Assembly: GCA_024244705.1 (NCBI GenBank)
Contig: JAAEOK010000115.1
Location: 1-63,198 of the forward strand
Source of the DNA: Alphaproteobacteria bacterium
Lineage (GTDB): Bacteria > Pseudomonadota > Alphaproteobacteria > JAAEOK01
Direction of reading: 5' to 3'
Length of the DNA stretch: 63,198 nt
Shown: positions 1 to 63,198 of the stretch, in pieces
Layout of the letters: the number at the start of each line of letters is the position of its first letter
Numbering within the stretch: the first letter of the stretch is position 1
The notes under the pieces: model-generated
The model's input: the letters and a program-made list of their open reading frames with translations, nothing else
Database searches by the model: none
Told to the model about the DNA's origin: nothing
Made by a program: the position numbers and the translations under genes

Positions 1-44
1 GTCCGGCCGCACCAAAATCGTCTCGAAGTGAAACCGGAGAACCC

Positions 45-70
45 ATGGCAAACCTCCATCCGTTTGCCAT
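45..70. repeat. 9-bp inverted repeat near the left edge
   Basis: ATGGCAAAC at 45-53 is matched by its perfect reverse complement GTTTGCCAT at 62-70, with an 8-nt loop. No T-run follows on either strand, so it is not a standard intrinsic terminator. It lies in the unassigned 118 bases before the first gene call. Frame 1 is open from base 1 to a stop near base 90, so the left edge could hold the tail of a gene, but I do not recognise the residues. Confidence 0.4.
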
Positions 71-118
71 CTTGAATCAGAAAAACACCGTTCCGGAAAG
101 CCCCTATATGAGTCCCAC

Positions 119-403
119 TCACAGAGACTTGGTATTAGTGAGTAACTCGGTGCAAGTGGTTTTATTTTTGGCACTTTGATACTCGTCGCAAATACTAATA
201 TCTTGCTCCTCAGTTTGCCGTGTCACATCGGCAGCAACCGCCATCGCAGACAAGCAGCACAAGCATGCGACGCTTGCAAAGACAATTCCCAGATGACGGA
301 CAATGCTTTTAGCTGATATTCCCCAGATGGGGGGGCGATAGCGGTATGGGTTTTTATTTCTTGGCGACAATGCAACCTTCGGCTGGTCGAAATTCCGTCC
401 CAT
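119..403 (-). CDS. Small exported or membrane-anchored hypothetical protein
   Basis: A 94-residue frame that I do not recognise. I start it at the ATG at 403 because a GGGAG ribosome-binding site lies just upstream; the frame is open further up to 514 but that extension looks like non-coding sequence. Residues about 34-56 form a hydrophobic, Cys-rich stretch ending in an AVA-AD type signal peptidase site, so the mature part would be a roughly 36-residue polar peptide with two cysteines, exported to the periplasm. Base composition is more A/T-rich than most of the window, as in the neighbouring LCCL/Sel1 gene. It could be a small secreted peptide of an accessory region or a decayed gene. Confidence 0.45.
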   Translation of the reverse strand: MGRNFDQPKVALSPRNKNPYRYRPPIWGISAKSIVRHLGIVFASVACLCCLSAMAVAADVTRQTEEQDISICDEYQSAKNKTTCTELLTNTKSL

Positions 404-978
404 CTTCACTCCCTCACGGTGCTTTGCTAGGGCGCGCTTGCTCTGCCTCGCGCCTATGGAAGAGGGCAAGGACGAATACTTGTGAGATGGGGAAATCCTA
501 ATCGGTCTGTCCATGTCCTTCTTGTCCTAGTGTCACACCCTCAGGGTGGGGCAAAGAGCCAGTTTCTTATGGTCTCTTTTTGTCCTTCTTTATATTCTTG
601 TCCCTCTTAGGGGTGAGTAAGCACGACAAGAATGTCAGGATGCCACCCTGCAACGCTGATTGGCGGTCGTCTCGGGGCGCTCAGATAACCGACAATATCA
701 AATTGAAGCGCGTTCACAAGCATGTACTCGCCGGGATCTCGAAACAAAAGCACCCGGACCTCCCGACGGGGAAGCTGTGCCTTGCGAGTGTCGAAGTGCG
801 CTCCCCCAGCGTAAGACTTAGGGCGCACCGGCTGTTCAATGGCCAAATCGGTCCGAAAAACCAGCAGATCACCGTGCAATGTCCCGACTAAATCTGGAAT
901 CGTCGCCGACCGCCTCTCGTGCTACCGTTTCCGGTTAGTGAGAGGCGGTATTCGGGAAATCCCGCCTAATCGGAGAGA
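404..978. other. Intergenic stretch with no gene I can support
   Basis: About 570 bases between the small exported peptide and the LCCL/Sel1 gene. Two overlapping opposite-strand frames exist (580-891 forward and 607-879 reverse). Both open with TTG, neither has a convincing ribosome-binding site and neither product resembles a family I know, so at most one is real. The stretch also holds a short perfect hairpin (CACCCT, one base, AGGGTG near 536-548), two pyrimidine-rich segments related to each other near 510-525 and 570-605, and the inverted repeat at 909-949 listed separately. Confidence 0.5.
909..949. repeat. 10-bp inverted repeat upstream of the LCCL/Sel1 gene
   Basis: ACCGCCTCTC (909-918) pairs perfectly with GAGAGGCGGT (940-949) around a 21-nt loop. 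It ends about 47 bases before the chosen ATG of the next gene, so it would sit in the promoter or 5' leader of that gene. It could be an operator for a dimeric regulator, a leader hairpin, or a terminator without a T-run for something upstream. The sequence alone does not choose. Confidence 0.45.
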
Positions 979-996
979 TTGAGCGGGTATATTCAA

Positions 997-3174
997 ATGC
1001 ATGGGAAAAGATCCTTTCTTCGAATATGCGTCTTCTTCTCGATTGCTGTAGTCATCTGCATCCAGACTGGATCATCTGATGCCGCGGTGCTCTGCCCTTC
1101 AAATGCAAAGGGCCTTGCCGGGAACGGTGAACCGTTCACCTGTCAATGTAGCGATGGCCTGAAGCCGAGTACGGTTTGGGGAACTGATCTTTATACCGAT
1201 GACTCGGACATTTGCGGAGCGGCAATCCATGCTGGCCTCATAGACCGTAGCGGCGGCGTCGTAACGTTTGAAGTCGCCACGGGAGCAGACGAATATTCGG
1301 GGTCGGAAAGAAACGGACTCTCGTCCGACGATTGGGGGAACTGGAATAGAAGCTTTCGGTTCGTGGCATCTTCCGACTCGCAGGCTCCCGAAACCGGATC
1401 AAATGAAGCGCCGACAACCGCCTCAACACAAAGCGTGGTATCGACGGCATCCCTCGAACAATCGCCTGTCGATCGAGGCGTTCAGGGTATTTGGAAGGGA
1501 ACATATGTCTGCGGGCAAGGCCTGACCGGCCTCACCTTAACGATCGAAGGCGTGGACCTTTCCCAACTGACGGCCAGTTTCAAGTTCTATCCCGTGCCTG
1601 AGAACCCCGGTGTTCCGAATGGCGAACTGGGAATGATCGGCGAATTCGATCCAAATATGGGTCAGCTCGAGATGCGTCCGGGCGAATGGGTCCGCCGCCC
1701 ATCCGGCTACGCCACAGTTGGAGTGACCGCCGCTCTCGATACAACAGCGCAGACGCTGACCGGCCGTCTGTTGGTCGGTGGCTGCAAGCCCTTTGAGTTG
1801 ACCCGCGCCTCACCACCCAGCGCCTCCTCCTCAGATTACGCATCCGAAGAAGAGGAGAAGCCTGCGATTGACGCGGCTACTGGCAATCAGGATTCTCCGG
1901 TAGTGGCAAAGCCAACGGGCTCACAAATGCATTCCTCGGCTGGAACGTTGGGCGATGACAAGGCACCCGAGCAAGACGCAGACTCGGAGGACAAAAACAC
2001 AGATCCGCTTCAGCAGCTCGCCGATGATATTATGAACTATGATCCCTTGGCCGAAGACGATGAGGCAACGCTAGAAAACGAACTAGCGGTGATTGAAGAC
2101 GAACTAGACACATTATCGGTTCTAGTTAGAGCGGGCACGGATATGACAGCAGAATGCCACGCGCTGGCGGGCCACCCCTCCGAGTCGGGAAATAGCGATG
2201 TCGGAAAACCTTTTGACCAGATTGATACTCTATTGGCGATCCCTGCATGTCAACGTGCTGTTGCCGAAGACGCTAGCGATGAGAATTTTTATCGACTGGG
2301 CCGTGCGCTGGACAAGGCTGAAGAGTATGGCAAGGCTATCGGCTGGTATCGAAAGGCTGCTGGCCAGGGGTACGCCGACGCTCAACGTAATCTTGGTGTG
2401 TTGTACTACCTCGGCCAGGGAGTTGATCAAGACTATGCTGAAGCCGCGCGGTGGTTTCGCCTGGCTGCCGACCAAGGGGACGTCGACAGCCAATTCAATC
2501 TCGGGTTGATGTATCGCAACGAATTGGGAGTAGCTCAAGACTATGCTGAAGCCGCTCGGTTGTATCGGCTGGCTGCTGACCAAGGGGACGCCGACAGCCA
2601 ATTCAATCTTGGTACGCTGTACGAAACTGGACAGGGTACCAACCAAGACATTGTGGAGGCCGCTCGGTTGTATCGGTTGGCCGCTGACCAGGGGAACGTC
2701 GACGCTCAATACAATCTTGGCGTTCTATACGAAGAGGGCCGCGGGGTTGATCAAGACTACGCCGAAGCCGCTCGGTGGTACCGCAAGGCAGCCGACCAAG
2801 GATACGCCGAAGCTCAAGACAATCTCGGCCTGATGTATTATGAGGGAAGAGGTGTTGACCAAGATGTCAGCGCGGCCTTTATGTGGATTAGTAAAGCAGC
2901 TGAACAGGGCCTTTCCAACGCGCAACGGAATCTTGTCGCGTTGGGGTTAGAGGCAATTCTGGGCGTCGATAGCGGAGCTTCGACATCTTCCGGCGGCGGT
3001 CCTGACGGAGAATGGCAGGCTGAGTACTGGTGCGAGGTAGGTTACAACTACTCGTTTACAGACGGCGGGGCCGGTCCGGAGCAGTGGACTGTCTGCGAAA
3101 ACAGTAATGGTCAAAGTTGGTCCCAGCATTGGTCTGATCCCTGCTACGGAGTGGAAGGCTGGTGCAATCCTTAG
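997..3174 (+). CDS. Secreted LCCL-domain protein with Sel1-like repeats
   Basis: A 725-residue protein if started at ATG 997; a TTG at 979 is the alternative. Residues 1-28 are a signal peptide (basic start, hydrophobic core, small-residue end). Residues about 33-121 match the LCCL fold: a Cys-rich start, WGTDLYTDDS, ICGAAIHAGLI and the YSGS..NG..S run. Residues about 162-272 form a second globular module beginning GIWKGTYVC. After an acidic linker, residues about 432-650 carry roughly six Sel1 repeats of 36 residues (LGxxYxxGxGVxQDxxEAxxWYRxAADQGxxxAQ). The C-terminus is rich in Trp and Cys, so disulfides and a periplasmic or outer-surface location are likely. Sel1 repeats scaffold protein complexes and LCCL domains are thought to bind lipids or polysaccharides, so an envelope-surface adaptor role is an inference. 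Composition is A/T-richer than the rest of the window. Confidence 0.88.
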   Translation: MHGKRSFLRICVFFSIAVVICIQTGSSDAAVLCPSNAKGLAGNGEPFTCQCSDGLKPSTVWGTDLYTDDSDICGAAIHAGLIDRSGGVVTFEVATGADEYSGSERNGLSSDDWGNWNRSFRFVASSDSQAPETGSNEAPTTASTQSVVSTASLEQSPVDRGVQGIWKGTYVCGQGLTGLTLTIEGVDLSQLTASFKFYPVPENPGVPNGELGMIGEFDPNMGQLEMRPGEWVRRPSGYATVGVTAALDTTAQTLTGRLLVGGCKPFELTRASPPSASSSDYASEEEEKPAIDAATGNQDSPVVAKPTGSQMHSSAGTLGDDKAPEQDADSEDKNTDPLQQLADDIMNYDPLAEDDEATLENELAVIEDELDTLSVLVRAGTDMTAECHALAGHPSESGNSDVGKPFDQIDTLLAIPACQRAVAEDASDENFYRLGRALDKAEEYGKAIGWYRKAAGQGYADAQRNLGVLYYLGQGVDQDYAEAARWFRLAADQGDVDSQFNLGLMYRNELGVAQDYAEAARLYRLAADQGDADSQFNLGTLYETGQGTNQDIVEAARLYRLAADQGNVDAQYNLGVLYEEGRGVDQDYAEAARWYRKAADQGYAEAQDNLGLMYYEGRGVDQDVSAAFMWISKAAEQGLSNAQRNLVALGLEAILGVDSGASTSSGGGPDGEWQAEYWCEVGYNYSFTDGGAGPEQWTVCENSNGQSWSQHWSDPCYGVEGWCNP

Positions 3175-3466
3175 AAGGCGGCAAGTGCCCGTTGCACGTC
3201 GCCTCATTGGCATTGATAGAAATAGGAAGAATGACCTGAGCCCCTGAACTCCCTCCAAATTTGAGCAGATTCTTTCGAGCACGAGGAGAGAGACGATGAG
3301 CATATAATTGAGCTTCTGAAGGAACATGAGCTTGAGCGTCGTGCCTTGGCGTACCCGCGACGTGGTCTCAGGAATAGGCGATGACCGAACCTGTCTCGAT
3401 CGGCGCGGTCGGTCGGTCACGCAGGCATCAAAGCCCAGGAAAATTCGCGGACAATGCATTCCGGCA
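3175..3466. other. Convergent intergenic region, nothing recognised
   Basis: About 290 bases between two genes that end facing each other. It includes an AGGAGAGAG motif before an ATG near 3295, but that frame stops after three codons. I see no hairpin followed by a T-run, no RNA gene and no repeat. Confidence 0.5.
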
Positions 3467-5767
3467 TCATTCCGGCTTCCGGCACCAGACGTGGTACATG
3501 CCGGCGAAGGCCTTCGGGTTGCGTTCCTCGAAGACGTCCCAGCCGGCGAGATCGGTCTGCGTCGCGTCGTCGGGAAAGTTGGCGCGATAGCGCGACGCGA
3601 CCGTCGGGTCGGCATGCTGCAGGCCGATGAAGTCGAGGCCCAGCCGGTCGAGCATGGCGCCGATCTCGGGCAGCGAGAAGCTGTGTTCCTGGACATGGAA
3701 GACGAGGTCGCGGCAGCCGCTGAGGCTGTAAAAATCCGTCGAATCGAGAAGCCCGCGATAGGCGGCGTAATCGGGATCGAAGATCACCTTTTGGCGGAAG
3801 TCGCGCAGGGCGGTCGCGTCGGCGGGCGCGGTTCCGGTATCGTGGGCGTCGCGGGCGGCGGCGATGTGGTGCCGCGAGCGCCGGCTGTAGAGCGCCACCA
3901 TCATCACGCCGCCGGGCCGTACCAGACCGGCGAGCACGCGCCAGCCGGCTTCGGGATCCTCGAGATGATGCAGCACGCCGGCCGCCTCGACGATGTCGAA
4001 GCGGCGCTCGAGCGCGCCCAGTTCGAGGATATCGGCGACTGCGAACTCGACATTGTCGACGCCGAGATCCTGGGCCCGGCGCGCGGCATAGCCGAGGCTC
4101 GCGCGGCTGAGGTCGACCGCCAGCACGCGGCTGTCGCGATAGACCAACGCCGCCTCGGCGATCGGATGCTGGCCGGTACCGGCGCCGGCGACCAGCACCT
4201 CGACCGGGCCGCGCAGCAAGGCCGGCGGGTCGAAATGGGGGAACAGGTCGCGGAGGATGGCGGCCGGGCTCTCGGGCGATTGGCGGGTCAGCGACGACCA
4301 GCGCGGGTAGGGGTTGGCCTCGTATTGCGCCGCCACCGCCTGCGACGTCGCGTCGTCGATCGGCGTCAGGGCGGGAAGCGCGGCCGCCAGCGCCCCGTCG
4401 CGGGCGCGATCGTGGAACTCCTCGCGGAGCCAGGGCCGGAGCGGCGCCAGCCAGGATTCGTTCGGCACCGCGGCCAGCGCCTCGCGATTGGCGAGCGATG
4501 ACGGCGGCGCATAGAGCCCATACTTGACCAACGCCACCTGGGTCGCGGGCGCCCCCCAATCCGCGGCCGCTTCCAGTTTGCGGCGCCAGGCGCCGACCCG
4601 CTCCGCCTCGCCGTCGTCGAAAGCGAAGGCATATTCATTGGCCGCGCATTGCCGCGCGATGGCCGCGGCGAGTCGCAAATCCGGCCCGTCGGCGGCGAAA
4701 TCCCATGCCGCGAGACGCCGCCGAAGAGCGGTCAGGAACACTTCCAACGCCGGGTCGGCATTGACTGCCGCCGCCAGGTACGCGGCGAGCAAACGGTCGC
4801 CCATCAGGCGCTCCAACAGGGCGTCGTCAATGTCGATGTCGCGCATCTCCGCCGGGGTCGCCGGCAGGCCGTATTTGAGCCGCAGGTGGCGGGCGGTCAA
4901 CGGGCCGACGGCGGCCAACCCGATATCGGGCCAGCCGTAGGCGGTGGTCAGCAGCCGGTCGATGGCCGGTTGGTAGCGCTGGAGGTCACCCCGGGACAGG
5001 GTCGTGACCAAGCCGAGACGCGCCGCCGAATCGTCGGGGACGAGCGCCAGCGCCCGGGAGAACAGGTCTTGGGCGGTCTGCAGCTCGCCGATCTCGGCCA
5101 GCGCCTCGCCGAGGTTGATCAGCAACGGGGCGTCGTCCGGCGCCAAATCGACGGCGCGATGAAAGACCTCGAGCGCGGCCGAGAACTTGCCCTGGCGGCT
5201 CAGCAGATTGCCCAGGTTGTTGAGCGCATCGACCGATTCCGGCATCAGCTCGAGGGCGCGGCGGTAGTGGCGCTCGGCGTCCGCGGCGAGACCCTGTCGG
5301 GCCAGCGCGATACCCAGATTGTTGTGGATATTCGGGTCCTCGGGGGCGAAGTCGAGCGCCTTGCGGAAGGCGTTCGCCGCCTCGGCCAGCCGGCTGCGGG
5401 CCTCGAACACGTTGCCGAGCGTGGTCCAGGCGGGAGCGAAATCGGGACGGTGCTCGAGCGCCAGCCGGGCCTGAGCCTCCGCGCCGTCATAGTCTTTCTG
5501 CTGACCCCTGACGGTCGCCAGCCGGTTGATGATACCGACATTGGCGGGCTCGACCTGCAAGGCTTGGGTGTAGATATCCGCCGCCCCGTCGAGGTCGCCG
5601 CGATGTTCGTGCAGCAGGCCCATATATTGCAGCGCCCGCGCGTGCCGTGGCGCGGCCTCCAGTACCTGCCGATAGAGATCCTCCGCCCGGGCGAGGTCGC
5701 CCTCCTGGTGCGCCCGCAGGGCGGACGCCAGCACGGCGTCGGCGGGCGCGGCGTCGGACAGGCTCAT
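3467..5767 (-). CDS. TPR-repeat protein with C-terminal SAM-dependent methyltransferase domain
   Basis: A 766-residue cytoplasmic protein. Residues about 10-300 are tandem tetratricopeptide repeats (A..Y..AL...P....A...LG pattern). Around residue 522 there is a class I methyltransferase motif [11 protein letters not shown], followed by an acidic residue ending strand 2 (VLAVDLS) and a motif III region ([11 protein letters not shown]), so the enzyme should transfer a methyl group from S-adenosylmethionine. The substrate is unknown; the TPR part suggests a protein or a carrier-bound partner. I start it at ATG 5767, whose ATGA overlaps the TGA of msrB, so translation is probably coupled. The longer frame upstream lies inside msrB and is rejected. 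Similar TPR-methyltransferases occur near surface glycan or sulfotransferase genes; three TPR-sulfotransferases lie 16 kb away here. Confidence 0.85.
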
Positions 5768-6183
5768 GTGTCGTCGCTGTCGAGATCGAGCGCGACCGAG
5801 TTCATGCAATAGCGCAAGCCCGTCGGCTGCGGGCCGTCCGGAAAGACATGGCCGAGATGGGCGTCGCAATGGGAGCACAAAACCTCGGTCCGGCGCATGA
5901 ACAAGGCTCGATCCTCTTCCTCGCGCACTGCCTGGTCATGAATCGCTTCGTAGAAGCTCGGCCACCCGGTGCCGGAGTCGAACTTGGTGTCGGCATGGAA
6001 CAATGGGTTGCCGCAGCAAACGCAGACATAAATGCCGGGTTCCTTGGAATCATGGTGCTTGCCGGTGAACGGACGCTCGGTGCCCCTGCGCCGGCAGACA
6101 TGGTACTGCTCGGGCGACAGCTGCGCCCGCCATTCGGAATCGGACTTTTCGGTTTTATCGGACTTTTCCATCTTGTCGGACAT
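5764..6183 (-). CDS. msrB: Peptide-methionine (R)-S-oxide reductase MsrB
   Basis: Reduces the R isomer of methionine sulfoxide in proteins, using thioredoxin. The 139-residue product has the zinc ligands Cys54-x-x-Cys57 and Cys103-x-x-Cys106, the family signature GTGWPSF near residues 71-77, and the catalytic RYCMNS with Cys126. I start at ATG 6183, which has GGAAGGAAAG upstream; the frame is open to 6312 but lacks a site there. No signal peptide is present, so it acts in the cytoplasm. A lysine- and aspartate-rich extension of about 15 residues precedes the core domain. Its TGA overlaps the start of the TPR-methyltransferase. Confidence 0.96.
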
Positions 6184-6381
6184 TGGGACTTTCCTTCCTT
6201 TTCCCGCCATCTCCGCGGTTGGCGGGGAGGCGCGATATCGCGCGCTATATGTAGGGAATCCAGGGGCGAAAAACCATCCCCCGAGCGCGGTCGGCCCGGG
6301 CCTGCCGTTCATCGCCGGTTCAGTGAGACCCGCCTATCGTCCGGCCATGTCGAAGGTTCACCATGAACCAGGAGAACGCGG

Positions 6382-6735
6382 ATGACCCGATTGAAAGCCT
6401 TGATGTGCGCCACCGCTTTGGCCGGCGGCATGGCCTGCGCCGCGGCCCCACCGGCGACCGCCCAGGACCTCCAGATCGGCCTGGAGGAGCTGGCGATCAC
6501 CGGACTCGCCATTGCCGGCGGGCTGTTGATCTATCAGGCGGTGGAAGACGCCGACGACGACCAGTACCAATACAACGGCCGCTATGACGACCGCTACGAT
6601 TTCTACCGGGACAACGGCTATTGGCCGCGGCCGCCGCGTTGCGGCGACGGCTTCGCGCCGCCCGGCCTGCGCAAACACGGCTGCCGCCCGCCGGGCCACG
6701 CCCACGGCCATTACAAGCGGAGGAACTGGAACTAA
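6382..6735 (+). CDS. Small exported protein with Tyr/Asp- and His-rich tail
   Basis: A 117-residue protein of unknown function. The ATG at 6382 follows AGGAGAACGCGG. Residues 1-28 form a signal peptide ending TAQD, then a hydrophobic helix (about 35-53, AITGLAIAGGLLIYQAV), so it may stay anchored in the inner membrane or be a lipid-associated periplasmic protein. The rest is low-complexity: Asp/Tyr-rich, then Pro/Gly/His/Arg-rich with two Cys. It resembles in style, not in clear homology, small RcnB-like periplasmic proteins with YxxxD runs. It lies divergent from msrB, with about 200 bases between the two starts. Confidence 0.7.
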   Translation: MTRLKALMCATALAGGMACAAAPPATAQDLQIGLEELAITGLAIAGGLLIYQAVEDADDDQYQYNGRYDDRYDFYRDNGYWPRPPRCGDGFAPPGLRKHGCRPPGHAHGHYKRRNWN

Positions 6736-6896
6736 GTAAGCATCGTCGCGGGCCACGGAACTCCACGTTCTCATGCGCCGCCCGGCGCTGTCGGGCGGCG
6801 CCGATGGATCGAGGACGCAGGACAGCGATCGACCGGCGCACGGGACCTGTCTCCGCGTTCCTGCTATCCTGGTGAGCCAACCGACAGGGGACCGCC

Positions 6897-7070
6897 ATGG
6901 CTCTGGAAATGCGCGCTCAATGCGAGAAATGCGAAACCGCCCTGCCGCAAGACGGCGCCGCCACCATCTGCAGCTACGAGTGCACCTTTTGCCCCGGCTG
7001 CGCGGCGGCGATGGATCAGACCTGCCCCAATTGCGGCGGCGAGCTGGTGGCAAGGCCGAAACGCAAATAA
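6897..7070 (+). CDS. DUF1272 zinc-ribbon-like small protein
   Basis: A 57-residue protein, short enough to be missed by length filters. Starts at ATG 6897, stops with TAA at 7068-7070. It begins MALEMRAQCEKC and has eight cysteines at residues 9, 12, 25, 29, 32, 35, 43 and 46, with the family-typical ICSYECTFCPGC and CPNCGGEL segments and a basic PKRK tail. That spacing matches the DUF1272 family as I know it, a group of roughly 55-90-residue proteins of unknown function presumed to bind zinc in the cytoplasm. The ribosome-binding site is weak (ACAGGGGACCGCC). The gene stands alone. Confidence 0.85.
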   Translation: MALEMRAQCEKCETALPQDGAATICSYECTFCPGCAAAMDQTCPNCGGELVARPKRK

Positions 7071-7253
7071 GTCCACGACCGGTCGGCAACCGGTTGGTTC
7101 GATGATCGAAGGTTTCGCCCCCCGGCCGGCGCGAGGTCTCTGGTAGTTCCCCGATTTAATCGATACTGTAAATACACTTTTTGGCGAATCGCTCCGGTAT
7201 CCCGGCTTTGTTGTCGGGGCCGCCGGATCGAGCGCGACAGTGAGGAGAGGGAC

Positions 7254-7637
7254 ATGACGAAATTGGCGACCATGATGGTGATTGCCGTTGGCCTGGCATT
7301 CCTGTTGGTCGGTCCACGTGGGGCGAACGCCGAGGACCGCGTCCTAACCGCGGTGGAAATTGAGGCTGTTCTCGACGGTGCCACCGCCCATGGCACGGGT
7401 AGCCGGGGGGCGCCCTATCAGGTCCGGTACGGAGACGGCGGGGCCATGTCACTAACCACGAACAGCGGTTTCACCGACAGCGGCGAATGGAGCCTCGATG
7501 GCGATCTCTATTGCGCGCAGTGGCAGAAGGTCCGTGACGGTGACAAGGGCTGCTGGAAGGTCGTCCAGAAAGACGACCGTAATTTTAGGTTCGAGGGCGT
7601 CGACGGCATGGACGATCACGAATTGCTGATCGAATAG
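7254..7637 (+). CDS. Exported hypothetical protein
   Basis: A 127-residue protein of unknown function. Strong ribosome-binding site (GAGGAGAGG) before ATG 7254. Residues 1-26 are a signal peptide ending ANAED. The mature part of about 100 residues has the run LTAVEIEAVLDGATAHG, then WSLDGDLYCAQW and KGCWKVV, which put two cysteines at similar spacing after aromatic residues. This layout resembles the DUF995-like group of small periplasmic proteins, in which a pair of Cys flanks a GxWxxxGxxxC element, but I hold that loosely. It is convergent with the DUF1326 gene and ends 21 bases before it. Confidence 0.75.
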   Translation: MTKLATMMVIAVGLAFLLVGPRGANAEDRVLTAVEIEAVLDGATAHGTGSRGAPYQVRYGDGGAMSLTTNSGFTDSGEWSLDGDLYCAQWQKVRDGDKGCWKVVQKDDRNFRFEGVDGMDDHELLIE

Positions 7638-7658
7638 GAACGCGACCTTGAAGCGGTC

Positions 7659-8291
7659 CTAAGCGATGATGCCGTGGGGGCCGTAGCTGACGTCGATCAG
7701 GAACGCGTAGCGGCCGGCACAGTTGAATTTGATCTCGCCCGTGCCTTCGGCGTCGGCGCTCGCCATTTCCGCCTCGTGGAATTCGAAGCCGTCGTTCAGC
7801 GTGATCTTGGCGTAGTGGGGCTTGCCGGTGACCGGATTGCGGATCGGCTCGAAGTTCCCCTTGGCCACACCCGGAATGTCGATATGGCCAGACCGCGCCG
7901 CCATGTCCCACGCCATGTCGATCGGCAGATAAAGGGTATCTTCCTCGGCTGCAATCGTCCCGCCGATAATGTTGAACATGGTCGTCGGCTCCTGTTCTTC
8001 CCCGGACAGGATCTTGATGATCGCCTCGCGCTGCGCCTGGTCGGCGCGTTCGTCGATGATTCCCTGCGCCGTGCCGCCGCCTTCATGAAGCGGGCCGGGC
8101 CAGCGGAAGGTCGCCCCGAAACGGAGCCTGTCCAGGCGCATGTCGCCGAAATGACCTTCGATGATCTCCGAAGCCTCGAAGCCCTCGCAGGGCCTCCGTG
8201 TCGGCGGCGCGTTGAACTCGCACGGGCAGCCGTAATCGCAGCTGCAGGTCGCCAGTTTGACGGTACGAATCTTCCAATCCAGATGGACCAT
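7659..8291 (-). CDS. DUF1326 domain-containing protein
   Basis: A 210-residue cytoplasmic protein that fits the DUF1326 family. The signature is the Cys cluster CSCDYGCPCEF near residues 16-26, typical of the family N-terminus and probably a metal or redox site. The ATG at 8291 follows GGGGGACAGGATA; the frame is open up to 8729 but overlaps the next gene, so I reject the extension. Function is unknown; members are often found beside DUF2182 membrane proteins. Here the upstream neighbour is a different membrane protein. A second DUF1326 gene lies at 60705-61400 with the same CxCxxxCPC motif but otherwise quite different sequence. Confidence 0.85.
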   Translation of the reverse strand: MVHLDWKIRTVKLATCSCDYGCPCEFNAPPTRRPCEGFEASEIIEGHFGDMRLDRLRFGATFRWPGPLHEGGGTAQGIIDERADQAQREAIIKILSGEEQEPTTMFNIIGGTIAAEEDTLYLPIDMAWDMAARSGHIDIPGVAKGNFEPIRNPVTGKPHYAKITLNDGFEFHEAEMASADAEGTGEIKFNCAGRYAFLIDVSYGPHGIIA

Positions 8292-8401
8292 TATCCTGTC
8301 CCCCGGTAAATCCGTTTCGCCTCGCCCGATGATTGCGAAATGTCGCGCGCTCGGCAACCGATTGCCGTCGGCGCCGGCTCGCCGGCCGGCACTCTTTTCG
8401 G

Positions 8402-9772
8402 TCAGGCCGTCGTTTCCGGGTCGGTATCGTAGGCGCGCAGTGCGAGCCACACCCGGCGGCCGCCTTCCAGGATCGACAGCGCGCTCGCGGCGTAGAGCGC
8501 GAGATAGATGATCGTGCCGAGCCGCGCCTCGTCCATGAACGGACCCCATAGCAGGCGATTGTCGAGCAACAGCAGGATGGCGGTGACGAAAACCAGCACC
8601 GGGACGGCCAGGATGGCGGCCCGGTAGACCCGGTGGCGGGCGGGTCGCAACGGGTCGATCCATACCGGCGCGATCAGGGCGAGGCGGTCGTTGTCGAAGA
8701 GTTCGCCGTCGGGGTCGCGGGCGCGGCACAGCCGGTGGTAGACCCGGCGCAGCTGCAGGGTTTCGCCGAGCAGCGAGGCGGTCAGCAGGAAGCCGGCGGC
8801 GACAAGCACCGGGAACAGCAGCACGAGTTCGTTGAGCCCGACCGGCAGTTGGCCGAAAGGCGTCTGTATTTCGCGCAGATTCTTCATCTCCTCGAGCCGG
8901 GCCACGACTTTCTTCAGCTCGCGGTCGACCGCCTTGCGCTGTCGCTGCGCATCGCTGAGCGCGTTGTTCGTGTCCCAGCCCTGTTCATGGATGACGCGCT
9001 CGTGGCCTTCGATGAGCCCAACGTAGGTGTTCTCGAAATCGCTGTATTCATCACGCAAGCGGCCATCGGCGCTGGCGCCGTCAGGCGCCCAGCCCGGCGA
9101 TTCGCCAAACAGCCAGGCGCTGAAGCGGCCCTGCAGCGTCGACAATTCCTCTTGCAGCGGCACATACAGGTCGTTGCGCAGGTGGGAAATGCGCTTGTAG
9201 CCGAACAAGTCTTGTATCTGGCGGTCCAGCCGCGTCAGTTGCGTCGCCAGCGCACAGCGCGTCCACGGTTCGCCGGTCAGCAAAAAGCAGGGATCGTCCT
9301 TGGCCGGCGCCAGCACCGGGTAGCGGCGGCGCAGTCCGTCCGGCAGCTCCGCCGCGGCGCCGTCGCCACTCAGCCAGGGCCGCAGATCGGGGTCGTCACC
9401 AATATCCGTCCTGATGCCGGCCAGCCGCCGCCGTTGTTGCGTTTGGCCGGCTTCCAGCTTGCGCAGCTGAATTTCGCCGAGCGCGCCGAAAACCGTCTCG
9501 AGGTGAGTCCGGAAAGTCTCTTCGAGCTGCCGGTGTTCGGTCAAACGGGCATCCAGGTCGCGCACCTCCCGTTCGATCGACGCCAGCTCCGCTTCGTGGA
9601 CATAGCGCAGGCCGCGGAACGTGACATAAGGATAGAAGACCAACACGAAGACGATGGTGACCAACCCGGTGACACTGATCAGCGCGGTGCGAAAGTTCTT
9701 CGCCTTGCGTTCGTAGAGACCATAGAAGCGCTGGCTCTGCTCCTCGATGATCTTCGGATCGGGTCCAGGCAT
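8402..9772 (-). CDS. Membrane protein with long periplasmic coiled-coil, unknown function
   Basis: A 456-residue protein if started at ATG 9772 (a TTG at 9838 is the other choice; neither has a good ribosome-binding site). One transmembrane helix at about residues 29-51, then some 270 residues rich in Glu, Arg, Leu and Gln with heptad character (about 55-130 and 255-305), then three more helices at about 325-348, 386-408 and 415-435. So the coiled-coil part sits between two membrane segments, most likely in the periplasm. A Cys pair (DPCFLLTGEPWTRCALA) lies between the coils. I do not recognise the family. A structural or sensor-like envelope role is a guess from topology only. Confidence 0.75.
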   Translation of the reverse strand: MPGPDPKIIEEQSQRFYGLYERKAKNFRTALISVTGLVTIVFVLVFYPYVTFRGLRYVHEAELASIEREVRDLDARLTEHRQLEETFRTHLETVFGALGEIQLRKLEAGQTQQRRRLAGIRTDIGDDPDLRPWLSGDGAAAELPDGLRRRYPVLAPAKDDPCFLLTGEPWTRCALATQLTRLDRQIQDLFGYKRISHLRNDLYVPLQEELSTLQGRFSAWLFGESPGWAPDGASADGRLRDEYSDFENTYVGLIEGHERVIHEQGWDTNNALSDAQRQRKAVDRELKKVVARLEEMKNLREIQTPFGQLPVGLNELVLLFPVLVAAGFLLTASLLGETLQLRRVYHRLCRARDPDGELFDNDRLALIAPVWIDPLRPARHRVYRAAILAVPVLVFVTAILLLLDNRLLWGPFMDEARLGTIIYLALYAASALSILEGGRRVWLALRAYDTDPETTA

Positions 9773-9933
9773 GGGGGCGCCCACGGTTCGTTCAGGCGAA
9801 TTTGCTCCGCCGCGCTCGGCGCGGGACCCCACGATCAAAAGGCCGATTCATTTCCCCAAGTCTACCATGCCCGACCGCCCCGCCAATGGCCGATCGGGAC
9901 CGTTGGCCGACGCGATGCGACCCGGCTGGGCCG

Positions 9934-10215
9934 TTAGGGAAGCCCGCGCCGCAGGTCTTCCGCGGTCAACACCGGCATGATCTCGATCGCCGCGTCGAGC
10001 TTGGCGAACAACGGCTCGTTGATGTGCGCCAGTTCGGCGGGGTCGGCGATATCGATAAATACCATTCCAGCGCGCTTGCCCTGGTCGACCAGGAAATAGG
10101 CTGCTTCCGGTTTGTGTTCGGCAAGCAGCGCTTCGATCGCCTCCGCCAGCGAGCCATCGGAAATCGCGGCGTTGCCCTTTTCCACCGGTATCGTAAATCG
10201 AAACATCATGCGCAT
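9934..10215 (-). CDS. Small ferredoxin-fold-like hypothetical protein
   Basis: A 93-residue cytoplasmic protein. ATG 10215 follows AAGGAGAATGCC, a good site, so I reject the longer frame to 10275. It starts MRMMFRFTIPVEKGN, then has alternating helix and strand segments including AAYFLVDQGKRAGMVFIDI and MPVLTAEDL. This beta-alpha-beta layout of about 90 residues is like dimeric alpha-beta barrel proteins of the YciI or muconolactone-isomerase type, but I cannot name the family. It lies about 90 bases downstream of the GhrA-like gene on the same strand and may be co-transcribed with it. Confidence 0.7.
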   Translation of the reverse strand: MRMMFRFTIPVEKGNAAISDGSLAEAIEALLAEHKPEAAYFLVDQGKRAGMVFIDIADPAELAHINEPLFAKLDAAIEIMPVLTAEDLRRGLP

Positions 10216-10306
10216 GGCATTCTCCTTGATATGCCGAAAACAGGGCCTCGGCCCAGCCCACCAGTACTCATTCACCGATCACCAGGCGGCGATGTTTTGC
10301 GCCCGA

Positions 10307-11233
10307 TCAATATCCGCGATCGAAATCAACGACATAAAGCGGCGATTCGCCGTTCTCGATGCGGGCGATGTTTTGCGCCACCGATTCGATCGCGGTTTCC
10401 GGGATCGAGAACGCCGCGATATGTGGGGTGACGATGATTCTCGGATGGACCCAAAACGGATGATTCTCGGGCAGCGGTTCCTCGTTGAACACGTCGAGGG
10501 CGGCGGCCGAGAGCTGGCCGCTGTCGAGCGCGTCGAGCAGGTCGGCTTCGACGGCATGGCCGCCGCGCGCGCAATTGACGATCGTGGCACCACGCGGCAG
10601 ACCCGCGAAGAGTTGCTTGTTCAGAATACCGCCGGTCTCGTCAGTGAGCGGCAGCAGGCATACCAGGATGTTGGTGCGGGCCAGGAGTTCGGCCAAGCCA
10701 TCCTCGCCATGGAAGCATTGGATGCCTTCGATCTGTTTCGGGGTCCGCGACCAGCCGGCGACATCGAACCGCAGACCGACCAGCTTCTCGGCGGCATCCT
10801 GGGCCAGGGTGCCCAGTCCGAGGAAACCGACGCGACGGTCCCAGGGTGCCGTCGGGTCGAGCATCTTCCAGCGCCGCTCGGCCTGGTACTGGCGATAGTC
10901 GATGGCCCGGGTGTGCAGGTTGAGCACTTGCTGCACCACATGGACGGTCATACTCGCCGTCATGCCGAGTTCGACCATGCGGATGACCGGGACCGGCGGC
11001 AATTGGGAATCGCCGGCGAGATGGTCGACCCCGGCCCAGAGCGAGAAGATCGCCTTCAGATTGGGCAGCGACGCCAGCATTCCGGGCGGCGGGTCATAGA
11101 CCAGGGCATATTCGATGTCGCCGCGCGGTTCGAGGTCCGGGAACACCCGGATCTCGCATTCGGGGATCTGACGGGACAGGGCAGCCAGCCACGGCTCCGG
11201 GTCGGTCATGTCTCGCTTGAATAGGAGTGTCAT
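10307..11233 (-). CDS. ghrA: Glyoxylate/hydroxypyruvate reductase A-like D-2-hydroxyacid dehydrogenase
   Basis: Probably reduces glyoxylate or hydroxypyruvate with NAD(P)H in the cytoplasm. The 308-residue product has the nucleotide-binding VGFLGLGTLAQ, the catalytic arginine in NCARGG, the glutamate in NEEPLP and the histidine in TPHIAAFS, and the family-typical FSLWAGVDHL. ATG 11233 follows GGAGAGAGAC; the frame is open to 11281 without a site. Length and the N-terminal half fit GhrA better than PGDH or formate dehydrogenase. The exact 2-oxoacid substrate cannot be told from sequence. Confidence 0.88.
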   Translation of the reverse strand: MTLLFKRDMTDPEPWLAALSRQIPECEIRVFPDLEPRGDIEYALVYDPPPGMLASLPNLKAIFSLWAGVDHLAGDSQLPPVPVIRMVELGMTASMTVHVVQQVLNLHTRAIDYRQYQAERRWKMLDPTAPWDRRVGFLGLGTLAQDAAEKLVGLRFDVAGWSRTPKQIEGIQCFHGEDGLAELLARTNILVCLLPLTDETGGILNKQLFAGLPRGATIVNCARGGHAVEADLLDALDSGQLSAAALDVFNEEPLPENHPFWVHPRIIVTPHIAAFSIPETAIESVAQNIARIENGESPLYVVDFDRGY

Positions 11234-11303
11234 GTCTCTCTCCAGGTTTGTGCTCGTACCGGCTGGACGTTGCCCGCCCATGATTTGTGGCGCATTCTAA
11301 GTC

Positions 11304-11858
11304 ATGCAGGCAAGAGGCACGAGACGGCGTATGACCGGCGATTTGATGAAGCTGTTCGAACGCGCCGGCCCGACCGGCCGGACGCTTCTCAAAGGGGCCG
11401 CCGCGGCGCTCGTCGTGGTTATTTTGGCCGGCTTGGTCAGCCTGTTCCGAGGGGAAACCAAGATCGCGGCGCTCGATGACGAAATCGAGTGCTTGGCGCT
11501 AAATGTTTATTTCGAGGCGCGCTCGGAGGACCAACGTGGCCAGAGCGCGATCGCCCATCTGACGCTCAACCGGGTCGATTCGCCGGCCTTCCCCGACACC
11601 GTGTGCGGCGTTGTCACGCAGGGTCAGGGCGGTCGACACCGATGCCAGTTCAGCTGGTATTGCGACGGCCTCCACGATAGCCCGGCGAACCCGGCGGCGT
11701 GGGAGAACGCAATGCGGATCGCGCGGGCGGCCCGAAGCGCGCGCGGCAATGACCCGACCCGAGGCGCGGTATATTTTCACTTACGGAGGGTCGAGCCGTT
11801 GTGGGCCGAGAAATTGACCCGGACGGTCGAGATCGGTGATCATCTCTTCTATAAATAG
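11304..11858 (+). CDS. SleB/CwlJ-type cell wall hydrolase
   Basis: A membrane-anchored protein of the Hydrolase_2 family related to spore cortex-lytic enzymes, expected to cleave peptidoglycan in the periplasm. After a transmembrane helix at about residues 30-48 comes the catalytic domain, starting ECLALNVYFEARSE, where the conserved Glu of the EAR segment is probably the catalytic acid; CQFSWYCDG and AVYFH are further family motifs. Start is uncertain: ATG at 11304, 11331 and 11346 are all in frame and none has a strong ribosome-binding site, but all keep the helix. It is divergent from the GhrA-like gene. Alphaproteobacteria without spores carry such enzymes as general wall hydrolases. Confidence 0.85.
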   Translation: MQARGTRRRMTGDLMKLFERAGPTGRTLLKGAAAALVVVILAGLVSLFRGETKIAALDDEIECLALNVYFEARSEDQRGQSAIAHLTLNRVDSPAFPDTVCGVVTQGQGGRHRCQFSWYCDGLHDSPANPAAWENAMRIARAARSARGNDPTRGAVYFHLRRVEPLWAEKLTRTVEIGDHLFYK

Positions 11859-11983
11859 TGTCGTAATCGCGGCCTGGTCAGCGTGGCCAAATTAGCCGCT
11901 GCCGGCAATTGCGACGCCGCCATCCCGACACGGGATCGGCGTCGGGTTCGGCCTTTTCATCCGCCGCATCGATCGGAGTTCCC

Positions 11984-13114
11984 ATGGCCACCATCACCTA
12001 TTTGACCAAAATCCAGTTCGATTTCGGCGCCCTCGGGCTGCTGACGGACGAGCTCGCCGGGCTGGGCGCGACGCGGCCGCTGATCGTCACCGACGCCGGC
12101 CTTGTCGCCACCGGTCTTGTCGACAGGGTACGGGACGCGCTGCCCCCTGGGAGCGACCCGCCGGTCTTCGATGGCACGCCGCAGAACCCGACCGAGGCAG
12201 CGGTCCGCGAGGGCCTGTCGCGCTACCGTAAGGCCGGCTGTGACAGCATCGTCGGCGTCGGCGGCGGTTCGTCGCTCGACCTCGCCAAGGGTGTGCGCCT
12301 GCTCGCCACCCATGACGGCCCGCTCGCCCAATACGCCTTAGTCGAGGGTGGGCTGGCCCGAATCCGGCCCGACCTGCCGCCGCTGATAGCGATCCCGACC
12401 ACCGCCGGTACCGGCAGCGAGGTCGGTCGCAGCGCCGTCGTCATCATGGACGACGGCCGCAAGCTCGGCGTGGTCAGTCCGCATATGCTGCCCAGCGTGG
12501 CGCTCTGCGACCCCGAACTGACCCTCGCTCTGCCGCCCGGCCTGACGGCGGCGACCGGCCTCGACGCCATCGCCCACTGTATCGAAACCTTCCTGTCCCC
12601 GGCGGTCAACCCGCCGGCCGATGCCATCGCGCTCGACGGATTGCACCGCGCCGCCAGGCATATCGAAACCGCGGTCGCCGACGGCGCCAATCGCGACGCG
12701 CGGTGGAACATGATGATGGCCGCGCTCGAGGGTGCGATGGCGTTCCAGAAGGGTCTCGGGGCGGTCCACGCCATGTCCCATCCGCTCGGCGCCTTGCCCG
12801 GCCTGACGCTGCACCACGGCACCTTGAACGCGGTCGTCATGCCGGCCGTGCTGCGCTTCAACGCCGGCCATGTCGGCGACAAGTACGACCGCCTCGCCGA
12901 GGCGCTCGGACTCGCCGCCGGCAGCGACGTCGCCGATGCGATCGCCGACCTCAACCGGCGGCTCGGCATCCCGACCGGGCTCGGCGAGATGGGCGTCCGC
13001 GCGGAGCAGCTGCCGCCGCTTGCCGAGCAGGCGATGGGCGACCATTGCAACCCGACCAATCCGCGTCCGGCGACCGGCGATGACTACCGCGTTTTATTCG
13101 AGGCGTGCCTATAG
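11984..13114 (+). CDS. Iron-containing alcohol dehydrogenase
   Basis: A 376-residue NAD(P)-dependent dehydrogenase of the group III (iron) family, oxidising alcohols or reducing aldehydes or ketones. NAD-binding GGGSSLDLAK near residue 90; metal-binding Asp and His in GLDAIAHCIE, then His in HAMSHPLG and HHGTLNAV. Start at ATG 11984 after CGGAG; the frame is open upstream to 11909 without a site. It is followed by a VOC protein 155 bases later on the same strand. The actual alcohol is unknown. Confidence 0.92.
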   Translation: MATITYLTKIQFDFGALGLLTDELAGLGATRPLIVTDAGLVATGLVDRVRDALPPGSDPPVFDGTPQNPTEAAVREGLSRYRKAGCDSIVGVGGGSSLDLAKGVRLLATHDGPLAQYALVEGGLARIRPDLPPLIAIPTTAGTGSEVGRSAVVIMDDGRKLGVVSPHMLPSVALCDPELTLALPPGLTAATGLDAIAHCIETFLSPAVNPPADAIALDGLHRAARHIETAVADGANRDARWNMMMAALEGAMAFQKGLGAVHAMSHPLGALPGLTLHHGTLNAVVMPAVLRFNAGHVGDKYDRLAEALGLAAGSDVADAIADLNRRLGIPTGLGEMGVRAEQLPPLAEQAMGDHCNPTNPRPATGDDYRVLFEACL

Positions 13115-13268
13115 GAATCAGTCGGTTCCGTGCTGGCAATCGGCGATGCCGCAATGCGTTCGATCGACCGGCCGTCGCGGCGAACGGTGTCGGCGCTCTG
13201 ACCGCCAGCCCGCCACGGATTGCGCTATAATTCCGTGAATGCCGCGGCAATCGCAGGGACCCGAGCCG

Positions 13269-13661
13269 ATGACGATCTCGATCAAGAACCTCGACCACGT
13301 CGTGCTGCGCGTGGCCGACATCGATCGTGCCGTCCGCTTCTATTGCGACGTGCTGGGATGCAGCGAGGAGCGCCGCCTCGAATCGATCGGCCTGGTCCAG
13401 CTCCGCGCCGGCGATTCACTGATCGATTTGGTACCCAGGGAACCGGGCGAGGCGGCGGGTCCGGGCAACATGGACCACTTCGCGCTGCGCATCGATCCCT
13501 TCGAGGCGGTGGCGATCGGTCGCCATCTTGAGCGTCACGGCGTTAAATTCGGCGACGTCGAGACGCGCTACGGCGCCGATGGCGACGGCCCGTCGATCTA
13601 TCTCGACGATCTGGACGGCAATGTCGTCGAACTCAAGGGGCCTGCCGCCGATCGAGCGTGA
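13269..13661 (+). CDS. VOC-family (glyoxalase/bleomycin resistance/dioxygenase fold) protein
   Basis: A 130-residue single-domain protein with the paired beta-alpha-beta-beta-beta modules of the vicinal oxygen chelate family. It opens NLDHVVLRVADIDRAVRFY and ends YLDDLDGNVVELKG; the candidate metal ligands are His10, the His of MDHFALR and the Glu of VVEL. Proteins of this layout isomerise, epimerise or conjugate small molecules, or bind drugs. ATG 13269 follows CAGGGACCCGAGCCG. It may share a transcript with the iron dehydrogenase, and it is convergent with the aminotransferase. Substrate unknown. Confidence 0.85.
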   Translation: MTISIKNLDHVVLRVADIDRAVRFYCDVLGCSEERRLESIGLVQLRAGDSLIDLVPREPGEAAGPGNMDHFALRIDPFEAVAIGRHLERHGVKFGDVETRYGADGDGPSIYLDDLDGNVVELKGPAADRA

Positions 13662-13683
13662 TGATCCGGCGCCGGCGGTTCGG

Positions 13684-14814
13684 CTACGATTTTCGGTTCG
13701 AGTTCAAATAGGCGCGAAAGGCGGCCAGGCCTTCGTCGATTCCGGCACGGCCGAATCCGATGCGGAACCGGTCCTGGGGCGTATCGATGAGCTCCGAGCG
13801 GTAGACCTTGGGCGGCAGCAACAGGATGCCGGCGCGGTCGACCAGGTCCTCGCAGAATTCGTCGGCGCTGCCGGCACCGAGATAACGGGGGTAGCCGACG
13901 CAGCCGCCGTCGGACCGGCGCCATTCGAAGAGGTCGGGGTACTCGCCGAAGAAGGCGTCGAGCTTCGCCGCATTGGCGTCGACGAGCGCCCGGTTGCGGG
14001 CGAGGATCCGGTCGCGCGCCTTGAGCGCGATCAGTGCCAGCCACTCGCTCGGCCCCGAGTTGCAGATCGATAGATAGTGCTTGTAGCGCTCCATCCGTTG
14101 CCGCACACCGGAATCCTTGGTCATGATCCAGCCGATGCGCAGGCCCGGCAGGCCGTAGACCTTGGACATGACGTGGAGCGACAGGCCGCGCTCATAGACG
14201 TCCGCCGCTTGTGGCAGGCGCAGGGCCGGGTCGCGCTCGACCAGCCGGTAGACTTCATCGCTGAACAGATAGAGGCCGTGGGTCCGGCACAGCTCGACGA
14301 GCGCATCGAAGCGCTCGCGGTCGAGGATGGCGCCGGTCGGGTTGTTGGGGAAGTTGATCGAAACGACCTTGGTGTTGGGGCGGATCGCCTGGGCCACCCG
14401 GTCGATGTCGAGCGACCAGCCGTCGTCGGCGTCGAGCGGCACCCCGGTGACGGCGCAGATATCGAGCGGCACGGTCTCCGCCGCTTGATAGTTGGGCACC
14501 GCGACGATGGCGTGGCTGTCGGCGTCGAGCAGCACGCGCATCGCGGTATAGACGCCTTCTTCGGCGCCGGCGAAGCACAATATGTCGTCCGCCGTCGCGG
14601 TGTCGTAGGTGGCGGCGATCGTGGCTCGCAGTTCGGCCAGCCCAAAGGTCTCCGAATAGCCGAGCCACTGGGTCTCGAACGCCTCGCGATCCTCCGGCGA
14701 CGCCATCGCCAGCAGGTCGGGGAGGCTCAGGCTCTCCATGTCCGAGGCGGTCATGTGGTAGCGCGCGGCGAACTCCCAGGTCGAGAAATAACGCTCGAGA
14801 GCAAAATCGCGCAT
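13684..14814 (-). CDS. Pyridoxal-phosphate aminotransferase class I/II
   Basis: A 376-residue cytoplasmic enzyme moving an amino group between an amino acid and a 2-oxoacid. Fold type I features are present: CFAGAEEGVYTAM, the NFPNNPTG substrate-binding motif, the SDEVYR aspartate that binds the pyridine nitrogen, and the Schiff-base lysine in MSKVYGLPGLRIGW. Start is ATG 14814 with GGTGGGTGG upstream; a GTG at 14826 is possible. Substrate cannot be named; the closest generic label is an aspartate/tyrosine/aromatic aminotransferase-like enzyme. It is divergent from the EamA transporter. Confidence 0.9.
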   Translation of the reverse strand: MRDFALERYFSTWEFAARYHMTASDMESLSLPDLLAMASPEDREAFETQWLGYSETFGLAELRATIAATYDTATADDILCFAGAEEGVYTAMRVLLDADSHAIVAVPNYQAAETVPLDICAVTGVPLDADDGWSLDIDRVAQAIRPNTKVVSINFPNNPTGAILDRERFDALVELCRTHGLYLFSDEVYRLVERDPALRLPQAADVYERGLSLHVMSKVYGLPGLRIGWIMTKDSGVRQRMERYKHYLSICNSGPSEWLALIALKARDRILARNRALVDANAAKLDAFFGEYPDLFEWRRSDGGCVGYPRYLGAGSADEFCEDLVDRAGILLLPPKVYRSELIDTPQDRFRIGFGRAGIDEGLAAFRAYLNSNRKS

Positions 14815-15013
14815 ATCGGGAACCACCCACCGTAACCAATCGGAAAGGAATGACTGGCATAGCTTGCACCGTTGGCGAGTTCAAGCTCGCGCTGCATTGA
14901 CAACGGCGGTGGAGTAGTCGCGCCAGCCGGTTCCGCCGAACCTTTCCTTGACTGCCGCGGCTGTGCGGGGGATCAGATATCGGGACGTCTCCACTTCCCG
15001 ATCGCGCCGAGCC

Positions 15014-15928
15014 ATGGAACGGATTACGCCGGTCGACTATCTGCTGCTGCTCAGTCTCGGCCTCATCTGGGGCGCGCAATTCCTGTTCATCGAGATCGCC
15101 ATCGCCGCCGTGCCGCCGGCCTTGGTCGCGGCCGCGCGCATCGTCGTCGGCGCAGCGGTGATAACTCTGCTGGCGCGGATCCTTGCCGGCCGGCTGCACG
15201 GGATCGACGCCGCTGCGTTACCGCCCGGCCTCCGTCCTTGGGTCCACTTTTCTCTGATTGGGTTGTTCGAGGCGACGATCCCGTTCTTCCTCATGGCCTG
15301 GGGCCAGCAGCACATCCACAGCAGCATCGCTGCCATCCTGCTCGGCACGGTGCCGCTTTTCACTCTCGCCCTGTCGGCGCTTTTCGTGCCCGGCGAAGGC
15401 CTGCGGCTGGCCAGCGTGATCGGCGTGTTGCTGGGCTTCGCCGGTGTCGCCATCCTGATCGGTCCGGAAGCATTCAGCGGGTTCGTCGCGGACATTGCGG
15501 GGGAGCTTGCGCTCCTCGGTGCCTCGCTCAGTTTCGCCATCGCCTACGTGCTGATCAAGCTGTTGCCGCCGATGCCATTGATGACCAAGGCGCGCAATTT
15601 GCTGTGGTGCGCCTCGATCCAGATCGTCATCGTGGCCCTGATCGTCGACGATCGCTGGGACTTCACCCTGACCGCGGACGCGCTGCTCGCCATCCTCGCC
15701 CTCGGCGCGCTGTGCTCGGGGATCGTGTTCATCCCCTTCGTCGCGCTGATCAATCGCGCCGGGCCGACCTTCGCCTCGCTCAACAACGCCTTGATCCCGC
15801 CGATCGGTTTGCTGCTGGGCGTGGTCTTTCTCGGCGAGCCCTTGACTTGGCAGGCCCTCCTGGCGATGGCGGTGATCGTCCTTGGCCTCGCCGCGATGGC
15901 CGTACCGCGTCGTCAAATCGACGCATAG
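15014..15928 (+). CDS. EamA/DMT-superfamily transporter
   Basis: A 304-residue inner-membrane protein with two EamA repeats of five helices each, ten spans in total. The first repeat begins LLLSLGLIWGAQFLFIEIAI, with WG and FxxIE as usual for the family; the second begins ALLGASLSFAIAYVLIKLL. Such transporters export amino acids, nucleosides or other metabolites. The ATG at 15014 is the start closest to the first helix; the frame is open to 14948. Its neighbour, the divergent aminotransferase, may provide or remove the substrate, which is inference from position only. Confidence 0.88.
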   Translation: MERITPVDYLLLLSLGLIWGAQFLFIEIAIAAVPPALVAAARIVVGAAVITLLARILAGRLHGIDAAALPPGLRPWVHFSLIGLFEATIPFFLMAWGQQHIHSSIAAILLGTVPLFTLALSALFVPGEGLRLASVIGVLLGFAGVAILIGPEAFSGFVADIAGELALLGASLSFAIAYVLIKLLPPMPLMTKARNLLWCASIQIVIVALIVDDRWDFTLTADALLAILALGALCSGIVFIPFVALINRAGPTFASLNNALIPPIGLLLGVVFLGEPLTWQALLAMAVIVLGLAAMAVPRRQIDA

Positions 15929-16051
15929 GGACGCCCGGCGACCGAGTCCCGCAGCCCAGATCGTAGAGCCGGACAGCCGCCACTTAGGGCTGGGAATCGG
16001 TCGTCTATTTGCCCATTCTGCGGGCCCGTCCCGCAACCGGGGAGCCGCGCC

Positions 16052-17083
16052 ATGGCCGCCGTTACCGTCGCCGTTCCGGATCTTGAAGCGCTGGTCGGCG
16101 CGATCCTCGCCGGCGCCGGCTTCGCCGACGATACCGCCGCCGTGATCGCGGCCCATCTGGTCGGTGCCGAGGCGCGGGGCGTGGCCTCCCACGGCGTGGC
16201 CCGGCTCGTTCCGTACCTGGCCGCCGTCCGTGAAGGCGAGCTCGATCCCCGGGCGCGGCCGCGATTGGTCAGGAGCGAGGGTGCCGTCATCGAGGTCGAC
16301 GGCGGTCTCGGTCTCGGCATCGCGGCCATGGAATTCGCGCTCGACGCCCTAATGCCGGTGGCCAGAAATCACGGCGTCGCGGCTGCCGGAATCATCGAAT
16401 GCGGCCACACCGGCCGGGTCGGCGCCTATGCCGAGCGGGGCGCACGGGAGGGCTTCTTTGTTCAATGCTTCGGCGGTGGCGGCCGGCGCAAGTTTCCCCG
16501 CGTCGTGCCCCACGGCGGCGTCGGCCCGATCATGAACACCAATCCGTATGCCCTGGCAGCGCCGGCCGGCGACGGCGACCCCGTGGTCGCAGATTTCGCG
16601 ACCTCGGCGATTGCCATGGGCAAGGTTCACGTCGCCAATGCACGAGGCTGCGCGCTTCCGGATGGCGTTGCCGTCGACCGTGACGGTGGTCCGACGACCT
16701 CGGCAAGTCTGGTCGGTGCCGGCAATGGCTACTTGCTGCCGGCCGCCGGGCCCAAGGGCAGCGGCCTCGGCGTCGTCGCCGAGCTTGTCGCCGAGGCCAT
16801 GATGGGGCGCGCCTACGAACACAATTGGATCATGATCGCTTTGCGCGCCGACGCCTTTCGGCCGATCGAAGACTACCGCCGCGACGCCTTGGCCTTCGTC
16901 GACGAGCTCCACGCCGTGCCGCCGGCACCCGGATTCGAGAAGGTGCTGGCGCCCGGCGAGCCGGAACACATTAAGGCGCTTGGCGCCGCCCGCGACGGGA
17001 TCGTCCTCGACGACGAGGTCCGGTCACGGGTCGCGGACGCGGCTCGCTCGGTCGGTGTCGCGGTCGATTTTCCCGCCAAATGA
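16052..17083 (+). CDS. Ldh2-type malate/L-lactate/ureidoglycolate dehydrogenase
   Basis: A 343-residue NAD(P)-dependent 2-hydroxyacid dehydrogenase of the Ldh_2 family, which differs in fold from classical malate dehydrogenase. Typical marks are GVASHGVARLVPY with the catalytic His, GHTGRVGAYAE, the MNTNPYALAAP motif, and the KGSGLGV segment. ATG 16052 follows CGGGGAGCCGCGCC. It could act on malate, sulfolactate, ureidoglycolate or a similar compound; sequence alone does not decide. It stands as a single gene 123 bases after the EamA gene. Confidence 0.9.
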   Translation: MAAVTVAVPDLEALVGAILAGAGFADDTAAVIAAHLVGAEARGVASHGVARLVPYLAAVREGELDPRARPRLVRSEGAVIEVDGGLGLGIAAMEFALDALMPVARNHGVAAAGIIECGHTGRVGAYAERGAREGFFVQCFGGGGRRKFPRVVPHGGVGPIMNTNPYALAAPAGDGDPVVADFATSAIAMGKVHVANARGCALPDGVAVDRDGGPTTSASLVGAGNGYLLPAAGPKGSGLGVVAELVAEAMMGRAYEHNWIMIALRADAFRPIEDYRRDALAFVDELHAVPPAPGFEKVLAPGEPEHIKALGAARDGIVLDDEVRSRVADAARSVGVAVDFPAK

Positions 17084-17232
17084 TCGGAGACTGATCTCAA
17101 TGCCAAGCCTGATTCGTGCAGGATGCGTCGCATACTCTTGCTACCGGTTTCGATTTGCCGCGGGCTCGTCGCCTGGGTATGGATGGCCTTTATGCCGGTA
17201 AATATTCTCGGGGAATCGGCAAGGCCGCGGCC

Positions 17233-18468
17233 ATGAATGTTCCCGCCGGCCATTCCGGGGGAATCCTCGACATCGCCTTTGTCGGAACCTTGCCACCCTG
17301 CCAGACCGGGGCGTCCATCGTTTGCCTACAATTGCTTGACGGGTTCGCCCGGTGCGGCCATCGGGTGCGGGCACTGGCACCGATCACGCCCGAGTTCGAA
17401 ACCGCCGGGGCCGCCATCCAGGACACCCATACGGCGATCAATCTGCGCTGGTTTCCAATGCCGAGCTATGAGCCGTTCCCCAATCGTCCGCCGCCATTGC
17501 CGTTCCGCCTTGAGGAGAGGCGTCAGATCGAATCCCACTTCGGTCAACTTCTGCGCGACGAGCGACCCGATGTGGTCATAATTGGCCGCGAGACCTATGC
17601 CTGGATCGCCACCGAACATGTCCGTACGGCAGGCGTGCCGTCGGTGCTTTACGTCCATGGCGGTGCGAGCACGGCGATGGCCCGAGGCAGCTACCCCAAG
17701 TCCCCACAAGCGGAATTGCTGAGCCAATACCGCGCCGCAGACCGCATCGTCACCATGGCCAGCCATTGGGCGAAGACGCTGCACTGGCTCGGCCTCGCCA
17801 ACGTCATATCTGTCCGCAACCCCGTGGCGCTTGATCGCTTCGCCCCCGGTCCCTGCGACCTGTCACTGAGGCATGCTTTGGCACTGCAGGACAATGCCAT
17901 CGTCGTGCTTCACGCCTCCCATCTCGGCCCCGTCAAACGCTGCCACGATATTATACGTTCGGCGGCGCAGGCCTGCCCCGCCGACGACCGGCTGGTCTAC
18001 GTGTTCGTCGGAGACGGTCAAGGATTGGCCGACCTCAAGCAGTTCTCCGAGGAACAAGGCGTGAGCGAACGCTGCCGCTTTGTCGGCTGGGTCTCGCATG
18101 GCCGTATGCCGGCCTATCTGAATTTGGCGGATCTGGTCGTAATGCCATCGGAAGCGGAGGTCCAGTCGCTGGTTTATCTTGAGGCCATGGCTTGTGAACG
18201 GGTGCTGGTTGCTAGTGATATTCCCGCGGCACGGGAAATCTTGGACGATGGCGAGTCCGGCCTGCTATTCCCTGGCGGCGCCGTCGATAGGTTGACCAAC
18301 CTTACCTTGGCGCTGGCGAGTTCCGCCGACCGCCGTGCCGAGATCGGAAGGAATGCGCGCCGCCGGGTTGCCGCTCATGGCTTGGAGTCAGTCGTTGCCG
18401 ACCACGAGCGGATACTCTTGGGAATTGTCCACGCCCGGGACGTGGCGAGCGACGCCTGGGGCGCCTGA
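17233..18468 (+). CDS. Glycosyltransferase family 4 (GT-B) protein
   Basis: A 411-residue retaining glycosyltransferase that would use a nucleotide sugar in the cytoplasm to extend a glycan or glycolipid. The N-terminal half starts IAFVGTLPPCQTGASIVCLQLL (acceptor domain with a glycine-rich loop); the C-terminal half has HASHLGPVKR, FVGDGQGLADL and the E-x7-E-like PSEAEVQSLVYLEAMA of GT4. I start at ATG 17233, since upstream in-frame starts (GTG 17116, ATG 17179) lie in sequence without protein character. The dehydrogenase after it begins one base past its stop, so the two are an operon. Composition is a little less GC-rich than its neighbours. Confidence 0.86.
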   Translation: MNVPAGHSGGILDIAFVGTLPPCQTGASIVCLQLLDGFARCGHRVRALAPITPEFETAGAAIQDTHTAINLRWFPMPSYEPFPNRPPPLPFRLEERRQIESHFGQLLRDERPDVVIIGRETYAWIATEHVRTAGVPSVLYVHGGASTAMARGSYPKSPQAELLSQYRAADRIVTMASHWAKTLHWLGLANVISVRNPVALDRFAPGPCDLSLRHALALQDNAIVVLHASHLGPVKRCHDIIRSAAQACPADDRLVYVFVGDGQGLADLKQFSEEQGVSERCRFVGWVSHGRMPAYLNLADLVVMPSEAEVQSLVYLEAMACERVLVASDIPAAREILDDGESGLLFPGGAVDRLTNLTLALASSADRRAEIGRNARRRVAAHGLESVVADHERILLGIVHARDVASDAWGA

Positions 18469-18469
18469 C

Positions 18470-19555
18470 TTGGTTTCGTTGTCGCAGAATGGGTCCGGAT
18501 CCGCTGTGCCAGGCGATATCCTTGCACTCGCTGCGGCGCATGCGGTCGAACGCATCGAGATTGAGTACGACACAGCCACGGATGCTTGGATTTTTGTCGT
18601 TCTCGATGATACCCGCCGCGGGCCGGCTGCTGGTGGAACCCGGATGAAACTGTACCGCCGCCCGGTTGATGGCCTCGCCGATGCGCTCAGACTCGCCTCT
18701 GCAATGTCGGCGAAGTGGGCAATTGTCGATATCCCACGCGGCGGTGGAAAGGGCGTATTGGCCTTGTCGCGACCACTTTTGGGCAATGAACGCGCCGGGC
18801 TGCTGCACCGTTATGGACAATTGGTCGGCCGCCTCCAAGGTGAATTCACCACCGGCATCGACCTCGGCACAACTGCGGGCGACCTTCGTGTCGTCGCCGA
18901 AGAGACCGACCATGTCCATTCGTTCTTTCGCGACTACCCCTATCGCGAAGAACTCGGCATGTATACGGCATGCGGAGTTGTCTCCGCGCTGGATGCCGTG
19001 CTCCGCCATTGGGCGGGCTCGCCACAGTTCGCCGGACTGACGGCGATGATCCAAGGTCTCGGTGGCGTCGGCGCGCCGCTTGCGCGAATGCTGGCTACGG
19101 CCGGCGTCCGACTTCGGGTAACCGACAGTGACGACGCCCGCGCCCGCCACCTGGCGTCGTCGGTAAACGCATGTGTTCTTGATCCGGAGGCCGTTTTCGA
19201 CAGTGAAGCCGAGGTATTCATGCCGTGCGCCGACGGCGGTATCCTCAATGATCAGACAATTGGCCGCTTGCGTGTCAAGGCGGTGGTTGGCGCCGCCAAC
19301 AATCAGCTGTTCGACGCACCTGCGGTTCGACGACTGCATCGACGGGGTATATTGTTTGCCCCCGATTTTCTGGCCAATGCCGGTGCTGCAATCGCCGTCG
19401 ACTCGGCCGACAGGGGGCTGCCGGAAGCACGGGTGGGTGAGCGTATCGACGTGATCGGCCGCAAATTGACTGGCATCCTGGCGGAGGCGTCGGAGCGCGA
19501 CGAGCCACCGATCTTCGCGGCCCGGCGACAGGTCGCCGCCGCCTTTGGCCGCTAG
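18470..19555 (+). CDS. Glu/Leu/Phe/Val dehydrogenase family protein
   Basis: A protein of about 361 residues from the amino-acid dehydrogenase family, which deaminates an amino acid to a 2-oxoacid with NAD. It has RRGPAAGGTRMK, SAKWAIVDIPRGGGKGVL with the two catalytic lysines, the TGIDLGTTAGDL segment and the Rossmann motif IQGLGGVGAPLARML. Length and spacing fit leucine/phenylalanine dehydrogenase better than the larger glutamate dehydrogenases. There is no ATG near the beginning: the frame overlaps the glycosyltransferase and offers TTG at 18470 and 18479 right after its stop, so I take 18470. A non-ATG start one base after a stop suggests translational coupling. Pairing with a glycosyltransferase is unusual. 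Confidence 0.82.
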   Translation: MVSLSQNGSGSAVPGDILALAAAHAVERIEIEYDTATDAWIFVVLDDTRRGPAAGGTRMKLYRRPVDGLADALRLASAMSAKWAIVDIPRGGGKGVLALSRPLLGNERAGLLHRYGQLVGRLQGEFTTGIDLGTTAGDLRVVAEETDHVHSFFRDYPYREELGMYTACGVVSALDAVLRHWAGSPQFAGLTAMIQGLGGVGAPLARMLATAGVRLRVTDSDDARARHLASSVNACVLDPEAVFDSEAEVFMPCADGGILNDQTIGRLRVKAVVGAANNQLFDAPAVRRLHRRGILFAPDFLANAGAAIAVDSADRGLPEARVGERIDVIGRKLTGILAEASERDEPPIFAARRQVAAAFGR

Positions 19556-19594
19556 CCGAACCGATTCTTCGGACGCTCAAACGGCGACCGGCGC

Positions 19595-20386
19595 TTAGAC
19601 TGCCTCGGCATCACCGAAGGCGAAGGCGGTCATCGCCAGGATGCCGTAGGTGTAGCTTTGGTGGAGCAATCGGCCGGGCCCGCCGCCGGCGCCCGCGGCG
19701 ACGAACAGGGGCAGGAAATGCTCTTCACTGGGGTGGTTCCAGACCGCCTCCGGTGCCCGCGAACGGTAGTCGAGCAGGAGCGGGATATCGCCGGCGGTCA
19801 CCGTGTCGACCAGCCAGGCGTCGAAGGCCAAAGCCTGCGGCAGGGTCGCTGCACTCACGCCCTGGCCATGGAATTGCCTCAGATTGTGGGTCGCACTGCC
19901 GCTCGCCACGATCAGCACGTTTTCCTCGCGCAGCGGGGCCAGCGCGGCGCCAAGCGTCAAATGGTGGCCGGGCCCGGCGGCGGTCTGCACCGACAGTTGG
20001 GCGACCGGAATATCGGCCTCGGGATACATCAGGAAGAGCGGCGTCCAGGCGCCGTGATCGAGGCCGCGTGCCGGATCCTCGCCGCATGTCAGTCCCGCCG
20101 CCCGCACCAGGTTCGCCGCCCGCGCGGCCATTTCCGGCGCCCCGGGGGCGGGGTAGGACAGGGCGTAGAGATCCGGCCGAAAGCCGTAGAAATCGTGGAT
20201 GGTCTCGGGCCGCGCGGTGGTCGTCACCGCCGGCTCGGCCTGTTCCCAGTGGGCGGAAACGCAGAGGATGGCCGCCGGCCGCCCGACCTCGGTTCCCAGT
20301 TGGCGGAGGAAATCCCGTGCCGGGGCGTCGTCGAGGACCAGGGTTGGTGCGCCGTGAGTGACGAATAGCGCGGGAAGGGGCGTCAC
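19595..20386 (-). CDS. DODA-type extradiol dioxygenase (YgiD-like)
   Basis: A 263-residue enzyme of the class III extradiol ring-cleavage superfamily, LigB fold, close to the 4,5-DOPA dioxygenase YgiD group. Metal-binding histidines appear in VTHGAPT and SAHWE near the start, with another family His in LDHGAWTPL and one in EEHFLPLF near the end. It would open an aromatic ring between a catechol carbon and its neighbour, but the natural substrate is unclear. It starts 7 bases after the stop of the glutathionyl-hydroquinone reductase on the same strand, and a link through quinol or catechol handling is a reasonable inference. Confidence 0.9.
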   Translation of the reverse strand: MTPLPALFVTHGAPTLVLDDAPARDFLRQLGTEVGRPAAILCVSAHWEQAEPAVTTTARPETIHDFYGFRPDLYALSYPAPGAPEMAARAANLVRAAGLTCGEDPARGLDHGAWTPLFLMYPEADIPVAQLSVQTAAGPGHHLTLGAALAPLREENVLIVASGSATHNLRQFHGQGVSAATLPQALAFDAWLVDTVTAGDIPLLLDYRSRAPEAVWNHPSEEHFLPLFVAAGAGGGPGRLLHQSYTYGILAMTAFAFGDAEAV

Positions 20387-20393
20387 GACGGTA

Positions 20394-21365
20394 TTATGCC
20401 GCGGCCCGCAGGCGGTTCCGGTCGTGGTCCGCGGACAGGTCTATCTCGGGTCCCGCCGGAACGATGCCGGTCGGATTGATCGAGCGGTGGCTGCCGTAAT
20501 AGTGCGCCTTGATATGGTCCATATCGACGGTCTCGGCGATCCCCGGGACTTGATAGAGCTCGCGTAGATAGTTGGACAGGTTGGGGTAGTCGGCGATCCG
20601 GCGCAGGTTGCACTTGAAATGGCCGTGATAGACCGGATCGAACCGGACCAGGGTCGTGAACAGGCGCCAATCGGCCTCGGTGATCCGGTCGCCGGCGAGA
20701 TAGCGGCGCTCGCCGAGCAATTGCTCGAGATCGTCTAGCGTGGCGAACAGCGCGTCGACGGCGCGGTCGTAGGCCGCCTGAGTGCCGGCGAACCCCGCCT
20801 TGTAGACCCCGTTGTTGATGTCGTTGAAGACGCGGTCGTTGATGCGGTCGATCTCTTCGCGCAGCCCCTCGGGATAGAAATCGATCGCCGGGTCGCCCCA
20901 GGCATCGAATGCCGAATTGAGCATGCGGATGATCTCCGCCGATTCGTTGTTGACGATGGTCTCCGTCTCCTTGTCCCACAACACCGGCACCGTCACCCGG
21001 CCGGTATATTTGGCATCGGCCTTGGCATAGATCTCACGCAGCAGCCGCACGCCGTAGAGGTCGTCGGCGTTGGCGCCGGGCACCGGCGAGAACGACCAGC
21101 CGTCCTCGCCCATGCGCGCCTCGACCGTCGACACTCCGATCTCGTCTTCGAGCCCCTTGAGGGCGCGGAAGATCAGCGTCCGGTGGGCCCACGGGCAGGC
21201 GAGCGAGACATAGAGATGATAGCGCCCGGTCGCCGCGGGATAGGCACTCGACCCGTCGGCCGTGACGCGGTCGTGAAAGACGGATTCCGTTCGTTGAAAT
21301 GTGCCGTCCGCGGACCGTGGCCGGTCCTTTTCGTGGACCCAGGCGCCGTCGACCATCATGCCCAT
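20394..21365 (-). CDS. yqjG: Glutathionyl-hydroquinone reductase (YqjG/PcpF family)
   Basis: A 323-residue Xi-class glutathione transferase that removes glutathione from glutathionyl-hydroquinones. The N-terminal thioredoxin-like domain holds the catalytic Cys in SLACPWAHR (about residue 57), and the helical domain follows with NDRVFNDINNGVYKAGFA and YLAGDRITEADWRLF, both diagnostic of the family. ATG 21365 follows GGAGACCACC. It forms a two-gene unit with the extradiol dioxygenase. Acts in the cytoplasm with glutathione. Confidence 0.95.
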   Translation of the reverse strand: MGMMVDGAWVHEKDRPRSADGTFQRTESVFHDRVTADGSSAYPAATGRYHLYVSLACPWAHRTLIFRALKGLEDEIGVSTVEARMGEDGWSFSPVPGANADDLYGVRLLREIYAKADAKYTGRVTVPVLWDKETETIVNNESAEIIRMLNSAFDAWGDPAIDFYPEGLREEIDRINDRVFNDINNGVYKAGFAGTQAAYDRAVDALFATLDDLEQLLGERRYLAGDRITEADWRLFTTLVRFDPVYHGHFKCNLRRIADYPNLSNYLRELYQVPGIAETVDMDHIKAHYYGSHRSINPTGIVPAGPEIDLSADHDRNRLRAAA

Positions 21366-21473
21366 GGTGGTCTCCCTTGCTGACTCGGCCGGCCGGTGGC
21401 CGCTTGAAACCCAGTCCGCCTAAGGTAATTGGCGGCCCGCAGATGGCAAGGGCCGCGCCCGTTGAGTTTGAAT

Positions 21474-23720
21474 CTAGTCGGTTGCCGCGAACTCGCCGAG
21501 GGTCTCGATCATCGGGCCGATTTGCTTTTCGTAGCGCTTCCAGCCCTTGACCGAGGACGCATAGATCGGCTGCCGTGCCTGCCAAATGCTGGCGGTGCGG
21601 ATCGGCCGGTCCGATTTCTGCGGCTCGAGGCAGCGGTCGTCCCAATCGAGTCCGGTATGCGCGATCATGCGGCGGCTGACGGTCTCCGGATCGGCGATCA
21701 GATCCTCGTATTGCACGTCGAGGATTTCAAGCGGCCGCACTGCCTGCCAATGGTCCATGTAGCGGCGATAGGCGCGATAGAAATTGGCGATGTTGCGCTG
21801 ATCCCACATATAGACCTGGGTCTCCTGGAAGAATTGCAGGAAACACGACAGACAGGTGTCGATCGGGTCGCGCTGGACGTGAATGACCTTGGCGTTGGGG
21901 AACAGCAGGGCGATCAGCCCGATGCGCGCGAAATTATCCGGCATCTTGTCGACAATCCGTGCGGCGTTGGGGTCGATTTCGTCGAGGCGGCCGAGATAGG
22001 TGCGGGCCTGTTTGTGGGCGTTGGCGATGTCGAGTTGCGGAACGCATTTCGGATAATCTTGCGCGGTTCCGAGATCGAGGTTCATGAAGAGCTCGATCTG
22101 CCGCATTTGCTCGAGTTCGCCGGCGCCGGTGATATCCGGGTGACGGTCGAGGATGCGCTCGACCAGGGTCGTGCCCGAACGGGGCATGCCGACGACGAAG
22201 ACCGGCCGTTCGTCCCCTTCGCCATGGGCCCACCGGTCCTCGAAAAAACCTTCGGCGAAAATCTCGGCGACACCGGCTAGCCGCTCCTCGATCTGGGACG
22301 CGTCCTGGCCGACTTTTTCGTGCATCAGGGCGTTGCCGGCGGCGAAGTCGCGGAAGGCGTCGTCATCATGGCCCTGGTTGCTCGCGGCGCGGCCCAGGGC
22401 AAAGTACGCGGCGGCCCGATTGCTCGGCTCGATAGCGGAATCTGCGGCCAGCGCGGTAAGTGCATCGACTTCGGGTTCGGAGAGCCGAACGTTCTTGTCC
22501 GCGGTGAGGCTCAGATAGGGGTCGGTCTTGTCCGGGTGCAACTCGATCGAGTGGCGGAACACCTCGGCCGCCTCCTCGAACCGTCCCGTCATCTGCAGGG
22601 CGATACCTTTCAGATTCGGCAAATTGGGGTCGCCATGCTTTTCGGCCTCCAAGGAATCGAATATCTCGAGCGCTTCTTCCGGTCGCTGAATGTCGAGGAG
22701 CGACGCGCCGATATCCAGGCGGATGTCCGCGCGGTTGGGCTCGAGCGCGAGCGCCGCGCGGTAGGAATCGGTCGCCAGTCTTTTCATCCCGGCTTTGTTC
22801 AACGCGCTCGCCAGCCGCAATTGAATGTCCGATCGGTTGGGCGCCAGCGCCAATCCCAGTCGGTAGGAGACAATCGCCGCCTTGTAAATACCAGCCGCGG
22901 CGAAGGCGTCGCCGGCCGATAGGCGCAAATCGGGGTCTTCCGGCGACAGCGCGAGCGCCTGGTCCATATGCGCCAAACCTTCCAGGCGATCACCCTCTTG
23001 CAGCAACAGATTCGCCAAATTGTAGCGGGCGGCCGCGTCTTTGGGATCGATCTCGACGGCCTGCCGATAGAGCGCGAGCGCCTCCTCCTTCTGATCCGTT
23101 TCGACCAAGGCGTTGCCGAGATTGATGAAACCCTCGACGAAACGGGGATTGACGCGGACCGCGAAACGGAGCAGCTCGATCCCCTTCTCGATATCGCGAT
23201 CGGGGTCGCCCTCGGGAAGGCGAATCAGTGCGGTACCCAGTTTGGCCTTGGCCTCGGCGAAATCGGACTTGATTCGCAACGCGTCGTTAAAGGCCTCCAT
23301 GGCCTCGCGAATCTTGCCCTGTGCCATCAACGCGGTGCCCATGTTGCAGGGTGCGCCAGGCGCGTCGGGTTCGAGGGCGCGAGCGCGCCGGTAATGGTTG
23401 ATCGCCTCGTCGTAGCGGCCGAGGGTGCGATAGGCCTCGCCGATATTGTTGTGAAAGTCGGAGATATCTCCCTGCAGGGCGATGGCTTGGCTGATCAGTT
23501 GGATCGCCGGTTCCGGATGACCGGTCTGGTAGGCGATGAGGCCGAGGAGGTGGAGCGCGTGCGGCTGTTCAGGGTCCTGCTGCAGGATACGGCGATAGCC
23601 GAGTTCGGCGTCCTCCAGCTTGCCGTCCTCATGCGCCTCGAAGGCCGCCTTGAACATCTTGTCCAGGTCGGCGTCCGACAATATCTGTTGCTTCCAGAAC
23701 TGGTTTTGCGGCGTCGCCAT
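21474..23720 (-). CDS. TPR-repeat sulfotransferase (third of three)
   Basis: A 748-residue protein. The first 390 or so residues are about ten tetratricopeptide repeats. The C-terminal part is a PAPS-dependent sulfotransferase: 5'-phosphosulfate loop FVVGMPRSGTTLVERIL near residue 510, GAGELEQM, DKMPDNFARIGLIALLFP and the 3'-phosphate motif HVQRDPIDTCLSCF near 616. Members transfer sulfate to a hydroxyl of a protein, glycan or small molecule; the acceptor is unknown. ATG 23720 follows TTGGAGCGTGGCC, and a GTG at 23726 is the alternative. It is separated from the second sulfotransferase by 230 bases with a candidate promoter and a tandem repeat, so it can be transcribed on its own. Confidence 0.92.
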   Translation of the reverse strand: MATPQNQFWKQQILSDADLDKMFKAAFEAHEDGKLEDAELGYRRILQQDPEQPHALHLLGLIAYQTGHPEPAIQLISQAIALQGDISDFHNNIGEAYRTLGRYDEAINHYRRARALEPDAPGAPCNMGTALMAQGKIREAMEAFNDALRIKSDFAEAKAKLGTALIRLPEGDPDRDIEKGIELLRFAVRVNPRFVEGFINLGNALVETDQKEEALALYRQAVEIDPKDAAARYNLANLLLQEGDRLEGLAHMDQALALSPEDPDLRLSAGDAFAAAGIYKAAIVSYRLGLALAPNRSDIQLRLASALNKAGMKRLATDSYRAALALEPNRADIRLDIGASLLDIQRPEEALEIFDSLEAEKHGDPNLPNLKGIALQMTGRFEEAAEVFRHSIELHPDKTDPYLSLTADKNVRLSEPEVDALTALAADSAIEPSNRAAAYFALGRAASNQGHDDDAFRDFAAGNALMHEKVGQDASQIEERLAGVAEIFAEGFFEDRWAHGEGDERPVFVVGMPRSGTTLVERILDRHPDITGAGELEQMRQIELFMNLDLGTAQDYPKCVPQLDIANAHKQARTYLGRLDEIDPNAARIVDKMPDNFARIGLIALLFPNAKVIHVQRDPIDTCLSCFLQFFQETQVYMWDQRNIANFYRAYRRYMDHWQAVRPLEILDVQYEDLIADPETVSRRMIAHTGLDWDDRCLEPQKSDRPIRTASIWQARQPIYASSVKGWKRYEKQIGPMIETLGEFAATD

Positions 23721-23850
23721 GGCCACGCTCCAATCTTCGATTTGTTGGCGCGATCAGGTATACGGTGATCGCCGGGCCGATGTCGACAAAGGAGACGTTC
23801 GTCGCGCGGACATTACATCACATCGCGATTCGGCCACGGCGAAGCCCGAT

Positions 23851-23880
23851 GGCATATCAGGGATCGGCTCGACCTTTCAA
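23851..23880 (-). promoter_or_regulatory. Candidate promoter for the third sulfotransferase gene
   Basis: On the reverse strand TTGAAA (complement of 23875-23880) is followed after 18 bases by TATGCC (complement of 23851-23856), a moderate match to a sigma-70 promoter. It lies 131 bases before the ATG at 23720. The 24-bp tandem repeat begins inside its -35 hexamer and extends upstream, where a regulator would bind. Only the hexamers and spacing support this call. Confidence 0.35.
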
Positions 23881-23925
23881 GGGCGAAACCCTGGTTCCGG
23901 TCAAGGGCGAAACCCTGGTTCCGGT
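23878..23925. repeat. Perfect 24-bp tandem direct repeat, two copies
   Basis: The 24-bp unit CAAGGGCGAAACCCTGGTTC plus CGGT occurs at 23878-23901 and again, base for base, at 23902-23925. Read on the reverse strand it sits immediately upstream of, and overlaps, the -35 element of the candidate promoter of the third sulfotransferase gene. It could be a recent slippage duplication or a pair of operator sites at about two helical turns. Confidence 0.9.
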
Positions 23926-23950
23926 CGACCTTATGGTGTCCGCGATGCGA

Positions 23951-25663
23951 TCACCGGTCGATGAGATCGCCGAACGCCGTTCTAAGCGGATCGATATGGG
24001 CAGTGTAATGCCGCCAGCGCCCGACCGAGCGCGCATAGATCGGCTGCCGCGCCTGCCAGAAGCTGGCGGTCCGTATCTCGCGTTCCTGTTTGTAATAGTC
24101 GAGGCATCGCGGATCCCAGTCGAGGCCGCAGAATTCGATGAGGCGCCGGCTTACCCCCTCCTGATCGGCGATCAGGTCTTCGTAGACCAGATCGTGGATC
24201 GGCACCGGCAAGACCTCGCGCCAATGGGCCATCAGGTCATGGTAGGCGCGATAATAGACGCCGAGCGCGGCGAGATCGTAGGCGTAGGCGTGCTCGCGCT
24301 TGAACAGCTGGAAATAACACGACAACGCATTGTCCAGCGGATGGCGGCGGCAATGGACGATTCGCGCGTGCGGGAAAAGCAGCGCGATGAGGCCGAGCCA
24401 GCGGAAATTGTCCGGCATCTTGTCGGTCACGCGCTTGGCGCCATCGAGGTCGCCGAGGTGATCGAGATAGGCGCCGGCGAGCTCAGCCACATCCTTCGAG
24501 CCGAGGCCGGCGACACCCTCGGGATAGGCGGCATCGGTCTTGGCGAGCTCCGGTAGACGATCGGCGATATGGCTGACGATGCTGAGTTCGCCGGCGCCGC
24601 GCACGTCGGCGTGACTGGCGATGATTTGCTCGACCAGGGTGGTCCCGGACCGCGGCATGCCAACGATGAAGACCGGCACTGTGCTGGGGTCACCCAGGGC
24701 GCGACGCTGGGCGAAGAAATCGGCGGTGAAAACCACGCGGCTTCGAGCCACTAGATCCTCGATTTCCGCGAGGTCGTAAGGTGTTTCGCTGTATTTCAAT
24801 TGGTTCCCGCTTTCGAAATGGGTAAACGCCCGGTCGAAATCGTCGCGATCGTCATAAGCCTTGCCGAGGGCGAAATGAATGGCGATGCGGTCCTTGGGTG
24901 AAAGTTCGGTGTGGTCGAGCAGCCGCTGAAGGCTGAGGGCGAATGGATCGTCGGCGCCGATTCGGCCCATCGACAGCAAGTAATGCAGGGCTTCGACCGT
25001 ATCCGGTGCGATCTCCAGCGCGCGTCGAAAGCATGCCTCGGCGGCATCGAAGTCGCCCTGTACCTGCCGGCACTCGCCGAGGCCGATCTGCGCCGCGGCC
25101 AGTCCGCCGTCGAGGTCGATTGCGCGGACAAAGGCCACCGCCGCGTCTTGGGATTTGCCGATTTCCAATAGCGCGCGGCCGAGATTGACATGGGCGGCGG
25201 CAAAATTGGGGTCGGCCGCAATCGCTTGCCGAAAGGTGTCGATGGCGTCGGCCACCCGTTCGCTATCGAACAGGGCGTTGCCGAGGTTGTTGTGGATCAC
25301 CGCATTGTCGGGCGTCAGCGCCGCCGCCTTCCGGTAGGCTTCGATGGCCTCGTCGAGGCGATCGGTATCGACCAGGATGTTGCCCAGATTGAAATGGAAG
25401 CCGGCGAATTCGGGCCGGATTTCGATTGCCCGCCGGATGGCGGCGATTGCTTCCTCCGCGTCGCCCTGTTCGAAGCGCAGCAAGCCGAGGAAATGCAAGG
25501 CGTCGGGATGGTCCGGCACCGCCGCCAAGACATCCCGGCAGAGATTTTCCGCCTCCCCATGCCGCCCCGATTGGTGCAACGCGACCGCATCCTGGAGGCG
25601 CGTGCGTGCGTCCTCCTGATCCCGCTCCGAGAAAGCCGGCCGCGGCTCTTGTGGCTGTGTCAC
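23951..25663 (-). CDS. TPR-repeat sulfotransferase (second of three)
   Basis: A 570-residue protein, the shortest of the three. About six tetratricopeptide repeats (residues 15-245) lead to a sulfotransferase domain with VFIVGMPRSGTTLVEQII near residue 333, GAGELSIV, DKMPDNFRWLGLIALLFP and HCRRHPLDNALSCYFQ near 440. It starts with GTG at 25663, whose GTGA overlaps the TGA of the upstream paralogue, so the two are translationally coupled. The C-terminal segment RTASFWQARQPIYARSVGRW is nearly the same in all three copies, which shows they are paralogues from repeated duplication. Substrate unknown; cytoplasmic. Confidence 0.92.
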   Translation of the reverse strand: MTQPQEPRPAFSERDQEDARTRLQDAVALHQSGRHGEAENLCRDVLAAVPDHPDALHFLGLLRFEQGDAEEAIAAIRRAIEIRPEFAGFHFNLGNILVDTDRLDEAIEAYRKAAALTPDNAVIHNNLGNALFDSERVADAIDTFRQAIAADPNFAAAHVNLGRALLEIGKSQDAAVAFVRAIDLDGGLAAAQIGLGECRQVQGDFDAAEACFRRALEIAPDTVEALHYLLSMGRIGADDPFALSLQRLLDHTELSPKDRIAIHFALGKAYDDRDDFDRAFTHFESGNQLKYSETPYDLAEIEDLVARSRVVFTADFFAQRRALGDPSTVPVFIVGMPRSGTTLVEQIIASHADVRGAGELSIVSHIADRLPELAKTDAAYPEGVAGLGSKDVAELAGAYLDHLGDLDGAKRVTDKMPDNFRWLGLIALLFPHARIVHCRRHPLDNALSCYFQLFKREHAYAYDLAALGVYYRAYHDLMAHWREVLPVPIHDLVYEDLIADQEGVSRRLIEFCGLDWDPRCLDYYKQEREIRTASFWQARQPIYARSVGRWRHYTAHIDPLRTAFGDLIDR

Positions 25664-27816
25664 GCCACGCTGCCGGTGGGTGTCGCGGCCGGGCGATCGG
25701 GCGTGCCGCCATCGTCGAGCGCGTGCCGCAACTGTGCCAGATGCTTTTCATAGTTGCGCCAGCGCCCGATCGACGAACGATAGACCGGTTGACGGACCTG
25801 CCACAGGCTGGCCGTCTTGACCGGCCGTCCGCCGCTGTGGAAATCGAGGCAGGCATCGTCCCAGGGCAATCCGACAAACTCGATCAGCCGCCGCGACTGG
25901 GCTTCCGGATCGGCAACCAAATCCTCGTACTGCAGGTCGAGGACCGGAAGCGGCAGCACTTTGCGCCAATGAGCCATGACGCGCTCATAGTGCCGATAGT
26001 AGGTGGCGATCTTTTCAAGATCGTAGGAGAACCGGACGCCGACACCGAAATTGTGTAGGTAGCAGCTGAGCGCCGTGTCCATCGGGTCGCGGCGGCAGTG
26101 GACGACCCGCGCCCGAGGCAGCATCAGGGCGATCAAACCGAGATGGGTGAAATTGTTCGGCATCTTGTCGACGACGCGCCGCTTGCCCGGAGCCGCGCTG
26201 CCAAGGACGTCGAGGTAACGCGCGCCGGCGGAAGCCAACGTTTCACCGTCGAGATCGGCGACGGAAAGCGGATAGGGCTTGGCGCCTTCGAACCCGCCGG
26301 CGATTTCGCCGATTGTCGAAAGCTCGCCGGCGCCGGCCGCGTCGGCATGGGCGGCCACGATTTGTTCGACCAGGGTGGTGCCGGAACGGGGCATGCCGAC
26401 GACGAAGACCGGCAACTCGCTGTCGATACCGGAACTCGGGGCGGCATCGAATAGCGCCGAAGTGAAGACGTCGCAGGTGGCATCGATGAAGCGCCCGAAA
26501 AGCGCGATATCGAACGGAACGTCCCGGTCTCGTATGGCATTGCCGGCGCGGAAGTGCGCGAACGCGGCATCGTAGTCTCCTGCGCCATCATGAATGTGGC
26601 CGAGGGCGAAATGCAGTTCCGCGCGGTCGTCGCGCCGCAAGTCTTCCTCGCCGACGAGGGCTTGCATACGTTCGCGCACCTCGTCCGATACCGGCCTGCC
26701 CCGGTCCGCCGCCAGCGCGCTATAGGGTCCGGTTTGCCGGGGGTCGATCTCGATGGCGCGGCCGAGGTAGGGCACCGCCGCCGCGAACTCCCCCGACCGC
26801 TGCAGCATGACGCCCATTTGACAATGTGCCTCGGCGTTGTCCGGCTCGCGGCGGAGCGCCTCCTCGAGGTGCGCCTTGGCTTCCGGCAGGCGGTCGCACT
26901 CGCGCAGCGCGGCGCCGAGGCGAACCCGGGCGATGATCGATTCCGGATCCAGGCGGTGCGCATCCTCGAATCGCCGGCGCGCTTCGTCGAAATGGCCGAG
27001 GCGGAGACCGACCTCGCCGAGATCGAGCAGCAGCGGCATCACCGCAGGCCGTTGTGCATGGGCGGCCGCGAGGAATTGCTTGGCCTCTTCGAACTTGCCA
27101 CTTCGCAATGCCGCACGGCCGCGGCCCAACAGCGCCTCGAACAGATCGGGATGTCGGGCCAGGATGGCGTCGTAGGCCTCGATCGCAATCGGATGGGCGC
27201 CGGATCCGAGATGGTGTGCCGCCAGCGCGACCTGGGCGGCGAGGAAATCCGGTTGCAGCGTCAGGGCGGTCTCGATGTGGTGCAGCGCGGCCTCGCCTTG
27301 ATCCATTTCGGACAACAAATCGGCCAGGTTCAGGTGTGCTTCCGCGTCGCGCGGGGCCAGGGCGACGGCCTGCCGGAAGGACTCGATAGCGTCATCGCGA
27401 CGGCCGAGCTCGGCCAGCGCGTTGCCGCGGCTGAACAAGCTGTCTGGCAGATTGGCGTCGCGGGTCAAGGCGCGGTCGAAGGACGCGACCGCGGCCGCCG
27501 GGTTGCCGTCGGCGGCTTCGATTTCGCCCATGATGTGATGGAGGAAGGGATTGCCGTTGTCGACGTCCAGCGCCACGGACAAGTGGCCGCGAGCCTCGGC
27601 GGATCGTCCCCGCTGATGAGCCAGGATGGCGCAATTCATCAGCGCGTCGACATTGCGCGGTGCGGCCGAAAGGGCGCGCCGCAACACCGTTTCGGCATCA
27701 TCGAGTCGGCCCGACTGCAAGTGGTGTTGCGCCTGGATCAGCATCGACGACACCGAGTCGGGGGCTGCGGGCCCGCTTTCCCCGTTTCGATCCGGCGTTT
27801 TGCGGCGATTCGCCAT
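25660..27816 (-). CDS. TPR-repeat sulfotransferase (first of three)
   Basis: A 718-residue protein and the promoter-proximal member. It has roughly nine tetratricopeptide repeats from about residue 22 to 370, then a sulfotransferase domain with VFVVGMPRSGTTLVEQIV near residue 472, GAGELSTI, DKMPNNFTHLGLIALMLP and HCRRDPMDTALSCYLH near 573. Note PNNF where the two sister proteins have PDNF, a substitution next to the PAPS site. ATG 27816 follows AGAGGAAATGC. It is divergent from the porin gene, with 253 bases between the starts. As with its sisters, the sulfate acceptor is unknown; the TPR part probably holds it. Confidence 0.92.
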   Translation of the reverse strand: MANRRKTPDRNGESGPAAPDSVSSMLIQAQHHLQSGRLDDAETVLRRALSAAPRNVDALMNCAILAHQRGRSAEARGHLSVALDVDNGNPFLHHIMGEIEAADGNPAAAVASFDRALTRDANLPDSLFSRGNALAELGRRDDAIESFRQAVALAPRDAEAHLNLADLLSEMDQGEAALHHIETALTLQPDFLAAQVALAAHHLGSGAHPIAIEAYDAILARHPDLFEALLGRGRAALRSGKFEEAKQFLAAAHAQRPAVMPLLLDLGEVGLRLGHFDEARRRFEDAHRLDPESIIARVRLGAALRECDRLPEAKAHLEEALRREPDNAEAHCQMGVMLQRSGEFAAAVPYLGRAIEIDPRQTGPYSALAADRGRPVSDEVRERMQALVGEEDLRRDDRAELHFALGHIHDGAGDYDAAFAHFRAGNAIRDRDVPFDIALFGRFIDATCDVFTSALFDAAPSSGIDSELPVFVVGMPRSGTTLVEQIVAAHADAAGAGELSTIGEIAGGFEGAKPYPLSVADLDGETLASAGARYLDVLGSAAPGKRRVVDKMPNNFTHLGLIALMLPRARVVHCRRDPMDTALSCYLHNFGVGVRFSYDLEKIATYYRHYERVMAHWRKVLPLPVLDLQYEDLVADPEAQSRRLIEFVGLPWDDACLDFHSGGRPVKTASLWQVRQPVYRSSIGRWRNYEKHLAQLRHALDDGGTPDRPAATPTGSVA

Positions 27817-28069
27817 GCATTTCCTCTAAGTCGCTGTTATGCGTAGAATTTCAGGCCACATCCTGCCAACATTTCGCCGCCCTGCCAACACCGTACCGGC
27901 GGCGGCCGCCCGCGACTGTTGCACAAATGTCACGAAAGAAAAAAGATTACGGATACAATGAACTACGGTGCTTGACCGTACTCACCCCATGAAGCAAAAG
28001 AGATCGTCTCGGTCTGCCTCCCGGAACCGGGATGAGTTTTATAACCTGAGCGTTTGGAGAGGAGGTTCC

Positions 28070-29524
28070 ATGTCTAACGCGCGTTTTAGGACCGCACTGC
28101 TAGGGTCTGGCGCAGCTGTCGCATTGATGGCCGCATCGGTTCCGGCATCGGCCGACGAAATAGACGAACTGCGGGGCCAGATCGAGGCCATGCAGTCGAA
28201 GCTCGTGACCTTGGAGGAAAGCCAGGAAGCGGCGAAACAAGAGCAGCAGTACGTTGCCGCGCCCGCGAATGCGGTCGTCGGCGGCGACAAGCCCGGCTCG
28301 TTCCGTCTTCCCGGTTCGAACACCTCGGTCGCGATCGGCGGTTACGCCAAACTCGACTTGATCTACGACATCAACAACTACCAGGGCAATTCGTTCAGCT
28401 TTGGTGGCATTCCGTTGAATGCGCCGCCGAACAGCGCCCGGACGGAAGCGGACGGCAATTTCCGTTTGCACGCCCGTCAGTCGAGGTTGTGGGTCAAGAC
28501 GTGGACTCCCACCGATTGGGGCGAGTTCGCAACCCATATCGAAGGCGACTTCGAGGGTGCCGGCGGGAACGAGGTGTTCTCGAACTCTTCGAGCTTCCGT
28601 CTGCGTCATGCCTATGGTCAATTGGGGAATGTCCTGGCCGGTCAGACCTGGACGAACTTCAGCACGCCGTTCGAGTGGCCGGGCACCATCGACTTCTTCG
28701 GCACCATCGGCACCAGCTTCGTGCGTCAGGCCCAGTTGCGCTACACCGCGCCGCTCGGCAACGGCATGAGCTTGGCGGTCGCCATCGAGAACCCGGAGAA
28801 CGACGGCCTGCTGTGTAACGCCGGCCTCGGCGGGTGTACGGCAGCAGTCCGCACCGGTACCGCGGGGACCAACGCCACCGCGACGGCCGCCGGTGTTTCC
28901 GGCAGCCGTTCGACGGATGCAGCACCCGATCTCACGGCCCGCTTCCAGTGGGGCGCGAATTGGGGCACGGTCGCCGTTGCGGCGGTCGGTCGCTACTTCC
29001 GCGTCCTCGAAGGCAGCGCGATCGCTGCAATGACGCCCACGTCGACCTCCTATTCGGGTGCCGACGACACCGCGTTCGGTTGGGGTGCCAACGTCGCCGC
29101 CGTGTTCAATCTGCCTTGGGGCAATGACAGCGTCGGCGTCCAGGGCATCTACGGTGACGGTCTTGGCCGTTACGGCATCTGGGGCGGCCCGGCTTATATC
29201 GCTAGCAACGCCGGTCCCAATGCCGCCGCGCCCAATATCCAGACAGTCGAGACCTGGGGCGCCAATGCTTGGATCGAGCATTGGTGGACCAGCAGCTTGT
29301 TCTCGGTTCTGGCAGGCGGTTATGCCAGCTTCAACTACCCGACCGGGTTTGCTCAAGGCTTCACCGACCACATCGTCTCGGGTCACGTGAACTTGCAGTG
29401 GAAACCGGTTAGCCGGGCGACGATTGGCATCGAAGGGTCCTACGGTCATCGCGAGACGACCGCGGGTCTCCAGGGTGATGCCACCCGCGTCCAGGTCGGC
29501 TTCCAGTGGGGCTTCTCGACCTAA
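28070..29524 (+). CDS. Outer-membrane porin (DcaP-like) with N-terminal coiled-coil
   Basis: A 484-residue outer-membrane protein. Strong site GAGAGGAGG before ATG 28070; the frame upstream to 27968 is rejected. Residues 1-29 are a signal peptide ending ASADE, followed by a short coiled-coil (about 30-60, IDELRGQIEAMQSKLVTLEE) and then a beta-barrel: alternating hydrophobic strands, an HARQSRLWVKTWTPTDWGE segment and a C-terminus ending in an aromatic strand (QVGFQWGFST). That layout, trimer-forming coil then barrel, fits the DcaP group of trimeric porins. It should let small solutes cross the outer membrane. A clean terminator follows. Confidence 0.88.
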   Translation: MSNARFRTALLGSGAAVALMAASVPASADEIDELRGQIEAMQSKLVTLEESQEAAKQEQQYVAAPANAVVGGDKPGSFRLPGSNTSVAIGGYAKLDLIYDINNYQGNSFSFGGIPLNAPPNSARTEADGNFRLHARQSRLWVKTWTPTDWGEFATHIEGDFEGAGGNEVFSNSSSFRLRHAYGQLGNVLAGQTWTNFSTPFEWPGTIDFFGTIGTSFVRQAQLRYTAPLGNGMSLAVAIENPENDGLLCNAGLGGCTAAVRTGTAGTNATATAAGVSGSRSTDAAPDLTARFQWGANWGTVAVAAVGRYFRVLEGSAIAAMTPTSTSYSGADDTAFGWGANVAAVFNLPWGNDSVGVQGIYGDGLGRYGIWGGPAYIASNAGPNAAAPNIQTVETWGANAWIEHWWTSSLFSVLAGGYASFNYPTGFAQGFTDHIVSGHVNLQWKPVSRATIGIEGSYGHRETTAGLQGDATRVQVGFQWGFST

Positions 29525-29564
29525 ATCAACGAACTATCAGCCGGCATCGCCGGCACCGATACTG

Positions 29565-29595
29565 GGCCGGTCCCCGCGGGGACCGGCCTTTTTCT
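29565..29595 (+). terminator. Rho-independent terminator after the porin gene
   Basis: GGCCGGTCCCCG (29565-29576) pairs perfectly with CGGGGACCGGCC (29577-29588), a 24-nt palindrome, followed by TTTTTCTT. It lies 41 bases after the porin stop codon. The stem is very strong and the T-tract is at its 3' end on the forward strand, so it should end porin transcripts. Confidence 0.92.
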
Positions 29596-29714
29596 TGGCC
29601 GCGGCAAGGGCCACGATGATCCTTGCGGCGCCCGTCCGAATGGGTAAAGTCGAGCCCGCGCCGGCGCAGTCGTTGGCACCACGCGCTGCCTGTTGACCCC
29701 TGCCAGGTTCGGAG

Positions 29715-30488
29715 ATGATTTTCTTGCACCACGGCGACGACGCGGCCGATCGCGTCGACCGCATCGTCAAGGCCGCCGGCGGCGATGCCTATGTCGGCGA
29801 TCCGAGCCGCGATCTGCCCGCCTATATCGACGAGGTGGCCGACTGGCTGGCGACCGCCGGGCGGCCGCGTATCATCGTCGTCAATCCGGCGCGCGCGACC
29901 ACCAACGACCACCGTCAGGCGCTGCGCGCCCTGCGCAGAATGGCGAAATTCAAGGGCGTCGACGTCCATCTCGTCGGCGGCGAGGAGGTCACCCCGATCG
30001 CCGATCATGTCATCGCCGGCGACGATGACAGCCCCGATATCTCACCGGCCGCCGATGCCGCCCGGCTGCTTCACGACGAGGTGCTGGAGCCGTTCCGGCG
30101 CACGGTGATGGACATCCCCGATTGGCGGGAGGTCGCCGCCGCTTCCGGCTGCAGCGAAGACGAGGCGCGCGCCAAGGTGCGCTGGATGGAAGGTTTGGAG
30201 GTGTGGGTCAACAACCTTTATCAGGTCAACGTCGAAGAAATGGGCGATGGCCGGGTCACGCATCTCATCATCCGCCGCCTCGACCGCCAGCCGATCCACA
30301 GCTGGCCCCATTTCCAGGCCATCAAGAACGAGATCCTGGGGCCGGAATGCGAGGCGGTCGAACTCTATCCGCCGGAAAGCCATCTGGTCGACGAAAAGGA
30401 CCACTATCATCTGTGGGGATTCCGTCGCGCCGAGGACAGCTTCGGGGTCGGATTCCGCACCGGGCGCCAGGTCCGCGAGGGGGATTGA
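29715..30488 (+). CDS. Hypothetical protein with C-terminal DUF7694-like domain
   Basis: A 257-residue cytoplasmic protein of unknown function. The first 115 or so residues form an alpha/beta domain with RPRIIVVNPARATTNDHRQA and VHLVGGEEVTPIADHVI, a Rossmann-like layout. A helical linker follows, and the last 80 residues contain VNNLYQVNVEEM, HSWPHFQAIKNEILGPECEA and VELYPPESHLVDEKDHYHLW, which match a domain I know as DUF7694, usually found alone in phages and bacteria. The fusion is less usual. The start is not secure: GGAG touches the ATG at 29715 directly, with no spacer. It is convergent with the MoxR operon. Confidence 0.75.
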   Translation: MIFLHHGDDAADRVDRIVKAAGGDAYVGDPSRDLPAYIDEVADWLATAGRPRIIVVNPARATTNDHRQALRALRRMAKFKGVDVHLVGGEEVTPIADHVIAGDDDSPDISPAADAARLLHDEVLEPFRRTVMDIPDWREVAAASGCSEDEARAKVRWMEGLEVWVNNLYQVNVEEMGDGRVTHLIIRRLDRQPIHSWPHFQAIKNEILGPECEAVELYPPESHLVDEKDHYHLWGFRRAEDSFGVGFRTGRQVREGD

Positions 30489-30507
30489 CGCGTCTCGCCG
30501 ACGGGCG

Positions 30508-32601
30508 CTATGCCCCTTCGCGCCGCCACGCCAGCATCAGCCCGCCGATGGCGAGGATCAACACGAGGATCCCCGGCAGCAGGGACGTCAGGGTCAAACC
30601 GGTGACGATGAAATCGCCGTTGCGGCGCAACCCGATCCATGACCGGCCGGTTATCGCGGCCTGACCGACATAGTCCTGGCCGCCGCGCACCTGGCGCAAT
30701 TCCGGCAGGCCGCTCTCGGCCAGCCACAGCACCCCGCCGCCGCTCTGCTCCGCCAGCGGGCGCAGAATCTCGTCGCTGGCGCGCACGTCCTTGTGCTCGG
30801 TCATTTCGATATCGCCGGCGGCGGCGATGGCCGTCAGTTCACCGTCGCTGAGGCGGTAGATGCCCGCCTGATCGACCTCGAGCGTGCCGAGTTGCAGGCC
30901 GCCGTCCGGGGTCTCCGCGAGGTCCACGATCTCGGTATCGCCATTCGGCAACGTCACCGTGACCGGTCGGTCGGTGGGAACCAGTCGAAGGCGTGCGATT
31001 TCGAGGGTGCCGCCGCGGAGCGTCGCGGTCAGCCGGTTCTCCTCGAGTTCGGGCTCGCCCATCAGCCAATGTGCCAGCCGCCGCACCAGTTCGGCTTGCG
31101 GCCCGCCGCCGTCATAGCCGCGCGCCCATAACCAGATATGGTCGCTCAGCAACAGCGCCAGGCGCCCTTCTTCGACGCGGTCGAGGATCAGCAACGGCTT
31201 GTCGTCGGGGCCGGTCATGAGCGTGCTGCCGCCGATCTGATCGGCATCGACATAGCGGTACCAATGCCCCCACGGGTCCTGTTCCGCCGGCACCAGGCCC
31301 GCCGTGACCGGATGCCGTCGGCCGGTTTCGGTGATCGCCGGCCGGTACGGATCGGTGCGCACCGACCCCGAAGCCAACGCCGGCAGGATATCGCCGAGCG
31401 GGGTATTGCCGAGGCTGAGCGGGCCGGCGAAAGTCGGCCCGACCGCGGCCAGCAAGGCGCCGCCGTTGCGGACATATTCGACGATATTGTCGACATAGCG
31501 TTGCGGCATCACGCCGCGCCGCCGGTAGCGGTCGAAGATCACCAGGTCGAACTCTTCGAGCTTGATCTCGAACAGCTCGCGAACCGGAAAGCTGATCAGC
31601 GATAGTTCGCGGACCGGCGTGCCGTCCTGCTTTTCGGGCGGCCGGAGGATGGTGAAATGTACCAGGTCGACCGCCGGGTCCGCCTTTAGAAGGTTGCGCC
31701 AGGCGCGCTCGCCGGCGTGTGGCTCGCCCGATACAAGCAGCACCCGCAGCCGGTCGCGGACGCCATTGACGACGATCCCGGCGCGGTTGTTAGCGAGCGT
31801 CAACTCGGCCGGACCCGGTTCGACCTCGACCTCGATCACCGAAGGCCCGGCGCGCTCGAGGGTGAAATCGACGTCGACGCTTTGCCCCACCGGCACCACG
31901 AAGGAGCCGCCCGGTTCGCCGTCCTGCGAAACGTCGAGTCTGACCATGCCGGCGTCGGCGCCGTTGAGATCGTCGATTCGGACCCGCAACGCCAGCTTGC
32001 GGTCGATCAGCCCGTAGCTCGGCGCCTGCTCGACGATGATCTGGCGATCGCTCTCGCCGCGTACGCCGGTCAACAGGACATGGACCGGTCCGGGGATGCG
32101 ATCCCAGGCGTCATCGGGTGGCATATCGTGAATTTGGCCGTCGGTGATCAGGACCACGGCCGCGGCCCGTGCCTTCGGAATTTCCGCCAGCCCGCTTCGC
32201 ATCGCCTCGAACAGCCGGGTGCCGACGTCGGTTGCCGATACGCCGGCGAGGTTGGGCTTGGTATGGACGACGTGGAGGTCGATATCGGTAAGACCGGCCA
32301 CCGAATCGCGGACATGGCGCAACGCGTCGTCGCGCTGGCGTTGGCGATCGCCGATGTCCTGGCTTGGCGACTGATCGGCAACCACCAAGAGAGCGTCGGG
32401 CTGCAGGTCGCGCTGCTCGACGGTCAGCGTCGGATCGGCCAATGCCGCCCACAGCACCGCGGCGGCGAGGGCCCAAGCGGTGGCGCCGCGCGCGCGCCGG
32501 AACAGCGCGAAACCGACCAGAACCAGCGCCGCCACGCCAAGCCCGGCCAAAACCGGCCATGGGATCATCGGCGTGAATACGATGTCGGCGCCGCCGATCA
32601 C
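30508..32601 (-). CDS. Membrane protein with VWA-like and GATase1-like domains, last gene of the MoxR operon
   Basis: A 697-residue inner-membrane protein. Two helices near residues 14-31 and 41-55, then a region like a von Willebrand A domain (DALLVVADQSPSQDIGDR, AAVVLITDGQIHDM), a beta-sandwich, a glutamine-amidotransferase-like region (LISFPVRELFE.., DLVIFDRYRR, YVRNGGALLAAVGPTF) and a final helix near 670-690. Such proteins close the MoxR-DUF58-DUF4159 operon in many alphaproteobacteria. The GATase-like part lacks an obvious catalytic Cys, so it is probably a binding domain. GTG start at 32601 overlaps the TGA of the DUF4159 gene. Role is thought to be envelope assembly with the MoxR ATPase. 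Confidence 0.8.
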   Translation of the reverse strand: MIGGADIVFTPMIPWPVLAGLGVAALVLVGFALFRRARGATAWALAAAVLWAALADPTLTVEQRDLQPDALLVVADQSPSQDIGDRQRQRDDALRHVRDSVAGLTDIDLHVVHTKPNLAGVSATDVGTRLFEAMRSGLAEIPKARAAAVVLITDGQIHDMPPDDAWDRIPGPVHVLLTGVRGESDRQIIVEQAPSYGLIDRKLALRVRIDDLNGADAGMVRLDVSQDGEPGGSFVVPVGQSVDVDFTLERAGPSVIEVEVEPGPAELTLANNRAGIVVNGVRDRLRVLLVSGEPHAGERAWRNLLKADPAVDLVHFTILRPPEKQDGTPVRELSLISFPVRELFEIKLEEFDLVIFDRYRRRGVMPQRYVDNIVEYVRNGGALLAAVGPTFAGPLSLGNTPLGDILPALASGSVRTDPYRPAITETGRRHPVTAGLVPAEQDPWGHWYRYVDADQIGGSTLMTGPDDKPLLILDRVEEGRLALLLSDHIWLWARGYDGGGPQAELVRRLAHWLMGEPELEENRLTATLRGGTLEIARLRLVPTDRPVTVTLPNGDTEIVDLAETPDGGLQLGTLEVDQAGIYRLSDGELTAIAAAGDIEMTEHKDVRASDEILRPLAEQSGGGVLWLAESGLPELRQVRGGQDYVGQAAITGRSWIGLRRNGDFIVTGLTLTSLLPGILVLILAIGGLMLAWRREGA

Positions 32602-35324
32602 AATCCCAGCCTTTCCATGATCGCCGGGACGTGAACTTGATCCGCTTTGTAGTTACCGGTTAAGGCGTACATCACCAGATTGACGCCGAAGCGAAAGGCG
32701 ATTTCGCGCTGGCGCTCGCCGTCCGGGACGACGGCGAAACGCGGCCGGCCGGTTTCGTCTATGGCCCATGCGCTGGCCCAGTCGTGGCCGCCGACGATGA
32801 CCGACGAAACGCCGTCGTTGACTTTGGGCTCTTCCTCGACCCACAGCGTCCCCCCGCGCCAACGGCCGGGAAACTCCGACAGCAGGTAGAACGCGCGGGT
32901 GAGGACGTGCTCTTCCGGCACCGGGACCAGGGGTGGGATATCGAGGCCGCGCACCAGTTGCCGCAATTGTCGCGTCACGCTGCGGTCGTTGCGTCCGCCA
33001 GGTGCCCGGTCGCGGGTGTCGAACAGGATCATGCCGCCATTACGGATATAGGTGTTGAGGCCGGCTACCGCTTCGTCGGAGGGCGTCTTCTGCCCGCCGA
33101 CAATCGGCCAATACAACATCGGGTAGACCGACAGGTCGTCGGTCTCGATATCGACCGCGATCGGCTCCTCGGGCTCGACCGAGGTGCGGCGGCTCAGGAT
33201 CGCGTTCAACCCGCGCAAGCCGTCGCGGCTGATGTCATCGACCTGCGGTATGCCGGTCAGCACATAGCCGAGGTGGATGCCGAGGCTGGCCCGCTTGGCG
33301 GTGTTCGCGGGCGAAAACGGGTCATCGAAATCCTGCGCCGATGCCGGCGGCGGAACCAGCATGAGGAGGCCGGCCAAACCCGCCGCAACGGCAGCCCCGC
33401 GCCGCGCTACCAGTCCGCGGAGGGCGAGGCTGATACAGAGATCGATGAGCAGCAGGACCAACGCCGCGGTGAGCAGCCAGGGCCGGGTGTCGGCTTCGCT
33501 GGTTTCGCCGTAGCTGTCGTGGACCGCGCCCGGCGGCGGCGATGAAAGCAACTGGAAATCATCGATGCCCGGCGACAGATTGAGCGCCCGGCGCAATCCC
33601 TCGCCGCCATAGAAGCCGGGCGGCGTCGCCGCGGTGGCCGCCGCCTCGGGCCAGTCGGCGCCGGCGATCGGCCTCGCGGTACCCGGCGCCGAACCGAGCC
33701 TGCCGAACCCGTCGAGGGTTTCAATCGGCGACATCGTGGTTGTTGGCTCGCGATCGGTCATGCCGTCGCTGAGCTCGGTCAAGCGACGCAGCATGTCGAC
33801 GAACAGTCCCGACAACGCCAGGTTGGACCAATCGGAGTTGGCCGTCGTGTGGACCAGCACCAGCCATCCCTCGCCACGCCGGTCGGCGGTGATCAAGGGG
33901 GTGCCGTCGGTCAGCCGCACCCAGGTCTTGTCGATCAGATCGACCGAGGGCTCGGCCAGTATCTGGCGATGGACCTCGACATCGTCGGGAATGGCGAGAT
34001 TCGAGAATGGACCGAATTCGTCGAACGGCGCCAATGTTGCCGGTTTCTCCCATGACATGGCGCCGCCGAGCGAGCGGTCGCCGCGGCGCAATCGTACCGG
34101 CACCAACTCGTCCGATCCTTCGCTCAGACGCGGGCCGGAAAAGCGGACCAAGACACCGCCACGGGCGATCCAGGATTCGAGCGCATCGACTTCCGGCGAG
34201 GTCAGGGTGCCGACATCGGCCAGCGCGAGAACCGCCAGTTCGTCTTCGATGAGGTCACCGATTTGTCCGCGCCGGATATCGCTGAAGGGTTCGAGGGCGC
34301 GTTCGAGGTAGTAGAGGTCGCTGAGCAAGGGCTGAGCCTGCTCGAGCGCGCGGCCCGAGACCAGGCCAACGGGCCGCCGCCGCCATCTATCGTCGAGCAG
34401 AACGACGGCGCCGGCGCTCGGCGCGTTTTCGACCGTCAGGCGGGTGATCCGATTTCGCCTCTCGGCGGGCAACGGAAGATCGATCTCGGCACTCACTGCA
34501 TCGGTCGCGAAGTGGCCTTGGTGGCGGGTCACCACGTCCCCGTTTTCATCGCTGGCGCGGATCCAGAACGGGCGTTCGGCGCTGGCCGCGGGACGCCGAA
34601 CCAATGCGGTCAATCGGGCGCCGGTCATGGTCGGTGGCCGCAGCAGGAGAGGTTGATTCCGCGCCGGATCGGTGACCATCCGCAGGCTTCCCAACCGCTG
34701 CAATTGAACGGCCAACTCTTCACTCGCCGGAGACGCGAGGCCATCGGCAAGCCACACCACATTGACCGCGCCCTCGATTTCCGCGTCCGCGATGGCCGAC
34801 AGGGCGGCGCGCCGATCGACGGGCCACGGCGACGGCGCCAATGCATGCGCCCGCTCCACGGCTTCCACCGGCGGCATTGGGCGCAACGCGGGGATCTCGT
34901 CGCCGGTGGCCGAAGGCGCGGTGGGAACCAAAATGACGCTGCGCGCTTCGCGCTCGGCGCGGGCGATCAGGTCGTCCATCATTTCCAGCCGGGCACCCCA
35001 ATGGGGCGCCGCCGCCCAGCCGTTATCGACCACCAGCATGAGCGGTCCGCTGCCGGTGAAGCCGCGATCGGGATTTATCACCGGTCGTGCCAAGGCGATC
35101 ACCACAAGGGCGACCAGAAACATGCGCAGCAGGAGCAGCCAAAGCGGCGTTCGCGCCGGGGTCTCTTCGGTCTCGCGAAGTCCGAACAGGAAGCGAACGG
35201 CGGGGAAGGCAATTCGACGCGGCGCGGGCGGCGTCGTTCGCAGCAGCCACCAGATCACCGGCAGCACCAGCAGCGCGGTCAAATAGAGCGGGGCGGCAAA
35301 GCCGATGGCGCCGAGTTCCAGCAC
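32598..35324 (-). CDS. DUF4159 protein with BatA-like N-terminus
   Basis: A 908-residue inner-membrane protein. The N-terminus (about residues 1-85) is a BatA-like aerotolerance region: two helices with APLYLTALLVLPVIWWLLR and PAVRFLFGLRETEETPARTP. A vWA-like region (LMLVVDNGWAAAPHW) follows, then a long beta-rich part and, near residues 615-650, two more helices (WLLTAALVLLLIDLCISLAL and a second short one ending VPPPASAQ). The last 215 residues are the DUF4159 domain with GIHLGYVLTGIPQVD and MLYWPIVGGQ. GTG 35324 follows the DUF58 stop closely. Together with the other three genes it forms the standard MoxR membrane module. Molecular role is not settled. Confidence 0.88.
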   Translation of the reverse strand: MLELGAIGFAAPLYLTALLVLPVIWWLLRTTPPAPRRIAFPAVRFLFGLRETEETPARTPLWLLLLRMFLVALVVIALARPVINPDRGFTGSGPLMLVVDNGWAAAPHWGARLEMMDDLIARAEREARSVILVPTAPSATGDEIPALRPMPPVEAVERAHALAPSPWPVDRRAALSAIADAEIEGAVNVVWLADGLASPASEELAVQLQRLGSLRMVTDPARNQPLLLRPPTMTGARLTALVRRPAASAERPFWIRASDENGDVVTRHQGHFATDAVSAEIDLPLPAERRNRITRLTVENAPSAGAVVLLDDRWRRRPVGLVSGRALEQAQPLLSDLYYLERALEPFSDIRRGQIGDLIEDELAVLALADVGTLTSPEVDALESWIARGGVLVRFSGPRLSEGSDELVPVRLRRGDRSLGGAMSWEKPATLAPFDEFGPFSNLAIPDDVEVHRQILAEPSVDLIDKTWVRLTDGTPLITADRRGEGWLVLVHTTANSDWSNLALSGLFVDMLRRLTELSDGMTDREPTTTMSPIETLDGFGRLGSAPGTARPIAGADWPEAAATAATPPGFYGGEGLRRALNLSPGIDDFQLLSSPPPGAVHDSYGETSEADTRPWLLTAALVLLLIDLCISLALRGLVARRGAAVAAGLAGLLMLVPPPASAQDFDDPFSPANTAKRASLGIHLGYVLTGIPQVDDISRDGLRGLNAILSRRTSVEPEEPIAVDIETDDLSVYPMLYWPIVGGQKTPSDEAVAGLNTYIRNGGMILFDTRDRAPGGRNDRSVTRQLRQLVRGLDIPPLVPVPEEHVLTRAFYLLSEFPGRWRGGTLWVEEEPKVNDGVSSVIVGGHDWASAWAIDETGRPRFAVVPDGERQREIAFRFGVNLVMYALTGNYKADQVHVPAIMERLGL

Positions 35325-35329
35325 GGTGC

Positions 35330-36211
35330 CTACCCGCCGGGTCGCACGGACAGGGCCGCATAGAGCGTCAGCAATGCGGCCTCCGGGCTGTGGTCGGTGA
35401 AATGGCGCGACAGTGTCCAGCCCATGGACTGAACGATTCGCGTCAAACCGTTGACGTGTTGCTCGAGCGCGCCACGGTAGTCCTGGCGCAGGGCCTGGCT
35501 GCGGCGGATGAGAATGTCGCCTTCTTCCTCGAATCCCTCGAACCGAATGCGGCCGGAAAACGGGAAGTCGCGCTCCGCCGGATCGAGAACCTGGACAACG
35601 TGCCCGTTGACGCCGGTTTCACCGAATTGGCGCAGCGTGTCTTCTATTTTCGGTAACGGGGTCAGGAAATCGCCGATAAGGACGATCTGGCCGTACCGCG
35701 GCAAGGGACGAAACGGCGGCAGGCTCGGCGTCGCCGACGGCGGGCGGGAGAGCAGCGCGGCGAGGCGATGGAGCGCGATCGTTCCGGTCGTCGGCGCCAT
35801 GGTGCTGTCGACCAGGGCGATCCGCTCGCCGCCGCGAATCAGCAGCGCCGCCAGTGCCAGTGCAAGCAACGCCGCGCGCTCCGCCTTGGTTGACGATATA
35901 TCGCGCGAGCCGAAATCCATCGACCGCGATCGATCGGCCCACAACCACACCGTTTGAGCGGCCTCCCATTCGGTTTCGCGAATATAGACGGGATCGGATT
36001 TTCCGGATTGGCGCCAGTCGATGCGTTGCGCCGAATCGCCGAATTCGTAGCGCCGAAACTGCCAAAAGGTCTCGCCCTGGCCGACGCGGCGGCGGCCATG
36101 GACCCCTTGCGCCACGGTGGTGGCGACACGCTCCGCCGCGACCAATAGGGGCGGTAACGTCGCCGCCAGCTGTTCGGCGCGGTGTTGCAGGCCTGATGCG
36201 GTCGCGGTCAT
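35330..36211 (-). CDS. DUF58 domain-containing protein
   Basis: A 293-residue protein of the DUF58 family, related to VWA proteins and functionally linked to MoxR ATPases. Family motifs: GRRRVGQGETFWQFRRY, GDSAQRIDWRQSGKSDPVYIRETE and VWLWADRSRSM, with a MIDAS-like DRSxSM in the last. No transmembrane helix is visible, unlike many DUF58 members. It starts at ATG 36211, 19 bases after the moxR stop, and its own stop lies 5 bases before the DUF4159 start. It is thought to be a partner that MoxR remodels in the assembly of an envelope complex. Confidence 0.9.
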   Translation of the reverse strand: MTATASGLQHRAEQLAATLPPLLVAAERVATTVAQGVHGRRRVGQGETFWQFRRYEFGDSAQRIDWRQSGKSDPVYIRETEWEAAQTVWLWADRSRSMDFGSRDISSTKAERAALLALALAALLIRGGERIALVDSTMAPTTGTIALHRLAALLSRPPSATPSLPPFRPLPRYGQIVLIGDFLTPLPKIEDTLRQFGETGVNGHVVQVLDPAERDFPFSGRIRFEGFEEEGDILIRRSQALRQDYRGALEQHVNGLTRIVQSMGWTLSRHFTDHSPEAALLTLYAALSVRPGG

Positions 36212-36230
36212 GGCGGAACGGGGTTGACGT

Positions 36231-37244
<1,014 letters not shown>

Positions 37245-37282
37245 GACTGTTTCTCCCCGGCAAATGGCCTAAAATCAATTCT

Positions 37283-37855
37283 ATGGGCGCCACGACTAAT
37301 AGACGCAAGAGGCTCGCAGATCGGGGAACCGCGGGCAAGAACGAAGGCTGGCCGACCGCACCCGATGCGGCGGGCGGTGATTTCGACATTCACATCGCGC
37401 GCGACGGCACCTGGTTCCATCAGGGAACGCGAATCCGTCGGCAGCGTTTGGTGAAGTTGTTCGCGACCGTGCTGCATCTCGATGAAAATGGACAATATTG
37501 GCTAAAAACTCCGGTCGAGCAGGGCCGTATCTTGGTCGACGACGCGCCGTTCACCGCCGTTGAACTGACGGTCGAGGGAGACGGGGCGTCGCAGGTGCTG
37601 AGTTTCCGAACCAATGTTGACGACATTGTGACCGCGGGACCGGCGAATCCGATCCGCGTCGCCGAAGATGTCGAAACCGGCGAGCCGTCACCCTACGTCT
37701 TGGTGCGCGGCAGCCTCGAGGCGCTGATTACCCGTCCCGTCTTCTATCAGATGGTCGAGTTGGCGGTGGAAGTCGAGCGCGGCGGTCGCAGCGTTCTCGG
37801 CGTGTGGAGCCAGGGCGCATTTTTCGAACTTGGCACGACGGAGCCGTCGGCGTGA
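37283..37855 (+). CDS. DUF1285 domain-containing protein
   Basis: A 190-residue cytoplasmic protein of the DUF1285 family, unknown function. Typical are the run FDIHIARDGTWFHQGTRIRR, LHLDENGQYWLKTPVEQG and RGSLEALITRPVFYQMVEL near the end. It starts at ATG 37283 and its TGA overlaps the GTG of the NUDIX gene. It opens an operon of four genes (DUF1285, NUDIX, DUF6111-like, CCA enzyme), an order that I know from other alphaproteobacteria. It is divergent from moxR. Confidence 0.9.
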   Translation: MGATTNRRKRLADRGTAGKNEGWPTAPDAAGGDFDIHIARDGTWFHQGTRIRRQRLVKLFATVLHLDENGQYWLKTPVEQGRILVDDAPFTAVELTVEGDGASQVLSFRTNVDDIVTAGPANPIRVAEDVETGEPSPYVLVRGSLEALITRPVFYQMVELAVEVERGGRSVLGVWSQGAFFELGTTEPSA

Positions 37856-38481
37856 ATGTGGCCGAGATTAGGGCACGTTTCGGCAATCTCAACATGGGCC
37901 AAACGCCGGTCATACGGCAGGGCACCCAAACGCGCTTGCGGGGCGACCACGACCTCAATCCGGGCATGGACGTCAGGCCTCCGTTCAAGAATGCCGCGGT
38001 CCTGGTTCCGGTCGTCGACCGCCCGACCGGGCCGACCATATTGCTGACCCAGCGGACCGATAATTTGCCCGACCATCCCGGACAGATCAGCTTCCCCGGC
38101 GGAAGTATCGAGGCACGGGATGCGGATGCCGCGGCCGCCGCCTTGCGGGAAACCGACGAGGAGATCGGCGTGCCGGGCGAGCGGGTCGAGCTGATTGGCC
38201 GCCTCGACGATTACGCAGTCCGCACCGGGTTTCTGGTCAGTCCATTCGTCGGCATCGTCAAGCCGCCGTTGAGCCTGCGGCCGGATCCGGTCGAGGTTGC
38301 CGAGGTATTTGAAGTGCCGCTCGAATTTGTGCTTGATAGCGCCAACCACACGCGCGCGAAGCGCATGTTCCAGGGCGCGGAACGGCATTTTTATGTGCTT
38401 CCCTTCGAGCGCCGCTATATCTGGGGTGCGACGGCGGGCATGTTGGTCAATCTGTACGAGGTTCTGGTGGCGCCACGATGA
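37852..38481 (+). CDS. NUDIX hydrolase, CoA diphosphatase-like
   Basis: A 209-residue enzyme that would cleave CoA or a related nucleotide to 3',5'-ADP and phosphopantetheine. The Nudix box starts GGSIEARDADAAAAALRETD and continues EEIGV, giving the G-x5-E-x7-RE-x2-EE-x-G pattern apart from a slightly changed third position, and the region before it, LTQRTDNLPDHPGQISFPGG, is the CoA-diphosphatase (UPF0035-like) signature. I choose GTG 37852, whose GTGA overlaps the DUF1285 stop, with GGAG about ten bases before. The ORF is open to 37804 but that part lies inside DUF1285. Confidence 0.92.
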   Translation: MNVAEIRARFGNLNMGQTPVIRQGTQTRLRGDHDLNPGMDVRPPFKNAAVLVPVVDRPTGPTILLTQRTDNLPDHPGQISFPGGSIEARDADAAAAALRETDEEIGVPGERVELIGRLDDYAVRTGFLVSPFVGIVKPPLSLRPDPVEVAEVFEVPLEFVLDSANHTRAKRMFQGAERHFYVLPFERRYIWGATAGMLVNLYEVLVAPR

Positions 38482-38747
38482 GAATTTTCCTGCAAACCGC
38501 AATCCCGCTGCTTTTGCCGTTCGCGCTCTATTTCGGCTATCTCTATCTCGCGCGATTGGGCCGCGGACGATCCGGTGAGGGCCTTGTGCCGTCCTCTATC
38601 CCGTGGACCTGGCTGCTCGTCATTGGCGTCGTTCTGGCCGCCGTGTCGTTGGGCGCGATGGCCCTCGTCGGCAGCGGCGCGCCCGGCGACCCCTACGTGG
38701 CTCCGCGTATGGAAGACGGCAAGATCGTGCCCGGCAGGTTTGAGTGA
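38478..38747 (+). CDS. DUF6111-like small membrane protein
   Basis: An 89-residue inner-membrane protein of unknown function. Two helices, at about residues 5-25 and 43-64, with a short basic loop between, and a conserved-looking tail GDPYVAPRMEDGKIVPGRFE. This tail, together with its place between a NUDIX gene and the CCA enzyme, matches the DUF6111 group of alphaproteobacteria. ATG 38478 overlaps the NUDIX TGA, so it is part of the translationally coupled operon. Confidence 0.8.
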   Translation: MRIFLQTAIPLLLPFALYFGYLYLARLGRGRSGEGLVPSSIPWTWLLVIGVVLAAVSLGAMALVGSGAPGDPYVAPRMEDGKIVPGRFE

Positions 38748-40041
38748 TCCGAAAATACCGCAGACCGTCACCGTGCCGAAACTGACGCCGCAACCGTGGA
38801 TGACGGCACCCGAGACCGTAACCGTCGTCGACGCTCTGACCCAAGACGGTGCGACGGTGCGTTTCGTCGGCGGCTGTGTCCGCGACGCGGTGGCGGGGCG
38901 GCCGGTCGGCGATATCGACATCGCCACGCCGGACCCGCCGGAAACCGTTGTCGCGCTGCTCGAGGCCGCCGGTCTTCGCGCCCTCCCGACCGGCCTCGCC
39001 CATGGCACCGTCACGGCGCTCAGTGGCGACCGCCACTACGAGATCACCACCCTTAGAATCGACCTCGAGACCGACGGCCGGCGCGCCGTCGTCGCCTTTA
39101 CCGATGACTGGACCGCCGACGCGGCACGGCGCGATTTGACCATAAACGCGATCTCGGCGGATCGCGATGGTAGGCTGCACGATCCATTCGACGGCATCGC
39201 CGATCTCAAGGCTGGCCGCGTTCGCTTTGTCGGCGCGGCGGAGGAAAGAATCCGTGAGGACGTGCTGCGCCTGCTGCGTTTCTTCCGATTCTACGCCCAT
39301 TACGGCGTTCCGCCGCCCGACCCCGACGGCCTCGCGGCCTGCCGCGCCCTGGCGCCGCTGGTGCCGAATTTATCGGGCGAACGGGTGCAGGCCGAGCTGT
39401 TCAAGCTGCTCGCCGCGGATTCCGCCGCCGAGGTGATGGCGCTCATCGCCGAGGAGGGTGTCTTGACCCATGTCCTGCCCGAGGCGGTCGACGTCGCGCG
39501 GCTACGTGGCCTGATTGCGGTGGAAGCCGCGTTGGCGATCGACGGCAGGCAAATACGCCGCCTTGCCGCTGTGCTGACGACCAGCCCGGCGGGTATCGAT
39601 GACGTCGCCGAGCGGTTGCGCCTGTCCGGCGCGGACCGCGCCTATTTACATGAGGTGGCGGCGGCGTCGGATGGCTTTGCGCCGGTCGCCGAGGAGCGCG
39701 CGCGCCGGCACTGGTTCTATTGGCACGGCGCGCAACTCTATCGGGAGTTGCTGCTGCTCGATGCGGCGCGGCAGGGCGGCATATGGCCCGGGCTCACCGA
39801 GCAACTGGCGGAGGCCGCGGCATGGTCGCGGCCGTCATTCCCGCTGAACGGGGACGATGTGCTGGCGCTAGGCGTTGTCGCCGGCCCCGAGGTCGGCGTC
39901 CTGCTGCGGACGATCGAATCGTGGTGGGTCGGGGAAGATTTTGGCCCCGACCGCGCGGCCTGTCTGGCGCGTCTGTTGGCCGAATATCGGGCCGGCGGCG
40001 GGAGTGTCTTGCATCGGCCGGTCAACCGGGGCACAACCTAA
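38740..40041 (+). CDS. cca: CCA tRNA nucleotidyltransferase (poly(A) polymerase family)
   Basis: Adds or repairs the CCA end of tRNAs in the cytoplasm. The N-terminal nucleotidyltransferase has FVGGCVRDAVAGRPVGDIDI with the catalytic D-x-D, RRDLTINAIS and GAAEERIREDVLRLLRFFRF. About 433 residues. The start is unclear: TTG 38740 overlaps the DUF6111-like stop, GTG 38773 and ATG 38800 are also in frame, and none has a well-spaced ribosome-binding site. The C-terminal 200 residues are the helical tRNA-binding part, with LSGERVQAELFKLL. I keep the earliest overlapping start because the whole operon is coupled by overlaps. Confidence 0.9.
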   Translation: MSDPKIPQTVTVPKLTPQPWMTAPETVTVVDALTQDGATVRFVGGCVRDAVAGRPVGDIDIATPDPPETVVALLEAAGLRALPTGLAHGTVTALSGDRHYEITTLRIDLETDGRRAVVAFTDDWTADAARRDLTINAISADRDGRLHDPFDGIADLKAGRVRFVGAAEERIREDVLRLLRFFRFYAHYGVPPPDPDGLAACRALAPLVPNLSGERVQAELFKLLAADSAAEVMALIAEEGVLTHVLPEAVDVARLRGLIAVEAALAIDGRQIRRLAAVLTTSPAGIDDVAERLRLSGADRAYLHEVAAASDGFAPVAEERARRHWFYWHGAQLYRELLLLDAARQGGIWPGLTEQLAEAAAWSRPSFPLNGDDVLALGVVAGPEVGVLLRTIESWWVGEDFGPDRAACLARLLAEYRAGGGSVLHRPVNRGTT

Positions 40042-40069
40042 AGACGACCTCGAGGGAGCCTGGGGAACC

Positions 40070-40720
40070 GTGACCGCACTCCGCATATGTTTCGTCGGCG
40101 ACAGCATCATCAACGGCACCGCCGACATCGACTATCTCGGCTGGGCGGGACGCGCCTGCGCGGCGGAACGGGCGCGCAAGCATGACGTGACCCTGTACAA
40201 TCTCGGCATCCGCGCCGAGACGACGGCCCAGATCCTCCCTCGGTGGCGGCAGGAATGTGCGCCCCGGCTTCCCGACCATAGCCGCGGCGCACTCGTTTTT
40301 TCCTTTGGTGTCAATGATATGGCCGAGCAAGACGGGTCGATTCGTTGCCCGCTGCGGGAGTCCGTCGCCAACGCTCGGGAGATGATCGCCGCCGCGCGAC
40401 AGTGGAAGCCGGTGCTGTGGGTCGGCCCGACACCGGTCGACGAGGCGCAGCAGCCGTTCCGCCCGGCCCCCGACATAAGCTACAGCTTTCACAATGGCCG
40501 TACGGCGGAACTGACCGAGGTGTATGCGGATGTGGCGCGGGAACTCGAGGTGCCGTTCCTCGACCTGTTCACCGCGTTGGTTGGCGAACCTCTCTATCTT
40601 GGCTCGCTCAAGGCCGGGGACGGTGTCCATCCCACGGCGGCGGGATATTCCGTGATCGCCGAACGGGTCGACCAGTGGCCGGCGTGGCGGGCCTGGTTCG
40701 ACGCCGAGGCCAATTCCTAA
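40070..40720 (+). CDS. GDSL/SGNH-family lipase or acylhydrolase
   Basis: A 216-residue hydrolase with the SGNH layout: catalytic Ser in FVGDSIINGT, block II Gly in LYNLGIRAETT, the Asn in FSFGVNDMAE and the Asp-x-x-His in DGVHPTAAGY. It should cleave an ester, thioester or acyl chain. No signal peptide is visible, so it is probably cytoplasmic, like TesA-like or G-D-S-L acylhydrolases without a leader. The start GTG 40070 follows GAGGGAGCCTGGGGAACC. It lies 28 bases after cca, probably on the same transcript, and is convergent with the gene on the other strand by 4 overlapping bases. Confidence 0.88.
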   Translation: MTALRICFVGDSIINGTADIDYLGWAGRACAAERARKHDVTLYNLGIRAETTAQILPRWRQECAPRLPDHSRGALVFSFGVNDMAEQDGSIRCPLRESVANAREMIAAARQWKPVLWVGPTPVDEAQQPFRPAPDISYSFHNGRTAELTEVYADVARELEVPFLDLFTALVGEPLYLGSLKAGDGVHPTAAGYSVIAERVDQWPAWRAWFDAEANS

Positions 40721-40956
40721 GTCCCGTCCCCGTCTATCGTCACGCGGCGGGTTTTGAGATCGATCCGACCGCTGACCGCTTGATCTTCCTGGGTTTCGAC
40801 AACGATCTCGGGTTTGACATCCGGGGTCGCCGGCGTCGGTTCCAGTACGGTGCCAACGATCGGCGCCGTCACCGCTACAACCTTAGGTTCCACGTCGTCC
40901 GCAGCGGCGGCGTGGACCGGTTCGACGTTGGTCTTTTTCTTCTTGCGCCAAAACAT
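40717..40956 (-). CDS. Small Lys-rich hypothetical protein
   Basis: A possible 79-residue protein that I do not recognise. It begins MFWRKKKKTN, then an Ala/Val/Pro/Glu-rich stretch that looks unstructured, and ends with the strand-like GRIDLKTRRVTIDGD. ATG 40956 follows GGGCGACC at a distance of a few bases. The gene sits 25 bases after the exported hypothetical gene, in the same direction, and overlaps the GDSL gene tail by 4 bases. It could be a small regulatory peptide or a chance frame; the basic start suggests binding to membrane or nucleic acid if real. Confidence 0.45.
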   Translation of the reverse strand: MFWRKKKKTNVEPVHAAAADDVEPKVVAVTAPIVGTVLEPTPATPDVKPEIVVETQEDQAVSGRIDLKTRRVTIDGDGT

Positions 40957-40981
40957 AGCGGTCGCCCGAATTGCCGTTGAG

Positions 40982-41524
40982 TCAGTTTCCCTGCTTGATC
41001 AGCTTGGCTTTCACGCTTCTCACCGGCTGGCCGTCCCGGATCGACGTAAACACGAGGTCCATGCCGCCCGCGCTAACCGTCCGCGCATAACTGGCTAGGC
41101 TATAGACGCCGTCGTCTTCGATCACGAAAGTATAGGTCGACAACGTCTGACCCTCGATGCGCGCCCATGACAGCGGTGTGCCGTCGAACGGTGTGACACT
41201 CCTCTTTTCGACAAAGATATTCGGCTTGTCGGTGGGCTGGAAGCTGATCTCCGTCGTACGCTTGACGATTTCGGGATTGTTGGGATCCCCGCCCTTGCGC
41301 AGAACGGTCGTCCAGGCGACGCGAAAACCGCTGCTCGCGGGCTCGATGACGACGTCGAGATCGCGCGCCGTGACGTCGAAGAACAGGCTGTCGGGGCTTT
41401 CCGCGACGCCACCGCCGCTGTAATGGCCGTAGAAGGCTTTGATCGACAGATTCTGTGCCCCCGCACCAGTCGTCCAGGCGGTCAACGACGCAGCAAGGAT
41501 TATCGCGGTTGCCAAAATTCGCAT
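40982..41524 (-). CDS. Exported hypothetical protein
   Basis: A 180-residue protein of unknown function. ATG 41524 follows GGGGAGATTGAC; the frame open to 41617 lacks a site. Signal peptide at residues 1-24, ending GAQN. The mature part of about 155 residues is beta-rich: IKAFYGHYSGGGVAES, FDVTARDLDVVIEP, FRVAWTTVLRKGG, then strands with SLASYARTVSAGGMDLVFTS. It looks like a single beta-sandwich or lipocalin-like domain in the periplasm. No Cys. The neighbour on one side is hemF. Confidence 0.75.
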   Translation of the reverse strand: MRILATAIILAASLTAWTTGAGAQNLSIKAFYGHYSGGGVAESPDSLFFDVTARDLDVVIEPASSGFRVAWTTVLRKGGDPNNPEIVKRTTEISFQPTDKPNIFVEKRSVTPFDGTPLSWARIEGQTLSTYTFVIEDDGVYSLASYARTVSAGGMDLVFTSIRDGQPVRSVKAKLIKQGN

Positions 41525-41621
41525 GTCAATCTCCCCTTTCCGACCACACGGCGACGGCCGACGGCAACTGGGCGTCCGGCCGCCCTTGAATAAGCGGGAC
41601 TGGCGCTCCGAGGTCAAGACT

Positions 41622-42479
41622 CTACGGCCATTTGGCCAGCGGCGGCAGCGACATCAAAATGGCCTCGACATTGCCGCCGGTCATCAGGCCGAAGCGGGTG
41701 CCGCGATCGTAGATCAGGTTGAACTCGACATAGCGGCCGCGGCGAGCGAGTTGGTGTTCGCGCTCGTCTTCGGTCCAGCTTTCGTTCATATGGCGGGCGA
41801 CGATTTTCGGATAGACCTCGAGGAAGGCGCGGCCGACGGCTTGGGTGAAGGCGAAATCGGCCCCCCAATCGCCGCTGTCCAGATAATCGTAGAAAATGCC
41901 GCCGACGCCTCGCGGCTCGCCGCGGTGTTCGAGGAAGAAGTACTCGTCGCACCACTTCTTGTAGCGCGCGTAGTAGTCATCGCCGTGGGCGTCGCAGGCG
42001 GTTCGCAACGCGGCATGGAACGCCGCGGTATCGGCGTCATCGGGGACCATCGGCGTCAGATCGGCGCCGCCGCCGAACCACGACTTCGAGGTGACGACGT
42101 GGCGGGTGTTCATATGGACCGCGGGGACACGGGGTGACTGCATGTGGGCGACCAGTGAAATGCCGCTCGCCCAGAACCGGGGGTCACTGTCGGCGCCGGG
42201 GATTTCCTTGCGGAATTTTTCCGAAAACTCGCCATACACGGTCGACACATTGACGCCGACCTTTTCGAATACCCGCCCGTGCATGACCGACATCACCCCA
42301 CCCCCGCCTTCCGGGCGCTGCCACGGCGTGCGCGTAAAGCGGCCCGGCGGGCGGTCCGCGTGGACCCTGACCAGGGCGTCCTCGAGGTCCTCGAACGCGA
42401 CGCAGATGCGGTCGCGCAATTCCTCGAACCAGGCGGTGGCGCGGCCCTGACGGGCTCTTTCCGCGGAGGCCTCGCTCAT
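41622..42479 (-). CDS. hemF: Oxygen-dependent coproporphyrinogen III oxidase HemF
   Basis: Converts coproporphyrinogen III to protoporphyrinogen IX using oxygen, in haem biosynthesis in the cytoplasm. The 285-residue product shows the conserved [70 protein letters not shown] and [16 protein letters not shown] 42479 overlaps the TGA of trmL (ATGA), so the two are coupled. It is placed next to the petABC operon, which needs haem, though on the other strand. An aerobic or facultative lifestyle is implied. Confidence 0.98.
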
Positions 42480-43015
42480 CTCTCGCCCGCCCGGGTCCAG
42501 CGGGTCTGCCGCAATCCTTCCCCGAGGACCATGGCCGCCGCGGTGACGACATTGAGCGATCGCACGCCGTCCGCCATCGGGATGGCGAGGCGGGCGTCGG
42601 CGCGATCGTGAACCTCATCGGGAAGGCCGGCCGATTCCCGACCGACCAGAATCACGTCGTCGGGCCGGTAGGCGAAGTCGGCGTAACTTTGCTCGGCCCT
42701 GGTCGACAAGACCACCAACCGGGGCGCCGCCGCGGTCGCCAGCCACTCGGCGAAAGTCGTCCACGAATCGTGCCGGCGCAGATCAAGCTGGTGGCGGTAG
42801 TCCATGCTGGTCCGCCGCAGCCGCTTGTCGTCGAGTACGAAGCCGCAGGGCTCGATGATGTCGAGCCCGATACCGAGGCACGCGGACAACCGCATCATGG
42901 CGCCGGTGTTCTGCGGGATGTCGGGTTGATAGAGCGCGAGACGCAAATTCTTGCGCCCATCCGGAAAAGTGCGGATTTTCATCGAGCCGGACTTTGCAAG
43001 GGACGGAATTTGCAT
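42476..43015 (-). CDS. trmL: tRNA (cytidine(34)-2'-O)-methyltransferase TrmL
   Basis: A SPOUT-class methyltransferase that methylates the 2'-O of the wobble base C34 or U34 in tRNALeu. The core begins [20 protein letters not shown], with the knot motifs [15 protein letters not shown] and [20 protein letters not shown]. Start is uncertain: ATG 43015 (179 residues, GGTGGT upstream) or ATG 42982 (168 residues, no site). Both keep the core, which is about 155 residues as usual for the family. The leader of about 20 residues has no clear homology. Divergent from petA. Confidence 0.93.
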
Positions 43016-43050
43016 TATACCACCACGCCACAAGGGGATACGTGGCATCG

Positions 43051-43070
43051 CGCTGCACAATTGGCTGTGC
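43051..43070. repeat. 7-bp inverted repeat in the trmL-petA divergent region
   Basis: CTGCACA (43051-43057) and TGTGCAG (43064-43070) are perfect reverse complements around a 6-bp spacer. It lies between the starts of trmL and petA, 71 bases before the petA ATG, a natural place for an operator controlling one or both directions. No regulator can be named from it. Confidence 0.4.
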
Positions 43071-43140
43071 AGTCGGGCCCGCTCCACGCTAAACTTGTAT
43101 CGCAAGTCGCTTCAGGCGGAAACAAAGGACGAGGACGATC

Positions 43141-43698
43141 ATGGCGGAATCGGCAGGGAACGCGACCGCCGCCGGCCACGGCGAAGGGGAGAGCAGACGC
43201 GATTTTCTGTTGTTGGCGACCGCGGGATTCGGTGTCGTCGGGACGGCGATCGCGATTTGGCCGTTCATCGACAGCATGAACCCGGCCGCCGATACCTTGG
43301 CGTTGTCGACCACCGAGGTCGACCTTTCGCCGATCGAAGTCGGCCAGTCGATTACCGTCAAATGGCGCGGCAAGCCGGTTTTCGTTCGCCACCGCACCGA
43401 AGAGGAGATTGCGGAGGCGGAAAATACGCCGATGGTCGAATTGATCGACCCGCAGGAAGACAGCGCCCGCGTCGAGCAGCCGCCTTGGCTGATCATGGTC
43501 GGCGTCTGCACCCACCTCGGCTGTATTCCGCTCGGGCAGCGCGCCGGCGATCCGAAGGGTGAGTTCGGCGGCTGGTTCTGCCCCTGCCACGGTTCGCATT
43601 ACGACACCTCGGGCCGCATTCGCAAGGGCCCTGCGCCGAGCAATCTGGAAGTGCCGACCTATGAATTCGTCAACGAAACGACGGTCAAGATCGGCTGA
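43141..43698 (+). CDS. petA: Ubiquinol-cytochrome c reductase iron-sulfur subunit (Rieske)
   Basis: The Rieske subunit of the cytochrome bc1 complex, taking an electron from ubiquinol and giving it to cytochrome c1. 185 residues: a Tat-like leader with [20 protein letters not shown], the transmembrane helix around residues 24-42, and the cluster-binding motifs CTHLGCIP and CPCHGSHYD near the end, whose two Cys and two His hold the 2Fe-2S centre. The twin-arginine leader (SRRDFLL) fits export of the folded protein. ATG 43141 follows GGACGAGGACGATC. First of the petABC operon. Confidence 0.98.
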
Positions 43699-43712
43699 GG
43701 GGAGGGCCGGGA

Positions 43713-45008
43713 ATGAGTGCGTCCTATCTAAACAACCGCTTCGTCAAATGGTTCGATGACCGGCTTCCGCTGATCAGCTTCATGGATCATGAGCTGAACC
43801 AATACCCGACGCCGAAGAACTTGAACTATTGGTGGAATTTCGGATCGCTGGCCGGAATCGTGCTGGTCATCCTGATCGTCAGCGGCATTTTCCTGGCGAT
43901 GTACTACACGCCGGATTCGGAGCAGGCGTTCGACAGCGTCGAACGCATCATGCGCGACATCAATTACGGCTGGCTGATCCGCTACATCCACATGAACGGC
44001 GGGACGATGTTCTTCATCGTCGTCTATATCCACATCTTCCGCGGAATGTATTACGGCTCCTACAAATCGCCACGCGAGGTGCTGTGGTGGCTGGGTATCG
44101 TCATCCTGTTGTTGATGATGGCGACCGCGTTCATGGGCTATGTGCTGCCGTGGGGCCAGATGAGCTTCTGGGGTGCCACCGTCATCACCAACCTGTTCTC
44201 GGCCATACCTTGGGTCGGCGACAGCATCGTGACCTGGCTGTGGGGTGGGTTCTCGGTCGACAACGCGACCCTCAAGCGCTTCTTCAGCCTGCATTACCTG
44301 CTGCCGTTCGTGATTGTCGGAGCCGTGTTCCTGCATTTGGTGGCGCTGCATACGACGCGCTCCAACAACCCGCTGGGGATCGATCCCAAGGGTCCGCAAG
44401 ACACCATTCCATTCAATCCCTACTACACGATCAAGGACCTGTTCGGGCTCGGTGTTTTCCTCATCTTTTATGCCTATTTCGTCTTTTTCGCGCCCGACTT
44501 CTTCGGCGAACCGGACAACTATATCGAGGCTAATCCGCTGTTGACACCGCCGCATATCGTACCGGAATGGTATTTCCTGCCGTTCTACGCCATCCTGCGC
44601 GCGCTGCCCGCCAATTTCGTCGGCGAGTGGATCGCCTTCGGCTATATCATCATTGACGCCAAGCTGGCTGGCGTCATCGGCATGTTCGCCTCGATCCTGA
44701 TCCTGTTCGCTCTGCCCTGGCTCGACACATCGAAGGTGCGAAGCGCCAGGTTCCGCCCGCTCTACAAGCTGTTCTTCTGGCTGTTGTTGGTCGATTGTTT
44801 CGTCCTCGGCTGGGTCGGGGCGAATCCGCCCGAGGGCCACTTTGTTGCCATCGGACGAATCTCGACCTACTGGTATTTCTTCCACTTCATCATTCTGATG
44901 CCGCTCTTGGGCATGATCGAGCGACCTAGACCGCTGCCGACCAGTATCAGCGAACCGGTGTTAGGCGGCGGCGGGGCGGCCGCCGGCGCCACGGCGGAGA
45001 AAGCCTGA
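43713..45008 (+). CDS. petB: Cytochrome b of the bc1 complex
   Basis: The 431-residue membrane core of the bc1 complex, with two haems b and the quinol-oxidising and quinone-reducing sites. Eight helices; the haem-ligand His pairs lie in [19 protein letters not shown] and [21 protein letters not shown], and the quinol-site [14 protein letters not shown] is intact. The insertion [11 protein letters not shown] is normal for alphaproteobacteria. ATG 43713 follows GAGGGGAGGGCCGGGA. The TGA shares its last A with the next start (TGATG), coupling it to petC. Confidence 0.98.
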
Positions 45009-45775
45009 TGCGTAGGATAATGGCGAGCGCAGTTGTGGGGCTGGCCCTGGCCATGGGCGGGGCGGGTCCGGCGATCGCGGCCGAAGGGGTCGAGATCCCA
45101 AGCCAGAGCTGGTCGTTCGACGGGCCTTTCGGCACCTTCGACCGCGCCGAGGCGCAGCGCGGACTCCAGGTCTATCAGGAGAACTGCTCGAGCTGCCATT
45201 CGCTGCGCCTGGTGTCCTACCGCAATCTGACCGCGCTCGGATACTCGGACGCCCAGATTCAGGCCATCGCCTCCGAGAAGGATGTCACCGACGGTCCCGA
45301 TGACGAAGGCGAGATGTTCGAGCGCCCGGCGCGGCCGTCCGACCGCTTCGTGTCGCCGTTCCCCAACGATAACGCGGCCATAGCCGCCAATGGCGGCGCA
45401 ATGCCGCCCGACCTGTCGCTGATCACGAAATCGCGCATTGGCGGCCCGGATTATCTCTATGCCTTGCTGACCGGTTATGAGGAAGAGCCGCCGGCGGATT
45501 TCGACCTGCCCGACGGCGCCTACTACAACGAGTATTTCCCCGGGCACCAGATCGCCATGCCGCCGCCCTTGTTCGACGACCTGGTCGAGTATGCCGACGG
45601 CACGCCGGCGACGGTCGACCAGATGGCCCGCGACGTGACCACGTTCCTGAGCTGGGCCGCGTCGCCGGAGATGGAGGAACGCAAGACCACCGGCATCAAG
45701 GTCATCCTGTTCCTGCTCATCCTGACCGGCCTGCTCTACGCCTATAAGCGCAAGATCTGGGCTGATCTTCATTAA
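45008..45775 (+). CDS. petC: Cytochrome c1 of the bc1 complex
   Basis: A 255-residue periplasmic haem c protein anchored by one C-terminal helix. Signal peptide at residues 1-24 (ending AIAAE), the covalent haem site CSSCH near residue 60 within QVYQENCSSCHSLRL, the Met ligand expected in the later AMPPPLFDDLVEY segment, and the tail anchor IKVILFLLILTGLLYAYKRK. Receives electrons from the Rieske protein and passes them to soluble cytochrome c. Overlaps petB by one base. A terminator follows 25 bases after its stop. Confidence 0.98.
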   Translation: MRRIMASAVVGLALAMGGAGPAIAAEGVEIPSQSWSFDGPFGTFDRAEAQRGLQVYQENCSSCHSLRLVSYRNLTALGYSDAQIQAIASEKDVTDGPDDEGEMFERPARPSDRFVSPFPNDNAAIAANGGAMPPDLSLITKSRIGGPDYLYALLTGYEEEPPADFDLPDGAYYNEYFPGHQIAMPPPLFDDLVEYADGTPATVDQMARDVTTFLSWAASPEMEERKTTGIKVILFLLILTGLLYAYKRKIWADLH

Positions 45776-45799
45776 GGCTCGGCGGATTTCGCTAGATTG

Positions 45800-45823
45800 G
45801 GGCTGCCTTCGGGCAGCCCTTTT
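45800..45823 (+). terminator. Rho-independent terminator after petC
   Basis: GGGCTGCC (45800-45807), a TTCG tetraloop (45808-45811), GGCAGCCC (45812-45819), then TTTT. An 8-bp perfect stem with a stable UUCG loop and a short T-tract ends the petABC transcript. It lies between convergent genes, petC and the exported protein that follows. Confidence 0.9.
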
Positions 45824-45846
45824 CAAGTCGGCACGGCCGCGCCGTG

Positions 45847-46587
45847 CTATCGCCGCGAGACGAGCTGGTCGATGACCCTCTGGGTGATCATGAACGAGTC
45901 GCCGCGCGCCTTTGGATAGGCCGATTTCGGCTGCACCCATCCCTGCGCGCTGTCGACATCGGGGAGCGGGATGTGGATGCCGGGATGCTTGGCGAGATCG
46001 GCTTCCCGGGTGACGCCTTCGACCTTGCCCTGCTGGATCGCCAGCCGCCTGCCGCGGATACCGGTCAAACAGAACCGCAGCAAAGCGTCCGGGCGTTCGA
46101 TCACGTCGTGGGTGGAATCCCATTTCAGCGCCCATTTGCCGGCGGCGGCGCCTTCGGCGGGGTTGTCCTGGACGAAGGCGACGATGGTCGCGAGCACGGA
46201 ATCGACCTCGGCGACGCGCTCGAACACGGAGGTGTCGCGGCAACGCAGCGCATCGTACAGCAGACGCGTCCGACCGGCGAAAAACCATCGCGCCGCCTGG
46301 ACCTGGTCGACCGGATAGATGCGGTCGGCATAGGTAAACAAGTAAATCGGCGGCATGCGGTGGGCGTTCTCGCCAAACCATTGATCAAAGGCGGGTAGAA
46401 CTTCGTCGGGCACGCCGCGGATCGCATCGAGCGCCAGGTCGGGCGGCTGCTCGCCCGTGAGCGTGCTGTCGATCGCGTCGATGAAGGGCGCCGCGAAGCG
46501 CTCCGCTTGCGCGCTCGCCAGGGCAACCGGCAGGGTGGCGGCGAGGAACACCGCCAAAACCAGGATTCGCACCGGCGATGAAAGCAT
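45847..46587 (-). CDS. Exported hypothetical protein
   Basis: A 246-residue protein of unknown function. ATG 46587 follows AAGGAGACCCACA, a good site; the frame to 46626 is rejected. Signal peptide at residues 1-27 (ending ASAQAE). The mature protein is mostly helical, with PPIYLFTYADRIYPVDQVQAARWFF and LRCRDTSVFERVAEVDSVLAT and two cysteines at LRCRD and LRFCLTGIRG. The layout of a helical periplasmic domain with a conserved Cys pair is common in hypothetical proteins of Rhodospirillales. It is divergent from mtnP. Confidence 0.75.
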   Translation of the reverse strand: MLSSPVRILVLAVFLAATLPVALASAQAERFAAPFIDAIDSTLTGEQPPDLALDAIRGVPDEVLPAFDQWFGENAHRMPPIYLFTYADRIYPVDQVQAARWFFAGRTRLLYDALRCRDTSVFERVAEVDSVLATIVAFVQDNPAEGAAAGKWALKWDSTHDVIERPDALLRFCLTGIRGRRLAIQQGKVEGVTREADLAKHPGIHIPLPDVDSAQGWVQPKSAYPKARGDSFMITQRVIDQLVSRR

Positions 46588-46719
46588 TGTGGGTCTCCTT
46601 GATCGCGTGACCGCCTGTTTAAACATGCCGCGCGGCGGACCTCAATCGACATGCTTGCACCGCCGATCGCGAATTGACAGAGTGCGGCCACGGCGGGCAG
46701 CGGAACGGGAACTCGAGCT

Positions 46720-47616
46720 ATGGCAGAACCTGGTACACCGCCGGTGATCGGCGTCATCGGCGGCAGCGGCATCTACGATATTGATGGCCTGAGCGAAGCG
46801 GAATGGATCGCCGTCGATTCCCCGTTCGGCACGCCGTCGGACCAGTTGCTGCGCGGCAAATTGGGCGGGCAGGATGTCGTATTCCTGCCGCGCCATGGAC
46901 GCGGTCATCGCATCCCGCCGTCGCAACTCAACTATCGCGCCAATATCGATGCGCTCAAACGCGTCGGCGTCACCGAGATCCTGTCCTTGAGCGCCTGCGG
47001 CTCGCTGCGCGAGGGCCTCGCGCCCGGCACGTTTGTGCTGGTCGATCAATTCATCGACTGCACGTTCGCCCGCGCCAAGTCGTTCTTCGACACCGGCCTG
47101 GTCGCCCATGTGTCGATGGCCGACCCGGTTTGTTCACGGCTCGGCGACCGACTCGCGGCGACGGCCACGGAGATCGGCCTCGATGTCGTCCGCGGCGGCG
47201 TCTATTTGGCGATGGAAGGCCCGCAATTCTCCTCGCGTGCCGAATCCGAGCTGTATCGCAGCTGGAAATGCGACGTCATCGGCATGACCAACATGCCGGA
47301 GGCCAAACTCGCGCGCGAGGGGGAGATGTGTTACGCGACCGTCGCCATGGTCACCGACTACGATTGCTGGGCGCCGGAGGAGGCGCATGTGACCGTTGAG
47401 ACCATTATCCAGGTCCTGCTCGACAACGCCGACAAGGCGCGCGGTTTGGTCGGCCGGGTGGTGCCGCGGCTCAGCGGCCGTACCGGCGCTTGTCAGGCCG
47501 GCTGCCACACCGCCCTCGACAATGCGATCATCACCGCGCCCGAGGCACGCGACCCCGCCATGGTCGCGAAACTCGACGCCGTCGCCGGGCGTGTATTGGG
47601 CAGCGACGCGGAATGA
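46720..47616 (+). CDS. mtnP: S-methyl-5'-thioadenosine phosphorylase
   Basis: Splits 5'-methylthioadenosine with phosphate into adenine and methylthioribose-1-phosphate, clearing the by-product of polyamine or homoserine-lactone synthesis. 298 residues of the PNP/MTAP family: GVIGGSGIYDI phosphate loop, FLPRHGRGHRIPPSQLNYRANI, LSACGSLREGLAPGTFVLVDQ, AMEGPQFSSRAES and IGMTNMPEAKLARE. The substrate-site residues TNMPEA and the C-terminal length fit MTA rather than inosine. Its TGA overlaps the start of the aldolase (ATGA). No mtnA or other salvage gene is in the window. Confidence 0.95.
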   Translation: MAEPGTPPVIGVIGGSGIYDIDGLSEAEWIAVDSPFGTPSDQLLRGKLGGQDVVFLPRHGRGHRIPPSQLNYRANIDALKRVGVTEILSLSACGSLREGLAPGTFVLVDQFIDCTFARAKSFFDTGLVAHVSMADPVCSRLGDRLAATATEIGLDVVRGGVYLAMEGPQFSSRAESELYRSWKCDVIGMTNMPEAKLAREGEMCYATVAMVTDYDCWAPEEAHVTVETIIQVLLDNADKARGLVGRVVPRLSGRTGACQAGCHTALDNAIITAPEARDPAMVAKLDAVAGRVLGSDAE

Positions 47617-48251
47617 CCGAGGCCGCCCTGCGCGCGGAGATGACGGTCGTCATGGAGCGGCTCGACGCGCTCGGCCTCAACCGTGGGTGCAGCGGAAATT
47701 TGAGCGTCCGGTTCGGCGACGGTTTCTTGATAACGCCCTCGGGCGTACCGCCTGCCCAAATCGACGGCGCTTCGATCGTGGCGGTCGGCGGTGACGGCGA
47801 GTGGGACGGGGCAGGGCGCCCGTCGAGCGAATGGCCGCTGCATCGCGATGTCTACGCGGCGCGGCGCGACGTCGGCGCCATCGTCCACGTCCATTCCCCG
47901 TTCGCGGTGGCGCTCGCCTGCGTCGGTCGGGACATTCCGGCGTTCCACTACATGATTGCGATCGCCGGCGGCGACACCATCCGCTGTGCGCCCTATGCGA
48001 CCTTCGGCAGCGCCGAGCTCGGCCGCCTCGCCGTCGCCGCGCTCGAGGGCCGTCGAGCGTGCCTGTTGGCCAATCACGGCATGGTCACGGTCGAGACGGA
48101 CCTCGAAGGGGCGTTCGGCATGGCCATCGAAGTCGAGGCCCTGGCCGAGCAATACTGGCGAGCGCTGCAGATCGGCGAACCGGTCCTGCTCGACAGCGCG
48201 GAGATGAAACGGGTGGTCGACAAGTTCACCGATTACAAACGCGGGACCTAA
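47613..48251 (+). CDS. Class II aldolase (5-methylthioribulose-1-phosphate aldolase-like)
   Basis: A 212-residue zinc-dependent aldolase of the AraD/FucA family. It has GLNRGCSGNLSVRFGDGFLI, PSGVPPAQ, the catalytic Glu in SSEWPLHRDVY, the zinc histidines in HVHSPFAVALA and the third in LLANHGMVTVE. Coupling to mtnP by the ATGA overlap suggests it acts on methylthioribulose-1-phosphate, as the Ald2 enzyme of the dihydroxyacetone-phosphate shunt known from Rhodospirillum rubrum, giving DHAP and methylthioacetaldehyde; this substrate is inference. The last 132 bases recur in 49383-49524 with few changes. Its stop codon lies at a TA joined directly to an IS630-like tail. Confidence 0.88.
   Translation: MTEAALRAEMTVVMERLDALGLNRGCSGNLSVRFGDGFLITPSGVPPAQIDGASIVAVGGDGEWDGAGRPSSEWPLHRDVYAARRDVGAIVHVHSPFAVALACVGRDIPAFHYMIAIAGGDTIRCAPYATFGSAELGRLAVAALEGRRACLLANHGMVTVETDLEGAFGMAIEVEALAEQYWRALQIGEPVLLDSAEMKRVVDKFTDYKRGT
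48119..48250 (+). repeat. Copy A of a duplicated aldolase 3' end
   Basis: This segment and 49383-49523 are direct copies. From CATGGCCATCGAAGTCGA to the last codons they differ at eight places, mostly third codon positions (only one change alters the protein, Ala to Ser), and copy B has nine extra bases before the stop. The core from GCGCTGCAGATCGG to GATTACAA is identical over about 75 bases. Copy A is part of the intact aldolase gene. Confidence 0.93.
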
Positions 48252-48263
48252 AGCGTTTTCCGT

Positions 48264-48446
48264 TTAATCTGAAGCATAACCGGCAGCCTTGAAGAAATTC
48301 CAACACTCTGCGGAGTGGAAGAGGGTGCAAACGTCACCGATGGCGGCAATGAGGTCGTCGTAGGTTCTGGCGCCGATACCTCGGAGGTGGGCCTTGAGTT
48401 TTGAGAGGGCCTGCTCGATGGGATTGAAATCGGGGCTGTAGGGCGG
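48264..48446 (-). pseudogene. C-terminal remnant of an IS630-family transposase
   Basis: Sixty codons in frame to TAA: they begin PPYSPDFNPIEQALSKLKAH, continue ARTYDDLIAAIGDV and end ECWNFFKAAGYASD. This is the C-terminus of IS630-type DDE transposases, with the NPIE glutamate as the last catalytic residue. The two Asp residues and the whole N-terminal two-thirds are absent; upstream sequence in frame is open but no longer resembles the family. So only a fragment is left, without activity. It abuts the stop codon of the aldolase gene at a TA, the usual target of IS630 elements. Confidence 0.88.
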
Positions 48447-48569
48447 CGCCGCCGCCTGGCGGTAAATTCGGTAGTGCCGCTCCGAAACGCAAGAGGGTGG
48501 GCTCGATGTGACGCTGGCCTTGGCGCGGCCCTATTGTGCAGGGCGGAGGTTGGCCGATCGGAGGGACGA

Positions 48570-49238
48570 TCACTCTGATGGCGCGCCCGGCGGCGGAACC
48601 GAGCACAGTTCGAGGGGCTCATCGAAGAAGCCGTCGGCCTTGCAGTCGAGCGCAAGGAACTCGGGCTCCTGCTGGCGGATCGTTTGCGGCAGGTAAGGGT
48701 ACTCGGACAACAACTGCTCGGCATATCGCTCGGTTCGTCCGATCGGGTCGACGTAGACGTCCACGAAGACGAACGTTGGACGGCTGAATCTCAGGTTGCC
48801 GATATAGGTGACCTCGCCGGGGCGCACGGTGAAGGCGAATGTATTCTCCTCCATCGCGAACTTGACGTCACCGGCTCCGGCCTTGGCCAGGGCGTAAGTG
48901 CCCGCGGGAATGGGCTGGAGCAGAAGCTCGGTGTGACCATAGACCGTGCGCCCGTCGAACCAGTTTCCGCGGCTCATGCTCTGCACCACGCTCCCCTTCG
49001 CGGGACGCCTCCACAGCCGCTTCTCGGAATCGAACTCCCAGAACTCCATCGTACGGACACCTTCGCGCGGCGCAAAAAAGCTATCGTCGTACTCGAACCC
49101 GACGATCAGCACGCCGTCATCCTCGGCCAGGCGAAGATCCCGTTCAGCGCTGCTGGCATGATGCTCGGTCTTGTAGGAGGCACAGGCCGCCGTCATGCCC
49201 AGCATGAGAATCGTCAAGACGAGGCCGTAGGGTTTCAT
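48570..49238 (-). CDS. Lipoprotein, DUF2846-like
   Basis: A 222-residue lipoprotein. ATG 49238 follows GGAGAGGGAGTGCCGG. Signal peptide with lipobox TAAC at about residues 16-19, so it would be lipid-modified in the envelope. The mature part has a beta-sandwich layout: VLIVGFEYDDSF, TELLLQPIPAGTYALAKAG, FAFTVRPGEVTYIGNLRFSR, in which PAGTYxL and PGEVTYIGNL are like those in DUF2846-type proteins. It is enclosed between an IS630 remnant and a stray aldolase fragment, so it was probably brought in as cargo or moved with a duplication. Confidence 0.75.
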   Translation of the reverse strand: MKPYGLVLTILMLGMTAACASYKTEHHASSAERDLRLAEDDGVLIVGFEYDDSFFAPREGVRTMEFWEFDSEKRLWRRPAKGSVVQSMSRGNWFDGRTVYGHTELLLQPIPAGTYALAKAGAGDVKFAMEENTFAFTVRPGEVTYIGNLRFSRPTFVFVDVYVDPIGRTERYAEQLLSEYPYLPQTIRQQEPEFLALDCKADGFFDEPLELCSVPPPGAPSE

Positions 49239-49382
49239 CCGGCACTCCCTCTCCACTGCTTCCGTTCGACACATCCCGGACCGGGCCCGGATCGCCTCGG
49301 CGAAGGTCCCGTCGCCCCGCTGGACAATCCTAGATTGGCCCGGACGGACCGATGCGGCAAGTGTTTCGGCTCGCACTGTCGC

Positions 49383-49524
49383 CATGGCCATCGAAGTCGA
49401 ATCTTTGGCCGAGCAGTATTGGCGCGCGCTGCAGATCGGCGAACCGGTCCTGCTCGACAGCGCGGAGATGAAACGGGTGGTCGACAAGTTCACCGATTAC
49501 AAGCGCGGGTCCGGCACGACCTAG
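49383..49524 (+). pseudogene. 3'-terminal fragment of the class II aldolase gene (copy B)
   Basis: From ATG 49384 to TAG 49522-49524 the frame encodes 46 residues that repeat the C-terminus of the aldolase at 47613-48251, with one change (Ala to Ser) and a longer end, RGSGTT instead of RGT. There is no upstream part of the gene and no ribosome-binding site, so it is not a functional gene. The third-position differences suggest it came from, or was left by, a diverged allele rather than from a very recent copy. Confidence 0.93.
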
Positions 49525-49558
49525 GCCGACGGGGCCCGGCCGGCGCCGAGCCCATTCA

Positions 49559-50662
49559 CTACGTTTCGCCGTCGCCGCTTTTCTGCTCCAGCTTCTTGAC
49601 CCGGTCGGCCAGCTCGCGCAGGCGTTTGGCCGCGCCCGACAGCTTGACGATATGGGTCTGCTTGATCCGGGCGAAGAAGTCGGCCGCCGGCACCGCCGGA
49701 TAGCCCATGGTGACGGTGCGCGGGGGCACGTCGCGCATGATCGTCGACCGCGCGCCCAGGTTCGCATCATCGCCGATCGTAACGTGGTCGACGATGCCGA
49801 CCTTGCCGGCCATGATCACGCGGTCGCCGACGGTGACACTGCCCGAGATGCCGACATGACCGGCGAGCAGGCAATTCTCGCCGATGACCGTGTTGTGGCC
49901 GATCATGACCTGGTTATCGATCTTAGTGTTGTTGCCGATGCGGGTCTCGCCCACCGTGGCGCGGTCGATGGTCGAACAGGCCCCGACCTCGACGTCGTCG
50001 CCCATCACCACGGTACCCAGTGAGTGGACGCGCCGGATATCGAACAGGAACGGCTCGACCTCGCGCGCGTGAATGTAGGAACTCGTCTGCGGCGCGCCGG
50101 GCAGGGCGAAACCGAAACCGTCGGCGCCGATCACCGCGTTGGAATGCAGAATGGCCCGGTCGCCGATGTGCACGTCATGACCGATGCGCACCCCTGGATG
50201 GATCAGGCAGCCGGCGCCGAGCCTCGCGCCGGAGCCGATCGCGACCTGCGACAGGATGCGGGTGCCGGCGCCGATCTCGACATCGGGGCCGATCACCGTG
50301 TGGGGACCCACGGCTACATCCGCCGCCAACCGCGCGCTGTCGTCGATCACGGCACTCGGATGAATTCCCGGCTCGATCGCGGGCTCGGGTGCGAACAGCG
50401 CGGTCAGCGCGGCCAGGGCGGTGCGGGTGTCGTCGACTTCGACGATGCCCCGAAACCGTTCCGGCGACACCGTCACCGACGATGAGACCATGACGGCGAT
50501 CACCGGCGACGCCAGCACTCGGTCGAGGGCGGCCTCGGAGAAGACGAGCGCGAGGTCGCTCGCATCGGCAGCCTGATCCGGGTGGGCCGGGCGCGCGATA
50601 TCTATCTCACCGTCACCAATGAGATTGCCGTCGAGCGCGCGCGCGATATCGACCAATTTCAT
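49559..50662 (-). CDS. lpxD: UDP-3-O-acylglucosamine N-acyltransferase LpxD
   Basis: Adds the second (N-linked) hydroxyacyl chain to UDP-acylglucosamine in lipid A synthesis, using acyl-ACP. 367 residues: an N-terminal uridine-binding domain (1-100), then a left-handed beta helix of hexapeptide repeats such as IGPDVEIGAGTRILSQVAIG, with the catalytic His in MIGHNTVIGENC, and a C-terminal helical tail ending in a coil (LADRVKKLEQK). It is not next to fabZ-lpxA, where lpxD often lies, so it could be a second, variant copy. Downstream of ychF. Confidence 0.92.
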   Translation of the reverse strand: MKLVDIARALDGNLIGDGEIDIARPAHPDQAADASDLALVFSEAALDRVLASPVIAVMVSSSVTVSPERFRGIVEVDDTRTALAALTALFAPEPAIEPGIHPSAVIDDSARLAADVAVGPHTVIGPDVEIGAGTRILSQVAIGSGARLGAGCLIHPGVRIGHDVHIGDRAILHSNAVIGADGFGFALPGAPQTSSYIHAREVEPFLFDIRRVHSLGTVVMGDDVEVGACSTIDRATVGETRIGNNTKIDNQVMIGHNTVIGENCLLAGHVGISGSVTVGDRVIMAGKVGIVDHVTIGDDANLGARSTIMRDVPPRTVTMGYPAVPAADFFARIKQTHIVKLSGAAKRLRELADRVKKLEQKSGDGET

Positions 50663-50765
50663 CGCTTGTTCGCGTCCTTAAATTTCCTCGTCAAACACCG
50701 GCAAGATAGCATGCACGCCCGCCGCCGCGACACCGGCGAGACCCCGGGCCAGAGCGTCATGCGCC

Positions 50766-51866
50766 CTAGACATTGAAGCGGACGAGTAGAACATCGCCGT
50801 CGCGCACGACGTAGTCACGCCCTTCCTGGCGCATCTTGCCGGCCTCTCTGGCGCCTTGCTCGCCGCCGCAGGCGATGTAGTCGGCACAGGAAATCGTCTC
50901 GGCACAGATGAAGCCGCGCTGGAAATCGGTATGAATGCGACCCGCCGCCGCCGCCGCCTTGGTCCCGTCGACCACGGTCCAGGCGTGGCTCTCTTTGGGA
51001 CCGGCGGTGAAAAAGGTTATCAGATGGAGTAGCGCGTAGCCGGCACGGATGACGCGATGCAGCCCGGGTTCCGCCAGGCCGAGTTCTTCGAGAAATTCGG
51101 TCTTCTCGGCGGGCGATTCGAGCTGCGCCACCTCGGCCTCGATGGCAGCCGAAACGACGACGCTGGCGGCACCCTCCCGTGCCGCGCGCTCGGCCACGAT
51201 GCGCGAATAGTCGTTGCCGTTGGCGGCCGATCTCTCGTCGACGTTGCAGACATAGAGGACCGGTTTGGCGGTCAGCAATTGCAGTCCGCGGAAGGCAGGG
51301 CGCAGGTCAAGCGCCAATTCGACCGAGCGTGCGGGCATGCCGGCGCGAAGCGCGGTCAGCGCCGGTTCGATTGCGGCGAGCGCGCGCCGGGCTTCCTTAT
51401 CTCCGCCGCGCGCCCGCTTGATGACCACCTCGTGCCGGCGTTCGAGGCTGTCGAGGTCGGCCAGCATGAGCTCGGTTTCGACGGTCTCGATGTCGCGTTC
51501 CGGGTCGATCGAGCCCTCGACGTGGTGGACGCCGCCGCCGTCGAAGCAGCGCACGACGTGGGCGATGGCCTCGACGCCGCGAATATTGGCGAGGAACTGA
51601 TTGCCGAGCCCCTCGCCCTTGCTGGCGCCGCGGACGAGGCCCGCGATATCGACGAATTCCAATGCCGTCGGGACGACGCGCGCCGATTTGGCCAGCCTGG
51701 CGATGGCGTCGAGCCGGTCGTCGGGGACCGCGACCCGGCCGACATTCGGTTCGATGGTGCAGAACGGATAGTTGGCGGCGTCCGCGATGGCGGTCGCCGT
51801 GAGCGCGTTGAACAGGGTCGACTTGCCGACATTGGGCAGGCCGACGATGCCGCAATTGAAGCCCAT
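50766..51866 (-). CDS. ychF: Redox-regulated ATPase/GTP-binding protein YchF
   Basis: A 366-residue Obg-family protein that binds ATP rather than GTP and associates with ribosomes. P-loop GLPNVGKSTLFNALT, then DIAGLVRGASKGEGLGNQFL, a coiled helical domain, NVDER in place of the usual NKxD specificity motif, and a TGS domain at the end (FFTAGPKESHAWTV, GRIHTDFQRGFI). ATG 51866 lies one base after the stop of pth, as expected from the very common pth-ychF pair. Confidence 0.97.
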   Translation of the reverse strand: MGFNCGIVGLPNVGKSTLFNALTATAIADAANYPFCTIEPNVGRVAVPDDRLDAIARLAKSARVVPTALEFVDIAGLVRGASKGEGLGNQFLANIRGVEAIAHVVRCFDGGGVHHVEGSIDPERDIETVETELMLADLDSLERRHEVVIKRARGGDKEARRALAAIEPALTALRAGMPARSVELALDLRPAFRGLQLLTAKPVLYVCNVDERSAANGNDYSRIVAERAAREGAASVVVSAAIEAEVAQLESPAEKTEFLEELGLAEPGLHRVIRAGYALLHLITFFTAGPKESHAWTVVDGTKAAAAAGRIHTDFQRGFICAETISCADYIACGGEQGAREAGKMRQEGRDYVVRDGDVLLVRFNV

Positions 51867-51867
51867 G

Positions 51868-52506
51868 TCAGACCGCCGTGTCGGTTCCGGGTCCGACCGT
51901 GTTGGGTGGAGTCTTGAGTGTCTCGTCGGGTTTGGCGAAAGGCCTGGTCGCGATGGAGACGCGGTTCATGAATTCTCCGTCGTCGCCCATCGCAAGCAAC
52001 GGTGCCGCCTCGCCGACGGCAGCCAGCAGGGCGTCCAGCCAGCCCTGATCGGCCTTGGCGAAATCGTGCAGCACATAGCTGTGTACGCGATTTCGATCGC
52101 CGGGATGACCGATGCCGAGACGGACCCGCCGATAGTCGGCGTCGATATGCTGGTCGAGGCTGCGCAGGCCGTTGTGCCCGGCCGCGCCGCCGCCTCGCTT
52201 GACGCGGACCTTCGCCGCTGCGAGGTCGAGCTCGTCGTGGAACACCACGATGTCGGCGGGCGCGATCTTGTAGAACCGGGCGGCGGCCGCAACCGATTGA
52301 CCGGACCGGTTCATGAACGTCAGAGGCTCGAGCGCGAGAACCTTCTTGCCGTCGAGTTTGCCCTCGGCGATCAGCCCCTGAAAACGCGATCGGAACGGGC
52401 CGAACCTGTGGCGGCGCGCGATCTCGTCGACCGCCATGAAGCCAATATTGTGCCGGTTCCGGGCATGTTTCGTACCGGGATTGCCCAGGCCCACGAAAAG
52501 CAGCAT
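51868..52506 (-). CDS. pth: Peptidyl-tRNA hydrolase
   Basis: Frees tRNA from prematurely released peptidyl-tRNA. 212 residues: [24 protein letters not shown] with the catalytic Asn and His, [25 protein letters not shown] with the catalytic Asp, and [13 protein letters not shown]. The last 25 residues ([15 protein letters not shown]) are a flexible extension. It starts at ATG 52506, 12 bases from the rplY stop, and is followed directly by ychF; the order rplY-pth-ychF is conserved among proteobacteria. Confidence 0.97.
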
Positions 52507-52517
52507 GACGACGCGGA

Positions 52518-53213
52518 TCAGTCCTCTTTGGACTCTTCGGCGGCTTCCCCTTCGGCGCCCTCTTCGCCTTCGCCCTCTTCGCCTTCGCCCTCTTCGCCTT
52601 CCTCGCCTTCCTCGCCTCCTTCGTCTTCCTCTTCCTCCTCGACCATGAGGGTCGGTGCGGCGATGGTCGCGATGGTGAAGTCGCGGTCGGTGATCGTCGG
52701 TTCCACACCGTCAGGTAGATTGATATCGCTGATGTGGACACTGTCGCCGATATCGAGACCGGCCAGGCTGATGACGATAACCGAGGGGATGTTGCCGGCG
52801 GAACAGTTGAGCTCGATGTCGTGGCGCACCACGTTGATCACGCCGCCTCGCTTCAGTCCATCGCTTTCCTCTTCGTCGACGAATTCCACCGCCACGTCGA
52901 CATTGATTCGGGTACGTGCGCTCACGCGCAGGAAATCGACATGGAGCGGCCGGTCCGAGACCGGGTGGAATTGAACATCGCGCGGCAACACCTGGTGTTT
53001 GGCCTTGTCGACCTCGATGTTGAACAACGTGCTGAAAAACCCGGCCCGCTGCAGGTAGCGGTCGAGCTCGCGCGGCTCGAGGCTGATCATCACCGGATCC
53101 TTCTTGTCGCCATAGATCACCGCCGGCACCCGGCCGGTACGTCTGATCGCCCGGGCGGCCCCCTTTCCGGCCCGGTCCCGCAGCTCCGCTGCGATTTGTT
53201 GTGTGTCTGCCAT
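52518..53213 (-). CDS. rplY: 50S ribosomal protein L25 (Ctc/TL5 type) with acidic tail
   Basis: Binds 5S rRNA in the central protuberance of the large subunit. 231 residues: the N-terminal L25 domain (about 1-95, [27 protein letters not shown]), the C-terminal Ctc beta domain (about 100-190, HVDFLRV, VPxxF replaced by [10 protein letters not shown]), and an extended acidic tail from about residue 190 made of short Glu/Gly repeats. ATG 53213 follows AGAGGAGTCGATA; the frame to 53309 is rejected. The tail is much longer and more regular than usual. Confidence 0.95.
52536..52630. repeat. Short tandem repeats encoding the acidic tail of L25
   Basis: On the forward strand the segment is dominated by repeated TTCGCC and CTCTTCGCC, CCTCGCCTT units (9-bp period), which read as repeated Gly-Glu-Glu on the reverse strand. 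A simple repeat of this kind can gain or lose units by slippage, always in frame because the period is a multiple of three. Confidence 0.85.
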
Positions 53214-53314
53214 TATCGACTCCTCTAGAAAACGATCGGCGACAGTGGCCGCCCTCTCATCGACGCCGGCCTCCAGGGGTGTCGGCGTCAGCCAAATCCA
53301 TGTCCCCAAAATCC

Positions 53315-54247
53315 CTAATGAAACAGACTGGAGACCGATGTTTCTTCGCTGATACGGCGCATCGCCTCACCCAATAGCGGGGCAATCGTCAGCTGCCGCA
53401 CGTTATCCGACACCCGCACCGCCTCCGTCGCGGTGATGCTGTCGGTGGTTACCATATACGCGAGCGGCGATGAGGCGATACGGCCGACGGCGCCCCCGGA
53501 TAGGACGCCGTGGGTGACATAGGCGCCGACGCTCTCCGCGCCGTCCGCGATCAGCGCCGTCGCCGCGTTGCACAGCGTACCCGCCGAATCGACGATGTCA
53601 TCGACCAAGATGCAGCGCCGTCCGCGGATCTCGCCGATAACATTCATCACCTCGGAATCGCCCGCGCGTTCGCGGCGCTTATCGATGATCGCGAGTTCCG
53701 CGTCAAGTCGTTTCGCGATGGTGCGAGCCCGGATCACGCCGCCGACATCCGGCGAAACTATAACAATATTGTCGTGTCCGAACTGCTCTTCGATGTCATT
53801 GGTGAAAACCGGCTCGGCGGTCAGGTTGTCGAGAGGGATGTCGAAGAAGCCCTGGATCTGTCCGGCATGCAGATCGAGGGTCAGGACCCGGTTGGCGCCC
53901 GCCGTGGTTATCAGGTTGGCGACCAGTTTGGCCGATATCGGCGTTCTGGGTCCGGTCTTGCGGTCCTGGCGGGCATAGCCGAAATAGGGCAGGACGGTCG
54001 TGATGCGGCGGGCCGAAGCGCGCCGCAGCGCGTCGACCAGAACCAGCAATTCCATCAGGTTGTCGTTGGCCGGGAAGGACGTCGATTGGATGACGAAAAC
54101 ATCCTCGCCGCGAATGTTCTCCAAAATCTCGACGAAGATTTCCATGTCGGAAAATCGCCGGATGGTCGCCTCGGTCAGTGGCAGGTTCAAATAGGCGGAA
54201 ATTGCCTCGGCGAGAGGCCGATTGCTATTGCCTGCGATCAATTTCAT
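53315..54247 (-). CDS. prs: Ribose-phosphate pyrophosphokinase
   Basis: Makes PRPP from ribose-5-phosphate and ATP, the entry to nucleotide, histidine and tryptophan synthesis. 310 residues: [20 protein letters not shown], the flexible loop [18 protein letters not shown], the metal/ATP site [17 protein letters not shown], and the PRPP-binding [18 protein letters not shown] 54247 follows GGGGGAAAGCC. It is followed by rplY, with 101 bases between, and preceded by a lipoprotein gene. Class I enzyme, hexameric, cytoplasmic. Confidence 0.97.
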
Positions 54248-54375
54248 GGCTTTCCCCCGAGCGCCAGTCCGCCGGCAATCGAATTCTGCGAACCCCCTGA
54301 GCGGGCGCAAAATCTATCAGCCTCGTCACGGACTGTAAACTTCGAACCCGGCCGCCCCGGCGGCCATTGGATCGG

Positions 54376-55272
54376 CTATTCGGCGGCCCCGTCCGCGGCG
54401 TCGGCGTTGGCCAGGAGCAGCGCGTGGACGCCCTGTACGGCACCCTCGGCGATAAAGAACGCGGCATCCCCCCACGCACCGTCGAGCGTGCCCTTGGGGA
54501 TGACGTTTTCTTGCGTGATGACGCCGATCTCTTGGCCGCCCGGATCCACGACCTGCCAATTGAGGGCGATCCGCTCCATGTTTTCCGGCTCCGGCGCGGC
54601 GATATAGTGGCCCGTCACCGTGAAACCACCCTCGGTGGTCTTGGTGACCTCGTAGCCGTTCTTGGTGAACAAATACGTCACCAACGGCGGCAGAACCTTG
54701 GCCCCGTCGCCGGGCGCGTTCGTGAGGCCCGCGAAATGGACCTTGGTTCGTTCGCCCAGCAGCGCTTGCTCGCCCATATCGACCTGGATCAATCCGGCCA
54801 CCTCGGGGACAATGCGATTGGCTAGACCGTTCATGGCCGAAGGCTCCGCCGTCGCCCACGACCCCGGCGGCACGACCCCGGCGGCGACGCCGCTCCCGAT
54901 CAGCGTTCCGCCATGCTCATAGAGGTCCCAGGTGATCTCGACATCGACGCCGTCGGCGTCGGCCGCCGTGGCGTGGCCGCGGGTCTCCAGAATCTGGCTG
55001 TCCTGATTGCCCGCCCCTTCGCCGCTGCCGGCCGGCACGTTGGCCGCTTGAAGGGCGGCGACCAGCGCTTCGGTCAGTGCCGCCGACTGCGAGGAGTCGA
55101 TACCTTCGACCCGACCGACGACGATGCCGGCGCGGTCGGGCAGATAGAGCATCGCCGCGTCCTTCTCCGGCTCCGGCCGCAACACCCAAAATGGATTCTG
55201 CTTCTTGTCGCAGGCGCTCAACAGTGCCGCCGTCATAGATATCGCGACCAGCACGAGGATTAGAGCGCGCAT
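54376..55272 (-). CDS. Lipoprotein of unknown function
   Basis: A 298-residue lipoprotein with lipobox LSAC at about residues 18-21 after a hydrophobic leader. The mature protein alternates strands and helices: LYLPDRAGIVVGRVEG, SAALTEALVAALQAANVPAG, VDVEITWDLYEHGGTLIGSG, then repeats a similar pattern with TKVHFAGLTNAPGDGAKVLPPL and RIALNWQVVDPGGQEIG. This suggests two related halves. I do not recognise the family beyond envelope proteins with the same operon place next to prs in alphaproteobacteria. It lies 60 bases after the M24 gene on the same strand. A GGCCGCC/GGCGGCC hairpin at 54350-54365 follows the stop but lacks a T-run. Confidence 0.72.
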   Translation of the reverse strand: MRALILVLVAISMTAALLSACDKKQNPFWVLRPEPEKDAAMLYLPDRAGIVVGRVEGIDSSQSAALTEALVAALQAANVPAGSGEGAGNQDSQILETRGHATAADADGVDVEITWDLYEHGGTLIGSGVAAGVVPPGSWATAEPSAMNGLANRIVPEVAGLIQVDMGEQALLGERTKVHFAGLTNAPGDGAKVLPPLVTYLFTKNGYEVTKTTEGGFTVTGHYIAAPEPENMERIALNWQVVDPGGQEIGVITQENVIPKGTLDGAWGDAAFFIAEGAVQGVHALLLANADAADGAAE

Positions 55273-55332
55273 GTCGCCAGGACCCCGAGCAGGCAGAACA
55301 GCAGAAAGAACAACAGGTGAGGCATGACCGGC

Positions 55333-56487
55333 TCAGTTGACGACGAAATCGAGCGCGGACCGAGACAGGCGCTCGTTGCCCGCCGCCGTGACCTCGACCG
55401 TTTCGCCAATGCTCATCGCCAATCCCGCCGGACTATCGAAAATGATGATGTGAATGAAAAACACCATCCCCGGCTCGGCGACCACCGGGTTGCCGTGATA
55501 GAACATCGGCCAGTCCATCCAGTTGGGGGCGAAGGTCGTACCCATGCTGTAGCCGCAGGCGTTCATCCGGTGTTCTTGCATGCCGGCGCCGTCGATGATT
55601 GCGGCATGGGCGTCGAAGACCTCGCCAATCGGTCGCCCCGGTCTCAGGGCGGCGCGGGCCGCGGCCAGGGATCCGGCGGCGACCTCGTACATCTCGCGCT
55701 GGCGCGCCGGTGGCTCGCCGATCCGCACGGTGCGCATGAGACAGGCATGGTAGTGCCGATAAACGCCGGCGAATTCCAACGTCAACTGGTCCTCGGAATC
55801 GAGGTGCCTGCGGCCGCTGAAATAGCGGCAGAGCAGGGAATCGTTGCCCGAGCCGATGATGAATTCGTTGCCGGGTTCATCACCGCCGCCGCGATAGATG
55901 GCGCCGTGCATGGCGGCCAGGATGTCGCCCTCGAAGGCGCCGGCGACCGCCAGTCGGTTGGCTTCGTCGAGCGCATCGTCGGCCAGCGCCGCTGCCCGGC
56001 GGACGTATTCGATCTCGCTCTCGCTTTTGACCAGGCGTAGCCGGCTGACCAGGTCGGAGCCGTCGACGAGTGTGCAGAAACCATCGAGCGCCGCGTTCAG
56101 CCGCAGCGCGTTGCGCCCGGTCAGGCCATAGGCTTCGTACTCGACGCCGAGCCGTTCACCGGCGCAGCCATGAGAATCGAGCATCGCCCGCAGGTCGTCG
56201 GCCGGTGTCGCGCCCTCGCGATCGACCCAGATCCGGATATCCTCGATGACCGACGTATGTTGGGCTTGGCGCAAATCCGGGGCGCGGGTCAGCAACGTCA
56301 TGGTCCCGTCGGCACCGAGATAGAGGCACTGAAAATAGACGTATCCGAAGGTGTCGTAGCCGGTCAGGTAGTACATGCTTTCCTGACGGAACATGAGCAA
56401 TCCGTCGAGCCCGGCCTCGGCCATGGCCGCGCAGGCGCGGCGCTGACGCTCGGCGAATTCCGCCGCTGTGAAATGTAGAGCCATCAA
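55333..56487 (-). CDS. M24-family peptidase/creatinase-like protein
   Basis: A 384-residue pita-bread-fold protein with an N-terminal creatinase domain (about 1-135, GLDGLLMFRQESMYYLTGYDTFG) and a C-terminal M24 domain. Ordinary Xaa-Pro peptidases bind two metals through D, D, H, E, E; here the first Asp site reads LTLEFAGVYRHYHACLM and the last Glu region reads MSIGETVEVT. So several metal ligands look replaced, as in creatinase and ectoine hydrolase DoeA, which need no metal. It could be such a C-N hydrolase rather than a peptidase. ATG 56487 overlaps the TGA of pgeF by ATGA. Confidence 0.85.
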   Translation of the reverse strand: MMALHFTAAEFAERQRRACAAMAEAGLDGLLMFRQESMYYLTGYDTFGYVYFQCLYLGADGTMTLLTRAPDLRQAQHTSVIEDIRIWVDREGATPADDLRAMLDSHGCAGERLGVEYEAYGLTGRNALRLNAALDGFCTLVDGSDLVSRLRLVKSESEIEYVRRAAALADDALDEANRLAVAGAFEGDILAAMHGAIYRGGGDEPGNEFIIGSGNDSLLCRYFSGRRHLDSEDQLTLEFAGVYRHYHACLMRTVRIGEPPARQREMYEVAAGSLAAARAALRPGRPIGEVFDAHAAIIDGAGMQEHRMNACGYSMGTTFAPNWMDWPMFYHGNPVVAEPGMVFFIHIIIFDSPAGLAMSIGETVEVTAAGNERLSRSALDFVVN

Positions 56488-57269
56488 TCCCTCAACATTA
56501 TGAGTGACAAATTGCGGCCGTAATCACCACCGCCGTCGTGGCAGGTTCGCCGATAACTGAAAAATTCACCCGCTTCGGCACAGGTGTCGCGCGCTACCAC
56601 CGATACCCGGGCGAGGTCGAGACGTTGCAATCGATACTCCACATAGCCCGGAAGGTCGAACAGGTAATGGCCGGCGCGCGCCGCCGGTCGGAAGAACCGG
56701 CTATTGGCGGCGTCTTGATCGAGGAACGGCCTTGGGAACTCCGAGCCGACCTCATAGGATTGGGGGCCGATACAGGGTCCGACCGCGGCACCGATGCGCT
56801 CCCGCCGGGCGCCACGGGCAATCATCGCGTCGATTGTCGCCTCGACGATGCCGTCGACCGCGCCCCGCCACCCGGCATGGGCGGCGCCGGCGACGCCGGC
56901 CTCGGCGTCGGCGAACAGGACCGGCGCGCAATCGGCGGTCAGGATGCCGATCGGCAGGCCACGCCGGACCGTCACCATGCCGTCGGCGCGGGGACCCTCG
57001 CCGGGTTCCCAGGCGCCCTCGACCTCGACCACGCGATTGCTGTGGATCTGGTAAGCGGTCGCGGCTTCGCAGTCATCTTGGCCAAGCGCGCGTATGGCGC
57101 GGCCACGGTTCTCGCGTACCGCTCCGCGGTCGTCGTTCGATCCATAGCCGCAATTGAGCGAATCATAGATGCCTTCGCTGACGCCGCCGCGACGCGGGAA
57201 GAATCCATGGACGACGCCATCCATTTCCGATAATGCGGGCGCAACCAACGGCTCCGGCGCTTCGCTCAT
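56484..57269 (-). CDS. pgeF: Peptidoglycan editing factor PgeF (laccase-domain protein)
   Basis: A 261-residue cytoplasmic protein of the YfiH/multicopper polyphenol-oxidase-like family; PgeF keeps serine out of the place of L-alanine in UDP-MurNAc peptides. Family motifs are HGFFPRRGGVSEGIYDSLN, the nucleotide-site region LTADCAPVLFAD, AAHAGWRGAVDGIVE with a zinc or catalytic His, and IGPCIGPQSYEVG with Cys. ATG 57269 overlaps the stop of midA. The order lgt-midA-pgeF is typical of alphaproteobacteria, and Lgt and PgeF both act for the envelope. Confidence 0.95.
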   Translation of the reverse strand: MSEAPEPLVAPALSEMDGVVHGFFPRRGGVSEGIYDSLNCGYGSNDDRGAVRENRGRAIRALGQDDCEAATAYQIHSNRVVEVEGAWEPGEGPRADGMVTVRRGLPIGILTADCAPVLFADAEAGVAGAAHAGWRGAVDGIVEATIDAMIARGARRERIGAAVGPCIGPQSYEVGSEFPRPFLDQDAANSRFFRPAARAGHYLFDLPGYVEYRLQRLDLARVSVVARDTCAEAGEFFSYRRTCHDGGGDYGRNLSLIMLRD

Positions 57270-58360
57270 AGTACCTCCTCGAACCCGGCGGGGGCGGATG
57301 CATTCGCCCCCGTGACCGCCAAGACTTTGAACAGGGTGCCCATTTCTCCGGCGTGAATCAATCGGTGGAGCGCGGCGTCGACGGCGGCGGCCTGGTCGGC
57401 TGTCGTCGCCGTGGATTTGAGCCGGTCGGCACGCACCTGGAGGCCGAGACGCAGCAAGAACAGACCCTGCGCGATCGGGCCCCAGGGCCTGGCGCCGGCC
57501 TCGCTCGCGGCCCGGCGCAGCGTGCCGAACGCGACATGGCTGGAGAGGTCCGCGGTGCCCGGCGCGTCGAGCGGATCGTGGTAGGCGTGCCGCCGTACCG
57601 CTTGCAGCGTATCGCCCGCCGCCATGTCGCCGTCATGGCCGTAATCGATGAACAAGGCCGCGCCGCCATGACGCCGGCACCGCTGGGCGACCGCGGTCAC
57701 GATTTCGGTCCGCGCCGGACCGATCTCGTAGATATCGCCGACTGCCGCCGTGTGGATGGCTTCGGCCAATGGGGCGAGCGCCGGCGACGGCGTGGCGTCG
57801 GTCCAGGCCAAGCGGTCCGCCACTTGGTCGAGGCCGACCGCCCGCTCCCGCCAGCCCGCCGCCGTGCGCACCATCTGGTGGACCGGCAAGGCATCGAGGA
57901 ATTCGTTGGCGATCAGCACCAGGGGGCCGGCCGGCACGGTGCCCAGTTCGTCGTGCCAGGCCGGATCGAATTCGCCAAGCCGTTCCCGCTGGCTGGCCCG
58001 CAGCGCCTGGTTGATCTCGACCAGGTGGAGCTCGGCCGCATGCAGAAAATCCGGCGACAAACGGGCGGCGCGCAGGGCATCGGCCATCAGCGTGCCGCGG
58101 CCGGGGCCCAACTCGATCAATCGAAACGGCGCCGGCCGGCCCATCTGCTGCCAGGTGTCGACCGCCCACAGGCCGAGGAGTTCGCCGAACATCTGGCTGA
58201 TCTCGGGCGCGGTCACGAAATCGCCGCCGGCGCCCAGCGGGTCGCGATCGCGGTAGTAGCCATCGGCGTCGGCGGAGAGAATCTCGGCCATGAAGCGGGC
58301 GATGCTGACCGCGCCTTCGGCGGCGATCATGCGTCGCACCCTGGTCTCGATAGGGGTCAC
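57266..58360 (-). CDS. MidA/NDUFAF7-type SAM-dependent methyltransferase
   Basis: A 364-residue protein related to the mitochondrial NDUFAF7, which methylates an arginine of a complex I subunit. SAM motif I is RLIELGPGRGTLMADALR, then LHLVEINQALRASQRERL, LVLIANEFLDALPVHQ and LFIDYGHDGD; these are the family hallmarks. I start it at GTG 58360, whose GTGA overlaps the lgt stop, since the upstream frame runs through lgt. The likely target in bacteria is NADH dehydrogenase, by analogy with mitochondria, but no nuo genes are in the window. Confidence 0.92.
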   Translation of the reverse strand: MTPIETRVRRMIAAEGAVSIARFMAEILSADADGYYRDRDPLGAGGDFVTAPEISQMFGELLGLWAVDTWQQMGRPAPFRLIELGPGRGTLMADALRAARLSPDFLHAAELHLVEINQALRASQRERLGEFDPAWHDELGTVPAGPLVLIANEFLDALPVHQMVRTAAGWRERAVGLDQVADRLAWTDATPSPALAPLAEAIHTAAVGDIYEIGPARTEIVTAVAQRCRRHGGAALFIDYGHDGDMAAGDTLQAVRRHAYHDPLDAPGTADLSSHVAFGTLRRAASEAGARPWGPIAQGLFLLRLGLQVRADRLKSTATTADQAAAVDAALHRLIHAGEMGTLFKVLAVTGANASAPAGFEEVL

Positions 58361-59154
58361 ACGCGGCGCAGGCTCCACAGCATCATCGCTCCGCCGATCA
58401 GGACCATCGGCAGCGATAGCCATTGGCCCATGCTGAGGCCGAGCGCCAGCGTGCCGAGATGGGCATCGGGTTCGCGGAAGAATTCGACGACGAAGCGGGA
58501 GACGCCATAACCGGCGACAAACACGCCGCTGACGAAACCGGAGCGCTCGCGGAGCCGGGTCGTCATTTCGATCGCGAACATGATGAGGAACAACAATAAC
58601 CCCTCGAGTGCCGCCTCGTAGAGTTGGCTGGGGTGACGCGGGATAGCGCCGCCGGCGGGAAAGATGATCGCCCACGATACGTCGCTCGCACGCCCGAACA
58701 GCTCGCCATTGACGAAGTTGGCGATGCGCCCGAAGAACAGGCCGATCGGCACCGCCATGCAAACCAGGTCGCCGAATGTGGTGAAGCGAACGTGAAGTTT
58801 GCGCGAATAGAGATAGATCGCGAGCACCACGCCGAGCAGGCCGCCGTGGAACGACATCCCGCCCTGCCACAGATAGAGGATTTCGACCGGATGCTGGAGG
58901 TAGTAGCCAGCGTTGTAGAAGACGACATAGCCGAGGCGCCCGCCGAGGACGATACCGAGCGTCGCCCAAATCAGGAAATCGTCGACCTGGACCTTGGTCG
59001 TGAATTTCGGCGAGCGGGTCGCCAGCCAGCGCATGTAGAGCCAGCCGAGAACGATCCCGGAGATATAGGCGAGGGCGTACCAGCGGATCGCCACCGGCCC
59101 GAGCCGGACCGCGATCGGATCGATGTCGGGAAAGTTCAGGACCAGGGGAAGCAC
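58357..59154 (-). CDS. lgt: Prolipoprotein diacylglyceryl transferase
   Basis: Transfers diacylglycerol from phosphatidylglycerol to the lipobox Cys of prolipoproteins in the inner membrane. 265 residues with about seven helices; the substrate motif WYALAYISGIVLGW at the start, the catalytic His in MSFHGGLLG, and the Lgt signature GRIANFVNGELFGR. I choose GTG 59154 because the product then begins LPLVLNFPDIDP as in other alphaproteobacteria; the earlier frame overlaps hldD. This enzyme serves lipoproteins such as those at 48570 and 54376. Its stop overlaps the midA start. Confidence 0.96.
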   Translation of the reverse strand: MLPLVLNFPDIDPIAVRLGPVAIRWYALAYISGIVLGWLYMRWLATRSPKFTTKVQVDDFLIWATLGIVLGGRLGYVVFYNAGYYLQHPVEILYLWQGGMSFHGGLLGVVLAIYLYSRKLHVRFTTFGDLVCMAVPIGLFFGRIANFVNGELFGRASDVSWAIIFPAGGAIPRHPSQLYEAALEGLLLFLIMFAIEMTTRLRERSGFVSGVFVAGYGVSRFVVEFFREPDAHLGTLALGLSMGQWLSLPMVLIGGAMMLWSLRRV

Positions 59155-59170
59155 AGCGGCGGATCCACGC

Positions 59171-60157
59171 TCAGCGATAGGGGTCGTCGGTGTCGAGGCA
59201 ATCGCGGACATAGCGCGCCACACCGTCGGCGAGCGGCGTCGCGGGGCGATCGTAGCCGGCGGCGCGCAGGCGCGCCATTCGCGCCTCGGTGAAATATTGG
59301 TAACGGCCGCGCAGGACTTCCGGCATGTCGACGAAATCGATCTGCGGGTCGCGGCCGAGCGCGGCGAAGACCGCGTTTGCAAGGTCGGCGAAGCTGTGCG
59401 CCGTGCCGGACCCGATGTTGAACAGGCCGCTGACTTCCGGGTGGTCGTAGAGCCACAGCGTCATGTCCGTGCAATCGTCGATCCACACGAAATCCCGCCG
59501 CTGATCGCCGTCCGCGATATCGTCGCGATAGGAGCGGAATAGATGCGTGCATCCGCTGTCGACGATCTGCTCGTAGATTTGCGGCACCATGCTGCGCGCG
59601 TTGCCCTTGTGGTATTCGTTGGGCCCATAGACGTTGAAAAACTTGAGCCCGACCCATTGCGGCGGCCGCGGCGCGTCCGACGCGACCAGGCGCGCAACGC
59701 GCCGATCGGTCAGGTGCTTGCTCCAGGCATAGAGATTGAGCGGCCGTAGGCGTGCCAGCGCCGCCGGCGTGCCGTCATCGTCGAAGCCAAGGTTGCCGTC
59801 GCCGTAGGTCGCGGCCGAAGAGGCATAGATCAAGCGGGTATCGTTCGCCGCGCACCAGTCCCAAAGCGCCGTGGTAAAGCGAAAATTGAGCTCGATCACG
59901 AGGTCGGCGTCGGTTTCCAGCGTGCTCGACCGCGCACCCATGTGAAAGATCGCGTCGACTTCGCCGCCCTGGTCGTCGAGGAAATCGAACAGGTCCTCCG
60001 GCGGAACGATGTCGGCTAGGTCACGCTTGGCGACGTTGCGCCATTTCTCGTCCTGGCCGAGAAAATCGCACAGCACGAGATCGGCCCCGCCGCGGTCTTC
60101 GAGCGCGGCCAACAGATTGGAGCCGATAAAGCCGGCGCCGCCGGTGACGATGATCAT
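59171..60157 (-). CDS. hldD: ADP-L-glycero-D-manno-heptose 6-epimerase
   Basis: Last step of ADP-heptose synthesis for the LPS inner core, an NADP-dependent SDR enzyme. 328 residues with IVTGGAGFIGSNLLAALE, the catalytic SSAATYG (Ser/Thr) and YAWSKHLTD (Tyr, Lys), KFFNVYGPNEYHKGNARSMV and a GSGTAHSFADLANAVF C-terminal part. ATG 60157 is the nearest to the Rossmann strand; a TTG at 60166 is the alternative, and neither has a strong site. First of a long co-directional run; lgt follows 16 bases after its stop. It shows that this cell makes heptose-containing LPS. Confidence 0.95.
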   Translation of the reverse strand: MIIVTGGAGFIGSNLLAALEDRGGADLVLCDFLGQDEKWRNVAKRDLADIVPPEDLFDFLDDQGGEVDAIFHMGARSSTLETDADLVIELNFRFTTALWDWCAANDTRLIYASSAATYGDGNLGFDDDGTPAALARLRPLNLYAWSKHLTDRRVARLVASDAPRPPQWVGLKFFNVYGPNEYHKGNARSMVPQIYEQIVDSGCTHLFRSYRDDIADGDQRRDFVWIDDCTDMTLWLYDHPEVSGLFNIGSGTAHSFADLANAVFAALGRDPQIDFVDMPEVLRGRYQYFTEARMARLRAAGYDRPATPLADGVARYVRDCLDTDDPYR

Positions 60158-60283
60158 GGGAGCCAATTACCGATCGCGATAGGGCGCCTTTATAGGGTTC
60201 ACGACCCGGTGCGGCAAGCGAGGTGGCTTGCGTGAACTACATGCCACCCCATATCTTTAGGCAGACACGAGAGGACCCGAATC

Positions 60284-60592
60284 ATGCAGACACAGAACCG
60301 GTTGCTTGATGACCTGGCGCGGGTCGCCAACGGCGCCATCGGCACGCTGAGTGGCGTCAAGGGCGAGATCGAGGCAATCGTCCGCCAACGCCTGGAGACA
60401 GTGCTCGCCAATATGGACCTGGTAACCCGCGACGAGTTCGATGCCGTCAAGGCGATGGCCGCCAAGGCGCGAGAGGAGCAGGAGGTGCTCACCGCGCGCG
60501 TCGCCGAGCTCGAAACGGCGTTAGCGGCGCGAGCCAAGCCGGCGGCCAAGAAGAAGGCGGCGCCGCGGCGCAAGCCGGCGGCGAAGGGCTGA
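60284..60592 (+). CDS. UbiK/BMFP-like accessory protein
   Basis: A 102-residue coiled-coil protein. Residues 1-80 fit the membrane fusogenic (BMFP/UbiK) family: NRLLDDLARVANGAIGTLSG, LETVLANMDLVTRDEFDAVK and EEQEVLTARVAELE, with an amphipathic N-terminal helix then a trimeric coil. UbiK helps ubiquinone synthesis under oxygen by a lipid-binding role, and this cell's bc1 complex needs ubiquinone. The tail is a Lys/Ala/Pro/Arg-rich stretch with histone-like character. ATG 60284 follows GAGAGGACCCGAATC. Divergent from hldD. Confidence 0.88.
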   Translation: MQTQNRLLDDLARVANGAIGTLSGVKGEIEAIVRQRLETVLANMDLVTRDEFDAVKAMAAKAREEQEVLTARVAELETALAARAKPAAKKKAAPRRKPAAKG

Positions 60593-60704
60593 CGCCCGAC
60601 GTCACGGGTGGCGTACAACGGTGCGTCGACGGCCGCTCGCCCAGCGGCGATGTAGCGCGACTGGAGACGCAGTCTGTACGAGATCGCGGAGGTGCCGCCG
60701 CCAG

Positions 60705-61400
60705 CTACCTCAAAGGCTCGCGCCAGGTGAACGGGTCGGGCCCACGTAAGTTGAACGCGATGTGTTTGGACGAGCGGTTCGACCAATCCCAGTTGCGGCC
60801 GAAAACCCCGGTCACGATATTGCGCAGCGCCCGTCCGACCGTGATGTAGCCGGGGGTCACTTCCGGCCGCGGCGCGTTGTAGATGCGGCAGGTGTCGTTC
60901 TCCGGCACCATGTATTTGCGGAACGGGCCGCCGAGGCCGTCGACAAGCCCGGGCATTTCGACCCGCCATTCCTCATCGCTGTGGCTGACGTTCATCGGCA
61001 CGAAGTCGACGCCGTCAACCTGGATGGTCAGTTCGCGCCAGGCGGCAAAAATGCCGCCAGCCTTGCCGGTGAAGATTGCTTCGAGGGCGTCCCGCTGTTC
61101 CGGGTTGGCGCGGTCGTCGATGAGGAAACCGAATTCGCGGTTCTTCTCCAGCGCGTTGCCCTCGAAATGCACGACCAGGACCGCCGCCAATCCGCCGTCG
61201 AGCGACAGCTCGCCGAAATTGCCTTGACGGATCAGCCAGGTCAGCACGGCCTCGCAATAGCCGTGTGTCGGGTCGGAGCCGAAATTGCAGGGACAGCCGA
61301 CGGCGCAATTGCACAAATCCCACCAGTCGCCGGCAATGCGCCATTCGATGGCCCCGGCGTCTTGATTCTTCGCATTCGGTTCTGTCGCCGTGGCACCCAT
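60705..61400 (-). CDS. DUF1326 domain-containing protein (second copy)
   Basis: A 231-residue cytoplasmic protein. The family motif is CNCAVGCPCNF near residues 30-40 (CxCxxxCPC), followed by GYCEAVLTWLIRQGNFGELSLDG and AVLVVHFEGNAL. ATG 61400 follows GAGGACCATAGAC. Length and layout match DUF1326 proteins that usually start WxxxGDWWDLCNC; the first copy at 7659-8291 lacks this WWD element and is more diverged, so they are from different subgroups. Function unknown; the Cys cluster suggests metal or redox binding. It follows the MFS transporter gene by 28 bases on the same strand. Confidence 0.87.
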   Translation of the reverse strand: MGATATEPNAKNQDAGAIEWRIAGDWWDLCNCAVGCPCNFGSDPTHGYCEAVLTWLIRQGNFGELSLDGGLAAVLVVHFEGNALEKNREFGFLIDDRANPEQRDALEAIFTGKAGGIFAAWRELTIQVDGVDFVPMNVSHSDEEWRVEMPGLVDGLGGPFRKYMVPENDTCRIYNAPRPEVTPGYITVGRALRNIVTGVFGRNWDWSNRSSKHIAFNLRGPDPFTWREPLR

Positions 61401-61428
61401 GTCTATGGTCCTCGTCCCGCACTGGAAC

Positions 61429-62676
61429 TCATGAACCGCCTTGATCGAGCGCCCGTACGTCGCCCTGGCGCCACAGGGTGGCGATAAAGATCAAGGCAAT
61501 CACAAAACTCGCGATGCCGGTTATGAAGGGCAGGCGCGCGTCGATCGTCATCATGGCGCCGCCGGCGAACGAGATTATTCCTGAGCCGAGGGTAAACAAG
61601 GCGATCGAGACGCCCATGACCCAGCCTTGTTCGTCGTCCCCGGCGCTCAGGGAAAAGAGCGCAAGCATCGTCGGATAGGCGAGGGCGAATCCGAAGACGA
61701 TCGGGACGACCAGGAAGTAGGAGAGCAAGGGGATCCCATTGAACACGAAGACGGTGAGCGAAACCGCCATCAGCGCCACGGCAAAAGCCACCAGGGGAAT
61801 CTTACGGAAGCGCGCGCTCAACGGTCCGGCCAGCACGCCGCTGGCAAAGGCCATCACGAGGCCGAAGACGGTCATCAGGATGCTGTTCTGAAAGGTGTCG
61901 AATTGAAAACGCTCGATCGTGTAGTCGTCCAAATAGATGAAAAACGCATTGAGACCGAGTTCGGCGAAAAAGAACACCGCCGAAATCTTGAGGATCGTTG
62001 GGCGCCGACGAACCCGCCACAGGTTGAGAAAAACCTCACTCAGTCCGAAGTCGATCTTGCGCCGCTCCGTCCTCGCATCGTGATAAAAAAACAGTACGAG
62101 CACGAGCGCGAGAAAAACCAGGGCGGTCGCGCATATGAACGGCAGTTCGAGGGTCGCGTAACGCCCCATCACGGCAGAATCGCTCAACAGTCCGGCGATC
62201 AGCGGGCCGGCGACCAACCCCAGTGCCGAGGCCGCCACGACCTTGCCCATATTTCGGGTCCGTTCCTCGTCCGTCCGGCTGATATCCACCAAGGCGGCCT
62301 GCGCGATCGGCTGATTGCCGGCGGTAAATCCCGAGATGGCCCGGCCCAACAGCAACAGGTAGAAGTTCGAAGCCTCGATGGCGATCACGGTCAGGACATA
62401 TCCGACCAGCGCTCCGAGCAGGCAGATTTCTATGCCCCTCTTGCGGCCGATATAGTCCGAGAGTTTCGAAATGTAGGCGGCGCCGAAAAACCAGAAAACA
62501 TAGAAGATTCCGATCAACAATCCGTACAGCAGTTCCCGCGTGCCCTGAGGCGTCCCGGTCGGCAGGAACGTGCTCGACGGATCGATGAGCAATGTGTTGA
62601 CGATGGGAAGAATGAGCCCCTGTCCCATGACATCGACGAAGACGACCAGCAGGAGCGAAAGGCGCAGCATCAGCAT
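61429..62676 (-). CDS. MFS transporter, TCR/Tet-like
   Basis: A 415-residue inner-membrane protein with twelve predicted helices. The loop 2-3 motif of the major facilitator family reads SKLSDYIGRKRGIEICLLGA, and the end of helix 5 and loop have ALGLVAGPLIAGLLSD, which is the antiporter motif C. This fits drug-proton antiporters related to TetA. Substrate unknown. ATG 62676 follows GGGGGATACACA. The DUF1326 gene lies downstream on the same strand and is probably co-transcribed. Confidence 0.9.
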   Translation of the reverse strand: MLMLRLSLLLVVFVDVMGQGLILPIVNTLLIDPSSTFLPTGTPQGTRELLYGLLIGIFYVFWFFGAAYISKLSDYIGRKRGIEICLLGALVGYVLTVIAIEASNFYLLLLGRAISGFTAGNQPIAQAALVDISRTDEERTRNMGKVVAASALGLVAGPLIAGLLSDSAVMGRYATLELPFICATALVFLALVLVLFFYHDARTERRKIDFGLSEVFLNLWRVRRRPTILKISAVFFFAELGLNAFFIYLDDYTIERFQFDTFQNSILMTVFGLVMAFASGVLAGPLSARFRKIPLVAFAVALMAVSLTVFVFNGIPLLSYFLVVPIVFGFALAYPTMLALFSLSAGDDEQGWVMGVSIALFTLGSGIISFAGGAMMTIDARLPFITGIASFVIALIFIATLWRQGDVRALDQGGS

Positions 62677-62988
62677 TGTGTATCCCCCAAGAATGCCGTC
62701 GCCAAAGTCGCGATCATCGGCAGCCGCTGCCGGGCGAATTCCGCTTTACGGATGAGGACTCCCCAGTTTCCGTCCCCGACAAAGGAAAACAGTAGCATAT
62801 GGAGCATATCCGAACGACCGCCCGATAATGGCGACAGGCGACCATTCCCGGACCGCGCCGAAAGCTGGTTCTAGCACGCCGGGCACGCGCCCGGGGTCTC
62901 GATCGGGACCGACGCGGCGCCGGATGGGCGACGAAATCGGCTACCATTGGTAAGATCAATTTCCCCTGAACACGCCGGAGTTCGCATC
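62677..62988. other. Divergent intergenic region, no gene seen
   Basis: About 310 bases between the starts of the MFS gene and the SnoaL-like gene. It must carry promoters for both directions, but I see no pair of hexamers good enough to call. It holds a near-direct repeat, GCATATGGAGCATATC around 62795-62810, that could be part of an operator, and no strong hairpin. Confidence 0.45.
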
Positions 62989-63198
62989 GTGAGCAATGAA
63001 AGCACCAACAAAGAGATCTTGAAGACCGCCTACACCAAGTGGCACGACACCAGGGGCGGCAGCGTCGATCATTGGCTATCCATCATGGCCGATAAGATCG
63101 ATTTCAGATCCTTGGCCGACGGAGAAGGCGGTTTGAATTTCACCAAGTCGGTCGAGTCGCGGGCGGACATGGAGGGCTATTTTGCCGGCCTCAGCGAC
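62989..63198 (+). CDS. SnoaL-like (NTF2 fold) protein, 5' part only
   Basis: Seventy codons are seen before the window ends, with no stop. It starts at GTG 62989 after CGGAGTTCGCATC. The N-terminal part reads VSNESTNKEILKTAYTKWHD, then GGSVDHWLSIMADKIDFRSL and FTKSVESRADMEGYF, which is the layout of SnoaL-like/ketosteroid-isomerase-related proteins of the alpha+beta cone (NTF2) fold, often about 130-140 residues. They bind or isomerise small hydrophobic molecules. Function cannot be told. Divergent from the MFS transporter. Confidence 0.8.
   Translation, partial: MSNESTNKEILKTAYTKWHDTRGGSVDHWLSIMADKIDFRSLADGEGGLNFTKSVESRADMEGYFAGLSD

Follow-up and report, generated by a model that had tools for sequence, protein, structure and literature searches.

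The window analysed here comprises 63,198 nucleotides (positions 1 to 63,198) of the alphaproteobacterial contig JAAEOK010000115.1. It contains three genes in a row on the reverse strand, each coding for a TPR array joined to a sulfotransferase domain, and next to them on the forward strand a gene for an outer-membrane porin. The order of transcription is P3, P2, P1, and the features are as follows.

25660-27816, reverse strand: TPR-sulfotransferase P3, 718 aa, ATG start, first in the operon, Sulfotransfer_3 at 25855-26412
23951-25663, reverse strand: TPR-sulfotransferase P2, 570 aa, GTG start, Sulfotransfer_3 at 24110-24676
23727-23950, reverse strand: P2/P1 gap, 224 bp, possible leader of P1
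21474-23726, reverse strand: TPR-sulfotransferase P1, 750 aa, GTG start, Sulfotransfer_3 at 21636-22205
27817-28069, between divergent starts: P3/porin intergenic region, 253 bp
28070-29524, forward strand: DcaP/Porin_2-type outer-membrane porin with a signal peptide, the proposed main acceptor

The initial annotation described three tandem genes on one strand, with TPR arrays of different length and a sulfotransferase with intact phosphate motifs, and the open reading frames, Pfam matches and alignment all agree with this description. Pfam finds multiple TPR matches in each protein. The Sulfotransfer_3 domain (PF13469) is complete in all three (positions 1-216 of 216), with scores of 164–169 bits against a cut-off of 27 and E-values of 2.8e-49, 2.1e-48 and 6.9e-48. 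In the alignment of the trio, the 5'-PSB motif VGMPRSGTTLVE and the motifs GAGEL, DKMP(D/N)NF and RxPxDxxLSC are intact throughout, and the catalytic domains are 49–60% identical to that of P2. The C-terminal motif RTASxWQxRQPIY, which had been described as common to the set, is present in P1 and P2, whereas P3 has KTASLWQVRQPVY. The four-base overlap previously reported for the first two genes is that of P3 and P2, at 25660-25663. The gap between P2 and P1 contains a perfect tandem repeat (2 x 24 bp) at 23877-23924. Judged by eye, the N-termini of P1, P2 and P3 bear no resemblance to signal peptides.

The immediate neighbour of P3 is an outer-membrane β-barrel gene, which was not mentioned in the initial annotation. 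The start of the porin, at 28070, was picked on the basis of a GGAGG ribosome site and alignment to relatives. On the opposite flank of the trio are a glutathione-S-transferase-like (GST) gene and a LigB-type dioxygenase gene; the genes scanned around the trio comprise these, the porin, a dehydrogenase, a BatA-like gene and others. A Pfam scan of this neighbourhood detected no glycan or acceptor-biosynthesis genes near the trio, and no adjoining catabolic operon. It therefore supports the earlier observation that no acceptor-biosynthesis gene adjoins the trio, and a glycan gene cluster was dropped as a candidate for the same reason. No acceptor was seen at the locus in the initial annotation; the likeliest one is the divergent porin next door. 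Further along the window (30508-37244, reverse strand) are BatA/DUF4159, DUF58 and MoxR-type genes, including a 697-aa gene that adjoins the porin in four other genomes too. Elsewhere in the window (3467-6183, reverse strand) a TPR-methyltransferase gene (766–803 aa) and an MsrB (SelR) gene have 4 bp in common. The former codes for another TPR-fused modifying enzyme, and a TPR-methyltransferase gene also adjoins a TPR-sulfotransferase in locus L061.

The genome collection contains no close relatives of the window's genome, and none of its order. Among more distant members of the class, belonging to other families, the porin is again divergent from the TPR-sulfotransferase or sulfotransferases, and the flanks again carry the BatA-like/697-aa and GST/LigB genes. 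A porin followed by one to three TPR-sulfotransferases is found in at least five further genomes, from three other families, and a DcaP-like porin is linked to TPR-sulfotransferases in genomes G000, G016, G059, G102, G218 and G382. The number of copies at the locus is three in the window; three in G016, spread across two contigs; three plus another TPR gene in G059; two, flanked by two porins, in G218; one plus a TPR-only gene in G102; and one in G382. In G308 there is a tandem trio, with the porin on a separate fragment. Locus L065 of Mesorhizobium ciceri WSM1271, a culturable relative, likewise has a TPR-sulfotransferase adjoining a Porin_2 gene. A gene for a lipoprotein with a Trypsin_2 domain directly follows the last TPR-sulfotransferase in five syntenic genomes including G016 (L145:5722-6501, L257:8380-9144, L258:10292-11005, L043:12995-13744 and L255:3410-4168), and is absent from the window locus and from G059. 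When carriers of the porin were defined by a match at E<1e-40 (10/385 genomes), TPR-sulfotransferases of the window type were found in 8 of the 10, compared to 68 of the remaining 375 (p=5e-5). Since the shared synteny extends more widely, to the BatA-like, GST and LigB genes, the nearness of porin and sulfotransferase could be passive within this lineage.

A maximum likelihood tree was calculated for 36 catalytic domains with the repeats removed. The three genes had been thought to be each other's closest relatives, which is not supported as stated: P1, P2 and P3 do not group. P1 groups with sequence from other taxa, pairing with that of an unclassified bacterium (support 91/82), and by path length P2 and P3 are closest to copies from G016. 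The constraint of P1–P3 as a single clade is nevertheless not rejected (AU p=0.0885). The trio of G016 does group together (94/78) while P1–P3 do not, which implies that copy number at the locus has changed within lineages.

The trio share their domain architecture with a large family that is named TPR-sulfotransferase in the annotation of public genomes. At least 572 relatives were found, distributed over the alpha-, beta- and gammaproteobacteria, the desulfobacteria and the planctomycetes. We found no functional study of it in the open-access literature. The initial annotation would have been refuted by a common and already characterised locus; the family is indeed common, and its function is described in none of the open-access papers searched. 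The trio belong to this named, uncharacterised family as typical representatives, and there is nothing special about the trio itself. Some members are unusual. G112:C6:30591-33095 (L154) is a single open frame of 1338 codons with two sulfotransferase domains, an enzyme fusion. The Blastopirellula loci L098:11090-20761 and L100 have a gene of about 3,180 codons after the TPR-sulfotransferase. It may encode a giant surface protein, which would be a further acceptor candidate. A sequence related to the catalytic domain (42% identity) occurs in a single viral contig, L259 (IMGVR_UViG_3300043391_001575); a phage origin was dropped, as this was the only relative among viral contigs.

The relationship to barrel genes was surveyed using a class-wide sample of TPR-sulfotransferases, for which the regions were fetched before the neighbours were inspected. 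Genes were called by our own script and scored for a C-terminal β-barrel (BAM) signature, both of these being simple procedures. The signature is found in 14/108 immediate neighbours and in 12/436 genes farther away (p=8e-5); with a signal peptide required as well, the counts are 11/108 and 3/436 (p=2.6e-6). A hold-out of loci from genomes unused in the first sample replicates the enrichment, with the BAM signature in 12/70 immediate neighbours against 5/251 farther genes (p=1.2e-5), and 13/70 against 3/251 (p=3e-7) using HMMs trained on the first set. The survey thus shows a strong enrichment of outer-membrane barrel genes directly beside TPR-sulfotransferases. A barrel gene is next door at about 40% of hold-out loci, and most of the TPR-sulfotransferase loci sampled, about 60–70%, have no adjacent barrel gene. 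The Pfam families of the neighbours include Plug/TonB barrel, Autotransporter, DcaP, Porin_2, Porin_4, OMP_b-brl and OmpA_membrane; no barrel families occur among the 25 commonest Pfam families listed for the distance-5 control. Sulfotransferases that lack TPRs have glycosyltransferases, epimerases and methyltransferases among the 25 commonest families listed for their neighbours. These Pfam tallies mix the class sample with hand-picked loci, so that the unbiased figures are those of the 14/108 signature sample and the hold-out. A direct comparison of TPR-bearing with short, TPR-less sulfotransferases for barrel-signature immediate neighbours (14/108 against 4/58) is not significant (p=0.18).

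The type of barrel was mapped onto a tree of 196 catalytic domains, using HMM barrel classes that were seeded from adjacent genes and are clean only when applied to the hold-out. In this tree, a well-supported clade of 15 has an adjacent TonB receptor in every case, positioned upstream in 6, downstream in 6, divergently in 2 and convergently in 1. In a second group, 8 of 9 members have an autotransporter as neighbour. The kind of barrel follows the branching of the tree, with 10 changes compared to a mean of 18.75 after shuffling (0/500 shuffles as low). When all TonB receptors in five genomes were counted, 9 of 14 TPR-sulfotransferases had such a receptor within 4 kb, the expected number being 0.73 (p about 4e-9). 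The linkage inside clades is due in part to simple inheritance. The fact that adjacency is kept through four different arrangements of the genes argues for a functional tie.

The structure of the catalytic domain provides further information. A profile of the three domains, searched against the PDB, finds the tyrosylprotein sulfotransferases TPST1/TPST2 as top matches (best E 1.2e-13, all TPSTs <1e-9). An AlphaFold2 model of P2 (mean pLDDT 93.4) agrees: residues 324–570 superimpose on TPST1 with Z 22.0 and an rmsd of 2.6 Å over 235 residues, the next-best sulfotransferase being an olefin synthase domain (Z 18.2). An Arg, a Glu/His base and a Ser have been identified as the three residues essential for sulfotransferases (PMC6637879). 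Across 27 homologues, R338 (the 5'-PSB Arg), E359 and S448 (the 3' Ser) do not vary, and their equivalents are invariant in P1–P3 too; E359, which is located between the motifs, aligns with a Glu of TPST. For the TPR part of the P2 model, the best natural match is human OGT (Z 20.4), and Asn occupies position 6 of the repeat in 36% of cases, against a background of 3.6%.

The window's own genome (4.5 Mb in 127 contigs) has Sulfotransfer_3 matches at 12 places, including two further long genes (626–659 codons) on another contig. PAPS can be made as well, since a 649-codon CysNC-like frame contains a strong APS-kinase domain. In another genome, the compact run L061:1-9583 contains a Porin_4 end, a TPR-sulfotransferase, a TPR-methyltransferase, a Sulfotransfer_1 enzyme, and CysD-like and CysNC-like genes, and so unites a barrel protein, two sulfotransferases and a supply of PAPS.

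We consider it somewhat probable that the trio are protein sulfotransferases of the cytosol whose targets are outer-membrane β-barrel proteins, modified before export and most likely on tyrosine, with the porin as the first candidate. The domains, motifs, fold similarity, porin synteny, family-wide barrel linkage and PAPS-making gene are direct observations; the cytosolic location, protein acceptor, choice of tyrosine, pre-export order and division of labour among the copies are what we infer. PAPS is cytosolic, and in combination with N-termini that do not resemble signal peptides this points to sulfation before export. In such a mechanism, the N-terminal OGT-like TPR superhelix would grip the unfolded preprotein, and the C-terminal TPST-like domain would transfer the sulfate group of PAPS to one of its side chains, with tyrosine as the likeliest acceptor, before Sec export and assembly by BAM. 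In the window, the foremost candidate acceptor would be the porin, whose divergent gene starts 253 bp from P3, and the differing TPR arrays of the three copies may serve separate sites or separate barrel proteins. We put forward more tentatively, as a reading slightly less likely than not, a widespread and so far undescribed system in which TPR-guided TPST-like enzymes would act in the cytosol and sulfate tyrosines of porins, TonB receptors and autotransporters ahead of their export. Each subfamily would then be matched to one class of barrel.

It is the likeness to the TPSTs alone that suggests tyrosine as the acceptor residue. An alignment of 4 linked and 10 unlinked DcaP-like porins found no tyrosine restricted to the linked copies, the conserved tyrosines being common to linked and unlinked paralogues. 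Tyrosines with acidic flanks are not enriched in linked TonB receptors relative to 14 controls with crudely chosen frames. The tyrosine content of the linked receptors is higher than that of the same unlinked controls (5.9% against 4.2%, p=0.006), a comparison that we set aside because the control set is small (14) and its frames were crudely chosen.

The initial annotation proposed envelope proteins or glycans as targets. A role in the envelope still fits, and the evidence favours β-barrel proteins over glycans. Glycans are the targets of many bacterial sulfotransferases, and TPR-less Sulfotransfer_3 genes of the same class sit amid glycosyltransferase and epimerase genes, so the acceptor of the trio might instead be a glycan or lipid of the envelope (LPS, capsule or exopolysaccharide), with the TPR part serving only to dock the enzymes to other proteins or to the membrane. 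However, no glycan gene adjoins the trio, TPR-bearing members adjoin barrel genes instead, and the nearest structures are protein sulfotransferases, which together make such a target unlikely. Sulfation of a small molecule or carbohydrate imported by the neighbouring porin or TonB receptor would account for the importing role of these barrels and for the PAPS-synthesis genes that accompany one such locus (L061). It appears very improbable, given that the partners also include autotransporters, which have no import function, that TPR solenoids have proteins as their ligands, and that no catabolic operon adjoins the trio.

A different objection accepts protein sulfation and places the targets elsewhere in the genome, the porin being passive synteny and the array a lineage-specific expansion for dosage or variety. 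The majority of TPR-sulfotransferase loci without an adjacent barrel gene, the variation from one to three copies at one locus and the recurrence of tandem arrays are all as expected on this explanation. Against it, the adjacency to barrels survives four gene arrangements and is replicated in the hold-out, and we regard it as unlikely. Sulfation of the neighbouring barrel protein is thus the reading that we prefer. The tie to barrels and the likeness to TPSTs turn a sulfotransferase without an acceptor into a specific and testable claim, which predicts an addition of 79.957 Da on named proteins that can be looked for by mass spectrometry. If it is true, sulfated surface proteins would be common across Proteobacteria and Planctomycetes, which would matter for the selectivity of porins, for the receptors of phages and toxins, for metal uptake and for host recognition.

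It is worth comparing this proposal with known systems. The trio resemble animal TPST1/TPST2 in catalytic fold, PAPS motifs and the aligned catalytic Arg and Glu, and the TPSTs act on proteins; unlike the bacterial, TPR-fused trio, the TPSTs are located in the Golgi and have no TPR array, and identity is only 16–20%. OGT and SPINDLY (GT41) likewise have a TPR superhelix preceding a transferase domain that modifies segments of proteins, whereas the C-terminal domain of the trio is Sulfotransfer_3, and Glyco_transf_41 is absent among the Pfam matches listed. The genes for the heptosyltransferases TibC and AAH adjoin an autotransporter gene, and the enzymes act in the cytosol. They differ from the trio in adding a sugar rather than sulfate and in having no TPR array. 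They are described as enzymes that modify an autotransporter (PMC4358343). The closest bacterial parallel in chemistry is RaxST of Xanthomonas (raxX-raxSTAB), a PAPS-dependent tyrosylprotein sulfotransferase that modifies a precursor before secretion and whose substrate gene is adjacent (PMC6637879). The likeness is that of a bacterial PAPS-dependent sulfotransferase beside its substrate gene, the candidate substrate of the trio being the porin; no TPR array is described for RaxST, which acts on a peptide of 60 residues that is secreted through a type I system. A RaxST-type peptide locus was rejected for the window, there being no raxX-, raxA- or raxB-like genes among those scanned beside the trio. 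Open-access papers yielded no characterised bacterial protein tyrosine sulfation other than that of RaxX by RaxST. Precedents for the modification of export-bound proteins exist in RaxST (PMC6637879) and the autotransporter heptosyltransferases (PMC4358343); what is new here is the combination of a family-wide tie to outer-membrane barrel proteins with a TPST-like catalytic domain.
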